Source: Hyphomicrobiales bacterium (GTDB lineage Bacteria; Pseudomonadota; Alphaproteobacteria; Rhizobiales; Rhizobiaceae). Taken from it: 42,313 nucleotides of DNA. Both the position numbers and the translations under genes were made by a program. Below, piece after piece: positions 1 to 42,313 of this stretch; position 1 is the first letter of the stretch; every line of letters begins with the position of its first letter. Below the pieces are notes generated by a model. The model was not told where the DNA came from and searched no databases. It saw nothing but the letters and a program-made list of their open reading frames with translations. The stretch is from the NCBI GenBank assembly GCA_011087605.1, contig JAALLE010000029.1, positions 1-42,313 on the forward strand. The letters run 5' to 3'.

Positions 1-182
1 AAGTCTCTCTAACTCAGACCACCATCTGTCTCAAATACCCTGATCACGGACACTGGTCTTCTTGCTGGTGGGGCGTGGCATCAATCAACATGTTGTTGAT
101 GTCTTCGTCGTGATGTTGAGGCCTAAACGTCAGCCCAAGCCGGTGTTTTGGCAACTGCAGGTTTGGAGTCCTCGGGGCCCGA
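1..182. other. Leading stretch without a recognisable gene
   Basis: No open frame with a start codon and ribosome binding site is visible here. One frame on the minus strand stays open for about 45 codons across this stretch and includes the residues NMLIDATPH, which faintly resembles the IS5-family transposase core, but the rest does not follow that family. The segment lies downstream of the SnoaL-like gene on the minus strand and may simply hold its 3' untranslated region. Confidence 0.4.
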
Positions 183-569
183 TTATTGGTAGTTCCACAT
201 GGCGCGTTTGATGCGCCATTCGCCGTCAGCCTGGTGATTGATCAACCACCCCTTATTGGCGGTCATGGTTTTCTTTGAACCATCGGAGTTTGCAACCAAG
301 GTGATGTCGGTTTCCGCAACCCCATATACCCAGTCGTCGTCTATGCGCATGGCGTGGACCGGTCTGACTTCAATGGTCCATGTTGCATCATCATAGTCTC
401 TTTGCTCGTTGCGGCGAATCTGATCGGGCCCGAATTCGGGTTTGCCCCCCGGTGGCAACCGGATGGCATCGTGAGCAAATTGCTCGGCATATGCGTTCGA
501 GTCGTTTGCGCTGACGGATGACTGGTAGCTTTCGCAAATGATTTCTAAAATTTCCATTGGATCGGTCAT
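183..569 (-). CDS. SnoaL-like / DUF4440-type nuclear transport factor 2 fold protein
   Basis: This is a 128-residue protein with the pattern of the SnoaL/ketosteroid-isomerase fold: an N-terminal helix (EILEIICESYQSSV), a short loop ending in the AHDAIRLPPGG strand, and a C-terminal sheet ending in WRIKRAMWNYQ. Proteins of this fold are cytoplasmic and are often small-molecule isomerases or stress-associated binding proteins; the ligand cannot be told. The frame is open further upstream, but ATG at 569 is chosen because a clear AGGAGAC ribosome binding site lies just before it. It is monocistronic on the minus strand, behind a promoter/operator element (631-673) that it shares with the DUF1127 and peroxiredoxin genes. 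The ATG is 62 nt from the end of that element, exactly as in the DUF1127 unit. This suggests co-regulation in a stress response. Confidence 0.85.
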   Translation of the reverse strand: MTDPMEILEIICESYQSSVSANDSNAYAEQFAHDAIRLPPGGKPEFGPDQIRRNEQRDYDDATWTIEVRPVHAMRIDDDWVYGVAETDITLVANSDGSKKTMTANKGWLINHQADGEWRIKRAMWNYQ

Positions 570-630
570 AAATGTCTCCTTTGTGTATGACTGTTTGCCA
601 AGGAAACCATGAGTGAAGTCCCTTCTCCCC

Positions 631-673
631 ACTAGTAAACAGAACGTATCGGATCCGGTACACTTTCTGGACC
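631..673 (-). promoter_or_regulatory. Shared promoter/operator element, copy A (SnoaL-like gene)
   Basis: Read on the minus strand, this is GGTCCA-GAAAG-TGTACCG, then 19 nt containing TAC at positions 8-10 and ending TTT, then ACTAGT. The first 17 bp form an imperfect palindrome of GGTnCA-N5-TGTACC type. The same arrangement with identical spacing is seen at 1421-1463 (minus) and 3647-3689 (plus). It probably combines a regulator operator with a promoter; the HxlR regulator at 1735-2403 is the nearest candidate to bind it. Confidence 0.65.
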
Positions 674-733
674 GTGATGAAAAAGTTCGATCATGAAATT
701 GCCCGGTGAAGTTTGATGTTGGCCAACAAAACA

Positions 734-766
734 AAACGAGCCCCCCCCAAATTGAGAGGCTCGTTT
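734..766 (-). terminator. Rho-independent terminator after the DUF1127/Popeye-like unit
   Basis: On the minus strand AAACGAGCC pairs with GGCTCGTTT (9 bp) around a loop that includes a run of Gs, followed by the T-rich tail TTTTGTTTTG. It lies between the stop codon of the membrane protein gene (814) and the promoter of the SnoaL-like gene (631-673), so it separates the two transcripts. Confidence 0.75.
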
Positions 767-813
767 CAAGCTTATCGACTATTTTTGTGGTTTGGTCCGG
801 GCGATTGCCAATT

Positions 814-1041
814 CTAAGTCAGGCTGGTTCGTGTTCGCATAATCAATATGATCTGAAAAACGTTCAGGCTGATAAAGAACAGGTTCCAGTAAATAATAGT
901 TGTGATCGGATCTGGTTGCATTGAAAAGTAGGTGACCAGTGTGGTCGCAGCGATCACGGTCAGCAACCGCAATTTCAGTATGTCCTTCACCATGTAAGAA
1001 AGCAGGTAAAGACCATTTGCCAAATAGATGAGAATTTCCAT
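814..1041 (-). CDS. Small Popeye-type membrane protein
   Basis: This 75-residue protein is almost entirely membrane: an N-terminal helix from about residue 2 to 17 (ILIYLANGLYLLSYM), a basic turn VKDILKLR, a second segment (LLTVIAATTLVTYF), the loop QPDP, and a third helix (YWNLFFISLNVFQIILI). The order LANxLYLxSYxVKDILxLRLLTV...YFxxQPDP...WNxFFIxLNxxQI is what I recall from the membrane part of bacterial Popeye-domain proteins; this version lacks any cytoplasmic cyclic-nucleotide domain. Start ATG 1041 follows an AAGGAG site. It sits 48 bp downstream of the DUF1127 gene on the same strand and probably shares its transcript. A second open frame over the same DNA has no such features and is taken to be a shadow. 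The molecular role is unknown. Confidence 0.7.
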   Translation of the reverse strand: MEILIYLANGLYLLSYMVKDILKLRLLTVIAATTLVTYFSMQPDPITTIIYWNLFFISLNVFQIILIMRTRTSLT

Positions 1042-1057
1042 TTTGAATGCTCCTTGC

Positions 1058-1082
1058 CGGTGCTCTGAATCTCAAAGCACCG
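1058..1082 (-). other. Hairpin between the DUF1127 and Popeye-like genes
   Basis: CGGTGCT and AGCACCG form a 7-bp stem around an 11-nt loop in the 48-bp gap between the two genes. There is no T tract, so it is more likely an RNA processing or stability element than a full terminator. Confidence 0.45.
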
Positions 1083-1089
1083 TGGCTTT

Positions 1090-1359
1090 CTAGAACGCCT
1101 GGTGAATGTGTTTGGCCCGAAAGTTGGGGCCGTTATCGATCTTGCCGTAGACAGCGTCACCAATCTGATATCGTGCCAGGCCAATATCTTTGAGCAGTCG
1201 ATCGTCGAGCTTGTTCATGTGCAGCGCAGCGCGACGTTTATGCTTCCGTTTCTTGAATTCACTCCAAATCGACTTGAAGCCATTCACTATGCTGAATGCG
1301 GATTTGCCGAAGCTGTGCCACGAATTACGATGGGCCAAATTTATTGTTGTCATGGTCAT
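1090..1359 (-). CDS. DUF1127 (YjiS-like) small basic protein
   Basis: The 89-residue product carries a C-terminal DUF1127 motif (RRAALHMNKLDDRLLKDIGL, about residues 43-62) preceded by a basic linker EFKKRKHKRR. Family members are short proteins of alpha- and gammaproteobacteria; some have been tied to RNA turnover and phosphate or stress responses, but no reaction is assigned. The frame extends 21 codons further upstream, but ATG 1359 is preferred because AAAGGAG precedes it by six bases. It is the first gene of a unit with the Popeye-like membrane protein. Upstream lies copy B of the shared 43-bp promoter/operator element, at the same 62-nt distance seen for the SnoaL-like gene. Confidence 0.88.
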   Translation of the reverse strand: MTMTTINLAHRNSWHSFGKSAFSIVNGFKSIWSEFKKRKHKRRAALHMNKLDDRLLKDIGLARYQIGDAVYGKIDNGPNFRAKHIHQAF

Positions 1360-1420
1360 GATGATCTCCTTTGGAATTGACGTTTTGACACGACAAATCT
1401 GGTCTGGAGATCGCGTTTTC

Positions 1421-1463
1421 ACTAGTGAAGCAAGAGTACTGCTGTCGGTACACTTTCTGAATC
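1421..1463 (-). promoter_or_regulatory. Shared promoter/operator element, copy B (DUF1127 gene)
   Basis: On the minus strand this reads GATTCA-GAAAG-TGTACCG, 19 nt with TAC at positions 8-10 and ending TTC, then ACTAGT. CAGAAAGTGTACCG is identical in copies A and B, and the distance to the start codon (62 nt) is identical too. Confidence 0.65.
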
Positions 1464-1734
1464 GGTGTCCGATTTTTGCGCTAGTTTTTTCGGTTTTTAG
1501 TGGTGATTTAGCGATAATCCTTCAGCACAATTTGTGTTGAAAGCATTCATCTATTGTCGGCATTCTCCGACGCTGTTTGGCCAATGATCCCATTGGCGGC
1601 AATTTCCGCTTCTAAGAGCCCTTGGAAGTGGAAATGCGATAGTGCCGGTTAGATGGATTTACACGTCGACTGCAATCGGTGTGAGTGCTGAAAGTTTTTT
1701 TACCAACCGACTTCCAGACCATCAGGTAGTTGTG
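1464..1734. other. Intergenic stretch with one inverted repeat
   Basis: Together with the promoter at 1421-1463 this makes a gap of about 375 bp between the DUF1127 gene and the HxlR gene, both on the minus strand. Apart from an inverted repeat GCCAATG-atcc-CATTGGC at 1580-1597, which could fold as a small hairpin downstream of the HxlR gene, I see no gene or further signal. Confidence 0.4.
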
Positions 1735-2403
1735 TCAGCCATCCTTGAACAACCAGCTGTCAATGGTTCTCATCAGTAAGGGGTCGCCGGTCATATAGAT
1801 CCGGTCGTTTGCGATTTCGGTCTGCAGGTCGGAATATTGCATCCAGGCAGACCCAAGTGCCTGAAGGTCCGACTCCACATACAAATCAACGTCAAACTTC
1901 GGGTCAATCATGCATAGCTCAACAGAAACGCCGGGACGAGAAACCATCCACCATGTGGCTTCATCCTTTTCGCATTCTGGAAAGTTGAAACGAACAACTG
2001 TTCTTCGATTGGGCAAGTTGGACTGCACGACATCCTTATGAAGGTTCCACATCAGATAGTCGGGTTTCAGATTCTCCATTGCAACTTCCGGCTTGACGTG
2101 CCGGTAAGCCCAGTCGCCCAGCAAATCAATAACCGGATCAAGCTCTTCTGAGAGCCCAGTGCGAACATAGTCAACCGTACCTTTTGCATGATCTTCCAAT
2201 CGCTCAATTAGACCCAGAGCTTCCATCTCCTTGAGACGACGCGACAGTAATGTTGGTGAGATCCCGGGTACAGCGCGTCGGATTTCGTTAAATCTGGAAG
2301 CCCCGCCGCGCATTTCGTTTAAAATTATCAAGGTCCACCGGGGCTCAACGATTTCGCAAGCCATCGCCAGGGGACAAAACATTCCGTATCCACTTGCAGT
2401 CAT
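1735..2403 (-). CDS. HxlR-family transcriptional regulator with C-terminal extension
   Basis: The first ~100 residues are a winged helix-turn-helix of HxlR type: CPLAMACEIVEPRWTLIILNEM, then SRFNEIRRAVPGISPTLLSRR, then LKEMEALGLIER. HxlR proteins are usually about 110-130 residues; this one has a further ~110 residues with an alpha/beta pattern ending in LLMRTIDSWLF, possibly an SCP2-like ligand domain. Cys10 and Cys16 lie at the N-terminus, where related regulators such as YodB and HypR carry redox-sensing cysteines. Start ATG 2403 has GAAGGA just upstream. The gene lies between three transcription units that share a GGTnCA-N5-TGTACC palindrome, so it is the best candidate to control them; that link is inference. 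No copy of the palindrome was found before the gene itself. Confidence 0.88.
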   Translation of the reverse strand: MTASGYGMFCPLAMACEIVEPRWTLIILNEMRGGASRFNEIRRAVPGISPTLLSRRLKEMEALGLIERLEDHAKGTVDYVRTGLSEELDPVIDLLGDWAYRHVKPEVAMENLKPDYLMWNLHKDVVQSNLPNRRTVVRFNFPECEKDEATWWMVSRPGVSVELCMIDPKFDVDLYVESDLQALGSAWMQYSDLQTEIANDRIYMTGDPLLMRTIDSWLFKDG

Positions 2404-2548
2404 TTTCCTTCATACTCCCTTTGAAACAAGGCTTGGTGATATTTAGCCGGCGAGGGCAGCAGTTCGAATGTGGGCCGATTAGGTCATGACGAGCCTAGCA
2501 TCGGATTTTATCGAATCAAATTTGTGCCGAATAATCGTGCATTAAATA

Positions 2549-2566
2549 GGCGGCTTGTCAGCCGCC
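2549..2566 (-). terminator. Hairpin terminator after the GNAT gene
   Basis: GGCGGCT and AGCCGCC pair over 7 bp around a 4-nt loop, 38 bp beyond the stop codon of the minus-strand GNAT gene. On that strand it is followed by TATTTAAT, a modest U-rich tail. Confidence 0.6.
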
Positions 2567-2603
2567 AAACCATTTCCACCCACTTTGTATTTTCAGGTGC
2601 TAC

Positions 2604-3422
2604 CTAGGCGGGTTGCCAATTGTCTCTCGCATGGGTTTCGCTAAATCCGTTTTTCAGGATGTTTGCATAAGAGTGTTGTGGGTCGCCGGGAACGGCAACT
2701 CCGGTACATGTATAAAGCCGTTTTGCCCCCATTTCGATCGCGCTGGATACCCGATGGGAGAGAAGTGAAGACTGCACGCCTCTTGAGCGAAACTTTGGCG
2801 ACGTTGCTCCAAAGTCTGTATAGGCTGCGTCTCCATCCACATACAACGCGCCACAACCGGCTGGAGCATCGCCCAAAAATGCCATGAATGCGTGCCAACC
2901 CTTAGCCTCTGGTAGTTTGGCCAGCCACGGCACCGCTTGACTACCCAGATCAAAAGCATCGCACACGATTTCTGCAAAACTCTCGCAATGCTGCTGGTCT
3001 ACAGCAAGGATGTTGAATTCAGTATTTATTTCAGAAACAGGCTCTGATGCGGACCGGGAAAATTTTTGCCAGGCCCGCGCTGGTTTCAACCCGGATTGAC
3101 GAAACTGCGAATCTGTTTGATTGGCTTGCAGATTGGGGGATGGCTGGACAAAGAACCGTTCAACACCAGCTTGACGGTACAATCCAACGGCGGTTTTGGT
3201 GTCCCGAAATGCTTGTTCCGGCGATCGGCCAAAGCCCAACGTCCGATTGATTGTTATTGCAGACGCGGGCAGCGCTGATGCGATTGAAATCGTCGTGTCG
3301 CCCAAACTAACCATTCGAAGGCCAAGATTTTCCGTAAGCGTTTTGTCAGCGACGCCATGAAGAGAACGAAGCGCGTCATTCTCGATTTTTTCGGCTTCAA
3401 CGGAAGCAGTGTTCATTGTCAT
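2604..3422 (-). CDS. GNAT-family N-acetyltransferase
   Basis: This 272-residue protein has its GNAT domain in the C-terminal half. AFMAFLGDAPAGCGALYVDGDAAYTDFGATSPKFRSRGVQSSLL gives strand beta4 and the acetyl-CoA P-loop (about residues 190-232; core FRSRGVQSSLL, a Q/RxxGxG/A variant), and SYANILKNGF is the usual final helix and strand. The N-terminal half also looks like a degenerate GNAT-like fold, so this may be a two-domain member. The frame opens at 3455, but ATG 3422 (MTMNT), with GGAAAG upstream, is preferred; ATG 3416 is also possible. It lies alone on the minus strand, and the 358-bp gap to the peroxiredoxin gene holds a divergent promoter. The acceptor substrate is unknown. Confidence 0.8.
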   Translation of the reverse strand: MTMNTASVEAEKIENDALRSLHGVADKTLTENLGLRMVSLGDTTISIASALPASAITINRTLGFGRSPEQAFRDTKTAVGLYRQAGVERFFVQPSPNLQANQTDSQFRQSGLKPARAWQKFSRSASEPVSEINTEFNILAVDQQHCESFAEIVCDAFDLGSQAVPWLAKLPEAKGWHAFMAFLGDAPAGCGALYVDGDAAYTDFGATSPKFRSRGVQSSLLSHRVSSAIEMGAKRLYTCTGVAVPGDPQHSYANILKNGFSETHARDNWQPA

Positions 3423-3646
3423 TTTCTTTCCAATCATTCTTTTTGGTTCATCCAATCAACAGACCGCCGTGCGTCCTGACTTAGAGGTGCAGACCCTGAC
3501 TGCCATTTCCAACAGTGTTGGATAGCAAGATATTTGGCCGTCACCTGGAGTACCTGTCGAGACAAGCCGGTCCGCGGTTTGAATATGATGCGATCATCTA
3601 ACAGTTGGCAGCGTCAAAAATGCAGTCCCGCGAATGTATTGAAGCT

Positions 3647-3689
3647 GGTACAGAATATGTACCGGCAAAACTACATATCCTTCACTACG
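3647..3689 (+). promoter_or_regulatory. Shared promoter/operator element, copy C (peroxiredoxin gene)
   Basis: GGTACA-GAATA-TGTACC at 3647-3663 is a perfect 6+6 palindrome. It is followed by G, a 19-nt stretch with TAC at positions 8-10 and ending TTC, then ACTACG. This is the same 43-bp layout as copies A and B, on the opposite strand, reading into the peroxiredoxin gene 97 nt away. The rest of the 3423-3780 gap shows no gene I would support. Confidence 0.65.
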
Positions 3690-3780
3690 CAGGAACAATC
3701 CGCGTGCCTAAAACGGCGCTGAGGGGCGCAGTCTCAATGAGCTGTGGTTCTCCCGTCAATAAAACACGAAGGATAAAATC

Positions 3781-4431
3781 ATGAGCATTCGAATTAACCA
3801 AACCATCCCGAATTTTTCTGCAACAACAGACCAGGGAGTGATTGATTTTCACCAATGGATGAACGGGTCCTGGACAATTCTGTTTTCACACCCGAAGGAT
3901 TTCACACCAGTTTGTACAACCGAGTTCGCGATTGTCGCGCAGCTCGAAAATGAGTGGCAAAAACGAAATACCAAAGTAATTGGCATCTCGGTCGACTCGG
4001 CTGAACAACACCGCAATTGGAAGAAGGATATTGAATCCTTTGGTGGAACCGATGTTGCATTTCCTATCATTGCAGACGACGACATGGAAATTTCCAAACT
4101 ATTGGACATGCTTCCCGCAGAAGCTTACCTGCCGGACGGCCGCACAGCTGCTGATACCGCCACAGTTCGATCTGTGCTGATCATTGGCCCAGACAAGAAG
4201 CTCAAGCTTACCTTGACCTATCCGATGAACATTGGGCGAAACTTTGATGAAATCCTCAGAGTTCTGGATGGATTGCAACTGGCGGCAGCACAGAACGTCG
4301 CAACCCCCGCGAATTGGTCTCCGGGAGACAATATTGTGATACCGGTTACGGTGAGCGATGCGGAAGCTTCAGCAAAATACGGTGAATTTGAAAAACACTT
4401 CTCATATCTCAGAACCGCCCAGCCGGTTTAA
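3781..4431 (+). CDS. 1-Cys peroxiredoxin (Prx6 / AhpC-TSA family)
   Basis: This 216-residue thiol peroxidase reduces H2O2 and organic peroxides in the cytoplasm. The peroxidatic cysteine is Cys45 in the motif DFTPVCTTE. There is no second cysteine anywhere in the chain, so it must rely on an external thiol for recycling, as Prx6-type enzymes do. The C-terminal dimerisation part of the Prx6 class follows (TYPMNIGRNFDEILRVLDGLQLA, then NWSPGDNIVIPV). Length is normal for the class. ATG 3781 has GAAGGAT upstream. It is transcribed alone from the palindromic promoter copy C and ends about 30 bp before the convergent LysR gene. The shared operator and the cysteine-bearing HxlR nearby suggest oxidant or electrophile control. 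Confidence 0.93.
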   Translation: MSIRINQTIPNFSATTDQGVIDFHQWMNGSWTILFSHPKDFTPVCTTEFAIVAQLENEWQKRNTKVIGISVDSAEQHRNWKKDIESFGGTDVAFPIIADDDMEISKLLDMLPAEAYLPDGRTAADTATVRSVLIIGPDKKLKLTLTYPMNIGRNFDEILRVLDGLQLAAAQNVATPANWSPGDNIVIPVTVSDAEASAKYGEFEKHFSYLRTAQPV

Positions 4432-4464
4432 TCCAGTGACTGGCGATCAAAGGTAATTTCGCCG

Positions 4465-5355
4465 CTACTGGACTTGCCTTTCGATCCAATCAAAAAAAAC
4501 TTTTACACGGGGCCGCTCTGCACCGGCCTCGGTCGTGACGAAGTAATAGGCATAGTCCCCTGGTCTTGAAATATTCAATGGCCGTGCAAGGCGCCCGGTT
4601 TCCAGATGGGTTTGCACCAATGAGGATCGGCCGAGCGCGACACCCAGCCCCTGCACCGCTGCCTCGGTCAATACGGTTGAATTGCCGAATTCCAGGTGCT
4701 TGGTGGGCTTGTCAGAATCCATTCCTTCGTCACGCAGCCATCGGTTCCACGTCATCATCGGTTCATCAGCTCCGATATCTATATCATGCAGCAGGGTGTG
4801 ATGACGTAAATCCGAAAATCGAATGATGGGATTTTTGCTCAGCAGCGACGGAGCGCAGACGGGAAACAGCGTATCCCGCAACAAAAGACGAGATTTGAGC
4901 CCCGGAAACTTCCCAACACCGTATGGTATTCGTATGTCCACTTTCCCAAGATCCAGATCTGGTGCGATGTCCGAGACCAGGATTCGCAGCTGAATATCAG
5001 GGTAGGATTTTGTAAAATCTCCCAGGCGCGGTACCAGCCAAAGAGCCGCAAATGACGGTGCCACATTCACAGTCAGCAGGCCGGCCAATTGCTCGCCGCT
5101 GATAGCACCGATGGCACGGCCAAGGTGAGCGAATCCAGTAGATATTTCGGGCAGCAACTCCTGGCCTGCACTAGTCAATTCCAACCCCCTGGCCAGGCGG
5201 TTGAATAGCTGAACATCGAGATGAGCTTCCAACAACTTGACCTGATGGCTGATTGCCGCCGGTGTGACATTCAACTCATTTGCGGCCTTGGCAAACCCAC
5301 CCAATCTAGCGGCGGCTTCAAAGGCGCGAATCGAGTTGAGAGGCGGAAGACGCAT
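4465..5355 (-). CDS. LysR-family regulator, GcvA-like
   Basis: The protein has 296 residues. The N-terminal winged helix (residues 1-64) has the GcvA-type opening PPLNSIRAFEAAARLGGFAKAANELNVTPAAISHQVKLLE, and the effector-binding domain follows from about residue 90 (LTVNVAPSFAALWLVPRLGDF). GcvA-like regulators control amino-acid or beta-lactamase genes in other bacteria, but many family members are of unknown target. It is divergent from the small DUF1127 gene at 5478, with 122 bp between the starts, and convergent with the peroxiredoxin gene. The intergenic region is AT-rich, as expected for a LysR-controlled divergent promoter. No strong ribosome binding site is seen before ATG 5355. Confidence 0.9.
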   Translation of the reverse strand: MRLPPLNSIRAFEAAARLGGFAKAANELNVTPAAISHQVKLLEAHLDVQLFNRLARGLELTSAGQELLPEISTGFAHLGRAIGAISGEQLAGLLTVNVAPSFAALWLVPRLGDFTKSYPDIQLRILVSDIAPDLDLGKVDIRIPYGVGKFPGLKSRLLLRDTLFPVCAPSLLSKNPIIRFSDLRHHTLLHDIDIGADEPMMTWNRWLRDEGMDSDKPTKHLEFGNSTVLTEAAVQGLGVALGRSSLVQTHLETGRLARPLNISRPGDYAYYFVTTEAGAERPRVKVFFDWIERQVQ

Positions 5356-5477
5356 GGGCTGGTCAAATTCTTAAGGGATAATAATTCTAAGTCTATACCC
5401 CAGATATATCAGTTTGAAAACAAATTTTACTTAGTCAATCTTAGGCCGGCAAACATTTGAAACAAGGAGACGAGACG

Positions 5478-5720
5478 ATGAAATCCGCAACTCAAAATAC
5501 AATCCATTATTTTCCCACCCGCGCCAGGTTAAATCCAAAGGATTCCGCTGTTGCGTTCATCATCCGGATGGCGAAGGTGGTTCGGCAATGGAGTGATCGA
5601 GCATCACAACGCCGGAGATTGTCTTGCATGACGCCTCGGGAGTTGAACGACATTGGTATTACTGCAGAGCAAGCCTGGAATGAGGCTGCCAAGCCGTTCT
5701 GGCAAACGTGCTGGCGTTAA
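5478..5720 (+). CDS. DUF1127 small protein (second copy)
   Basis: An 80-residue protein with the DUF1127 core near its middle: QWSDRASQRRRLSCMTPRELNDIGIT. Unlike the first copy it has an N-terminal extension with an amphipathic segment (AVAFIIRMAKVVRQW). The frame begins at an earlier ATG (5457), but ATG 5478 is chosen because AAGGAGA lies seven bases upstream. It is divergent from the GcvA-like LysR and 110 bp upstream of the PhzF gene. It lacks the shared 43-bp promoter element, so it is probably under different control from the first DUF1127 gene. Function unknown. Confidence 0.82.
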   Translation: MKSATQNTIHYFPTRARLNPKDSAVAFIIRMAKVVRQWSDRASQRRRLSCMTPRELNDIGITAEQAWNEAAKPFWQTCWR

Positions 5721-5830
5721 AACTGATGTGGTCGAACAGGCCCAAACGATCGGGCTCAAAGGCTGCGCTACAAAAGACTGGACAATGGCAATCGCCTGAC
5801 CAAGGATCTACTGCCGAATAGGAAAGTATC

Positions 5831-6658
5831 ATGGACGTATTCAAAATAGCAGCGTTTAGCGATGGCAACAGCGGCGGCAACCCAGCCGGCGTTGTTGTTG
5901 CAGACAAGCTGCCAAATGCTGATGAAATGCAGGCGATTGCTGCCGAGATTGGGTTTTCTGAAACCGCATTTGCCACCGCGCAGGACAATTCCTGGAAGGT
6001 TCGCTATTTCTCGCCCGAGACTGAAGTGCCATTTTGCGGGCACGCAACGATTGCGCTTGGCGCGGTCCTTGCCAGGCTGCGTGGTGATGGCAGATTCGAG
6101 CTGAGCTTAAACGATGCAACTATTTCGGTCGAAGGAACGCAAAACGGAGGCCTGGTTTCAGCAACACTTCAGTCGCCTTCCACCAGCAGCGTGAAAGCAA
6201 AAAGGGAGTTGGTTCAATCCGCTCTCAACCTGTTTGGATACAGGGCTGAAGATCTGGACAATCGCATACCACCCTCTGTCGCAAACGCTGGAGCAACACA
6301 TCTGATCTTAGCGCTATCGAGCCGTGAATTACTGTCCAAAATGAACTACGATCTAGATAGCGGTCGCGAGCTTATGCACACTGCCGGTCTTGTTACAATC
6401 TCGCTGATATTCGCGGAGACAGAACAGATGTTTCATGCTCGCAATGCGTTTGCTGTAGGCGGTGTGTTGGAGGATCCTGCCACTGGCGCTGCCGCTGCGG
6501 CGCTTGCGGGCTATTTGCGTGATTTGGATTGGCCTCACAATGGGGCCATCAACATCATTCAGGGTGAGGACATGGGTATGAAATCCCTGTTGAAAGCAGA
6601 AATACCGGCGGCTGCCGGCAGCTCCATTCGTGTTTCGGGAACAGCTAGAATGATTTGA
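5831..6658 (+). CDS. PhzF-family phenazine biosynthesis-like isomerase
   Basis: This 275-residue protein has the two-lobed diaminopimelate-epimerase-like fold of PhzF. Visible family motifs are GNPAGVVV (residues 16-23), IGFSETAF with the catalytic-type Glu44, VPFCGHATIALG, and GGVLEDPATGAAAAALAGYL near the C-terminus. PhzF itself isomerises a dihydroxyanthranilate in phenazine synthesis, but the family is broad and most bacterial members have unknown substrates. No other phenazine gene is nearby, so that pathway is not implied. It follows the DUF1127 gene on the same strand, and the region after it to 6896 is convergent with the GntR gene and holds no gene that I can see. Confidence 0.9.
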   Translation: MDVFKIAAFSDGNSGGNPAGVVVADKLPNADEMQAIAAEIGFSETAFATAQDNSWKVRYFSPETEVPFCGHATIALGAVLARLRGDGRFELSLNDATISVEGTQNGGLVSATLQSPSTSSVKAKRELVQSALNLFGYRAEDLDNRIPPSVANAGATHLILALSSRELLSKMNYDLDSGRELMHTAGLVTISLIFAETEQMFHARNAFAVGGVLEDPATGAAAAALAGYLRDLDWPHNGAINIIQGEDMGMKSLLKAEIPAAAGSSIRVSGTARMI

Positions 6659-6896
6659 TGTGAAGGCGTTGAGAGCAGGAAACACAAGATCTGTCGCAAC
6701 ATAGCTTTGAACGGCAAACACGATACGTCATTTTGACGACGGTGGAAACGCGGTAACTGTAATGTCGATCCTAATTGCAACATTGGCCATGATGATAATA
6801 TTTGCGCTTCATGTGCAGCGCATGCCTTAACGGGCCGTTGGTTTCAGCCAATTCTCCACCAAACAGGTGCTTTTATTGCCCGAGCATTCGCTCCTC

Positions 6897-7580
6897 TTAT
6901 TGCTCCATGGCCGAATAGGTTCGGCTTCGCACAGAGCGCAGGTGGGTGCGCATCAGGTCTGCTGCCAAGTCGGCATCACGTCCAACAATGGCATCGTATA
7001 TCGCGTCATGTTCGGCAAAACTGCCGTGATTGGCTGGTGGTAGCTTGGTTGATCGTAATTGTCCCCAGACCGTTGATCGGCGGACAATGTTCAACGTGTC
7101 AAACAGGCTGATCAGCAACTTGTTGCACGTCGCCTTGGCAATGGCCTGATGAAAATTATTGTCCCACGATTCATACACACGCCACTCGCCTGCAGATTTG
7201 CACAGCCGCTTGCAACGTCGCATTTCTTCAAAATTTGAAGCGGTGCCATGAACTGCGGCAAGCTTGGCCAATTGAGGTTCTATCGCCAAACGGGCTTCCA
7301 TCACCTCGCTGGGGCGAGAATGTTCATTGAGATATTCAACATCATTGAGATTCATCACCGGGCGTGGTCCAAAAAACGTGCCGCGACCAACATGGCGCCA
7401 GATCTGACCCTCCGCCTCCAAAACAGCCATCGCCTTTCGCAACGGACCGCGGGTCAATCCAAGCCGGTCGCATAATTCACGCTCCGCCGGCAACCTGCCA
7501 TTCAGTGCAAGCTCCTGTTCGTTCAGGAATTCCCTCAATACTTTCAACGGATCTTCACGGGCGCTTGATTGGTGGACCAT
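6897..7580 (-). CDS. GntR-family regulator, FadR/FCD subfamily
   Basis: This 227-residue regulator has an N-terminal winged helix (LPAERELCDRLGLTRGPLRKAMAVLEAEGQIWRHVGRGTFFG, about residues 29-70) and an all-helical FCD ligand domain. That domain includes VMEARLAIEPQLAKLAA, NFHQAIAKA and HDAIYDAIVGRDADLAADLMRTHL, with the Asp/His pattern that binds metal and an organic acid in this subfamily. It is divergent from the FAH/ABC catabolic operon starting at 7759, which it probably represses until an operon substrate or intermediate binds. A 14+14 bp palindrome lies in the shared region, and a weaker inverted repeat overlaps its own start codon, suggesting autoregulation. Confidence 0.92.
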   Translation of the reverse strand: MVHQSSAREDPLKVLREFLNEQELALNGRLPAERELCDRLGLTRGPLRKAMAVLEAEGQIWRHVGRGTFFGPRPVMNLNDVEYLNEHSRPSEVMEARLAIEPQLAKLAAVHGTASNFEEMRRCKRLCKSAGEWRVYESWDNNFHQAIAKATCNKLLISLFDTLNIVRRSTVWGQLRSTKLPPANHGSFAEHDAIYDAIVGRDADLAADLMRTHLRSVRSRTYSAMEQ

Positions 7581-7592
7581 TCTTTACCAATC
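7567..7592. promoter_or_regulatory. Inverted repeat over the GntR gene start
   Basis: GATTGGT (7567-7573) and ACCAATC (7586-7592) are mirror copies around the GntR start codon at 7578-7580. The half-site ATTGGT matches that of the large palindrome at 7687-7715, so this may be an autoregulatory site. Confidence 0.4.
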
Positions 7593-7686
7593 CTTATATT
7601 GGGTTTATTTTGGGGCTATCCAATGTGCAACTGTTCACACTAATGTACATAAAGCAAGGTTTTCTGCTGGCAATCAATTACACGAT

Positions 7687-7715
7687 TTTTTGACCAATTT
7701 GAAATTGGTCAAAAA
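7687..7715. promoter_or_regulatory. Perfect palindromic operator of the FAH/ABC operon
   Basis: Two perfect 14-bp arms, TTTTGACCAATTT and its mirror with the outer T/A pair added, flank a single central G at 7701. The core GACCAAT...ATTGGTC resembles operators of FCD-type GntR regulators. It lies 43 bp before the TTG start of the operon and 107 bp from the GntR start, the expected place for a repressor of the divergent operon. Confidence 0.75.
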
Positions 7716-7758
7716 TTTTGATTTCGATGCAAGGGTGGATTAAATAGGAGGCTGCGGC

Positions 7759-8718
7759 TTGAAGATCGTCACGTATCAGTCCGGAAATGAACTTCGGGCC
7801 GGCTTGATTGTCGATGAAGGCCGAATTCTTGATGTTTCGTCAGCCTTTCAGGCGGCGCAGGAATCTGGTTTGCTGGCATCTGACCTGCAAGCACCCAACT
7901 CCGTTCTCGATATTATTTCTGGTGGAAATGCAATGAGCCAGGCCTGCAACACCGTGTTGTCGGCCGTCAGGTCAGGAGACCAGGTTTTTACCGGCGAAAA
8001 TGCATCGGAAGTCATATTGGTGGCTCCAATCCCCAAACCGTTGAAGAATGTGTTTTGTGTCGGCAGCAATTACCGTGCCCATGTGACTGAAGCCAGCAGG
8101 GCTCAGGCGAAAGAAGACAAAACCCCGAAACTTCCGGTATTTTTTACCAAACCACCAACGGCGGTCGTTGGACCAGACGCCCAAGTTCAACTCAATCCAG
8201 TTGTTTCAAAAAAGATGGATTACGAGGTCGAACTTGCCGTGATATTTGGTTCAACCGGCACAAACATCTCCCAAGCCGACGCAATTGATCACATATTTGG
8301 ATTTTCCATAATCAATGACGTGACCGCCCGCGATTTGCAGCGCGCCCATGGCGGGCAATTCCTGAAAGGCAAGGGCTTGGATACAACCTGCCCATTTGGA
8401 CCGCATATTGTGACGATTGATGAACTGCCAAATTTCGACAATTTGCGGATCAGTCTTTCTGTTAACGGCGAAACACGACAGGACGGCAATACGCGGGATA
8501 TGATTTTCAGCATTCCCCGGCTTATCGAATCTCTATCTGAGGGGCTCACACTTGAGCCCGGCGATATTTTAGCCACGGGCACACCGTCGGGAGTTGGTTA
8601 TGCAATGGAACCGCCACACTGGTTGGTCGATGGTGATACGGTCACCTGTAAGATCGAAGGCGTCGGCGAGTTGACAAATACCATTCAAAATACCGGATCT
8701 TCGGCATTTGCCGCCTAG
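7759..8718 (+). CDS. Fumarylacetoacetate hydrolase (FAH) family protein, long type
   Basis: The protein has 319 residues. The C-terminal two thirds is the FAH fold, which cleaves C-C bonds in acylpyruvates or hydrates/decarboxylates 2-oxoacids using Mg2+ or Mn2+. Active-site features visible are VGSNYRAHVTEASR (catalytic His region), the metal ligands in MDYEVELAVIFG, then INDVTARDLQ, and GDILATGTPSGVG at the end. The N-terminal ~80 residues match the small extra domain of the longer FAH members. The start is TTG 7759 with AGGAGG seven bases upstream. It is the first gene of the operon controlled from the palindrome at 7687-7715. A second, shorter FAH protein is encoded at 13427, so two successive or alternative cleavage steps are possible. 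Confidence 0.9.
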   Translation: MKIVTYQSGNELRAGLIVDEGRILDVSSAFQAAQESGLLASDLQAPNSVLDIISGGNAMSQACNTVLSAVRSGDQVFTGENASEVILVAPIPKPLKNVFCVGSNYRAHVTEASRAQAKEDKTPKLPVFFTKPPTAVVGPDAQVQLNPVVSKKMDYEVELAVIFGSTGTNISQADAIDHIFGFSIINDVTARDLQRAHGGQFLKGKGLDTTCPFGPHIVTIDELPNFDNLRISLSVNGETRQDGNTRDMIFSIPRLIESLSEGLTLEPGDILATGTPSGVGYAMEPPHWLVDGDTVTCKIEGVGELTNTIQNTGSSAFAA

Positions 8719-8780
8719 GCAAATCTGAATTCGGCGAAAAGAATCCATAGTGGATAGATGAACAAACCAGGGAGGATAAA

Positions 8781-9785
8781 ATGATTGGATTATCAATACT
8801 GAAGGGGGCCGCAACGGCCACCGTGGTGGCGGCGGGCCTCGTTCTTGCCGCACCAGCTGCCTTTGCGCAGGACAAGGGAACCATGCGGGTCGCATTCGGG
8901 GACGTGCCTGGTGGCGAGATGACCAACTTCATGATCGCTGTTGCCCGTGCTGAAGAGCGCGGTGTCAAAGTCGATACGGTCTTTTTGAAGTCTGAGGATC
9001 TTGCAGCGCAAGCCATCGTGAGTGGTGATGCCGATATCGGTGTAGGAACGCCGTATGGTCTGATTCAACGGGTTAACGCACCGATCCGCATGTTCTACCA
9101 GCTTTCAATGCTGCGCTTCTATCCAGTCGCAAACGCTGAAAAATACAGCAGCTGGAAGGATCTCGATGGTGCAAAAGTCGCCGTGCACGGACGTGGCTCG
9201 GGTACCGAGGCGCTGATGCAGGTTATGGCCAAAGCACATGGTGTGAAATACGAAAGTGTCAGTTATGTGCCCGGTTCCGGTGTACGTGCCGGTGCGCTGA
9301 TGCAAGGCCGGATTGACGTGTCGATCGTCGACTATGAGCGCAAGCGCCTGCTGGAACGTGAAGCGCCTGGAAAATTCGTCTTCCTGGATATCCCGGATAT
9401 CAAGGCAACTGACGAAGCACTCTATGCCAATACAAATTGGCTGGAGAAAGAGGAAGAAGCCGTTGCAATTCTCGTGGAAGAATTGATCAAGGTATGGCGC
9501 GAGATCAACGAAGATCCTTCGAAGATCGTCAGCCTGCGCGACAAATACAACGTGCTGCCTGATATCGAAAAGGTTGAAGTTGACGAGCTCCTGCCAGCAT
9601 TCTCGCAGGGTGTTTCGATCAATCTGTTCCCGAATGATGGCGGTACCGCTGCCTCAGTTAAGGAAGATTTCGACTTCTTCACCACGTCGGGCTCGCTCGA
9701 AGGCAATGCGGCTGACCTGAAGGTTGAAGACTTCTGGTACCTTGGACCAGCAACTGCTGCTGCAGCCAAGCTGGACGCAAACTAA
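8781..9785 (+). CDS. ABC transporter substrate-binding protein, NMT1/THI5-SsuA-like
   Basis: A 334-residue periplasmic binding protein. The N-terminal Sec signal (TATVVAAGLVLAAPAAFA, cleavage before QDKG near residue 30) precedes a type II solute-binding fold with the NMT1/SsuA pattern: SEDLAAQAIVSGDADIGVGTP and WKDLDGAKVAVHGRGSGTEALM. Such proteins deliver organosulfonates, aromatic acids or pyrimidine-like compounds to SsuBC-type importers; the ligand is not predictable here. ATG 8781 follows GGGAGG. It is the second gene of the operon and is followed by a strong hairpin (9797-9823) before the permease gene, which would allow more binding protein than membrane components to be made. Confidence 0.9.
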   Translation: MIGLSILKGAATATVVAAGLVLAAPAAFAQDKGTMRVAFGDVPGGEMTNFMIAVARAEERGVKVDTVFLKSEDLAAQAIVSGDADIGVGTPYGLIQRVNAPIRMFYQLSMLRFYPVANAEKYSSWKDLDGAKVAVHGRGSGTEALMQVMAKAHGVKYESVSYVPGSGVRAGALMQGRIDVSIVDYERKRLLEREAPGKFVFLDIPDIKATDEALYANTNWLEKEEEAVAILVEELIKVWREINEDPSKIVSLRDKYNVLPDIEKVEVDELLPAFSQGVSINLFPNDGGTAASVKEDFDFFTTSGSLEGNAADLKVEDFWYLGPATAAAAKLDAN

Positions 9786-9796
9786 GCGTATCTGTG

Positions 9797-9823
9797 AGCC
9801 CCCGGGAGCAATTTCCGGGGGCT
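9797..9823 (+). terminator. Intercistronic hairpin after the binding-protein gene
   Basis: AGCCCCCGG and CCGGGGGCT form a perfect 9-bp GC-rich stem around a 9-nt loop, followed by TTCAAT. It lies between the binding-protein and permease genes. With only a weak T tract it is probably a partial terminator or 3' mRNA stabiliser rather than the operon end. Confidence 0.65.
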
Positions 9824-9861
9824 TTCAATCAAACGAATCCAACTCTATTAGGGGTCGCTCA

Positions 9862-10677
9862 ATGACCACGACAGCAAGTCCCGATACGGCAGGCGTTGAA
9901 CCCTCCGTAAACAGCACGGGTCTGAGGTTTTCAGGACTGCAGCTTCGACTGATGTCAATCGTCGGCTTTTTCCTGGCATGGGAAATTTCAGGACATGTTC
10001 CGATAAGCCCGGCATTCCCAACTTTCAGCGCCACCATTATGGCGATGCTCGAGATGATCTTCGACGGAAGTTTGTTTCTCGCATATTTTGAGACGCTCAA
10101 GCCACTGGCACTGGGTGTCGGGATTTCTGCCTTTTTTGGCGTCGCAATCGGCGTCTCAATGGGGTTGAACAAGAAGTCACGCTGGCTTTGGGAGCCCATC
10201 TTCGTGGTGCTTCAGGCTTCTCCTGTAGCCGCCCTGATCCCGCTGATCACTTATGCTTACGGTATTGGCCTTACTGCCAAGACTGTGGCCGTTATTATTC
10301 TGGCGTCGCCGATCATCGTGCTGAACACCTACAAAGCGGTGGGCAATGCAAGCCCGGTGCTTGTACAGATGTCACGAGCCTTTCAAGGCACCCGCATGCA
10401 GGAAATCTGGAAAGTCATCATCCCCAATGCGGCGCCGGTCATTTTTGCCGGCCTGCGCCTTGGTGTTGCGGCCGGCTTCATCGGGGTCATTCTTGCGGAA
10501 TTGCTGATCACGCCAACAGGGATTGGCGACATCATTTCCTACAACCGCTCCATCGCCAAATACCCGCATATGTATGCGGCAGTTCTTTCAATCATCGTTT
10601 TTTCAGCGGTGATGGTTGGACTGCTGGAAAAGGCCGAAGTGAAATACTTCCGTCCTGAAAAGAAACGAGGCCACTGA
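9862..10677 (+). CDS. ABC transporter permease, SsuC/TauC-like
   Basis: A 271-residue inner-membrane protein with about six hydrophobic segments. The EAA loop that contacts the ATPase is visible as AFQGTRMQEIWKVIIPNAAPVIFAGLRLG. ATG 9862 (MTTTASP) with AGGGG upstream is used; the frame is open further 5' but runs through the hairpin and the end of the preceding gene. Its stop overlaps the ATG of the ATPase gene by one base, so the two are translationally coupled. A second permease gene of the same family lies after the ATPase, unusual for SsuABC-type systems, which normally use one permease as a homodimer. Confidence 0.9.
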   Translation: MTTTASPDTAGVEPSVNSTGLRFSGLQLRLMSIVGFFLAWEISGHVPISPAFPTFSATIMAMLEMIFDGSLFLAYFETLKPLALGVGISAFFGVAIGVSMGLNKKSRWLWEPIFVVLQASPVAALIPLITYAYGIGLTAKTVAVIILASPIIVLNTYKAVGNASPVLVQMSRAFQGTRMQEIWKVIIPNAAPVIFAGLRLGVAAGFIGVILAELLITPTGIGDIISYNRSIAKYPHMYAAVLSIIVFSAVMVGLLEKAEVKYFRPEKKRGH

Positions 10678-11525
10678 TGAACACCGCAGTTCTTGAAGAA
10701 GTGAGATCACCGATGAACAAGGCAATTCACGTGTCACTGCCAGATGCGACTACTCCCACCGACCCGAGCGCCAACATTGTGTCCGTCCGCGGCATCACGA
10801 AGTTTTACGGCTCAGACGTACATGCTCTGGAAGACGTCAATCTTGACTTTCCAACGGGCCAGATGACGACTTTGCTGGGGCCTTCTGGCTGTGGCAAGAC
10901 AACTCTGCTGAAGATCATTGCCGGGCTTTTGGACAGCACTTCCGGTGAGGTGATGGTGAAGGGCAAGACGGTGACCAGTCCGGGCCCGGAACGGGCGTTT
11001 GTATTTCAGGATTTCGCCCTGCTGCCCTGGGCCACTGTTACGCGCAACGTCGCCTTTGGCCTGGAACTGACCGGCGTCCCGCTCAAAGAGCGCGAAGCAA
11101 AGGCGAAGACCTATATCGAGAAAGTGGGCCTATCGGGGTTCGAGGATAAGTATCCGCACGAATTGTCTGGAGGCATGCGACAGCGTGTCGGGCTTGCCCG
11201 TGCGCTGGCGGTTGACGCGGATGTCTTGCTGATGGACGAGCCGTTTTCTGCCGTTGACGAACAGAATCGGCGCAAATTTCAGGAAGATCTTTTGCATCTC
11301 CTTTCGGTTGAGAAAAAAACCGTGATCTTCGTTACCCATTCAATCGAAGAGGCGGTCTATGTCTCCGATCAGATTGTACTGCTTTCGCCAAGGCCGGGAC
11401 GGATCCATTCGATTATCCGCCCTGAACTGGATCGCTCCAGCAGTCCCGACGACATACGTCGCGACAAGGTTTACCTCGATACAGTTGAGGAAATCTGGGG
11501 CAATATTCGCGAATACCTGGACTGA
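10677..11525 (+). CDS. ABC transporter ATPase, SsuB/TauB-like
   Basis: The 282-residue nucleotide-binding subunit has all expected motifs: Walker A GPSGCGKTT, Q-loop FVFQDFALLPW, signature LSGGMRQRVGLA, Walker B VLLMDEPFSAVDE and the switch histidine in FVTHSIEEA. It energises import of the ligand bound by the product of 8781. Its start overlaps the upstream permease stop, and it is followed after 13 bp by the second permease, whose ribosome binding site (GAGGAGG) is in the gap. The first ~35 residues before VRGITKFYG are an extension without an obvious role. Confidence 0.95.
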   Translation: MNTAVLEEVRSPMNKAIHVSLPDATTPTDPSANIVSVRGITKFYGSDVHALEDVNLDFPTGQMTTLLGPSGCGKTTLLKIIAGLLDSTSGEVMVKGKTVTSPGPERAFVFQDFALLPWATVTRNVAFGLELTGVPLKEREAKAKTYIEKVGLSGFEDKYPHELSGGMRQRVGLARALAVDADVLLMDEPFSAVDEQNRRKFQEDLLHLLSVEKKTVIFVTHSIEEAVYVSDQIVLLSPRPGRIHSIIRPELDRSSSPDDIRRDKVYLDTVEEIWGNIREYLD

Positions 11526-11538
11526 GGAGGGCTGAAAA

Positions 11539-11615
11539 ATGAAAGTTGCCGGATATGAAATCCCCCTGTCTTCTCGCTGCTGATCTGGATAGGCCTTTGG
11601 GAAATCGCAGGTCGA
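11539..11615 (+). other. Frameshifted 5' end of the second permease gene
   Basis: ATG 11539 follows a strong GAGGAGG site and reads MKVAGYEIPLSSRC then a stop. The next frame continues with VFSLLLIWIGLWEIAGR and runs without a break into the permease starting at Met 11616. Adding one base in the run of five Cs at 11562-11566 would join the two into one protein of about 252 residues, normal for the family, restoring the first membrane helix. This is either a sequencing/assembly error in a homopolymer or a real inactivating indel. Confidence 0.75.
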
Positions 11616-12293
11616 ATGGACCTGGCGTTTATTTTGCCTCCATTTTCATCGGTGCTTGGCGAGTTGACCACATTGATCTTACGTCACGATTTCCACGCGG
11701 CCGCGTGGCAAACGTTCCAGGCCTTTGCTATCGGAATGTTCTTTGCGATCACCGGTGGCATTGCGCTTGGCTTTATCATGGGTACCAGCAAGACGGCCAA
11801 CAACATTTTGGGGATGTGGGTCAACATCTTTGCAAGTGCTCCGCTGTCATCGGTGGTTCCGGTATTGATGTTGTTGTTCGGATTGGGACAATTGACCGTA
11901 GTGGTGATTGTAATTTTGTTTTCCATCTGGATCATTGCGCTGGACACCTATGCAGGGGTTCACCATACGTCGAATTCCCTAAAGGAAATGGGGCGTTCTT
12001 TTGGCGCAAACCAAAGACAGCTTCTGGTCAAGATCCTGTTTTGGGCAGCGTTGCCGGAAATCCTCGCGGGAGTCCGGCTCGGTCTGATCCGCGCGGTTAA
12101 GGGAATCGTGATTGGGCAATTATTGTTGTCGGTTGTGGCACTGGGTCGGATGTTTCGGACATTTTCGGACAATTTCCAGTTCGAGGAATTCTGGGCATTG
12201 ACGCTGATTCTGTTTGTATTCGCCTTGTTGTTCTCAACGCTGATTGGGCGACTTGAAAGCAAAGTCGAATATTACGCCGGTACCAGAGACTGA
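11616..12293 (+). CDS. ABC transporter permease, SsuC/TauC-like (5' end shifted out of frame)
   Basis: This open frame gives 225 residues beginning after what should be the first transmembrane helix. The rest is a normal permease: WQTFQAFAIGMFFAITGGIALGFIMG, then VVPVLMLLFGLGQLTVVVIVI, the EAA loop SFGANQRQLLVKILFWAALPEILAGVRLG, and a last helix LTLILFVFALLFSTLIG. Met 11616 has no good ribosome binding site; the true start is most likely ATG 11539 in another frame, separated by a 1-base deletion in a C run. If the frameshift is real, the protein lacks its first helix and the importer may depend on the permease at 9862 alone. The stop is 10 bp before the dehydrogenase start. Confidence 0.85.
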   Translation: MDLAFILPPFSSVLGELTTLILRHDFHAAAWQTFQAFAIGMFFAITGGIALGFIMGTSKTANNILGMWVNIFASAPLSSVVPVLMLLFGLGQLTVVVIVILFSIWIIALDTYAGVHHTSNSLKEMGRSFGANQRQLLVKILFWAALPEILAGVRLGLIRAVKGIVIGQLLLSVVALGRMFRTFSDNFQFEEFWALTLILFVFALLFSTLIGRLESKVEYYAGTRD

Positions 12294-12303
12294 GGTAAAT
12301 GGT

Positions 12304-13368
12304 ATGACTCAGTCGGGGGCGAAATTCCCAGCCAAAATGCTTGAGCAATTCCTTGCAGAAGCGTTTATGGCTCTTGAGGTTCCAGCGGCAGATTCCCAAA
12401 CCGTTGCAGGTTTGATGGTCGAAGCAGACCTTTTGGGCTACGATACGCATGGGTCGTTTCGTCTAAGACAATATGTGAACCGGTTGCGGGATGGTGGAAA
12501 CAATCCCGTTGCAAAGGTCCACACTGCCGTTGACCGCGCCTCAACCGCCATTGTCGATGGAGACAATGGTTTGGGACATCTTGCAATGCGCCATGCCGCC
12601 GATCAGGCGGTAGCGAAAGCTCGTGAAAGTGGCGTTGGGTGGATTGGGGTCCGCAATGGCAATCATGCCGGCCCGGCGTCTTTATATGTCAACATGATTG
12701 CCGAACACGACATGATCGGAATTGTCGGAGCCGTCGGTAGTGCCAACCACGTAGCCCCATTTGGTGGTCTTGATCTGCTCTTGGGTACCAACCCACTTGC
12801 TATTGCAATTCCTGCTGGCGAAAAGCCCTTATTCGTTCTGGACATGGCGACGACCAATGCCGCGGCAGGCAAGATCAAGGTTCTGGCACAGCGTGGTGAG
12901 CAAATGCCAGAAGGCTGGATGGTTGATCGCGAGGGCAATCCCCTGACAGATCCGACGCGTCAAAGCGAAGGACTGTTGCTGCCCATTGGCGGCGCAAAGG
13001 GATACGGCCTGGCAATGGCCATTGGGCTGATTGCCGGAACTCTGAACGGGGCGGCATTCGGCAAAGATGTGGTCAATTTCACCAAACAGACCGCTACTCC
13101 AACCAATACCGGGCAGTTCGTAGCAGCCATATCAATTGAGGCATTTGGGCCTGTCGATGCTTTCAAGTCCACGGTTGATGGAATTTTTGCGTCGTTTTGC
13201 GACTCTACGTCTTTCCCAGGTGGCAGTCCTGTGCGAATACCGGGACAAGACCGGGGTAATGTGCGCGCCGAGCGAGAAAAAAATGGCATTCCTCTGCATC
13301 CAAATCTGGTCAAAACCCTCAACGAAATAGCCGCCGAGCTCAATATCCAAGAGTTGGTAACCAATTGA
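12304..13368 (+). CDS. Ldh2-family malate/L-lactate/2-hydroxyacid dehydrogenase
   Basis: A 354-residue NAD(P)-dependent oxidoreductase of the malate/L-lactate/sulfolactate dehydrogenase (Ldh2, YlbC-like) family, a fold distinct from classical MDH. Markers are ADLLGYDTHGSFRL with the catalytic-type His, VRNGNHAGPASLY, GTNPLAIAIP, LDMATTNAAAGKI and PIGGAKGYGLAMAI. The enzymes interconvert a 2-hydroxyacid and the 2-oxoacid in the cytoplasm. The frame opens 60 bp upstream inside the permease gene; ATG 12304 is chosen with GAGG before it. In this operon it could feed a 2-oxoacid to, or take one from, the FAH hydrolases. The exact substrate is unknown. Confidence 0.92.
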   Translation: MTQSGAKFPAKMLEQFLAEAFMALEVPAADSQTVAGLMVEADLLGYDTHGSFRLRQYVNRLRDGGNNPVAKVHTAVDRASTAIVDGDNGLGHLAMRHAADQAVAKARESGVGWIGVRNGNHAGPASLYVNMIAEHDMIGIVGAVGSANHVAPFGGLDLLLGTNPLAIAIPAGEKPLFVLDMATTNAAAGKIKVLAQRGEQMPEGWMVDREGNPLTDPTRQSEGLLLPIGGAKGYGLAMAIGLIAGTLNGAAFGKDVVNFTKQTATPTNTGQFVAAISIEAFGPVDAFKSTVDGIFASFCDSTSFPGGSPVRIPGQDRGNVRAEREKNGIPLHPNLVKTLNEIAAELNIQELVTN

Positions 13369-13426
13369 ATTTGTAAAACTATCGGTGTTTGAAAGTGAAA
13401 CACCTCTACTGCTGAAAGAAATCAAG

Positions 13427-14113
13427 ATGAACTATATTTTTCCACCCCAAAATCAAACGATATTGCCGATTCGCGGAAAAGAGGAAGTTTTCCCGGTTAA
13501 CCGGGTCTATTGCGTGGGGCGAAACTATGCAGCACATGCGATTGAAATGGGGCATGATCCTGACAAAGAACCGCCGTTCTTTTTCCAGAAGAATCCAGAC
13601 AACATTCTGCTGCAGGGAAGTGATTTCCCGTACCCGCCCATGACCCAGGACGTTCACCATGAAATCGAAATGGTGGTGGCACTGAAATCCGGCGGAGACA
13701 ATATTTCCGCCGAAAAGGCGATGGACTGTGTGTATGGGTATGGCGTGTCGCTCGACATGACCCGGCGCGACCTGCAGGGTGAAATGAAAAAACTTGGACG
13801 GCCATGGGAAATCGGCAAGGCGTTTGAGCATTCTGCTCCCTGTTCGGAACTTGTATCCGCCGATGATATTGGGCATCCCACGGAGGGAGCTGTTTGGTTG
13901 AAGATCAATGGAGAGACGCGTCAGGAAGGTGATCTCAATCAGTTGATCTGGAAGATTCCCGAAATGATATCCTACCTTTCCGATCACTTCACGCTGCATT
14001 CCGGCGATATCATCCTGACCGGTACACCGTCCGGTGTGGGCCCCGTTGCTAAGGGAGACAAGATACATGGACACGTTGCAGGCGTCGGAGATCTGCACGT
14101 CAACGTATCTTGA
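13427..14113 (+). CDS. FAH-family hydrolase, short type (fumarylpyruvate hydrolase-like)
   Basis: The 228-residue protein is of the short FAH class that includes fumarylpyruvate hydrolases and acylpyruvases. Active-site sequence is clear: CVGRNYAAHAIEMG, the metal-binding pair in DVHHEIEMVVAL, GYGVSLDMTRRDLQ, GKAFEHSAP and GDIILTGTPSGVGPV. It would split an acylpyruvate into pyruvate and an organic acid such as fumarate. The ORF opens 42 bp earlier, but ATG 13427 is better placed relative to the conserved start of the family. It follows the dehydrogenase by 58 bp and precedes the 2-hydroxyacid oxidase. This is the second FAH gene of the operon. Confidence 0.92.
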   Translation: MNYIFPPQNQTILPIRGKEEVFPVNRVYCVGRNYAAHAIEMGHDPDKEPPFFFQKNPDNILLQGSDFPYPPMTQDVHHEIEMVVALKSGGDNISAEKAMDCVYGYGVSLDMTRRDLQGEMKKLGRPWEIGKAFEHSAPCSELVSADDIGHPTEGAVWLKINGETRQEGDLNQLIWKIPEMISYLSDHFTLHSGDIILTGTPSGVGPVAKGDKIHGHVAGVGDLHVNVS

Positions 14114-14211
14114 CTTCAGGAAACTTGACGCTTCGGCGCTTAGACTCTTGAATTGTGAATTCTAGAGCCGTTCAGGCTATATGACGTCGAGATGAGCAAT
14201 TGGATCTGGGC

Positions 14212-17160
14212 ATGACCGTGACTGCCGGACAATCACTAATGCTGCCCGGACTGGAACGCCAATTGCGCCGCGAGATCACCGGTGACGTTCATTTTGACCG
14301 CTTCAGTCGGGGACGTTACGCGACCGATGCGTCGATTTATCAAATGATGCCTGTGGGCGTGATAGTCCCCAGGAACCAAACTGACATTGAAGCCGCAATT
14401 TCGCTGGCCCGAGCAGAAGGTGTTCCGGTACTGGCACGCGGAGGAGGCACGTCGCAATCAGGTCAGACCGTCAATAACGCACTGGTAATTGATACCTCAA
14501 AATATTTCTGTGAAATCATTGAGCTTGACGTGGAAAATCAGCGATGCCGGGTTCAGCCTGGCATTGTTCTCGATGAACTCAACCGCGCGCTAAAACCGCA
14601 CGGACTTTGGTTCCCCGTTGATGTTTCAACAGCGTCGCGTGCGACAATCGGAGGTATGGCCGCCAACAATTCCTGCGGTGGACGCTCCATTCGATACGGC
14701 ACGATGCGGGACAATGTGTTGTCAATCGATGGTGTAATGGCTGACGGCACCCGGGCGCATTTCGGCGCAGATGCAGAGCCCAATATTTCAAACCTGTCCG
14801 GCAGGCTGCTGGAATTGGGAAGACAACAGGCAGATGAAATTGCGCAGCGTTTTCCCAAAGTAATCAGGCGCGTTGGTGGATACAATATCGACGCGCTTGT
14901 GCCGGGTTCAACGCCAAACAATCTTTCACATCTGTTGGTTGGATCGGAGGGTACTTTGGTATTCTCTTCTGAGATCGAGCTCAAATTGTCCCCGCTGATT
15001 TCGAGCAAGGTTATGGGGGTTTGTCACTTTGCATCCTTTCATGAGGCAATGGACGCCACGCAGCATCTGGTGAAACTGAAGCCGCAGGCCGTTGAGCTGG
15101 TCGATTCCACCATGATTGCGCTGGCGCGTGAGATACCGATCTTTCGCAAGACGGTTGAACAATTTGTCAAAGGCGATCCCGAGGCACTTCTGCTGGTGGA
15201 GTTTGCGGAATTGCAGGCTGATCAGAACGTGAAGAAGCTAGATCAGCTGGACGATGCCATGGCTGAACTGGGGTTCTCGTTTAAGGGAACCGGAAAAAAA
15301 TGGGGCGGAGTGGTCGATGTGGTTGACCCCACCTTGCAAGATGCGATTGCCGAAGTTCGAAAGTCCGGTCTCAACATCATGATGTCGATGAAAGACGCGG
15401 GAAAGCCGGTTTCGTTCGTTGAGGATTGCGCCGTTGAACTTCCCGATCTTGCTGAGTATACGGCCGGGCTGACCGAAATATTTGAACGCCATGGCACGAC
15501 AGGAACATGGTATGCGCATGCGTCTGTCGGCTGTCTTCATGTCAGACCAATTCTCAACATGAAACTGGACAAGGACGTGGCAACCATGCGGTCGATCGCC
15601 GAGCAGGCTTTTGACCTCGTAGCCAAATATAAAGGCTCACACTCAGGCGAACATGGTGACGGTATTGTCCGTTCTGAATTTCACGAAAAGATGTTTGGGT
15701 CCACAATCGTATCTGCGTTCGAGGAGGTTAAGAACCTGTTTGATCCCAATAGGTTGTTCAATCCGGGCAAGATCGTCAAAGCTCCTAAAATGGATGACAG
15801 AAAGCTCTTCCGCTACGGACCCGACTATTCCGCCGTGGGATTCAAACCGGCATTGGATTGGTCGCCATGGCCAGGTGCAGCAGGTGGTTTTCTGGGTGCC
15901 GTGGAAATGTGCAACAACAATGGTGCATGCAGGAAGCTGAAGGGCGGCACCATGTGCCCATCCTACCGAATTACCCGCAATGAAAAAGATGTAACGCGCG
16001 GTCGGGCGAATTCCCTGCGTCTTGCACTTACTGGCCAGCTTGGCGAGGAAGCAATCACGTCGGACGAAATGCTGGACACGATGAAGCTTTGTGTCTCTTG
16101 CAAAGGTTGCCAGCGGGAGTGTCCGACGGGCGTGGATATGGCTGCCATGAAAATTGAGGTGCAGGCGGCTCACGCTGCAAAAAATGGAATTTCATTGCAC
16201 GACAAACTGGTCGCCTACCTGCCGCGCTACGCGGGGCTTGCTTCAAGGCTGCCTTGGGTGATGAACCTTCGAAACAAGGTGCCCGGACTGGCCAAGGCGC
16301 TGGAAAGAATCGCCGGTTTTTCGGCGCACCGCCAGTTGCCGGCATGGCGCGGCGATGCCCTGCGCGATTCAGAATATGCTGACCCCGCCGGGCCAGACGT
16401 CGTCTTCTTTGCCGATACTTTCAATAGATATTTTGAACCGGAAAATTTGCGGGCGGCTGTTCGGGTTCTCAGTGCCGCTGGTGTAACGACTGCAATCGCC
16501 AAGGCAACTGAAGATAGTCGTCCACTGTGTTGCGGCAGGACATTTCTTTCAACCGGCCTTGTGGATCAGGCAAAAGAAGAGGCTACCCGTTTGCTCGCTG
16601 CGTTAGTGCCTCATGCCAGGGCCGGTCGTTTTATCGTCGGTCTGGAGCCCAGCTGCCTGCTGACTCTGCGTGATGAAATCCCACGACTGCTGCCCGGGCC
16701 GGATTCGGATCTTGTTGCCCAGCATGCACTGTTGTTTGAGGAATTTGTCGCCCACCATGTGGATGCGGAGATCTTGAGCAACCAATTTGTCTCGCCAGCA
16801 GAAAAAATCCTGCTGCATGGCCACTGCCACCAAAAGGCGGCGGGCGTCATGTCGTCGGTTGAGCAGGTGCTTGGATTGCTCCCAAATACAACGGTCGAAA
16901 CAGTGGAAACCAGCTGTTGCGGCATGGCCGGATCATTTGGCTACAAGACCGACACCCACGCCATTTCCATGAAGATGGGAGAACTAGATCTCTTTCCGGC
17001 AGTGCGCGCTCAGGCCCCGGCTACATTAGTTGTTGCGGATGGCACATCCTGCCGACATCAGATTGCGGATGGCACGCAGACGACTGCTTTGCACGTGGCG
17101 CGCGTGCTGGAGTTGTCCCTGCCCAGACAGGATACGACGTCCGACAATTCTACCTCATAA
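14212..17160 (+). CDS. Fused FAD-linked oxidase / Fe-S oxidoreductase (D-lactate or glycolate dehydrogenase type)
   Basis: A protein of about 982 residues joining a GlcD-like FAD-binding oxidase and a GlcF-like iron-sulfur protein. The FAD domain shows PVLARGGGTSQSGQTVN and GGMAANNSCGGRSIRYGTMRDNV; GEHGDG and FNPGKI close the oxidase part. Near residue 570 comes CNNNGACRKLKGG...CPSYRIT, then CVSCKGCQRECPTGVDM near residue 630, as in [4Fe-4S] ferredoxin-like modules. Two CCG motifs (CCGRTFLSTG, CCGMAGSFGY) end the GlcF part. Such enzymes oxidise D-lactate, glycolate or related 2-hydroxyacids and pass electrons to the quinone pool. ATG 14212 is used; TTG 14200 is also possible. Its presence with the Ldh2 enzyme gives two routes for 2-hydroxyacid oxidation in one operon. 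Confidence 0.93.
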   Translation: MTVTAGQSLMLPGLERQLRREITGDVHFDRFSRGRYATDASIYQMMPVGVIVPRNQTDIEAAISLARAEGVPVLARGGGTSQSGQTVNNALVIDTSKYFCEIIELDVENQRCRVQPGIVLDELNRALKPHGLWFPVDVSTASRATIGGMAANNSCGGRSIRYGTMRDNVLSIDGVMADGTRAHFGADAEPNISNLSGRLLELGRQQADEIAQRFPKVIRRVGGYNIDALVPGSTPNNLSHLLVGSEGTLVFSSEIELKLSPLISSKVMGVCHFASFHEAMDATQHLVKLKPQAVELVDSTMIALAREIPIFRKTVEQFVKGDPEALLLVEFAELQADQNVKKLDQLDDAMAELGFSFKGTGKKWGGVVDVVDPTLQDAIAEVRKSGLNIMMSMKDAGKPVSFVEDCAVELPDLAEYTAGLTEIFERHGTTGTWYAHASVGCLHVRPILNMKLDKDVATMRSIAEQAFDLVAKYKGSHSGEHGDGIVRSEFHEKMFGSTIVSAFEEVKNLFDPNRLFNPGKIVKAPKMDDRKLFRYGPDYSAVGFKPALDWSPWPGAAGGFLGAVEMCNNNGACRKLKGGTMCPSYRITRNEKDVTRGRANSLRLALTGQLGEEAITSDEMLDTMKLCVSCKGCQRECPTGVDMAAMKIEVQAAHAAKNGISLHDKLVAYLPRYAGLASRLPWVMNLRNKVPGLAKALERIAGFSAHRQLPAWRGDALRDSEYADPAGPDVVFFADTFNRYFEPENLRAAVRVLSAAGVTTAIAKATEDSRPLCCGRTFLSTGLVDQAKEEATRLLAALVPHARAGRFIVGLEPSCLLTLRDEIPRLLPGPDSDLVAQHALLFEEFVAHHVDAEILSNQFVSPAEKILLHGHCHQKAAGVMSSVEQVLGLLPNTTVETVETSCCGMAGSFGYKTDTHAISMKMGELDLFPAVRAQAPATLVVADGTSCRHQIADGTQTTALHVARVLELSLPRQDTTSDNSTS

Positions 17161-17185
17161 AAGTGGATTAGGGAGACCAGAACTG

Positions 17186-17824
17186 ATGGACTTTGACCTG
17201 ACCGCGTTGGATAGCATCAATCCGGGAGACCGGGTTGTGTACAGCGATGGTGCTGACGAGAAAGTTGTTGGTGAGTTTATGGGTGGGCATTTGCTACAAA
17301 GCCCGAAATTCAAAGGTGGAACGACCCTCTTCTTGAATCTCTACGGCCATACGATTTTGACTATTCGTGCGGAATCTAGCTGCGAGGAGCCTTCGGACTG
17401 GCTGATCTGGCTGACAAAGACGCTGGATGAGACAGAGGAGTTTCGAAAGGCAATCGACGCCGCGAATGAACTTTGCCGGGAGTCCTTTCGATCGGATGGC
17501 GTATTCGAAATTCCGATCTCAAAAATCAGTCTCGCCAGGGCGTTGGATCAACCCCCTGAATGGGAAGCTGAAAACCACAACCTCAAAATAGCCAGAGCAA
17601 AAGCAACGGATGTTGATCCGGTGCACAAGCGCGCGGCAAGATTCGTCAAGAATTTGGGCGCCGCTTTGAACGATTATAAATTGATCCGGCAGCAATCCAG
17701 CAATGGCAGCGGGTTCGAGGTCGTTCGTCTGCCCAAGCCAGGGCAGGCAATGGCTCCGGTATTTGTCTATGGTCCACGCCCACGGGACGAGGCTGTGGTG
17801 AGCCAGATTGTTCGCGGTTCATGA
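17186..17824 (+). CDS. Protein of unknown function, last gene of the FAH/ABC operon
   Basis: I do not recognise this 212-residue protein. It is soluble, with no signal peptide or membrane segment. The N-terminal half is strand-rich (NPGDRVVYSDGADEKVVGEF, then TLFLNLYGHTILTIRAE) and the rest is helical and charged, ending with a strand-like FEVVRLPKPGQAMAPVFVYGPRP. The frame is open upstream into the oxidase gene, but ATG 17186 has GGGAG about nine bases before it. Its 3' end overlaps the stop of the convergent LysR gene by six bases. The 25-bp gap to the oxidase suggests co-transcription, so it may be an accessory to the pathway; that is inference only. Confidence 0.8.
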   Translation: MDFDLTALDSINPGDRVVYSDGADEKVVGEFMGGHLLQSPKFKGGTTLFLNLYGHTILTIRAESSCEEPSDWLIWLTKTLDETEEFRKAIDAANELCRESFRSDGVFEIPISKISLARALDQPPEWEAENHNLKIARAKATDVDPVHKRAARFVKNLGAALNDYKLIRQQSSNGSGFEVVRLPKPGQAMAPVFVYGPRPRDEAVVSQIVRGS

Positions 17825-18724
17825 GTCCAGTCGTATCAAGCTGAAGGCCTTTGCAATTTCATTACACAACAGGTGTTTAATGGGTGCCATATTGATCTGA
17901 TCTGAAACAATAACTCCAAGCTTCAGACTTTTCAGATGAGCCAGTTCCAAAGGAACGTAACGCAGCATGCCAGCCTCGATTTCTTTAAGAAAACCAAGTT
18001 TTGTATAGAGTCCCAAACCCCGGCCACGAATGATCATTTCGCGGGCCATTGGCTGCGAATTTGTGAACATCGTTGTGGAGAGCAGCGGGGCAATGTCGGA
18101 AACCACCTGGTCAATAATCGACTGGCCCCCGCGCGCGTCGATGGAGCGGATCATGGGGAAGCCGGCAAGGTCTGCCACGCTCAGACTGTGGCGTTCTGCA
18201 AGCGGGTGATTTGGCAGCATCACGACGCCAATCGGTGCGGACTTTTCCGTCAAACTGCGAACACCTGGATGAGCGTCATCGACAAATGAAATGCCAATAT
18301 CTGTGCTGTCATCCGATACAGAATTTACAATTTCGTCTGGCTGCGCTGTTGTTACTGAATAGGTAACCTGCGGGTAAGTTTCAGAAAACTGGTCCAGTAT
18401 GGTGGGCAAAATTCCAAGCGAAATCGAATCAAGCGTCATAATTTCCACATGCCCGGTTCGCATGTCGCGAATGTCCTCAATCAGGATGCTCACCCGTTCA
18501 AAATCAAACAGGGTTTTGCGACAGTGCTCCAGCACGATCGACCCCGCACTGGTCAGTTTCACACCTTCAGAACTCCTGTGAAATAGTTTCACGCCGAGTT
18601 TTTTTTCAGTGCCCAATATATTCCTGTTCACCGATGTGGATGAGATGTTGAGAATTTTGGCGGCTTTTCGGATTGAACCTTGCCTGGCGACTTCGTCAAA
18701 ATGTCGCAAAAAGCTACTATGCAT
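17819..18724 (-). CDS. LysR-family regulator of the second catabolic operon
   Basis: A 301-residue LysR protein. The winged helix is at the N-terminus (SSFLRHFDEVARQGSIRKAAKILNISSTSVNRNI, then LGVKLFHRSSEGVKLTSAG) and the co-inducer domain starts near residue 92 (HVEIMTLDSISLGILPTILDQF). ATG 18724 places the helix-turn-helix at the usual position; the frame is open 46 codons further upstream but those residues do not look like LysR. It is divergent from the Tat-exported binding-protein gene at 18863 with 138 bp between, the classic arrangement for a LysR activator of a catabolic operon. Its 3' end overlaps that of the unknown gene by six bases. Confidence 0.9.
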   Translation of the reverse strand: MHSSFLRHFDEVARQGSIRKAAKILNISSTSVNRNILGTEKKLGVKLFHRSSEGVKLTSAGSIVLEHCRKTLFDFERVSILIEDIRDMRTGHVEIMTLDSISLGILPTILDQFSETYPQVTYSVTTAQPDEIVNSVSDDSTDIGISFVDDAHPGVRSLTEKSAPIGVVMLPNHPLAERHSLSVADLAGFPMIRSIDARGGQSIIDQVVSDIAPLLSTTMFTNSQPMAREMIIRGRGLGLYTKLGFLKEIEAGMLRYVPLELAHLKSLKLGVIVSDQINMAPIKHLLCNEIAKAFSLIRLDS

Positions 18725-18782
18725 TGTTTTTTCTGCCTGTTTTGATGGTGGTACATTTTTTGCACCACTGTTAGCATAATTC

Positions 18783-18795
18783 GACACTATGTGTC
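18783..18795. promoter_or_regulatory. Candidate LysR-binding inverted repeat
   Basis: GACAC-TAT-GTGTC is a 5+5 bp inverted repeat in the 138-bp region between the LysR gene and the binding-protein gene, 59 bp from the LysR start. LysR sites are often short interrupted dyads of this kind, but the arms are short and chance is not excluded. Confidence 0.35.
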
Positions 18796-18862
18796 CCGCA
18801 ATCGGAATTGTAGCCTCTTTGGGGTCACAAGATTTAAAGTTTGCAAAACGGGAGTGAAACAA

Positions 18863-19909
18863 ATGAACAAAGATTCTTTAATTAACCCAAGTCGCAGGGA
18901 CTTGCTCAAAGGTGTTGGAGCAGCTGCAGGGATTGCCAGTGCAGGAACCCTGATGTCAGTGATTCCTGCTCAGGGTGCGGATCCGTTCAAGATTCGCATG
19001 CAATTGGGTTGGTTGGCGTCAAACGGTATTTTGGGGGAAGTTGCAGCCGCAAAACTGGGATATTTCAAGGAAGAGGGATTGGAACTTGAAATTGTACCCG
19101 GCGGACCAAATGTCGATGGAATTGGGTCTGTTGCATCCGGCAGCAATAATTTCGGATCGATCTCCTCCAGCCCGTCGCTGATGCTTGCGCGCGGTGCGGG
19201 AATACCCATCAAATGTATCGCCGCTGGCTATCAGCAACATCCGTTCACGTATTTTTCACTGGGCGGCAAAGGCAACGTGCGCACACCGCAGGATTTGATC
19301 GGCAAGAAAGTCGCGACCCAAGGAACAGCTCGGATCCTGTTGCGGGCGATGCTGGCGAAAAATGGTATCGCCGAAGATCAGGTCGAAGTGTCAGTTATGG
19401 GGGGTGATATGTCGCCACTGATGACGGGCCAGGTAGATGTGGCAACTGGTTGGAAGACAAATGTTGGTGCTTTGTCGGTGCTTGGTGACGATCGTGTTGA
19501 TATGACCTTGTGGGACAGCGGCATTCAGCTTTATGCCAATCCATATTATGTTACCGACAGCGTCCTGGCAGAGCACGGTGACAAAGTTGTCGGTGCAATT
19601 CGTGCCATTTCGCGTGGTTGGGGCTGGGCCCAGGCAAATCCCGAAGGTGCAGTGGACGCTTTGGTTGAAAGATATCCAAACCTAAAGAAGGAAAACGAGA
19701 TGAAGGCCGTTGGCCTGGTGCTCGGCTACTCGTTCAACGAAAAAACCGCTGCTGGAGGTTGGGGTGTGATGACCGCCGAAAATTGGCAGGACCAGATCAG
19801 CACCTACGATTCGCTCGGCCAGTTTAAAAATGGTGCACCGAAGCTGGAAGATATCATGACGCTCGATATCTTGAAGGCAACCGCAGATGTCCGTCCGAAG
19901 CTCGGCTAG
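18863..19909 (+). CDS. ABC transporter substrate-binding protein, NMT1/THI5-like, Tat-exported
   Basis: A 348-residue periplasmic binding protein. The N-terminus carries a twin-arginine signal (SRRDLLKG followed by VGAAAGIASAGTLMSVIPAQG, mature from about ADPFK). The body is an NMT1/THI5-like fold: MQLGWLASNGILGEVAAAKLGYFKEEGLELEIVPGG, then TPQDLIGKKVATQG. The family includes binding proteins for thiamine-pyrimidine, nitrate, taurine and aromatic acids. Tat export suggests folding before export, perhaps with a cofactor or simply for fast folding. ATG 18863 has GGGAG upstream. It heads the second operon and is followed after 4 bp by its ATPase. Confidence 0.9.
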   Translation: MNKDSLINPSRRDLLKGVGAAAGIASAGTLMSVIPAQGADPFKIRMQLGWLASNGILGEVAAAKLGYFKEEGLELEIVPGGPNVDGIGSVASGSNNFGSISSSPSLMLARGAGIPIKCIAAGYQQHPFTYFSLGGKGNVRTPQDLIGKKVATQGTARILLRAMLAKNGIAEDQVEVSVMGGDMSPLMTGQVDVATGWKTNVGALSVLGDDRVDMTLWDSGIQLYANPYYVTDSVLAEHGDKVVGAIRAISRGWGWAQANPEGAVDALVERYPNLKKENEMKAVGLVLGYSFNEKTAAGGWGVMTAENWQDQISTYDSLGQFKNGAPKLEDIMTLDILKATADVRPKLG

Positions 19910-19913
19910 ACAA

Positions 19914-20708
19914 ATGTTGGAGAACCAAAACATTGCGACGGAAGATCATTCCGTCGCAGCATCGCTTGTCGATGCGACGGTAAAATTCGGAAATTTTACC
20001 GCCATTGATAAGATATCTCTGGATATTGATGCAGGCGATTTCTGGACAATTCTCGGGCCCTCTGGCTGCGGCAAGTCAACGCTGCTGCGACTGGTATCAG
20101 ATTTGATACCTGCAGCATCGGGCAGCCTTCAGGTTCTGGGCAAGTCGACGGAAGAGGCTCGTCTCGCCAGAGAGTTTGCATTTGTTTTTCAAGACGCAAC
20201 CTTGCTCCCGTGGCGGTCCGCCTTGAGCAATGTGGAACTGCCTCTCGAGATTGGTCGAAAACGTGGAGTTAAGATTCCTGTTGGAGACAAGACGCCCAAG
20301 GAATTGCTGGAAATGGTTGGACTGAAAGGGCGAGAAACCGCATTACCTCACGAGCTATCCGGCGGCATGCGTCAAAGAGTGGCAATTGCGCGGGCGCTGG
20401 TTTGCCAACCGAAACTGCTGCTCATGGACGAGCCATTTGGGGCACTTGATGAAATGACACGGGATCGCCTGAATTTGCAGATTTTGGACATCTGGCGGGA
20501 AACCGGCACGACAATATTGTTTGTCACCCATTCCATTACCGAGGCGGTCTTTTTGGGACAAAAAATATTGATGCTGCAGGCTCATCCGGGTCGGGTGAAA
20601 AAGATAGTGGATATTGAGCTTCCCGAACCAAGGGAAATCACCGTACGCGAAACGCCGAAATTCAATAAATATTGCGGTGAACTTCGCGAACTTTTGGAGG
20701 AATGTTGA
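19914..20708 (+). CDS. ABC transporter ATPase, SsuB/TauB-like
   Basis: A 264-residue nucleotide-binding subunit with Walker A GPSGCGKST, Q-loop FVFQDATLLPW, signature LSGGMRQRVAIA, Walker B LLLMDEPFGALDE and switch FVTHSITEA. ATG 19914 is taken because the preceding gene stops at 19909; an upstream in-frame ATG overlaps that gene. The stop codon overlaps the permease start at 20708 by one base, giving translational coupling. It powers the importer whose binding protein is encoded just upstream. Confidence 0.94.
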   Translation: MLENQNIATEDHSVAASLVDATVKFGNFTAIDKISLDIDAGDFWTILGPSGCGKSTLLRLVSDLIPAASGSLQVLGKSTEEARLAREFAFVFQDATLLPWRSALSNVELPLEIGRKRGVKIPVGDKTPKELLEMVGLKGRETALPHELSGGMRQRVAIARALVCQPKLLLMDEPFGALDEMTRDRLNLQILDIWRETGTTILFVTHSITEAVFLGQKILMLQAHPGRVKKIVDIELPEPREITVRETPKFNKYCGELRELLEEC

Positions 20709-21526
20709 TGTCCGACATGGAGGCAACATTGGAACAAAATGTCGATCAGAGCTCGGATACAGAAGCGGCTGAAACAGATTTCCAGAACAGCAGGCTTGCT
20801 GAAATACTAATTCCCATCGCAACAGCAATTGGACTGCTTTTGGTTTGGCAGTTTGGCGTTAGATTATTTGGTGTGCCCGAATATATTGCTCCAGCGCCAT
20901 CTGATGTCGCAGCAGAGTTTGTACGAGAATTTCCACTCCTGCTTCGAAATTTTTGGCCAACTTTATATGAAAGCGTCACTGGATTTTTGGTTGGAAACTT
21001 AGCGGCAATTCTCATCGCAATTGCGTTCGTGCACAGCCGAACGGTGGAAAGAGCATTTTTCCCGATTGCCGTTTTCATTAATACAATACCAATACTCGCC
21101 ATTGCACCAATTCTGGTTTTGATTTTCGGTGCTGGTATGACCGCAAAAGTGGTCATTGCTGCATTGATTTGTTTTTTTCCAACTCTGGTAAACATGGTCA
21201 GAGGATTGCAAGCGGTTAGTCCGCAGGCGTTGGAACTGGCTCGAATTTTGTCGGCTTCTAAAACCGAAGTGTTTTGGAAGATGCGATTGCCTTCGTCCCT
21301 GCCGTTCCTGTTTTCGGCTCTGAAAATTGCCGCAACCACCTGCGTTATCGGCGCGATTGTTGGCGAGTGGATTGGAGCCGATCTCGGGCTGGGTGCACTG
21401 ATTATTGATAGCACTTTTAATTATCGATCATCGCTTCTCTACGCGACCGTATTCATGTCGTCCGGACTGTCGGTCATCTTGTTTGCGACCGTCAGCATTG
21501 CTGAAAAACTTGTCGTGCGCTGGTAG
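20708..21526 (+). CDS. ABC transporter permease, SsuC/TauC-like
   Basis: A 272-residue inner-membrane protein with about six hydrophobic segments (ILIPIATAIGLLLVWQFGV first) and the EAA loop ILSASKTEVFWKMRLPSSLPFLFSALKIA. Of two in-frame ATGs, 20708 is preferred because GGAGG lies seven bases upstream and the start overlaps the ATPase stop. Unlike the first operon there is a single permease gene, the usual number. It is followed after 50 bp by the FAD oxidoreductase gene. Confidence 0.92.
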   Translation: MSDMEATLEQNVDQSSDTEAAETDFQNSRLAEILIPIATAIGLLLVWQFGVRLFGVPEYIAPAPSDVAAEFVREFPLLLRNFWPTLYESVTGFLVGNLAAILIAIAFVHSRTVERAFFPIAVFINTIPILAIAPILVLIFGAGMTAKVVIAALICFFPTLVNMVRGLQAVSPQALELARILSASKTEVFWKMRLPSSLPFLFSALKIAATTCVIGAIVGEWIGADLGLGALIIDSTFNYRSSLLYATVFMSSGLSVILFATVSIAEKLVVRW

Positions 21527-21576
21527 ATGCATATCTTTGAAATAATTGGGTTTTACCCTACTCTTAGGAGAAAATA

Positions 21577-22944
21577 ATGTCAGAACGTCAAACGGAATTT
21601 GTAAATGTGAGTGATGGCCAGATACCCGTAGTGGCCGACTGTGATGTGGTTGTTGTTGGCGCAGGCCCGGCCGGACACAGTGCTGCTGTATCGGCTGCCC
21701 GGAACGGTTGTTCGGTTACACTGCTGGAACGGTATCACCATTTGGGTGGCATGGCTTCCGGCGGCATGGTGTTGGTGCTGGATGACATGGTCAACGAAGG
21801 TAACGAGATTGTCACAACCGGTGTCGTGGACGAATTCGTAGAGCGCCTTGAGCGCGTCGATGCAGCGGTTTATCCACCTCGCGAAGATTGCCAGACCAAC
21901 TGGGAGATGTGGCAGAAATGGTCGCGATGGGGATGTATTGACTTCCATAAAGCCATGATGCCGCAACCGATCATTCATGCTGTGGCATTTGATCCTGATG
22001 CCTGGAAGCGGGTCAGCCTGGATATGGTGAAGGAATCCGGTGTGAACCTGAGAACCCACTCATGGTTTTCAGATGTTCTCATGGAAGGCGGCAAAATTAC
22101 CGGTGTGATCGCCCAGACCAAACTTGGTCGCCAGGCAATACGCGCAAAAATGGTCATTGATGGTACTGGTGACCTCGATGTAGGTGTTGCGGCCGGAGCT
22201 GACTACACCGACGGGCAGTTTATTGTGACCACGGTGTTCCGCCTCTGCGATGTTGATACCGATAAGGCTGAGGCCTTCGAATATTCCAATCCTGAGGAAT
22301 ACAAGAAACTTGACCGCCAGGCCCGCCGGGTGATTGGCGGAGCCTGGGGAATGTGGTGGTTGAAAACTCCTTTGCCCGGGATTGTCTGGTGCAATTGTCC
22401 ACATATGCCAGGCTACGATGGATTGTCCGTCGATGATATGGTCAAGGCGGAATATGAAGGGCGCGAGCGCATGATGAACTTGCTGGCTTTCGCACGCGAA
22501 AACATTCCCGGATTTGAAAATGCCAGAATGTTGGGAGCCGCCGAACAAATGGGGGTTCGTCAAACACGGTTGCTGCAGGGCGAGTATGTTGTGTCCAAAA
22601 GTGACGTCACTTCGCGTCGTTACTTTGAAGATACGGTTTGCCGCGGACGCGATTATTACACGCCATATCGCGCGCTCTTGCCAAAAGGTATCGACAATCT
22701 GATCGTCGCTGGAAGACACTATTCAGTAGACAGCGACGCCCAAAAGATGTCGCGCGAAATTCCGCCATGCATGTCTCAGGGTGAGGCGGCAGGGGTGGCT
22801 GTGTCACTGGCATTGAATGGCGATGTTGCGCTTCGTGATGTTGAGGCGAAAGCTATTCAAAAACAAATGCGTGCGCAGGGTGCCGACCCGGGGGATGTCC
22901 CGTCGGCAAATGCTCTCCTTGAGCCTCCGGTTGCAGCAGAATAA
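21577..22944 (+). CDS. FAD-dependent oxidoreductase (FAD_oxidored family)
   Basis: A 455-residue flavoprotein. The N-terminal Rossmann motif is CDVVVVGAGPAGHSAAVSAARNG (about residues 22-44), followed by LLERYHHLGGMASGGMV. The C-terminal half shows the family pattern of DYYTPYRALLPKGIDNLIVAGRHYSVD and a final FAD contact ending CMSQGEAAGVAVSLAL. Enzymes of this family (PF12831-like) dehydrogenate or oxidise small organic substrates. A GGGTTTTACCC hairpin and a TAGGAG site lie just upstream. It is the first enzyme of the second operon and probably the entry step on the imported compound, perhaps with the ferredoxin at 24877 as electron partner; the substrate is not known. Confidence 0.85.
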   Translation: MSERQTEFVNVSDGQIPVVADCDVVVVGAGPAGHSAAVSAARNGCSVTLLERYHHLGGMASGGMVLVLDDMVNEGNEIVTTGVVDEFVERLERVDAAVYPPREDCQTNWEMWQKWSRWGCIDFHKAMMPQPIIHAVAFDPDAWKRVSLDMVKESGVNLRTHSWFSDVLMEGGKITGVIAQTKLGRQAIRAKMVIDGTGDLDVGVAAGADYTDGQFIVTTVFRLCDVDTDKAEAFEYSNPEEYKKLDRQARRVIGGAWGMWWLKTPLPGIVWCNCPHMPGYDGLSVDDMVKAEYEGRERMMNLLAFARENIPGFENARMLGAAEQMGVRQTRLLQGEYVVSKSDVTSRRYFEDTVCRGRDYYTPYRALLPKGIDNLIVAGRHYSVDSDAQKMSREIPPCMSQGEAAGVAVSLALNGDVALRDVEAKAIQKQMRAQGADPGDVPSANALLEPPVAAE

Positions 22945-22954
22945 GGAACGAATA

Positions 22955-24121
22955 ATGACCGATGCAGTATTGCCGCTCAGCGGTGTGAGAGTGATTGATT
23001 TCACCCAGGTTATGATGGGTCCCTGTGCGACCCAGATGTTGGGAGATTTCGGCGCCGATGTGATTAAGGTTGAGCGACCCGGTGCCGGCGATCTGTCTCG
23101 GAATTTCTTTGGTGAATCCAGCGAAGAGGCGATGAACAATGCAGTTTTTGCCTCTCTCAATCGCAACAAACGTTCTATTGAAATCGACACAAAGTCTGAG
23201 ACTGGCCGAAATGCAGTATTGGAATTGATAAAGACTGCAGATGTTGTGGTGGACAATTTTCGGGCCGGTGTAATGGAGAGGCTTGGTTTTGGTTATTCAG
23301 ACCTTTCAAAGCTGAATCCGCGCATCATCTGCGCGTCTGGCACTGGCTACGGCCCAACCGGGCCTTATGCCCATAAGGGTGGTCAGGACGTCTTGGCCCA
23401 GGCGATGAGTGGTGTCATGGAGAAAACTCAGGATCCGTCGATTCCCAAGTCCATATATCCAACGACTTTGTGCGACTATTCTGCGGGAATGCACCTGGTT
23501 CAGGGCATTATGGCCGCCTTGATGATGCGGGAGAAAACAGGAACCGGACAGCAGGTAAATGTTTCACTTTACGACAGTATGATTGCCATGCAGATGCAGG
23601 AGGCTGCGCAATGGTCGAAGCACCGCGAAGTGCTCAATTGGGCTGCAATGCCGCTGACAGGAGTATTTGAGACAACCGATGGTGCGCTTGTTGTGGTCGG
23701 AGCTTTCAAGGCAAATCCGTTGCGTGATATCTGCGTGGCATTGGAACTTGAAGATCTGTCACCAACCTATCCGGACCTCGCCAGCCAGCGCGCCAATAAG
23801 CCTTTTCTGCAGGAGACCTTCCGCACGCAAATAGCCAAGAACACGACATCCTATTGGATATCAAAGCTGGAAGAGCAGGACCTTCTATGCGCCCCTGTGC
23901 GTTCTCTGGGAGAGGCGCTTGACGATCCACAAACTGAAATCAACGACATGCTGCACACCATAAATCACCCACTTCTTGGTGAGATTACGCTTGTTGGTTC
24001 GCCGGTTCACTTAAGTGCCGCACCGCTGAAAGTGTATCGTGTTCCACCAAAGCTCGGAGAACACACAGAAGAAGTGCTGGCAGAGATTAACGTCACTGAT
24101 GTCGACAGGATGGCAGGATGA
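22955..24121 (+). CDS. CaiB/BaiF family (class III) CoA-transferase
   Basis: A 388-residue CoA-transferase that moves CoA from one acyl-CoA to an organic acid. The family start GVRVIDFTQVMMGPCATQMLGDFGADVIKVE is present, and Asp174 in TLCDYSAGMH matches the catalytic aspartate of formyl-CoA transferase (its CDxxxGMH-like context). REKTGTGQQVNVSLYDSM follows as usual. ATG 22955 with AAGGAAC upstream is used; the frame opens earlier inside the previous gene. It is 10 bp after the flavoprotein gene and overlaps the hydratase start by four bases. This points to activation of a carboxylate for the next step. Confidence 0.95.
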   Translation: MTDAVLPLSGVRVIDFTQVMMGPCATQMLGDFGADVIKVERPGAGDLSRNFFGESSEEAMNNAVFASLNRNKRSIEIDTKSETGRNAVLELIKTADVVVDNFRAGVMERLGFGYSDLSKLNPRIICASGTGYGPTGPYAHKGGQDVLAQAMSGVMEKTQDPSIPKSIYPTTLCDYSAGMHLVQGIMAALMMREKTGTGQQVNVSLYDSMIAMQMQEAAQWSKHREVLNWAAMPLTGVFETTDGALVVVGAFKANPLRDICVALELEDLSPTYPDLASQRANKPFLQETFRTQIAKNTTSYWISKLEEQDLLCAPVRSLGEALDDPQTEINDMLHTINHPLLGEITLVGSPVHLSAAPLKVYRVPPKLGEHTEEVLAEINVTDVDRMAG

Positions 24122-24873
24122 CGATCCGCCTTGAAATCGAGGACCACGTTGCCCGAGTGATCATTGATCGCCCAGAGCGCATGAACGCACTGGACAGTGC
24201 GGCACACAAAAGGTTGGCGGAAATCTGGCGGGAAATTTCCGCAAATGACGACATCCGATGCACGGTTCTGACAGGTGTTGGAGACCGGGCCTTTTGCGCC
24301 GGAGCAGATCTTAAGGAAAATACTGGTCGCACCGGGTTGGAATATTGGTCATCGTTTGAGGCGATTGGCTTTGGCGGTTCCAAACCTATAATTGCCCGGG
24401 TCAACGGGCTGGCTCTTGGCGGTGGACTGGAATTGGTGTTGGGATGCGACATCGTGATTGCCGCAGAGACTGCAAGATTTGGATTGCCTGAAGCCAAGGT
24501 GGGCCGGGTTCCTCTGGATGGTGGCATGACGCTGCTTCCTCGCCTGATTCCGCGTAATATTGCAGTGGGAATGATGATGACCGGCCGGATGTCCCCGGCG
24601 TCCGAAATGGCCCGGTTTGGACTGGTAAACTCCGTAGTTTCTCCCGACGAACTGGACGCGGAAACCGACCGATGGGTTGCAGATGTACTGGCTTGCGCGC
24701 CTCTCAGCTTGCAGGCGATCAAAGCCACGGTACGTAATACCGCACACCTGTCTGTTTCCGATGCCTATGGCTGCAAATCGCCGGAACTTGTGGCAGCGTT
24801 GGAATCAGAAGATGCAGATGAGGGTGTTAAGGCGTTTCAGGAAAAGCGCCGCCCTGATTGGAAGGGATGTTGA
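24118..24873 (+). CDS. Enoyl-CoA hydratase/isomerase (crotonase family)
   Basis: A 251-residue crotonase. The oxyanion-hole segment AFCAGADLKE is at residues 58-67. Both catalytic-type glutamates are present: Glu105 in GGGLELVLGCD and Glu125 in RFGLPEAKVG, as in true enoyl-CoA hydratases. It would hydrate an enoyl-CoA made from the acid activated by the preceding CoA-transferase. The start overlaps the transferase stop (ATGA), so translation is coupled. Specific substrate unknown. Confidence 0.94.
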   Translation: MTIRLEIEDHVARVIIDRPERMNALDSAAHKRLAEIWREISANDDIRCTVLTGVGDRAFCAGADLKENTGRTGLEYWSSFEAIGFGGSKPIIARVNGLALGGGLELVLGCDIVIAAETARFGLPEAKVGRVPLDGGMTLLPRLIPRNIAVGMMMTGRMSPASEMARFGLVNSVVSPDELDAETDRWVADVLACAPLSLQAIKATVRNTAHLSVSDAYGCKSPELVAALESEDADEGVKAFQEKRRPDWKGC

Positions 24874-24876
24874 ATT

Positions 24877-25209
24877 ATGGCCCTCGTCATAATCAGCCCC
24901 TGCATTGATATCAAAGACGGCATTTGCACCACATCTTGCCCGGTAGACTGTATTTATGAGGGCGACCGCATGTATTATATCCATCCGGTCGAATGCATCG
25001 AATGCGGAATGTGCGAATCCATCTGTCCCGTTGATGCAATTCGTTATGACGATGAAGTGCCAGAAGAAGATGCCTCGTTCGTCAAGTTAAATGAAGATGC
25101 GTTTAAGAATGAGGACGGTACCGACAATTTCCCTGGGGGATGGAAGAAAGGGCAAGCTCCACTGCCGGACCCTCCGGAACTCCAGTCATTGGCCAACCGA
25201 TCACAATGA
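24877..25209 (+). CDS. 7Fe-type ferredoxin ([3Fe-4S][4Fe-4S])
   Basis: A 110-residue electron carrier. The first cluster is of the 7Fe type, with Cys9-x7-Cys17-x3-Cys21-Pro, and the second is CIECGMCESICP with Cys40, Cys43, Cys46 and Cys50; Cys25 completes the pattern. The C-terminal ~55 residues are an acidic extension ending GWKKGQAPLPDPPELQSLANRSQ, as in FdxA-like ferredoxins of alphaproteobacteria. It sits 3 bp after the hydratase gene inside the catabolic operon, so it probably serves an oxidoreductase there, most likely the FAD enzyme at 21577. No sign of a Rieske oxygenase nearby. Confidence 0.93.
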   Translation: MALVIISPCIDIKDGICTTSCPVDCIYEGDRMYYIHPVECIECGMCESICPVDAIRYDDEVPEEDASFVKLNEDAFKNEDGTDNFPGGWKKGQAPLPDPPELQSLANRSQ

Positions 25210-25351
25210 TTGAGCCCATGCCAACAGATATGCAAGCCATGAGCCCATTGACGCTCATATCCAGCACGGCCAACCGAGCGACAGACCATGGTTGGTTCAC
25301 TGACTTGAAGACAAAACCTACAACTGACCGAAGCAAAGAAAAGCGAATAAA

Positions 25352-26788
25352 ATGAAAAAACACCAATCACTGATCGGCGGCGAATGGGTCGACTTTGGCA
25401 ATTACAATCCAGATATCAATCCTGCAGACACGACCGATATTATCGGTGAATTTTCCTACGGGGATGATGGTGCCGTTGATCAAGCTGTTGCTGCCGCGAA
25501 ATCAGCCAAAGCAGGTTGGGCCGCATCAACTCCCCAGCAACGACACGACCTGCTGGCGGCCGTCGGGAATAAACTGGCCGAGAGAGTTGAGGAAATCGGC
25601 AATTTGCTGGCGCGCGAGGAGGGTAAAACGCTCGCTGAAGCCAAAGGCGAAACCATGCGGGCTTCACAAGTATTCAAGTTTTTTGCGGGGGAAGCACTGC
25701 GACTTGCCGGAGAACTTCTTCCGTCGGTTCGCAACGATATTGATGTTGAAATCACGCGAGAACCTGTTGGTATTGTTGGGCTGATTACGCCCTGGAATTT
25801 TCCAATTGCAATTCCTGCCTGGAAAACCGCCCCGGCGCTCGCATTTGGCAATTGTGTGGTCTTGAAGGCCGCAGATTTGACCCCGGCCTGCGCCCATGTG
25901 TTGGCGGAGACCCTGAATGAATGCGGCTGTCCGCCCGGTGTGTTTAATCTTGTGCTGGGCCGTGGTTCGACCGTCGGTGACGCGCTCGTCAACCATCCTG
26001 ATATCGGGGCAATCTCGTTCACCGGTTCAGTTCCGGTGGGCAATCGAATTGCTGAAACCTGTGGGCGGTTGCGCAAAAAGGTGCAGTTGGAGATGGGCGG
26101 CAAAAATCCCATGGTTGTGATGGATGATGCGGATCTATCGCTGGCCGTAGACGCCTGCCTGAATGGTGCCTTCTTCTCAACCGGGCAGCGTTGCACCGCC
26201 TCTTCGCGGCTCATTGTTCAGTCTGGAATCCACGATCAATTCGTCGATGCCTTGAGCAAGGCAATGACAAGCCTGAAAGTTGGTAACCCTCTTGATGCGA
26301 CCACGCAAATCGGCCCGGTGGTTGATGAAAAACAACTTCTTTCCAATCTGGACTATGTGACTATTGCAAAGTCTGAAGCCAGGGAAGTCATAGGAGGCGA
26401 TAGGCTGGAACTGGAAACACCCGGATTTTTCCAAGCTCCCGGACTGTTTGTCGGGACGACCAACGACATGCGCATCAACCGCGAAGAGATCTTTGGTCCG
26501 TGTGCGTCAGTGCTCAAGGTTGGTGATCTGGAAGAGGCAATATCTGTTGCCAATGATACAGAATTTGGCCTGTCGTCCGGAATCTGCACCAGTAGTTTGA
26601 AATCAGCCCGGGAATTTCGCCGGCGCTCGGAGGCAGGCATGCTGATGGTCAATCTGCCAACAGCTGGCGTTGATTATCACGTTCCTTTTGGCGGACGTAA
26701 GGGTTCGTCATTCGGCCCGCGTGAACAGGGAAGATATGCTTCTGAATTCTATACAATCGTCAAAACCTCCTATGTATTTGCCGGGTAA
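25352..26788 (+). CDS. Aldehyde dehydrogenase, alpha-ketoglutarate semialdehyde dehydrogenase-like
   Basis: A 478-residue NAD(P)-dependent aldehyde dehydrogenase. Catalytic residues are Asn149 (TPWNFP), Glu247 (LEMGGKNP) and Cys281 (GQRCTASSR). The C-terminal signature FGGRKGSSFGPREQG is typical of enzymes that oxidise 2,5-dioxopentanoate (alpha-ketoglutarate semialdehyde), the last step in pentose, hydroxyproline or glucarate routes. The 141-bp gap before it shows no gene. It probably oxidises a dicarboxylic semialdehyde made by the operon to a TCA-cycle acid. Exact specificity is inferred from the C-terminal signature only. Confidence 0.92.
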   Translation: MKKHQSLIGGEWVDFGNYNPDINPADTTDIIGEFSYGDDGAVDQAVAAAKSAKAGWAASTPQQRHDLLAAVGNKLAERVEEIGNLLAREEGKTLAEAKGETMRASQVFKFFAGEALRLAGELLPSVRNDIDVEITREPVGIVGLITPWNFPIAIPAWKTAPALAFGNCVVLKAADLTPACAHVLAETLNECGCPPGVFNLVLGRGSTVGDALVNHPDIGAISFTGSVPVGNRIAETCGRLRKKVQLEMGGKNPMVVMDDADLSLAVDACLNGAFFSTGQRCTASSRLIVQSGIHDQFVDALSKAMTSLKVGNPLDATTQIGPVVDEKQLLSNLDYVTIAKSEAREVIGGDRLELETPGFFQAPGLFVGTTNDMRINREEIFGPCASVLKVGDLEEAISVANDTEFGLSSGICTSSLKSAREFRRRSEAGMLMVNLPTAGVDYHVPFGGRKGSSFGPREQGRYASEFYTIVKTSYVFAG

Positions 26789-26793
26789 ATGCG

Positions 26794-27249
26794 ATGAATG
26801 ATGTGCAAACTAAGTGGGCTGAGCGGTTTTTGGGCTTGTGTGATCATGTATCGGGCTGGTCTGAAGATCGTGATTTTCAGGTCGGTTGCGTCATCGTTGG
26901 GCCAGGCCATGAAATTCGGTCGACAGGCTATAACGGGTTGCCCCGCGGCGTCGCGTCCGATGATGATGAGCGTTTTGACCGCTCCAGTGGCGAAAAGTTT
27001 TTTTGGATAGAACACGCTGAACGCAATGCCATTTATAACGCTGCCAGGTCAGGTGCTGACCTGGCGGGTTGCACCCTTTATGTGAACCGGTTTCCCTGTG
27101 CTGATTGCGGGCGGGGAATTATCCAGTCAGGTATTAGCTGTGTGGTTTGCCCACCGATTCCCGAAGCTGACGGGGCTCTTGATCATAGCTTTCAGGTTTC
27201 AGCAAAAATGCTCGACGAAGCCGGAGTAGATGTCATCTATTTTCCCTGA
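26794..27249 (+). CDS. CMP/dCMP deaminase-family zinc deaminase
   Basis: A 151-residue zinc hydrolase with the cytidine-deaminase signature: His74-Ala-Glu76 (IEHAERNAIY) as ligand and proton shuttle, and Cys102/Cys105 in FPCADCG. The NGLPRGV motif at residues 47-53 matches dCMP deaminases. Start ATG 26794 lies 5 bp after the aldehyde dehydrogenase stop. Nucleotide metabolism is not the obvious reason for a deaminase inside a catabolic operon behind a THI5-like importer; it may remove an amino group from an imported heterocycle. That role is inference, and a plain dCMP deaminase carried along is also possible. Confidence 0.88.
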   Translation: MNDVQTKWAERFLGLCDHVSGWSEDRDFQVGCVIVGPGHEIRSTGYNGLPRGVASDDDERFDRSSGEKFFWIEHAERNAIYNAARSGADLAGCTLYVNRFPCADCGRGIIQSGISCVVCPPIPEADGALDHSFQVSAKMLDEAGVDVIYFP

Positions 27250-27315
27250 TCCGTCTTGATATTGGGCCCCGACTTATTCAGTTGATCACGTGGGTGACAG
27301 GATTATGAGGTGATC

Positions 27316-27960
27316 ATGAAAGGCCGAAAGCGCGTTGACATCTGGTATTCGCTGCAGAGTGATTACTGCTATTTTCTGATAGACCGCCTGCTGGGCTTAT
27401 CCAGTTCGGGGGTTGATGTTACTGTGCGCCCCGTTTTGGGATTGGTCTTGAGAATGCCGCAGGCCACCCAAGACAGAAGCATGTTGGAGCAACAGTACTT
27501 TAATAGAGATACTGAACGAACTGCCGAGTTTCTTAAACTTCCTTACGCCCGGCCGGATCCGTCTCCAATTCAGCTGGAACCGGGTTCAGTTTGGATCGCA
27601 ACGCCCGAACAACCGCTCATTGACAGATTGTACAGGTTGTTTGTGGGAGCCAACATCCAGGGGTTGGGACTGCAGTTTCTGGATGTGGTGGTCCGCGGAC
27701 TGTGGAACGGGGCAAATGCCGGCTGGGACAAGAGCCAATTTCTCCAAGATGCAATGTCAGAGATTGGATTGGATCATGATGATATTCTGGCGAAAACGTC
27801 TTGGGATACTGCAAGCCAGATACTCGATGACAATCACAATGGGATGCTTGATCTGGGACATTGGGGCGTGCCGCTGATGGCATATGACGGCGAGCCGTTT
27901 TATGGGCAGGACCGCTTTGACCAATTGGTTTGGCGATTGGGTTTTGAGGCTAAGCCATAA
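27316..27960 (+). CDS. DsbA-family / 2-hydroxychromene-2-carboxylate isomerase-like protein
   Basis: A 214-residue protein of the GST-kappa/DsbA fold. The N-terminus VDIWYSLQSDYCYF corresponds to the DFxSPYSYL catalytic loop of HCCA isomerases (Ser15 in the Ser position), and the end GHWGVPLMAYDGEPFYGQDRFDQLVWRL matches the family's GVFGVPTFVVDG...FWGxDRLD tail. There is no CxxC motif, so it is not a disulfide oxidase. HCCA isomerases use glutathione in aromatic-ring degradation. ATG 27316 with GAGG upstream is used; an in-frame GTG precedes it by six bases. Last gene of the second operon, convergent with the PIG-L gene. Confidence 0.85.
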   Translation: MKGRKRVDIWYSLQSDYCYFLIDRLLGLSSSGVDVTVRPVLGLVLRMPQATQDRSMLEQQYFNRDTERTAEFLKLPYARPDPSPIQLEPGSVWIATPEQPLIDRLYRLFVGANIQGLGLQFLDVVVRGLWNGANAGWDKSQFLQDAMSEIGLDHDDILAKTSWDTASQILDDNHNGMLDLGHWGVPLMAYDGEPFYGQDRFDQLVWRLGFEAKP

Positions 27961-28034
27961 TATCGCAACGTCAACAAGCTCCGTTGTTAGATCTATTAAA
28001 AACCTGCAAAGCAGATGAACCGCCTGGTGTTGAA

Positions 28035-30347
28035 TTACCTGCGCTTGGCCAAGAGGTTAGCCATCAACCTGAATGCTCCGGGGACAAGTTTTTCCATCTG
28101 GTGATGCAGGATCAACGCGCAGTGTGTGTGGCGTCCGTTACCAATATCGGCGGTGAGCAATGCGCCTTGAAGGGACGCTTCGTCAGGATCAGCCATTTCC
28201 AGCAATGGCGTATAGCTGTCTGCCCATGCCTTGGCAAAATAAAGCCCACGTTCCTTGTGCCATCCTTGCCAGTCTTTGTCGGTAATCTTGTTGGGTGTTG
28301 CAAGCAATGGATGGTCGACCAGATGGGTTACTTCACACGACTCATCTGTTACTCGCCATCTCAATGACGGTTGTCCGATTTCCAGCATGTCAGGGGGTGT
28401 TGAATCCTTGTCCCAATTGTCCCAGGGGCGGTGATACAAGGTAAGCAAGTTGCCGCCCGCTCGAGTCCAATCGTGCAGTCGATGCATCTGTTCCACCAGC
28501 CCTAGTCGAAGCTTCATTGCGAAAATGCCGATCACGATGCTGTCGAATCGCTCCAGTTGCGCGTCTGATTTCAGATCATCATCACTCAGGACAGTCACAT
28601 CCATGCCCAGCTGCTCAAGCCAGTAGTCGACGCGATCATTGCCGCCGCCGATATAGCCAACTTTTACGGCCGGGAGTGCGGCGTCCAGCACCAGTACCTG
28701 CAATTCTGCAGGTTGGACCAAGGCGCGGGTTGCCACGTGGTCGTGATCGACTGTGCGAACAGTTTGTGCCGAGTTGTCGTCCAACGACATCGCAATGGCA
28801 TAGCGGCCTTCCGTAACGTCGCGGGGCAAGGACAGATTGATACCTGTGTCAACAGTTTGAGACTTCCAACCTTCCGGCAAACTCAACCCGGCTTGCGCCC
28901 CGTTGGGCACAATATTGTTGACCGAGAGGGAAATTTGACGCCGCTTTGATGCCCGGTTCACCACTTCTTTGAGTGGGGAAATGTCGGCTGATTTATGAGG
29001 CAAAACCAAAGGTGTCACTTCAAATGATTTGCGGGTCTGGCTTTTAACTCCGTTGGTCTCCAATGTTAGGAGCACGCAGGGATCTGATGGTTGGTGAGGT
29101 AAATAAACGTCTGGATAAGCATTGGATAGTTCTGCATTTTCAATTTTAATGCCATCCGCCGTTTCGTGCCAGCCGTTGGGAAGCGAGAGTGAGGTCTCCA
29201 ATCTATCCGCAAGTCCGGTGCGCTCTTCAATCGATACCACCGCTTTATCAGAAGGTCTCAAAATGTCCTTGTTTAGCTCTGCGTGAACTTCTGCCCCGGA
29301 AGCGATTCGAATGACGTGAGCCAGTTGTTGGCGTTTGCGTTCAAGTTTGTGCGCAAATTCTGAAGCAATCGACACGCCTTCAAGCGCACTCAAAGCAAGA
29401 CAAGCTTCTTTCAAAACCTCTTCAAAATCGGGAAAGGCGTCGCGCGCGGCATCTATGTGATTTTGAACTTCCGGCAATCCCAGTGCACCCAAGTCATATG
29501 CAAGCCCGGCAAACACCGTGTCATCGGGGCCTTCCACATGGGTTTCGGCCAAATGTAGCGGCCAGTTTCGCTCTTTTCCCGCGGCCACCCATGATCCCAT
29601 GGCCTGGGTTCGGTGAAATGCCCGACTTTGCTGGCCGATGCGTTCATAGGACCAACCGCTGACCGGATCATATCCATCCGCTTCAATGGTTAAGGTCGCA
29701 GGTGGGGGTGGCAGATCATCGTCATATGATTGTCCGGCACCTGACCATGCCGGCAGATATAATTTTTTCACCTGCCAGGGTAGTAGATCGCTACCGGTAA
29801 AGTCCGGGTCTGCCGCCAGGGACATGACCAGATGGGCGGCCTCGGTCATCGCACGATGATGGCCGTGTTGTCCTGGGATGTTCAAAAAGGTCGGACAGAC
29901 GATGTCGGGCTTTTCGGTGCGCAGGATGTCCACAAACCGCGCCAGAGTTCTGTCTCGGCCCCATTTTTCCATCGTTTCGATGCCGGATTTTGAGAAACCG
30001 AAATCGAATACTGAATCTTCCGGGGATACAGAGAGCCAATACATTCGCAATCCCAGAACATCGCAGGCTCGTTCCATTTCTGCGGTGCGCAGAACCCCCA
30101 ACGCCTCGGTTGTTTCCGTGCCAATGTCGTTTTGACCACCTTCACCGCGTGTTGAGCAGGCATAGCTAATATCGATCCCATCCCGATAGCTGAAGGCGGC
30201 TAGCATGGCTGAAGTTTCATCGTCGGGATGGGCCCCGGTGTTCATGAATGACACGACGGTTTGTAGCGGGACCAGCGCCCGCCACAGTTCCAGGATTCTT
30301 GGCTGTAGTTGTTCGCGGGCGATGCGGTCTCGATCAGTCAGCGGCAT
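28035..30347 (-). CDS. PIG-L family deacetylase with C-terminal GATase-like domain
   Basis: This is a 770-residue, probably cytoplasmic protein with no signal peptide. The N-terminal ~250 residues are a PIG-L (LmbE) zinc-dependent de-N-acetylase: AHPDDE at residues 39-44 and a second metal site near HGHHRAMTEAAH. A middle region of about 250 residues is strand-rich. The last ~210 residues (KVGYIGGGNDRVDYWLEQLGMDVTVLSDDDL, then WTRAGGNLLTLYHRPWDNW) resemble a class I glutamine-amidotransferase-like domain as found in large PIG-L proteins; no catalytic Cys is obvious. PIG-L enzymes remove acetyl groups from N-acetylglucosaminyl conjugates. AAGGAAATCAC precedes ATG 30347. It lies 13 bp downstream of the ROK gene and is presumably co-transcribed. 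Confidence 0.88.
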   Translation of the reverse strand: MPLTDRDRIAREQLQPRILELWRALVPLQTVVSFMNTGAHPDDETSAMLAAFSYRDGIDISYACSTRGEGGQNDIGTETTEALGVLRTAEMERACDVLGLRMYWLSVSPEDSVFDFGFSKSGIETMEKWGRDRTLARFVDILRTEKPDIVCPTFLNIPGQHGHHRAMTEAAHLVMSLAADPDFTGSDLLPWQVKKLYLPAWSGAGQSYDDDLPPPPATLTIEADGYDPVSGWSYERIGQQSRAFHRTQAMGSWVAAGKERNWPLHLAETHVEGPDDTVFAGLAYDLGALGLPEVQNHIDAARDAFPDFEEVLKEACLALSALEGVSIASEFAHKLERKRQQLAHVIRIASGAEVHAELNKDILRPSDKAVVSIEERTGLADRLETSLSLPNGWHETADGIKIENAELSNAYPDVYLPHQPSDPCVLLTLETNGVKSQTRKSFEVTPLVLPHKSADISPLKEVVNRASKRRQISLSVNNIVPNGAQAGLSLPEGWKSQTVDTGINLSLPRDVTEGRYAIAMSLDDNSAQTVRTVDHDHVATRALVQPAELQVLVLDAALPAVKVGYIGGGNDRVDYWLEQLGMDVTVLSDDDLKSDAQLERFDSIVIGIFAMKLRLGLVEQMHRLHDWTRAGGNLLTLYHRPWDNWDKDSTPPDMLEIGQPSLRWRVTDESCEVTHLVDHPLLATPNKITDKDWQGWHKERGLYFAKAWADSYTPLLEMADPDEASLQGALLTADIGNGRHTHCALILHHQMEKLVPGAFRLMANLLAKRR

Positions 30348-30360
30348 GTGATTTCCTTGG

Positions 30361-31527
30361 TCAAAGTGACGCGGCCTGGGGTGTAAATGCCCGATTCAGA
30401 ATTAGCGAAGCCGCGCCGAGCGTCGCGGTCATGCGCCCGCATGTGCCGCGTTGCAGACGAGGATGTGAGCTGTCAACTCGGTTAGATACAGACAGTTCAG
30501 GCAGAGAAGTGTTTGCGATCAAGTGATCCAAAACCACTTCTGGCATGGCCCCACCAAGAATGGTTGTCTGAGGATCGAACAGGTTTTCGATCAAACCCAG
30601 GGCTTGGGACAAGGCAGTGGCCCCTGAATCAAGCCAGTCCATAAAATCGGGGTCGTTGCGGGCATACAGCATGTCAATTGCTGCGATATCCAAGGGAGTT
30701 TTGAAATTCATGTGGTTTTGTACTGCGACACGACTCAACAATTGTTCGAGCGGGGCAGGGCCATTGCGAGTCATCACGGGCACATGTCCGATCTCGCCAG
30801 CATTGCCAAAAGCACCTTCCATCAACTGGCCATGGTTGACCAATCCAAGTCCAAGACCGGCGCCAAAATATAGATAGGCAAAATTGGTCAAACCTCGAGC
30901 CGGACCCTGTGCGATCCGCTCCGACATGGCCGCGGCATTTGCATCATTGCTCAACTCGACCGGTAGTCCCAGAGCATTTTCAAACAACGCCCGAGCATCA
31001 ATTTGTTGCCAGCCTGCCAGATCAGAACCGAGCCCGGAAAGGCCGGTTTGTCCGAACGGCCCTGGCATTACAATGCCAGCACCGAGCAATCTATCTGCGT
31101 CAATGCGGGTTTTTTCCAACATCACGTCGCGCAGCTTCAGGATTTTTGACACCAGTTTGTCAGGCTTGGTATTTTTCAAGGCTCGTCTGCGGGTGATAAC
31201 GGCAGTGCGGTGAAGATCCACAAGTGCCGCAAAAATGGCATCGGGACGAATTTCAATTCCAACAGCGTAGCCACCCTCGGCGTTGATTCCATACTGAACC
31301 GCTGGAAGGCCGCGTCCGCCTGATCTCGTTCCAGCTTCCAACAATAACCCGTCGTGTGCCAGTTCAGCGATGATGTTGCTAACTGCCTGGGTCGACAGCC
31401 CAAGTGCTCTGGCAATCTCGGCCCGCCCCAACTGACCCGCACTTTGTATATGCCCCAACACAGCCTGACGGTTTGATGACCGAGACCGTTCGGCGTTGGT
31501 GCCGGAAACTGGTAGCGAATGGCTCAT
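30361..31527 (-). CDS. ROK-family transcriptional repressor
   Basis: A 388-residue ROK protein with an N-terminal winged helix (QSAGQLGRAEIARALGLSTQAVSNIIAELAHDGLL, about residues 28-62) and a sugar-kinase-like ROK domain (GYAVGIEIRPDAIFAALVDL, LLGAGIVMPGPFG, LSNDANAAAMSE, YFGAGLGLGLV). The zinc site is altered: the conserved histidine is present in EIGHVPVM, but the following CxCGxxGC cluster is replaced by TRNGPAPLEQLLSR. It is divergent from the CUT1 importer operon and shares a palindrome at 31556-31576 with it. It likely represses both directions and releases when the imported sugar or its phosphate binds. Confidence 0.9.
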   Translation of the reverse strand: MSHSLPVSGTNAERSRSSNRQAVLGHIQSAGQLGRAEIARALGLSTQAVSNIIAELAHDGLLLEAGTRSGGRGLPAVQYGINAEGGYAVGIEIRPDAIFAALVDLHRTAVITRRRALKNTKPDKLVSKILKLRDVMLEKTRIDADRLLGAGIVMPGPFGQTGLSGLGSDLAGWQQIDARALFENALGLPVELSNDANAAAMSERIAQGPARGLTNFAYLYFGAGLGLGLVNHGQLMEGAFGNAGEIGHVPVMTRNGPAPLEQLLSRVAVQNHMNFKTPLDIAAIDMLYARNDPDFMDWLDSGATALSQALGLIENLFDPQTTILGGAMPEVVLDHLIANTSLPELSVSNRVDSSHPRLQRGTCGRMTATLGAASLILNRAFTPQAASL

Positions 31528-31555
31528 AGGGTAGCAATTAACTCAACTCACTTGA

Positions 31556-31576
31556 TAACTCAAGCCGCTTGAGTTA
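31556..31576. promoter_or_regulatory. ROK operator palindrome
   Basis: TAACTCAAGC-C-GCTTGAGTTA is a perfect 10+10 bp palindrome with a single central base. It is in the middle of the 125-bp region between the divergent ROK and binding-protein genes. A second, degraded copy (AACTCAACTCACTTGAT) lies just beside it at 31540-31556. This is the expected place for the ROK regulator to bind. Confidence 0.75.
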
Positions 31577-31652
31577 ATAAGAAGCAGAATCCAAAAGCCA
31601 TGCACGATTATAACAGCACTCCACAGCAAACCATCAACGGGAGAAACATAAG

Positions 31653-32906
31653 ATGATACGTAAGATTAAAACGCTCACACTCGCTGGCCTGGCCAGTACG
31701 GCAGTTTTGTTTTCCAACGCCGCCCAGGCCGTTGAGATCGAATACTGGCAGTATTTTTTCCAGGCACGGGTAACGGCCATGGAGCAGATAATCAAAAACT
31801 TCGAAGCCGATAATCCTGGCATCACTGTCAAAATGACCCATTTCCCCTATGCCGACTACCGCACCAAAGTGGCAGCAGCAATTCCGGCCGGTGAGGGTCC
31901 CGATGTGGTCCAGTTGTTCTACGGATGGTTGAATGACTACAAACAGGCTAAATTGATTCAAAAACTGCCGGCAGCAGAATTCCCAACATCAAATATCGAC
32001 AAAGAATTCTTCCCGATGGTGCAGGCCATGAAGGAAGGCGACAATTACTGGGCTCTACCAACAGCCGTTCGCAGTCTTGCGCTGTTTTATAACACACGTT
32101 TGTTTGATGCGGCCGGTGTCGGCGGGCCTCCCGCGACGCTGGATGAGTTGGTTGCAACGGCCAAGAAACTGACCAAACTGGACGGTGCCGGCAACATTAC
32201 GCAAGTTGGCATCACCGCTGGCATGAATGCGCAAGATCACCACTGGTTCCGGGAAGTGCTGGTACGTCAGATGGGTGGTGAGCCCTATCTCAATGACTAT
32301 AAAACGGTGAACTACAATTCAGAGGCTGGGCAAAAGGCGCTCGACTTTTATGTGGGTCTTGCAAAAAAACATAAAGTGACCGCATTTGGTTTCATGGATG
32401 AGCCGCAAGCTGCCTTCAAAGCTGGCCGAGCGGGTATGCATATTGATGGCTCATTTCGTATTGGGTCTCTGAACAAAACCCGGGGTCTGAAGTGGGGAGT
32501 AGCGGAACTTCCAGCCGGTCCCGATGGAACCAAGTCGAACTATTCTTCTTACTGGGTGAATGCGATCACCACCAAGGCTCAAGGTGAAAAATACGACGCA
32601 TCAGTCAAATTCATGAAATATGTCACGTCTGATGCCTCCATGCAGATTTGGCTGGACACGGTGGGTGAATTGCCCGCCAAACCATCCGTTGGTCTGACCG
32701 ATGAAAATGCGAATAATGCAGTGTTCGGCCCGTTTATTCGTGGGCTGGAATACGCCAACACGACGAAATTCGCTAATGAATCTGCGCAACGGCAGGCGTT
32801 GATGGACATGGTTTCGCGAATGGATATTGAAGGACAATCGGCAGCTGATGCGATTGCTGCGGCTGCTACAGAAGAGCAGAAAATTCTGGACGACTATTAC
32901 AAATAG
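31653..32906 (+). CDS. ABC transporter sugar-binding protein, family 1 (CUT1)
   Basis: A 417-residue periplasmic binding protein. The Sec signal is MIRKIKTLTLAGLASTAVLF followed by SNAAQA, cleavage before VEIEYW near residue 27. The mature protein has the family-1 pattern: FEADNPGITVKMTHFPYADYRTKVAAAIPAGEGPDVVQLFYGW near its start and a series of aromatic residues likely to stack on a sugar. GGGAG lies 12 bases before ATG 31653. It heads the importer operon, and a hairpin at 32920-32946 separates it from the permeases. The transported sugar or sugar conjugate is unknown. Confidence 0.92.
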   Translation: MIRKIKTLTLAGLASTAVLFSNAAQAVEIEYWQYFFQARVTAMEQIIKNFEADNPGITVKMTHFPYADYRTKVAAAIPAGEGPDVVQLFYGWLNDYKQAKLIQKLPAAEFPTSNIDKEFFPMVQAMKEGDNYWALPTAVRSLALFYNTRLFDAAGVGGPPATLDELVATAKKLTKLDGAGNITQVGITAGMNAQDHHWFREVLVRQMGGEPYLNDYKTVNYNSEAGQKALDFYVGLAKKHKVTAFGFMDEPQAAFKAGRAGMHIDGSFRIGSLNKTRGLKWGVAELPAGPDGTKSNYSSYWVNAITTKAQGEKYDASVKFMKYVTSDASMQIWLDTVGELPAKPSVGLTDENANNAVFGPFIRGLEYANTTKFANESAQRQALMDMVSRMDIEGQSAADAIAAAATEEQKILDDYYK

Positions 32907-32919
32907 GGCTTTCTCCCTA

Positions 32920-32946
32920 GCCATCCCCGGCCGATTTGGGGATGGC
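32920..32946 (+). terminator. Intercistronic hairpin after the sugar-binding-protein gene
   Basis: GCCATCCCC and GGGGATGGC form a perfect 9-bp stem around a 9-nt loop, in the gap between the binding-protein and first permease genes. No T tract follows, so it is more likely a partial terminator or mRNA stabiliser. The same arrangement is seen at 9797-9823 in the other ABC operon. Confidence 0.6.
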
Positions 32947-32992
32947 AACCACCCCTGTTGAATGGTCTTCAAAGAACGGCGAGAAACACCTA

Positions 32993-33886
32993 ATGAGGGC
33001 CTACCAAAACCTCACCATCAAGCATAAGCAGATCGTTTGGGCCTGGGCATTCCTGGCAATTCCGGTGCTGTTTTACGGTGTTATTCGCTTTTATCCCACA
33101 GGCACAGCTTTCGTGATTTCATTTCAGGAATGGAATCTGTTGGGAACCCGGACCTGGGCGGGGCTCGAAAACTATGTGAGATTGTGGAACGACCCGGTAT
33201 TCTGGAAAGTGTTTCAAAATACCTTCGTCTATCTGCTGATAGGCACTCCGGTTTCGTTAGTTCTCAGTTTCATCATAGCCTATCATCTCGACAAGCTGCG
33301 CTTCATGCATGGTTTTTTGCGGATGCTTTATTTCCTGCCGTTCATGACATCCGCGGTCGCCATGGCCTGGGTCTGGCGCTGGTTCTATCAAGGCGTGCCA
33401 ATCGGGTTGTTCAACAACGTCTTGGCCAAATTCGGAATTGCTCAAATTGAATTCTTGAATTCCACCACCAATGCGTTGCCAGCAGTATTGGCACCCGCCG
33501 TTTGGGCGGGGCTGGGTTTTCAAATCATCATCTTTATGGCCGGAATTCGGGCCATCCCGACCAGCTACTATGAAGCTGCGAAAATCGATGGTGTCGGCTG
33601 GTGGACGGTACTGACGCAGATTACATTGCCACTGCTCAAACCAACCATGGTGTTCATCGTGGTTTTTTCTTCGATCGGTTTTTTGCGCATATTTGACCAT
33701 GTATTCAACATGACCACCAACAATCCCGGCGGCCCGCTGAACTCTACCAAACCCCTAGTATTGATGATCTATGACACCGCATTTAACGGTTTCAACATGG
33801 GATATGCTGCTGCTCAGACAGTTGTCTTGTTTACAATTTTGTTGGTGGTTTCGCTCATCCAGCTTCGCCTGCTGAGGAGTGAATGA
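32993..33886 (+). CDS. ABC sugar transporter permease, MalF-like
   Basis: This 297-residue CUT1 inner-membrane permease has about six hydrophobic helices, beginning with AWAFLAIPVLFYGVIRFYPTG. The EAA loop is SYYEAAKIDGVGWWTVLTQITLPLLKP. An in-frame ATG at 32936 lies in the hairpin at 32920-32946 and gives a non-family N-terminus, so ATG 32993 is used. The 3' end overlaps the second permease start by one base. It pairs with the MalG-like subunit and is powered by the ATPase at 36260. Confidence 0.9.
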   Translation: MRAYQNLTIKHKQIVWAWAFLAIPVLFYGVIRFYPTGTAFVISFQEWNLLGTRTWAGLENYVRLWNDPVFWKVFQNTFVYLLIGTPVSLVLSFIIAYHLDKLRFMHGFLRMLYFLPFMTSAVAMAWVWRWFYQGVPIGLFNNVLAKFGIAQIEFLNSTTNALPAVLAPAVWAGLGFQIIIFMAGIRAIPTSYYEAAKIDGVGWWTVLTQITLPLLKPTMVFIVVFSSIGFLRIFDHVFNMTTNNPGGPLNSTKPLVLMIYDTAFNGFNMGYAAAQTVVLFTILLVVSLIQLRLLRSE

Positions 33887-34773
33887 TGACTGTTGCTACT
33901 GACATTCCGGCAACCATTCGCCCCTCATCGGAAACCTTGTTGACGGCGGGGCAAGGTAAACCAAGAAACATGGGGCAGCTTGTTCGATGGTTGCTGCTGT
34001 TTATTGGCGGGATCATCATGATCATGCCGATCGCCTATATGATCTCGACATCGCTGAAATGGCCGCATGAAGTTTACAACGTCAATCTGATCCCTGAAGA
34101 GCCCACAATTGAAAATTACACATATGTATTGGAAGACGGGCGATTCTACTGGTGGTTTGTCAACTCAATCATCATCGCGACCATAACCACAATCTGTAAT
34201 TTGTTCTTCGACAGCCTCGTCGGCTACACATTGTGTAAATTTCGTTTCCCGGGACGCCAGATCGTATTCATCGCAATACTATCAACCCTGATGATCCCCA
34301 CTGAAATGCTGGTGATCCCATGGTATTTAATGTCTCAGTCATTCGGTTGGCTTGATAGTTATTGGGGTATTATGTTTCCCGGCCTGATGACTGCCTTCGG
34401 GACATTTTTGATGAAACAGTTCTTCGAAAGCGTGCCGGATGAATTCATCGAAGCGGCCCGGATTGATGGTTTGAACGAACTGCAAATCTGGTGGACGGTG
34501 GCAATGCCATTGGTAAAGCCTGCATTGGCTGCTCTGGCAATTTTTGTTTTTCTGGGTAATTGGACGGCATTCTTGTGGCCGCTGATCGTAACCAACTCCA
34601 CCGAAATGTACACCATACCTGTGGGGTTGTCGGGCTTTGGCGATGAGGCGGATGTGGCCTGGGAACTAATCATGACCGGCGCGGCCATCAGCACGATCCC
34701 AACTCTGGTTGTTTTTCTGATTTTCCAACGCTTCATCATTCGTGGCGTCGTCATGGCGGGGTTGAAGGGATGA
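33886..34773 (+). CDS. ABC sugar transporter permease, MalG-like
   Basis: A 295-residue CUT1 permease. There are about six membrane segments, with LVRWLLLFIGGIIMIMPIAYMIST first, and the EAA loop EFIEAARIDGLNELQIWWTVAMPLVKPALAAL. Two ATGs are adjacent; 33886 is better spaced from the GAGGAG site and overlaps the MalF stop. Its end overlaps the lyase gene start (ATGA), tying the lyase to the transporter in one translated unit. Confidence 0.92.
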   Translation: MTVATDIPATIRPSSETLLTAGQGKPRNMGQLVRWLLLFIGGIIMIMPIAYMISTSLKWPHEVYNVNLIPEEPTIENYTYVLEDGRFYWWFVNSIIIATITTICNLFFDSLVGYTLCKFRFPGRQIVFIAILSTLMIPTEMLVIPWYLMSQSFGWLDSYWGIMFPGLMTAFGTFLMKQFFESVPDEFIEAARIDGLNELQIWWTVAMPLVKPALAALAIFVFLGNWTAFLWPLIVTNSTEMYTIPVGLSGFGDEADVAWELIMTGAAISTIPTLVVFLIFQRFIIRGVVMAGLKG

Positions 34774-36254
34774 TCGACGAAAGCACATTCCCGGACCCGA
34801 CGTATAAGAAAACCGTTCTTGCGCCGCTGTTTGATGGCGTCAAATCCCATTATGTCGACCACTTCACGTCGATCAACAAAGCGCATCTGGTCATGTTGGC
34901 GGAGACGGAAATATTGTCGCGAGATCAGGCTTGCAGGATTGCCAAAGCTCTTCACCAGATTGGGCAGGATACCGACATCGCGTCCCTGCAATATACCGGT
35001 GAACACGAAGACTACTTCTTCGTGGTCGAAGCCGCGCTGCGCGACAAACTCGAAGATCTGGGTGGCATGCTTCACACCGGCCGATCCCGCAACGACATGG
35101 ATCACACAATTTTCAAGCTCGCATTGCGCAACCATACGGCCATGATGTTGGCTCAAATCGAAACATTGACCAGCGCTCTTCTCGATAAGGCCGAGGTGGA
35201 GGCGGAGACGCTCATCGTGGCTTATACTCACGGTCAACCTGCCCAACCAACAACGTTTGGTCATTACCTTGCCGCGATGATTGAAGTGTTGATCCGTGAC
35301 ACGATACGCCTTAATGCGGCGGCCGAAAATCTGGAGCATTGTCCGATGGGCGCTGCTGCCATCACAACCTCAGGATTCCCCCTCGACCGCCAACGCATGG
35401 CAGGTTTACTCGGGTTTGAGGAACCGTTGCTAAATTCCTATGGATGCATTGCTTCTGTCGACTACATTACGGGGCTGTATTCAGCGATGAAGCTGATGTT
35501 CGTGCATCTGGGGCGTGTGGTTCAGGATATGGGCGTTTGGTCAAGCTTTGAAGTTGGTCAGCTTTATGTTCCAAACTCACTTGTGCAAATCAGCTCGATC
35601 ATGCCGCAAAAGCGCAATCCTGTACCGATTGAGCATATGCGTCACCTTGCTTCTGTCACGGTCGGGCGTTGCGACATGTTGGTGAATACGATGCACAATA
35701 CGCCTTTCACCGACATGAATGACAGCGAGGGCGAAGTGCAACAGTCCGGCTATGCGGCCTTTCACTCAGGAGGCCGGGTATTGGAATTGCTGACGAGTTT
35801 CTTACCGGCCTGTTCAATCAATCAGGACAATGTAAAGCGGAACACCGATGCAGCCTGCATCACAATTACTGAACTGGCTGACACATTGGTTCGCAATGAA
35901 GGTCTCTCATTTCGCCAGGCCCACGAAATTGCTGCTGCAACGGCGCGCGCTGTAATCAAATCCGGCATGCCGCTCGGCTCCGGGTTTTCACATTGTCAGG
36001 CAGCATTCCAATCGGAGACGGGGCGCACACTGGCGATGACTGAAGACCAATTCGCAACCACCACTTCAGCGCAAAACTTTGTCGCTGTTCGCAACCTTCC
36101 CGGCGGCCCCGCACCCGAAGCGCTTTCCAACGCACTGACAATTTATCGATCAAAGTTGCAACAATTATCGACCGGTCGTGCTGTGCGAACACATCGCCAT
36201 ACAGACGCGGTATCCGAATTGGATGCTGCATTCAACTCTTTGCTGGAGTCCTAA
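34770..36254 (+). CDS. Argininosuccinate-lyase-like enzyme (fumarase/aspartase superfamily)
   Basis: A 494-residue enzyme with all three superfamily signatures: HTGRSRNDMDHT at 102-113, THGQPAQPTTFGHY at 153-166 and the flexible catalytic loop SSIMPQKRNP at 275-284, where Ser275/Ser276 is the likely base. These enzymes eliminate fumarate from a C-N bonded succinyl substrate. ArgH itself sits in arginine operons; here the gene lies between the sugar permease and ATPase genes with a 4-bp overlap, so arginine synthesis is unlikely. EDDS lyase of Chelativorans is an ArgH-like enzyme that acts on an N-substituted succinate, a useful precedent. A fumarate-releasing step on an imported sugar-amine or aspartate conjugate is my inference. 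Start ATG 34770 has GAAGGG upstream. Confidence 0.85.
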   Translation: MIDESTFPDPTYKKTVLAPLFDGVKSHYVDHFTSINKAHLVMLAETEILSRDQACRIAKALHQIGQDTDIASLQYTGEHEDYFFVVEAALRDKLEDLGGMLHTGRSRNDMDHTIFKLALRNHTAMMLAQIETLTSALLDKAEVEAETLIVAYTHGQPAQPTTFGHYLAAMIEVLIRDTIRLNAAAENLEHCPMGAAAITTSGFPLDRQRMAGLLGFEEPLLNSYGCIASVDYITGLYSAMKLMFVHLGRVVQDMGVWSSFEVGQLYVPNSLVQISSIMPQKRNPVPIEHMRHLASVTVGRCDMLVNTMHNTPFTDMNDSEGEVQQSGYAAFHSGGRVLELLTSFLPACSINQDNVKRNTDAACITITELADTLVRNEGLSFRQAHEIAAATARAVIKSGMPLGSGFSHCQAAFQSETGRTLAMTEDQFATTTSAQNFVAVRNLPGGPAPEALSNALTIYRSKLQQLSTGRAVRTHRHTDAVSELDAAFNSLLES

Positions 36255-36259
36255 GACCC

Positions 36260-37315
36260 ATGGCTAATCTCGCAGTGCGAAACCTGATGAAATCCTATGG
36301 TCAAACCGAAGTGCTGCATGGCATCAATCTTGATGTGGCGGATGGCGAATTTGTTGTGTTGGTTGGTCCATCCGGATGCGGGAAATCCACAACTTTGAGA
36401 ATGATCGCCGGTCTGGAGGAAATTACTGCAGGTGAAGTGATGATTGGTGATCGCGTGGTCAATAATCTGGAGCCGAAAGAGCGGGATATTGCAATGGTAT
36501 TCCAGAATTATGCAATTTATCCGCATATGTCGGTCAAGAAAAACATAGCCTTCGGGTTGCGGACATCGAAAATGTCGAAACCGGAAAAAGAGGCTCGTAT
36601 CCAGGAAGTGGCTGAGATTCTCGACATGCAATTGCTGCTGGACCGCAAGCCAAATGCTCTTTCTGGTGGACAGCGACAAAGAGTTGCAATTGGTCGCGCG
36701 ATGGTCCGCGACCCGGCTGTGTTTTTGTTTGATGAACCTTTGTCAAACCTTGACGCCCAACTTCGTACTCAAATGCGATTGGAAATCAAAAAACTTCACC
36801 AACGAGTAGGAAACACAATTATCTTTGTGACCCATGACCAGGTGGAAGCGATGACGATGGCCGATCGGATTGTCATCATGAAGGACGGCCATATCCAGCA
36901 GGTTGGCACGCCAGCCGAAGTTTATCACCAGCCAACCAATGCTTTCGTTGCCCAGTTTATCGGTGCGCCATCAATGAACATGCTTCCAGGAACATTAAGT
37001 GGCGATGGTGTCCAGCTTCAGGGCGGCCGAAGTTTTAAGACCAACCAGACCCGTGAAACTTCGCTAGAGGTCTTGGTTGGCGTCCGTCCAGATGATTTGA
37101 CGCTGGAAGCCGGACAATCAATCCTGTCCGGCAAGGTCACTGTCCGTGAACCGCTGGGTCCTGAAACTCTGATATATGTTGAAACCGCATCGGGCGAAAT
37201 TATTGCCAAGGCGTCCGGTCGCGCTCCCCCGGAAGTTGGCGAGGCGGTTGAACTTTCAGCTGACCTGTCCAATTTACACATCTTCGATGCCGATAGCGGA
37301 AATGTGCTTCGGTGA
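36260..37315 (+). CDS. ABC sugar transporter ATPase, MalK/UgpC-like
   Basis: A 351-residue nucleotide-binding subunit with Walker A GPSGCGKST, Q-loop MVFQNYAIYPHMSV, signature LSGGQRQRVAIG, Walker B VFLFDEPLSNLDA and switch FVTHDQVEA. A C-terminal TOBE/OB domain (about residues 240-351) as in MalK and UgpC follows. It completes the CUT1 importer, although a lyase gene separates it from the permeases. The stop overlaps the kinase GTG start by four bases. Confidence 0.95.
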   Translation: MANLAVRNLMKSYGQTEVLHGINLDVADGEFVVLVGPSGCGKSTTLRMIAGLEEITAGEVMIGDRVVNNLEPKERDIAMVFQNYAIYPHMSVKKNIAFGLRTSKMSKPEKEARIQEVAEILDMQLLLDRKPNALSGGQRQRVAIGRAMVRDPAVFLFDEPLSNLDAQLRTQMRLEIKKLHQRVGNTIIFVTHDQVEAMTMADRIVIMKDGHIQQVGTPAEVYHQPTNAFVAQFIGAPSMNMLPGTLSGDGVQLQGGRSFKTNQTRETSLEVLVGVRPDDLTLEAGQSILSGKVTVREPLGPETLIYVETASGEIIAKASGRAPPEVGEAVELSADLSNLHIFDADSGNVLR

Positions 37316-38214
37316 AGGAGACCCGCTCATCAGACACGGTGCTTTGCGCTGGTCGCTTATATTGCGATTTGGTGTTTACAGGTGTTCCAAATTTGCCGGT
37401 TATGGGAACCGAAACCTTCGCTGAAGACCTGTCGTTGCATGCCGGTGGTGGTGCGTTCATTACAGCCGCAGCATTTAGTGCCTTGGGCCGGAAAGCGTCG
37501 CTGCTTGCGACGCTACCGGCTGCTCCCTTTGATTCTATTGTTCGCACCGAGATCGAGAATTCGGGCGTTGGGATCAACTATTGCAAAGCCGCAGCTAGGG
37601 GGGCCGCACCGCAACTGACTGTTGCGATTACCGGAAAAGATGACCGTGCTTTCCTGAGTAATAAGAGCGGCGAGGCGATGCCCGACATTGACTTGACGAA
37701 GGGCTCGTTCAGGCATCTCCATATCGGTGAACTGAGAAGTTTGGTGGAGTATCCGAGCCTAATCGAAAAAGCTCGCAAAGCGGATATGACCATCTCATTG
37801 GACTGTGCATGGGATGCTGAGTTGTTGGCGCAAGGCTCCAAATTGAGCAGTCTTTTGGCAAAAGTTGATGTCTTTCTACCCAATGATTCTGAATATTCGC
37901 TTTTGAAACAGTCAGGGCTTGTCGAAGGCGCATCCTCACTCACTGTCGTAAAGTGCGGACGTGAAGGAGCGCGTTCTCTTCAGCAGGGCAAATGGACCAC
38001 GTCACCCGCATTTCCCGCCACCGTTGTGGATTCAACTGGAGCGGGCGATGCATTTAACGGGGGCTTCCTGACCAGTTGGCTTTCGGGAAAGCCAGTTTCT
38101 GACTGCCTGCTGGACGGTAACCGGTGTGGCCACATTTCTGTCGGCCAAGCTGGAGGCACCGGAGGGTTGGCGGGACTGCGCAGCGAATTACAATATCAAA
38201 GCAAACTTGCCTGA
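37312..38214 (+). CDS. PfkB/ribokinase-family carbohydrate kinase
   Basis: A 300-residue kinase. The family's N-terminal Gly-Gly motif is LHAGGGAFITAAAFSALG, and the C-terminal PfkB signature is DSTGAGDAFNGGF, with Asp in GAGD as catalytic base. GTG 37312 overlaps the ATPase stop (GTGA) with no separate ribosome binding site, so translation is coupled. It would phosphorylate a sugar released in the cytoplasm. Last gene of the importer operon; after it a 263-bp non-coding region leads to the broken secreted-protein gene. Confidence 0.92.
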   Translation: MKETRSSDTVLCAGRLYCDLVFTGVPNLPVMGTETFAEDLSLHAGGGAFITAAAFSALGRKASLLATLPAAPFDSIVRTEIENSGVGINYCKAAARGAAPQLTVAITGKDDRAFLSNKSGEAMPDIDLTKGSFRHLHIGELRSLVEYPSLIEKARKADMTISLDCAWDAELLAQGSKLSSLLAKVDVFLPNDSEYSLLKQSGLVEGASSLTVVKCGREGARSLQQGKWTTSPAFPATVVDSTGAGDAFNGGFLTSWLSGKPVSDCLLDGNRCGHISVGQAGGTGGLAGLRSELQYQSKLA

Positions 38215-38528
38215 TATCGGCGCAACGCTCACCTGAATATAGCATGAACACAGTGTTCAATACGCATTCAGACGATCTCTGGAAATGTACCCCTGCGCTG
38301 CTCTTCTCAAAAGCAACCGTCTGCAGCGCAATTTGACGAATGGATAGGACGTTTCAAGGGTCCGCCGCGATGAGTGTGCCAGAATTCACAGATCATTGCG
38401 CAAGTCAGGGGTAGGTTGCTTTCAACACGCGTTGGGGAATCCACTTCAGCGTGAACCTCTAGGAAGGAGACCCAACAATGAGTAAGAACAATTAAACGCT
38501 GATTTGTACAGCTGCTCTTGCCGCCGGC

Positions 38529-39575
38529 ATGTTGGCAGGAAATGCACGTGCACAGGAAGGCTCGGTATTGGCGCCAGGTGATGCTGTCGTAACCGGCTTT
38601 TCGGGCACCGCTCAACCAACTACGACCAATCCAACACTCCACATCGACCTTGACGGACCATCTGCACAGATTATGGCCCTGGCCGCGATGTCGGGAGCGC
38701 CGAAAGGCACCATGACCACTGTGACCGCCAAGCGGCGCATCACAGCAAAGGAAGTTGGACAGGTTTTTGCCATCGCGCTGGATGATGCCGGCGATGGAGA
38801 AACCCCCAATATCTATCTCGGTGCGACCTCGCTGTTCGGCTTGTATATTGTTGAAGGTCGAGGTGGCGAACGTCTCGAATTCGGTGAGCCTGGAGCAACA
38901 TTTATGAATGGTCAATTTGGCCCTGGCGGTTCCGCCGGCTCAATTTGGCAAATCGATGGTGTTACCGGTGAAATTTCCGAGTTTGCTCGTCTTCCCGGAA
39001 ATTCGGGTGCGGGTGTTGGCGACGTTGTTTTCGATGCAGCGAGCCGACAGTTCTTTGCAACTGATCTCGACAATGGAATGATCTATCGGATTTCCGAAGA
39101 CGGAACCGTAATCGATTCGTTCGATCATGGTGTGACTGGCCGTGCAAATGCCGGGCTGGAATCTGTCGCTGATGATGGGTCAACGCTCGACATCGCAAAT
39201 GCAACATTTGATGCCACCGCTACAGACACCTGGGGTTACACGCAGTCGCAACGGCGTGTGTGGGGCCTGACCACCAATAATGGTCGTGTCTATTATGCCA
39301 CTCAGAACGAGCCGCAGGTTTGGTCAGTTGGTATCGCGGATGATGGCAGTTTCGCCGATGACGCGAAGTTGGAGTTCGATGTCAAGGATCTGTCCAGTAA
39401 TGGCCCGATCACCGATATGCTGTTTGACAAATCTGGGCGCATTTATCTCGCTCAAAGAGGACCTCAGACTGCAAGCTTCAATTTTTCGGAGTTTATTGAA
39501 CCCGGCAAAGCCAGTGTGATGCGCTATATTCCATCGACCACTGAAGAGGGTGCATGGGAACCTGATCCCGATTAG
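38529..39575 (+). CDS. N-terminal segment of the interrupted secreted protein (propeller-like)
   Basis: This 348-residue frame lies between the two in-frame stops. It starts inside the signal peptide (MLAGNARAQEG), so as it stands it would not be exported. The body looks like a beta-propeller of surface or periplasmic type: repeated strands such as GSIWQIDGVTGEISEFARLPG, VFDAASRQFFATDLDNGMIYRIS, WGLTTNNGRVYYATQNEPQVWSVG and DMLFDKSGRIYLAQRG, where each blade has a G/D-rich turn and an aromatic strand. No enzyme motif is seen. The upstream ATG 38478 with its ribosome binding site is the natural start of the full gene. Confidence 0.7.
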   Translation: MLAGNARAQEGSVLAPGDAVVTGFSGTAQPTTTNPTLHIDLDGPSAQIMALAAMSGAPKGTMTTVTAKRRITAKEVGQVFAIALDDAGDGETPNIYLGATSLFGLYIVEGRGGERLEFGEPGATFMNGQFGPGGSAGSIWQIDGVTGEISEFARLPGNSGAGVGDVVFDAASRQFFATDLDNGMIYRISEDGTVIDSFDHGVTGRANAGLESVADDGSTLDIANATFDATATDTWGYTQSQRRVWGLTTNNGRVYYATQNEPQVWSVGIADDGSFADDAKLEFDVKDLSSNGPITDMLFDKSGRIYLAQRGPQTASFNFSEFIEPGKASVMRYIPSTTEEGAWEPDPD

Positions 39576-39587
39576 TATGCGATCGGC

Positions 39588-40766
39588 ATGCCAGAAGACC
39601 ATGAAGCCGCCAATGGTGGTGCAGCCCTAGGCTATGACTACGATGAAACTGGTTCCGCTCATACCAACAAATGTGGTGGCATGTTGTGGTCGACCGGTGG
39701 TCGTCTGGTTGCCAGTGATGGTTCCGACGAAACGCCCGCCGACGTCCACGGTCTCCAAGGTAATTCGACAGACCTAGTTCGCCCGGAGAATGTTCCTCCT
39801 GTGGCGTCATACTTTGTCGATTATGATGGCCTGACTGGCGATTCTCACAAGGCTGGCCACATGGGAGATGTTGAAATCTTCCAACCTTGCCTGGAGACAG
39901 CTGAACACCAGTATCCACCGGGCTATTTCCCACCATATGATGATTCACCAGAAGATTGGCCACCGGAATTTACTCCACCAGAAGATCCATTCCACACCAA
40001 CTTGCGTCTGACCAAGACGGCATCGCCAAAAGACTGCTTGCCGATGTTTGGTGGTTGGTCTTGCCAATATAAAATAATTGTTCGTAACACCGGTCCCGAC
40101 CGCTATTGGGGCGACATATTGGTGAGAGATGTGGTGCCAGCAGCACCAGCAGGTACCTACTTTGGTGTTGGTCCCGTGCCACCTTGGTCTTGCTGGACAG
40201 CAGGTCCTGCGGAATTGCAGTGCTGGCGTCCAAACGTCATCCTCAATGTCGGTCAATATGTGGAATTGAAAGTCAATGTTTGGGTGCCAAATTCCTACAA
40301 CAGGTGCCGTCTGCGCAACATTGCGGAAATCGAATGGGCTCCTGGTGGAACTCAGTGGAACACGGATCCAGACGACGACTTTGATGGTGCGTCTTCCCGA
40401 ATTCCGTTGCCGCATTGTCTGCCAGTGCACCGGCCAATCGGTTCCAATGTTCACCGTCCAAAGGCTTCGACCGTCCACTATCCACGCGGTTCGAAGATCC
40501 ACCGTCCAAGAGGCTCGAAGGTCCACCGTCCAAGAGGCTCGAAGGTCCACCGTCCGAAGGGATCTAAGGTCCATCTCCCAAGGGGATCCAAGGTTCATCG
40601 TCCGAGGGGATCTAAGGTTCATCTCCCAAGGGGATCCAAGGTCCATCGTCCGAGAGGTTCGCGGATCCATCGTCCAAAGGGTTCAAAGGTCCATTTGCCT
40701 AAAGGTTCCAGGATCCTGGTTCCACGTTCGCAAAACCTGCAACTGAACAAGGCGCCTACAAACTAA
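39588..40766 (+). CDS. C-terminal segment of the interrupted secreted protein (DUF11-like, octapeptide tail)
   Basis: This 392-residue frame follows the TAG stop in the same reading frame as the segment before it. After a Cys-containing stretch and a proline/acidic linker (EHQYPPGYFPPYDDSPEDWPPEF) comes a DUF11-like domain, LRLTKTASPKDCLPMFGGWSCQYKIIVRNTGPDRYWGDILVRD ending NIAEIEWAPGG...NTDPDDDFDGA, as in bacterial cell-surface proteins. The last ~110 residues are thirteen basic octapeptides. Internal Met 39588 has no ribosome binding site, so separate translation is doubtful. The C-terminus has no LPxTG or PEP-CTERM signal. Confidence 0.7.
   Translation: MPEDHEAANGGAALGYDYDETGSAHTNKCGGMLWSTGGRLVASDGSDETPADVHGLQGNSTDLVRPENVPPVASYFVDYDGLTGDSHKAGHMGDVEIFQPCLETAEHQYPPGYFPPYDDSPEDWPPEFTPPEDPFHTNLRLTKTASPKDCLPMFGGWSCQYKIIVRNTGPDRYWGDILVRDVVPAAPAGTYFGVGPVPPWSCWTAGPAELQCWRPNVILNVGQYVELKVNVWVPNSYNRCRLRNIAEIEWAPGGTQWNTDPDDDFDGASSRIPLPHCLPVHRPIGSNVHRPKASTVHYPRGSKIHRPRGSKVHRPRGSKVHRPKGSKVHLPRGSKVHRPRGSKVHLPRGSKVHRPRGSRIHRPKGSKVHLPKGSRILVPRSQNLQLNKAPTN
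40428..40739 (+). repeat. Thirteen tandem 24-bp repeats coding for HRPRGSKV-like octapeptides
   Basis: From 40428 the sequence repeats every 24 bp, in frame. Units read HRPIGSNV, HRPKASTV, HYPRGSKI, HRPRGSKV (twice), HRPKGSKV, HLPRGSKV, HRPRGSKV, HLPRGSKV, HRPRGSRI, HRPKGSKV, HLPKGSRI and a degraded LVPRSQNL. Central units are almost identical, outer ones degenerate, as in recombination-maintained arrays. His at position 1 and Pro at position 3 are nearly constant, with 2-3 basic residues per unit. Confidence 0.95.
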
Positions 40767-40800
40767 GAAGTAACTGTTCACTTTGCAGCGAATACAAGAT

Positions 40801-40826
40801 GGCTCATCGGCAACTGCCGGTGAGCC
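40801..40826 (+). terminator. Hairpin after the repeat-protein gene
   Basis: GGCTCATCGGC and GCCGGTGAGCC pair over 11 bp (one G-U) around an AACT loop, 35 bp beyond the stop of the repeat protein. The following AATTG is only weakly U-rich. Confidence 0.6.
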
Positions 40827-40906
40827 AATTGACTGTAAACCTTCACTTTTTTCAATATGTGCAAATACTGGCAACATCTGAAGACCAAGCTTCCAGGGAC
40901 TCCGAT

Positions 40907-41980
40907 ATGACAAGATCGATGATTGAAACACTATATTCTCGCCGTGGAGCAGGATCATATTTTGCGGACGCGCGCCGCTGGTTTTTAATATTCGCGGCAG
41001 GACTATTATGGCCAACTTTAACCATGTCGGCCTTCGCGGAAAATCCCGAGATCAAGACAAACCAGTCTTGGATTGAGAATATGCAAGCCGGTGAAAGCTT
41101 GAAAATTAACGGTGTTGAAGATGCGTTTGAATTTGTATTTTCGCGCCTGCCGGATCAGGTTTCGGTTTATCCAACCGAAAACTATTACTATTTCACGTTT
41201 CCTGCAGATGGGGTGATCTATGCTGGAAACCTGCGCCTTGCGGCTCAGGACCGTGATCAGGGCATAATTCATTTTGCGGCATTCATACAGGCAAATCAGG
41301 CCAGCGAAGCCGGCGAGATGCTGTACAAGCCTCTAACAATTGAAGACGGGGTTGAAGTCACCAAACTCGATCCATTTTCTTACCAAGTGGCCTACAAGGG
41401 AAAGTCGGTTACGTTTAACCTCAACGATGTCTCTGCCATCCAACCTCCCAAGGATATTATTGCCGAGGGAGAGCTCTATCTTGGCTTGGTTGCCGATGAG
41501 TCGGGTGTGCGGTTTTTTCTGTTCTATAATCAAACACACAAAGTGTTCGCTTATGTATTGGACGAGACGAGTGGTATTCTTGACCAGTTTGTCCTCGCTG
41601 CCGAGAACAGCCGCATTCTAGTTGGCCAGCGAACCGGTTTTGCATTTTACAACCACCACTATCTGGATCGGCGGGTTTTGATAGGTGTGCATGGGGCCAA
41701 TACGGTGGTGAATAACTATTATGACGGACCGGCGGACCAGTTGCCGGAAAACCACATTGTCGATGACAATTTGCGCAAATCCATCGTCGATTCAGACCCG
41801 AATGTGAAAGATCAGCTGGATATGTTTGGGTATTTCAAAAGTGGCGAAGGCCGCTATTTGATTTCGCCCTATGTTCAATACCTGTATCTTGAAGAGCTTG
41901 ATGGGTATCAACAGTGTGCTGAAAATCCGGAACTTGCTGCGGAAGTCTACGACGCTTGTTTCGTTGCAGGGGATGAATAA
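40907..41980 (+). CDS. Exported protein of unknown function
   Basis: I do not recognise this 357-residue protein. Its N-terminus is an export signal (ARRWFLIFAAGLLWPTLTMSAFA, cleavage before ENPEI near residue 48). The mature part is strand-rich and acidic, with YPTENYYYFTFPADGVIYAGNLRLAAQD, SGVRFFLFYNQTHKVFAYVLDE and a C-terminal Cys pair (QQCAENPEL, YDACFVAGDE). ATG 40907 is chosen over the earlier open region since it places a charged n-region before the hydrophobic core, with AGGGA upstream. It follows the repeat-protein gene by 140 bp with a terminator between, so it has its own promoter. The proximity to the interrupted secreted protein suggests a surface role; nothing else supports it. 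Confidence 0.75.
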   Translation: MTRSMIETLYSRRGAGSYFADARRWFLIFAAGLLWPTLTMSAFAENPEIKTNQSWIENMQAGESLKINGVEDAFEFVFSRLPDQVSVYPTENYYYFTFPADGVIYAGNLRLAAQDRDQGIIHFAAFIQANQASEAGEMLYKPLTIEDGVEVTKLDPFSYQVAYKGKSVTFNLNDVSAIQPPKDIIAEGELYLGLVADESGVRFFLFYNQTHKVFAYVLDETSGILDQFVLAAENSRILVGQRTGFAFYNHHYLDRRVLIGVHGANTVVNNYYDGPADQLPENHIVDDNLRKSIVDSDPNVKDQLDMFGYFKSGEGRYLISPYVQYLYLEELDGYQQCAENPELAAEVYDACFVAGDE

Positions 41981-42099
41981 TCAATCAGCGAATATCCCAG
42001 CTGTGATTGTCGCGGCGCGGAGATAGGCCGGAATCCTTCCAGGTTTTCTGATACGCGCCAATATGTGCTAGTATCTGTTTGTCTTAGTAGGAGGAAAAA

Positions 42100-42267
42100 A
42101 TGCCGAGAATTATTTCTACGCATGAGGTTGATGATGTTGCCCATTGGCTCGCCTCACCAAAACGGGAAGAGCTGTTTGGCGGGGTTGCGGAAAACATTCG
42201 CACATTCGTTCACCCAACAGAGCCAAATCAAGTTGGCTTGACGATGGATATTGCTGATATGGGGTAA
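42100..42267 (+). CDS. Short protein MPRIISTHEVDDVAHWL..., possibly truncated
   Basis: A 55-residue protein with a strong GGAGG site eight bases before ATG 42100. It opens MPRIISTHEVDDVAHWLAS and continues PKREELFGGVAENIRTFVHP, a pattern I associate with a family of small alphaproteobacterial proteins usually near 85-90 residues; that family length is recalled, not checked. The stop TAA at 42265 falls after DIADMG and the codons after it do not resemble the expected continuation, so the protein may be truncated. Function unknown. Confidence 0.6.
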   Translation: MPRIISTHEVDDVAHWLASPKREELFGGVAENIRTFVHPTEPNQVGLTMDIADMG

Positions 42268-42313
42268 CTACTCAGCTACCCTATTTCTGCTGCCATTAGG
42301 TGCGACAATTTGA

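Follow-up and report, generated by a model that had tools for sequence, protein, structure and literature searches.

Which protein reads a 43-base element that stands in front of three genes at one end of the window, and from where are those genes transcribed? The window is the whole 42,313-nt stretch of DNA analyzed here (contig JAALLE010000029.1 of a Hyphomicrobiales bacterium). An earlier note had proposed three copies of the element, and we recovered all of them, at 633-673 (minus strand), 1423-1463 (minus) and 3647-3687 (plus). The whole-genome motif scan suggested in that note was carried out with a 41-bp pattern: at three or fewer mismatches only these three sites were found in the 4.19-Mb genome, and a backward control pattern gave none. 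The half-site GGTnCA that the copies were said to share is present in two of them, while the middle copy reads GATTCA, one mismatch.

Anatomy of the element

Each copy consists of two tandem 17-bp palindromes, boxes A and B, with their centres 23 bp apart; the TAC-N6-TTYACTA block, which makes up the element's second half, is box B and is itself palindromic. Site 1 (634-673, minus strand; box A 657-673, box B 634-650; 0 pattern mismatches) is a predicted tandem operator preceding a SnoaL-like gene. Site 2 (1424-1463, minus strand; box A 1447-1463, box B 1424-1440; 1 mismatch) is likewise predicted and precedes a DUF1127 gene. Site 3 is a triple array, B-A-B (3624-3686). On the plus strand its predicted operator (3647-3686; box A 3647-3663, box B 3670-3686; 0 mismatches) precedes a peroxiredoxin gene, and a third box at the left, 3624-3640, makes with the shared box A a second predicted operator (3624-3663, minus strand) towards a GNAT gene. 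With this third box on its left, site 3 therefore faces both ways. A third box of this kind was found in 0 of 76 foreign sites tested (from the best 80 of 540 loci, see below).

A two-box model whose refinement used other genomes, the window sites serving as seed only, scored site 3 at 34.0 in the plus and 29.1 in the minus direction, site 2 at 28.8 and site 1 at 24.6. The remaining matches of at least 6 in the window (13.4, 13.1 and 9.6) were reverse readings of the same three sites, and the score never exceeded 21.8 in 100 dinucleotide shuffles of the window. The 43-base element is genuine and not a plausible product of chance. The exact sequence GGTNCAN5TGTACC occurs at 3 places in the 4.19-Mb genome (657, 3647 and 18750), all inside the window. 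The palindrome at 18750-18766 was rejected as a member; it lacks a second box, no two-box match there reaches 6, and it is probably unrelated.

The three copies, which lie within 3.1 kb, could be functionless and stem from a single promoter segment that was duplicated recently or from a mobile repeat, but this is very improbable: similarity among the three sites ends at the boxes, spacers and flanks differing, and the paired layout recurs next to HxlR genes in many families with other letters.

The element and hxlR genes in relatives

The earlier note had read the element as regulatory, with a protein-binding dyad, and had named HxlR as the protein to test. The window encodes one HxlR-type regulator (222 aa; 1735-2403, minus strand; Pfam HxlR, 66.9 bits), and sequence comparison ties the element to hxlR genes. 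As relatives' loci we used the best 80 of 540 listed for related HxlR proteins, and the locus counts below derive from these 80 unless another set is named. A model made from the three window sites alone, which had seen none of the loci, placed the best match of the locus next to hxlR in 76 of the best 80 of 540, compared to a mean of 5.4 and a maximum of 11 for column-permuted controls. The element therefore follows the regulator. The model missed L094, L104, L116 and L161; in L116 the match lay about 50 bp upstream of a second hxlR. When one locus was kept per 70%-identity cluster, the element adjoined hxlR in 34 of 38. A six-site model, which had already seen two of its 80 loci, succeeded in 77 of 80 (misses L088, L094 and L116). 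Three of the 80 loci (L088, L094 and L136) had no site above 8 in the two-box scan and were dropped from later counts (n = 77); L126 and L146 were also dropped from alignment A4 (n = 75). One relative's element has no hxlR inside its 3-kb locus.

The window's own genome was searched with a profile of 75 foreign sites. The top four matches were the three sites, site 3 appearing twice: site 3 minus (E = 0.0010 for the whole genome, the top match), site 3 plus (0.0023), site 1 (639-672, 0.0065) and site 2 (0.0083). The next match lay 50-60 bp upstream of a second hxlR. A stricter-filter profile search of the own genome gave no match at E = 0.001. Judged by sequence comparison, the paired site adjoins related regulators in many other bacteria. 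The earlier view that no listed gene accounts for the regulon is not supported, as the element follows HxlR genes.

The tie has its bounds. In a broader HxlR set (L007-L035) a double box scoring at least 10 adjoined hxlR in 12 of 29 only. Conservation upstream of orthologues, by which the earlier note would have its proposal judged, failed for the peroxiredoxin, with a double box in 0 of 29 orthologue loci of about 3.6 kb each, and held for the HxlR relatives in the 76 of 80. A conserved gene cluster was also considered and rejected: tblastn of eight window proteins against L072-L163 gave no match for the SnoaL-like, 75-aa, GNAT or peroxiredoxin proteins, scattered matches for LysR and a single DUF1127 match (30% identity, L126). 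DUF1127 is the first gene behind the element in 4 of 77 loci, plus the window, wrong frames being possible in these first-gene picks. A scan of 397 genomes with the 41-bp pattern matched 6 foreign genomes, and because the backward control gave 9 matches this count alone is no evidence. The foreign matches G113, G187 and G156 adjoin hxlR; those in L036, L037 and L039 had low scores, and a signature search found no HxlR there.

The boxes of the family approach the consensus AGTnCA-N5-TGnACT, box A of the window having GGTnCA and TGTACC, and of 77 sites all but one have 5 or 6 nt between the boxes. In 75 box A sequences, dyad positions 2/16 were G-C in 20, C-G in 17, A-T in 3 and G-T in 11; one of five measures in the dyad count did not rise above shuffles (further pair types, 17 against a shuffled mean of 17.5). 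Base 2/16 varies among sites of different HxlR proteins, and all 17 cases of the C-G form had Gln or His as HxlR residue 42, compared to 3 of 60 others. This covariation has two independent origins, with which a sign test cannot reach significance, and is suggestive only. Mutual information across HxlR columns pointed to no clear contact.

It could be speculated that a different regulator reads the element and that hxlR is merely one of its targets. Binding of HxlR to the element is a prediction, and in the own genome similar sites adjoin two HxlR paralogues, both of which leave room for this view. Against it, the element tracks HxlR relatives in the 76 of 80 loci while the neighbors differ, and sites differ at base 2/16 with HxlR residue 42, if on only two independent occasions. 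We consider a different regulator improbable, and binding of the element by HxlR highly probable.

Promoter geometry and the sign of regulation

None of the three sites has a sigma-70 pair that agrees with TTGACA and TATAAT at 9 or more of the 12 positions, in agreement with the earlier note, and a sigma-70 promoter at the element itself was rejected for want of such a pair. The alternative promoter that the note had tentatively placed inside the element fared less well, although scoring was against sigma-70 only: the second block is a second dyad, and the -10 signal of the relatives lies 23-24 nt beyond.

This signal was observed in 76 relatives' sites scoring above 12 (from the best 80 of 540 loci; L146 left out). 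A -10-like xAxxxT starts 23-24 nt past box B in 60 of the 76, compared to a mean of 4.1 and a maximum of 10 at other offsets, and in 27 of 34 cluster representatives. Of 57 elements between divergent genes, 41 show it at 23-24 nt towards hxlR. Of 19 elements downstream of hxlR, 13 show it towards the target and 1 shows it in the opposite direction. A -10 so placed puts the boxes near -44 and -67. The earlier note had measured 62 nt to the start codon at the first two sites, and this is correct (from 631 the ATG is at 569, from 1421 it is at 1359). The distance is nothing special: start codons lie 55-65 nt past box B in 34 of the 53 loci, out of 77, with a well-supported start, and sites 1 and 2 give 64 when measured in this way.

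In the window itself all four -10 candidates are weak, and two of them lack A2 or T6. At the offset taken from relatives, 23 nt past box B, they are CATGGT for site 1 (606-611, minus strand) and CAGATT for site 2 (1396-1401, minus). Site 3 has TAAAAC on the plus strand (3709-3714), without the final T, and TTAGAT on the minus strand (3596-3601), without A at position 2. A -10 weight matrix scored higher inside box B than at +24.

That last score fits the strongest alternative, in which HxlR represses from the same boxes. The dyads would then enclose a promoter, with TGTACC where box A ends as its -35, TnnACT where box B ends as its -10 and a 17-bp spacer, and the protein would be released on oxidation or ligand binding. 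The box spacing of 22-23 bp would be a hexamer plus a 16-17-bp spacer, box B does end in TATACT or TACACT in some relatives, and many MarR/DUF24 proteins are repressors (PMC6943732). However, dyad symmetry also accounts for how box B ends, and the -35 matches poorly (3/6 by eye). The +23/24 signal, found only on sides facing a gene start, would be left unexplained, which is why hexamers inside the two dyads rank only as a rival. We regard repression from these boxes as unlikely, though not negligibly so. The -10 geometry of the relatives and the poor -35 argue instead for HxlR as an activator, which we consider probable.

The regulator and its predicted regulon

The window HxlR has an HxlR-type winged-helix domain and an extra C-terminal domain (predicted structure, pLDDT 89.2). 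Its C-terminal half has no Pfam match; by fold, in a match list mainly filled by the first domain, it resembles the C-terminal domain of the alkylsulfatase Pisa1 at 14% identity, which we take to be SCP2-like and which is here joined to a DNA-binding domain. C10 is invariant in 81 HxlR sequences and is followed in the window protein by P11 and L12 (V12 in the consensus). The HxlR protein of Salipiger mucosus is 58% identical to that of the window.

The MarR/DUF24 redox sensor YodB is a repressor that releases DNA on oxidation or ligand binding, the redox release being by thiol modification. Compared to YodB, HypR, CatR and QsrR, half-site and inner spacing differ (here AGTnCA-N5-TGnACT), two dyads stand at a fixed distance and the protein has an extra domain; in contrast to a YodB-type redox repressor, the geometry here suggests activation. 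Bacillus subtilis HxlR, also of the MarR/DUF24 family, is a positive regulator of hxlAB, which the proposed activation resembles. Both proteins are of HxlR type, but the window protein has about 110 extra C-terminal residues and, with C10-P11-L12, lacks a Cys-x-Lys pair in the first helix. This pair is C11/K13 in the formaldehyde switch of the B. subtilis HxlR type (PMC7835342). The kind of regulator is thus already known; neither the paired-site operator nor an HxlR-SCP2 subfamily was found described in the open literature, which is weak evidence of novelty because most subscription journals lay outside the search.

The element, its tie to hxlR genes and the -10 offset in relatives are established by computation. 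On them we base an account that as a whole appears quite probable. The HxlR-type regulator whose gene lies between the sites would use the element as a tandem operator, one dimer binding each of the two 17-bp dyads. The dimers, separated by about two turns of the helix, would be centred near -44 and -67, with box B abutting the -35 region of a promoter that has a poor -35 and lies just outside the element. Such an arrangement would be that of an activator-dependent, class II-like promoter; its fixed -10-like signal is seen in the relatives and is weak in the window. Site 1 would serve the SnoaL-like (SgcJ/EcaC family) gene (183-569, minus strand; TIGR02246 35.4 bits, cut-off 33.95; Pfam DUF4440 match below cut-off). 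Site 2 would serve the DUF1127 unit: the DUF1127 small protein (1090-1359, minus; Pfam 31.6 bits) and, behind it, a 75-aa small protein (814-1041, minus) with a weak POPDC1-3 match below cut-off. Site 3 would drive the 1-Cys type peroxiredoxin (3781-4431, plus; AhpC-TSA 92.4 bits, 1-cysPrx_C 38.7 bits) in one direction and the GNAT-type protein (2604-3422, minus; Acetyltransf_1 24.1 bits; start codon uncertain), perhaps also hxlR, in the other. Its third box lies about 200 nt from the GNAT start, and we infer that site 3 governs this gene. No element lies directly upstream of the window hxlR itself. This, like the distance to the GNAT start and the weak -10 candidates, counts against the account.

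The invariant N-terminal Cys and the alkylsulfatase-type C-terminal domain suggest, speculatively, that the signal is a reactive or hydrophobic compound, or redox stress. Tentatively, there may be a widespread HxlR subfamily with an SCP2-like sensor domain, whose members would activate from a rigid two-dyad site under the control of a ligand or of redox state. Between divergent genes the symmetric site would fire two promoters simultaneously, each with its -10 at 23-24 nt. Here the site would have grown into the triple B-A-B array and spread to three places, uniting the peroxiredoxin, DUF1127, SnoaL-like and GNAT genes in a small stress regulon. For a mostly alphaproteobacterial group of regulators, a readable operator and promoter geometry would make targets predictable from sequence, and the activation predicted is contrary to the repressor default of MarR/DUF24 proteins. 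The DUF1127 small proteins, recurring as putative targets, would offer a handle on these poorly understood genes.

Paired dyads at three sites

All three copies of the element claimed in the earlier note were present in the sequence. Each consists of a 17-bp box, a 6-nt spacer and a second 17-bp box, with the box centres 23 bp apart. Site 1 (GGTCCAGAAAGTGTACC-GGATCC-GATACGTTCTGTTTACT, 634-673, minus strand) lies ahead of the SnoaL-like gene, site 2 (GATTCAGAAAGTGTACC-GACAGC-AGTACTCTTGCTTCACT, 1424-1463, minus) ahead of a DUF1127 gene, and site 3 (GGTACAGAATATGTACC-GGCAAA-ACTACATATCCTTCACT, 3647-3686, plus) between a GNAT gene and a peroxiredoxin gene. The palindrome seen earlier is the first 17 bases of each element (box A); its GGTnCA, proposed for all copies, fails at the middle one, site 2, which reads GATTCA. 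The stretch noted earlier as TAC-N6-TTYACTA belongs to the last 17 bases (box B), which make up another palindrome of this kind, less perfect than the first.

At three or fewer mismatches, the element pattern matched only these sites in the 4.19 Mb of the own genome, where a backward control pattern had no occurrences. With a two-box model refined on foreign loci, site 3 scored 34.0 (plus) and 29.1 (minus), followed by site 2 with 28.8 and site 1 with 24.6; all other window matches of at least 6 were reverse readings of the same sites, and the top score in 100 shuffled windows was 21.8. This model found no such element at the second DUF1127 gene (5457-5720, plus). Site 3 scores highly in both directions and is thus a triple box facing both ways (B 3624-3640, A 3647-3663, B 3670-3686); none of 76 foreign sites tested had such a third box. 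A profile of 75 foreign sites ranked site 3 (both directions) and sites 1 and 2 as the top four in the whole own genome; the fifth-ranked site precedes a second hxlR gene (C160) by 50-60 bp.

A further palindrome at 18750-18766, GGTGCAAAAAATGTACC, is flanked by a LysR gene (17819-18724, minus strand) and by a transporter-type gene on the plus strand; it is probably a LysR site outside this regulon. The ORF at 39588-40766 has a repetitive tail of HRPRGSKV-like units.

Association with hxlR genes

The sites flank a gene for an HxlR-type regulator (hxlR, 1735-2403, minus; Pfam HxlR, 66.9 bits). Across 397 genomes, own and related, the pattern had six foreign matches, three of them adjoining genes for relatives of this protein (in G113, at 50% identity, G187 and G156); the other three appear to be chance matches, and nine matches were obtained with the control pattern.

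For a motif-blind set we took the best 80 of 540 loci encoding a relative of the window HxlR and ran a model built from the three window sites alone over each whole locus. In 76 of these 80, the best match lay in the hxlR flanks, taken as 200 bp on the upstream and 250 bp on the downstream side and making up 4.7% of the sequence; for 30 column-permuted models the count averaged 5.4 loci and never exceeded 11. When each 70%-identity cluster was represented by a single locus, the best match adjoined hxlR in 34/38. The test named in the earlier note, conservation upstream of orthologues, had a split outcome: the element was found beside genes for HxlR relatives but at none of 29 loci of peroxiredoxin orthologues. 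The element tracks the regulator gene, not the peroxiredoxin target. The best flank matches, three of them poor, pointed away from hxlR, upstream in 60 of the 80 loci and downstream in 20, and towards it in none.

Two separate elements occur in L157 and L162 (4905 and 5713 in each) and in L116 (4909 and 6224), three of the 80 loci; in L116 each element lies upstream of its own hxlR gene. Six loci with more distant HxlR proteins (L021, L024, L027, L031, L032 and L033) have apparent single boxes of this kind that lack a good partner, so the dyad may predate the tandem layout.

In 101 genomes, the profile at E 0.001 found eight places in seven genomes. Seven have hxlR inside the 3-kb locus and one (L179 of G035, 1501-1539) has none found there, so the regulon appears mostly local and may reach beyond the hxlR neighbourhood. 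The L179 element faces a gene resembling, by eye, an MFS transporter, a possible distant target.

Anatomy of the element

When the model was refined on the flanking sequence of the 80 hxlR loci, with the window sites as seed only, 77 sites scored above 8. The boxes are separated by 6 nt in 52, 5 nt in 24 and 4 nt in one; under the three-site model, the high-score count rose only at gaps of 5 and 6 (18 and 32 loci, against at most 3 for other gaps). Box A approximates A[GC]TnCA-nAWWC-TGTANC and box B G[CG]TnCA-nTTnC-T[GA][CA]ACT, together an inverted repeat of two palindromes. Four of five dyad measures over the whole structure exceeded shuffles; the fifth, the number of further pair types, did not. 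Box A positions 2 and 16 pair as a dyad (G-C 20, C-G 17, A-T 3, G-T 11 and unpaired 24 of 75 sites). C-G occurred with Gln or His at HxlR residue 42 in 17/17 cases and other bases with Arg or Lys in 57/60, a covariation with two independent origins only; residue 42 is a possible contact to these bases.

Promoter position and mode of regulation

Of the 77 loci, 53 have a good ribosome site and start; in 34 of these the start codon lay 55-65 nt past box B, so the equal distances in the earlier note are typical. A single sharply positioned signal follows the element: xAxxxT, sometimes preceded by TG, begins 23 or 24 nt past box B in 60 of the 76 loci and 27 of 34 cluster representatives (other offsets: mean 4.1, maximum 10). 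Elements between divergent genes have it on the hxlR side too (41/57), and those downstream of hxlR have it on the target side in 13/19 and on the opposite side in 1/19. Such behaviour is expected of a -10. The transcription start would then fall about 35 nt past box B, placing the boxes near -44 and -67, which are activator positions; HxlR is therefore read, with moderate confidence, as a predicted activator, and the -35 region is poor. The window candidates are weak: CATGGT (site 1), CAGATT (site 2), TAAAAC (site 3 plus) and TTAGAT (site 3 minus). In a less likely alternative, HxlR would repress, with the -35 formed by the right end of box A and the -10 by that of box B. The spacer length agrees with this and a -10 matrix scores higher inside box B than at the downstream signal, but such an embedded promoter leaves the signal at +23/24 without explanation.

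In the mostly open-access literature searched (including PMC7835342, PMC11633110, PMC4776306, PMC8063818 and PMC6943732), we found no description of the paired site or of an HxlR with an extra domain. The window regulator belongs to the HxlR/DUF24 family, within which a paired site with fixed geometry, a probable activator mode and an extra domain set it apart.
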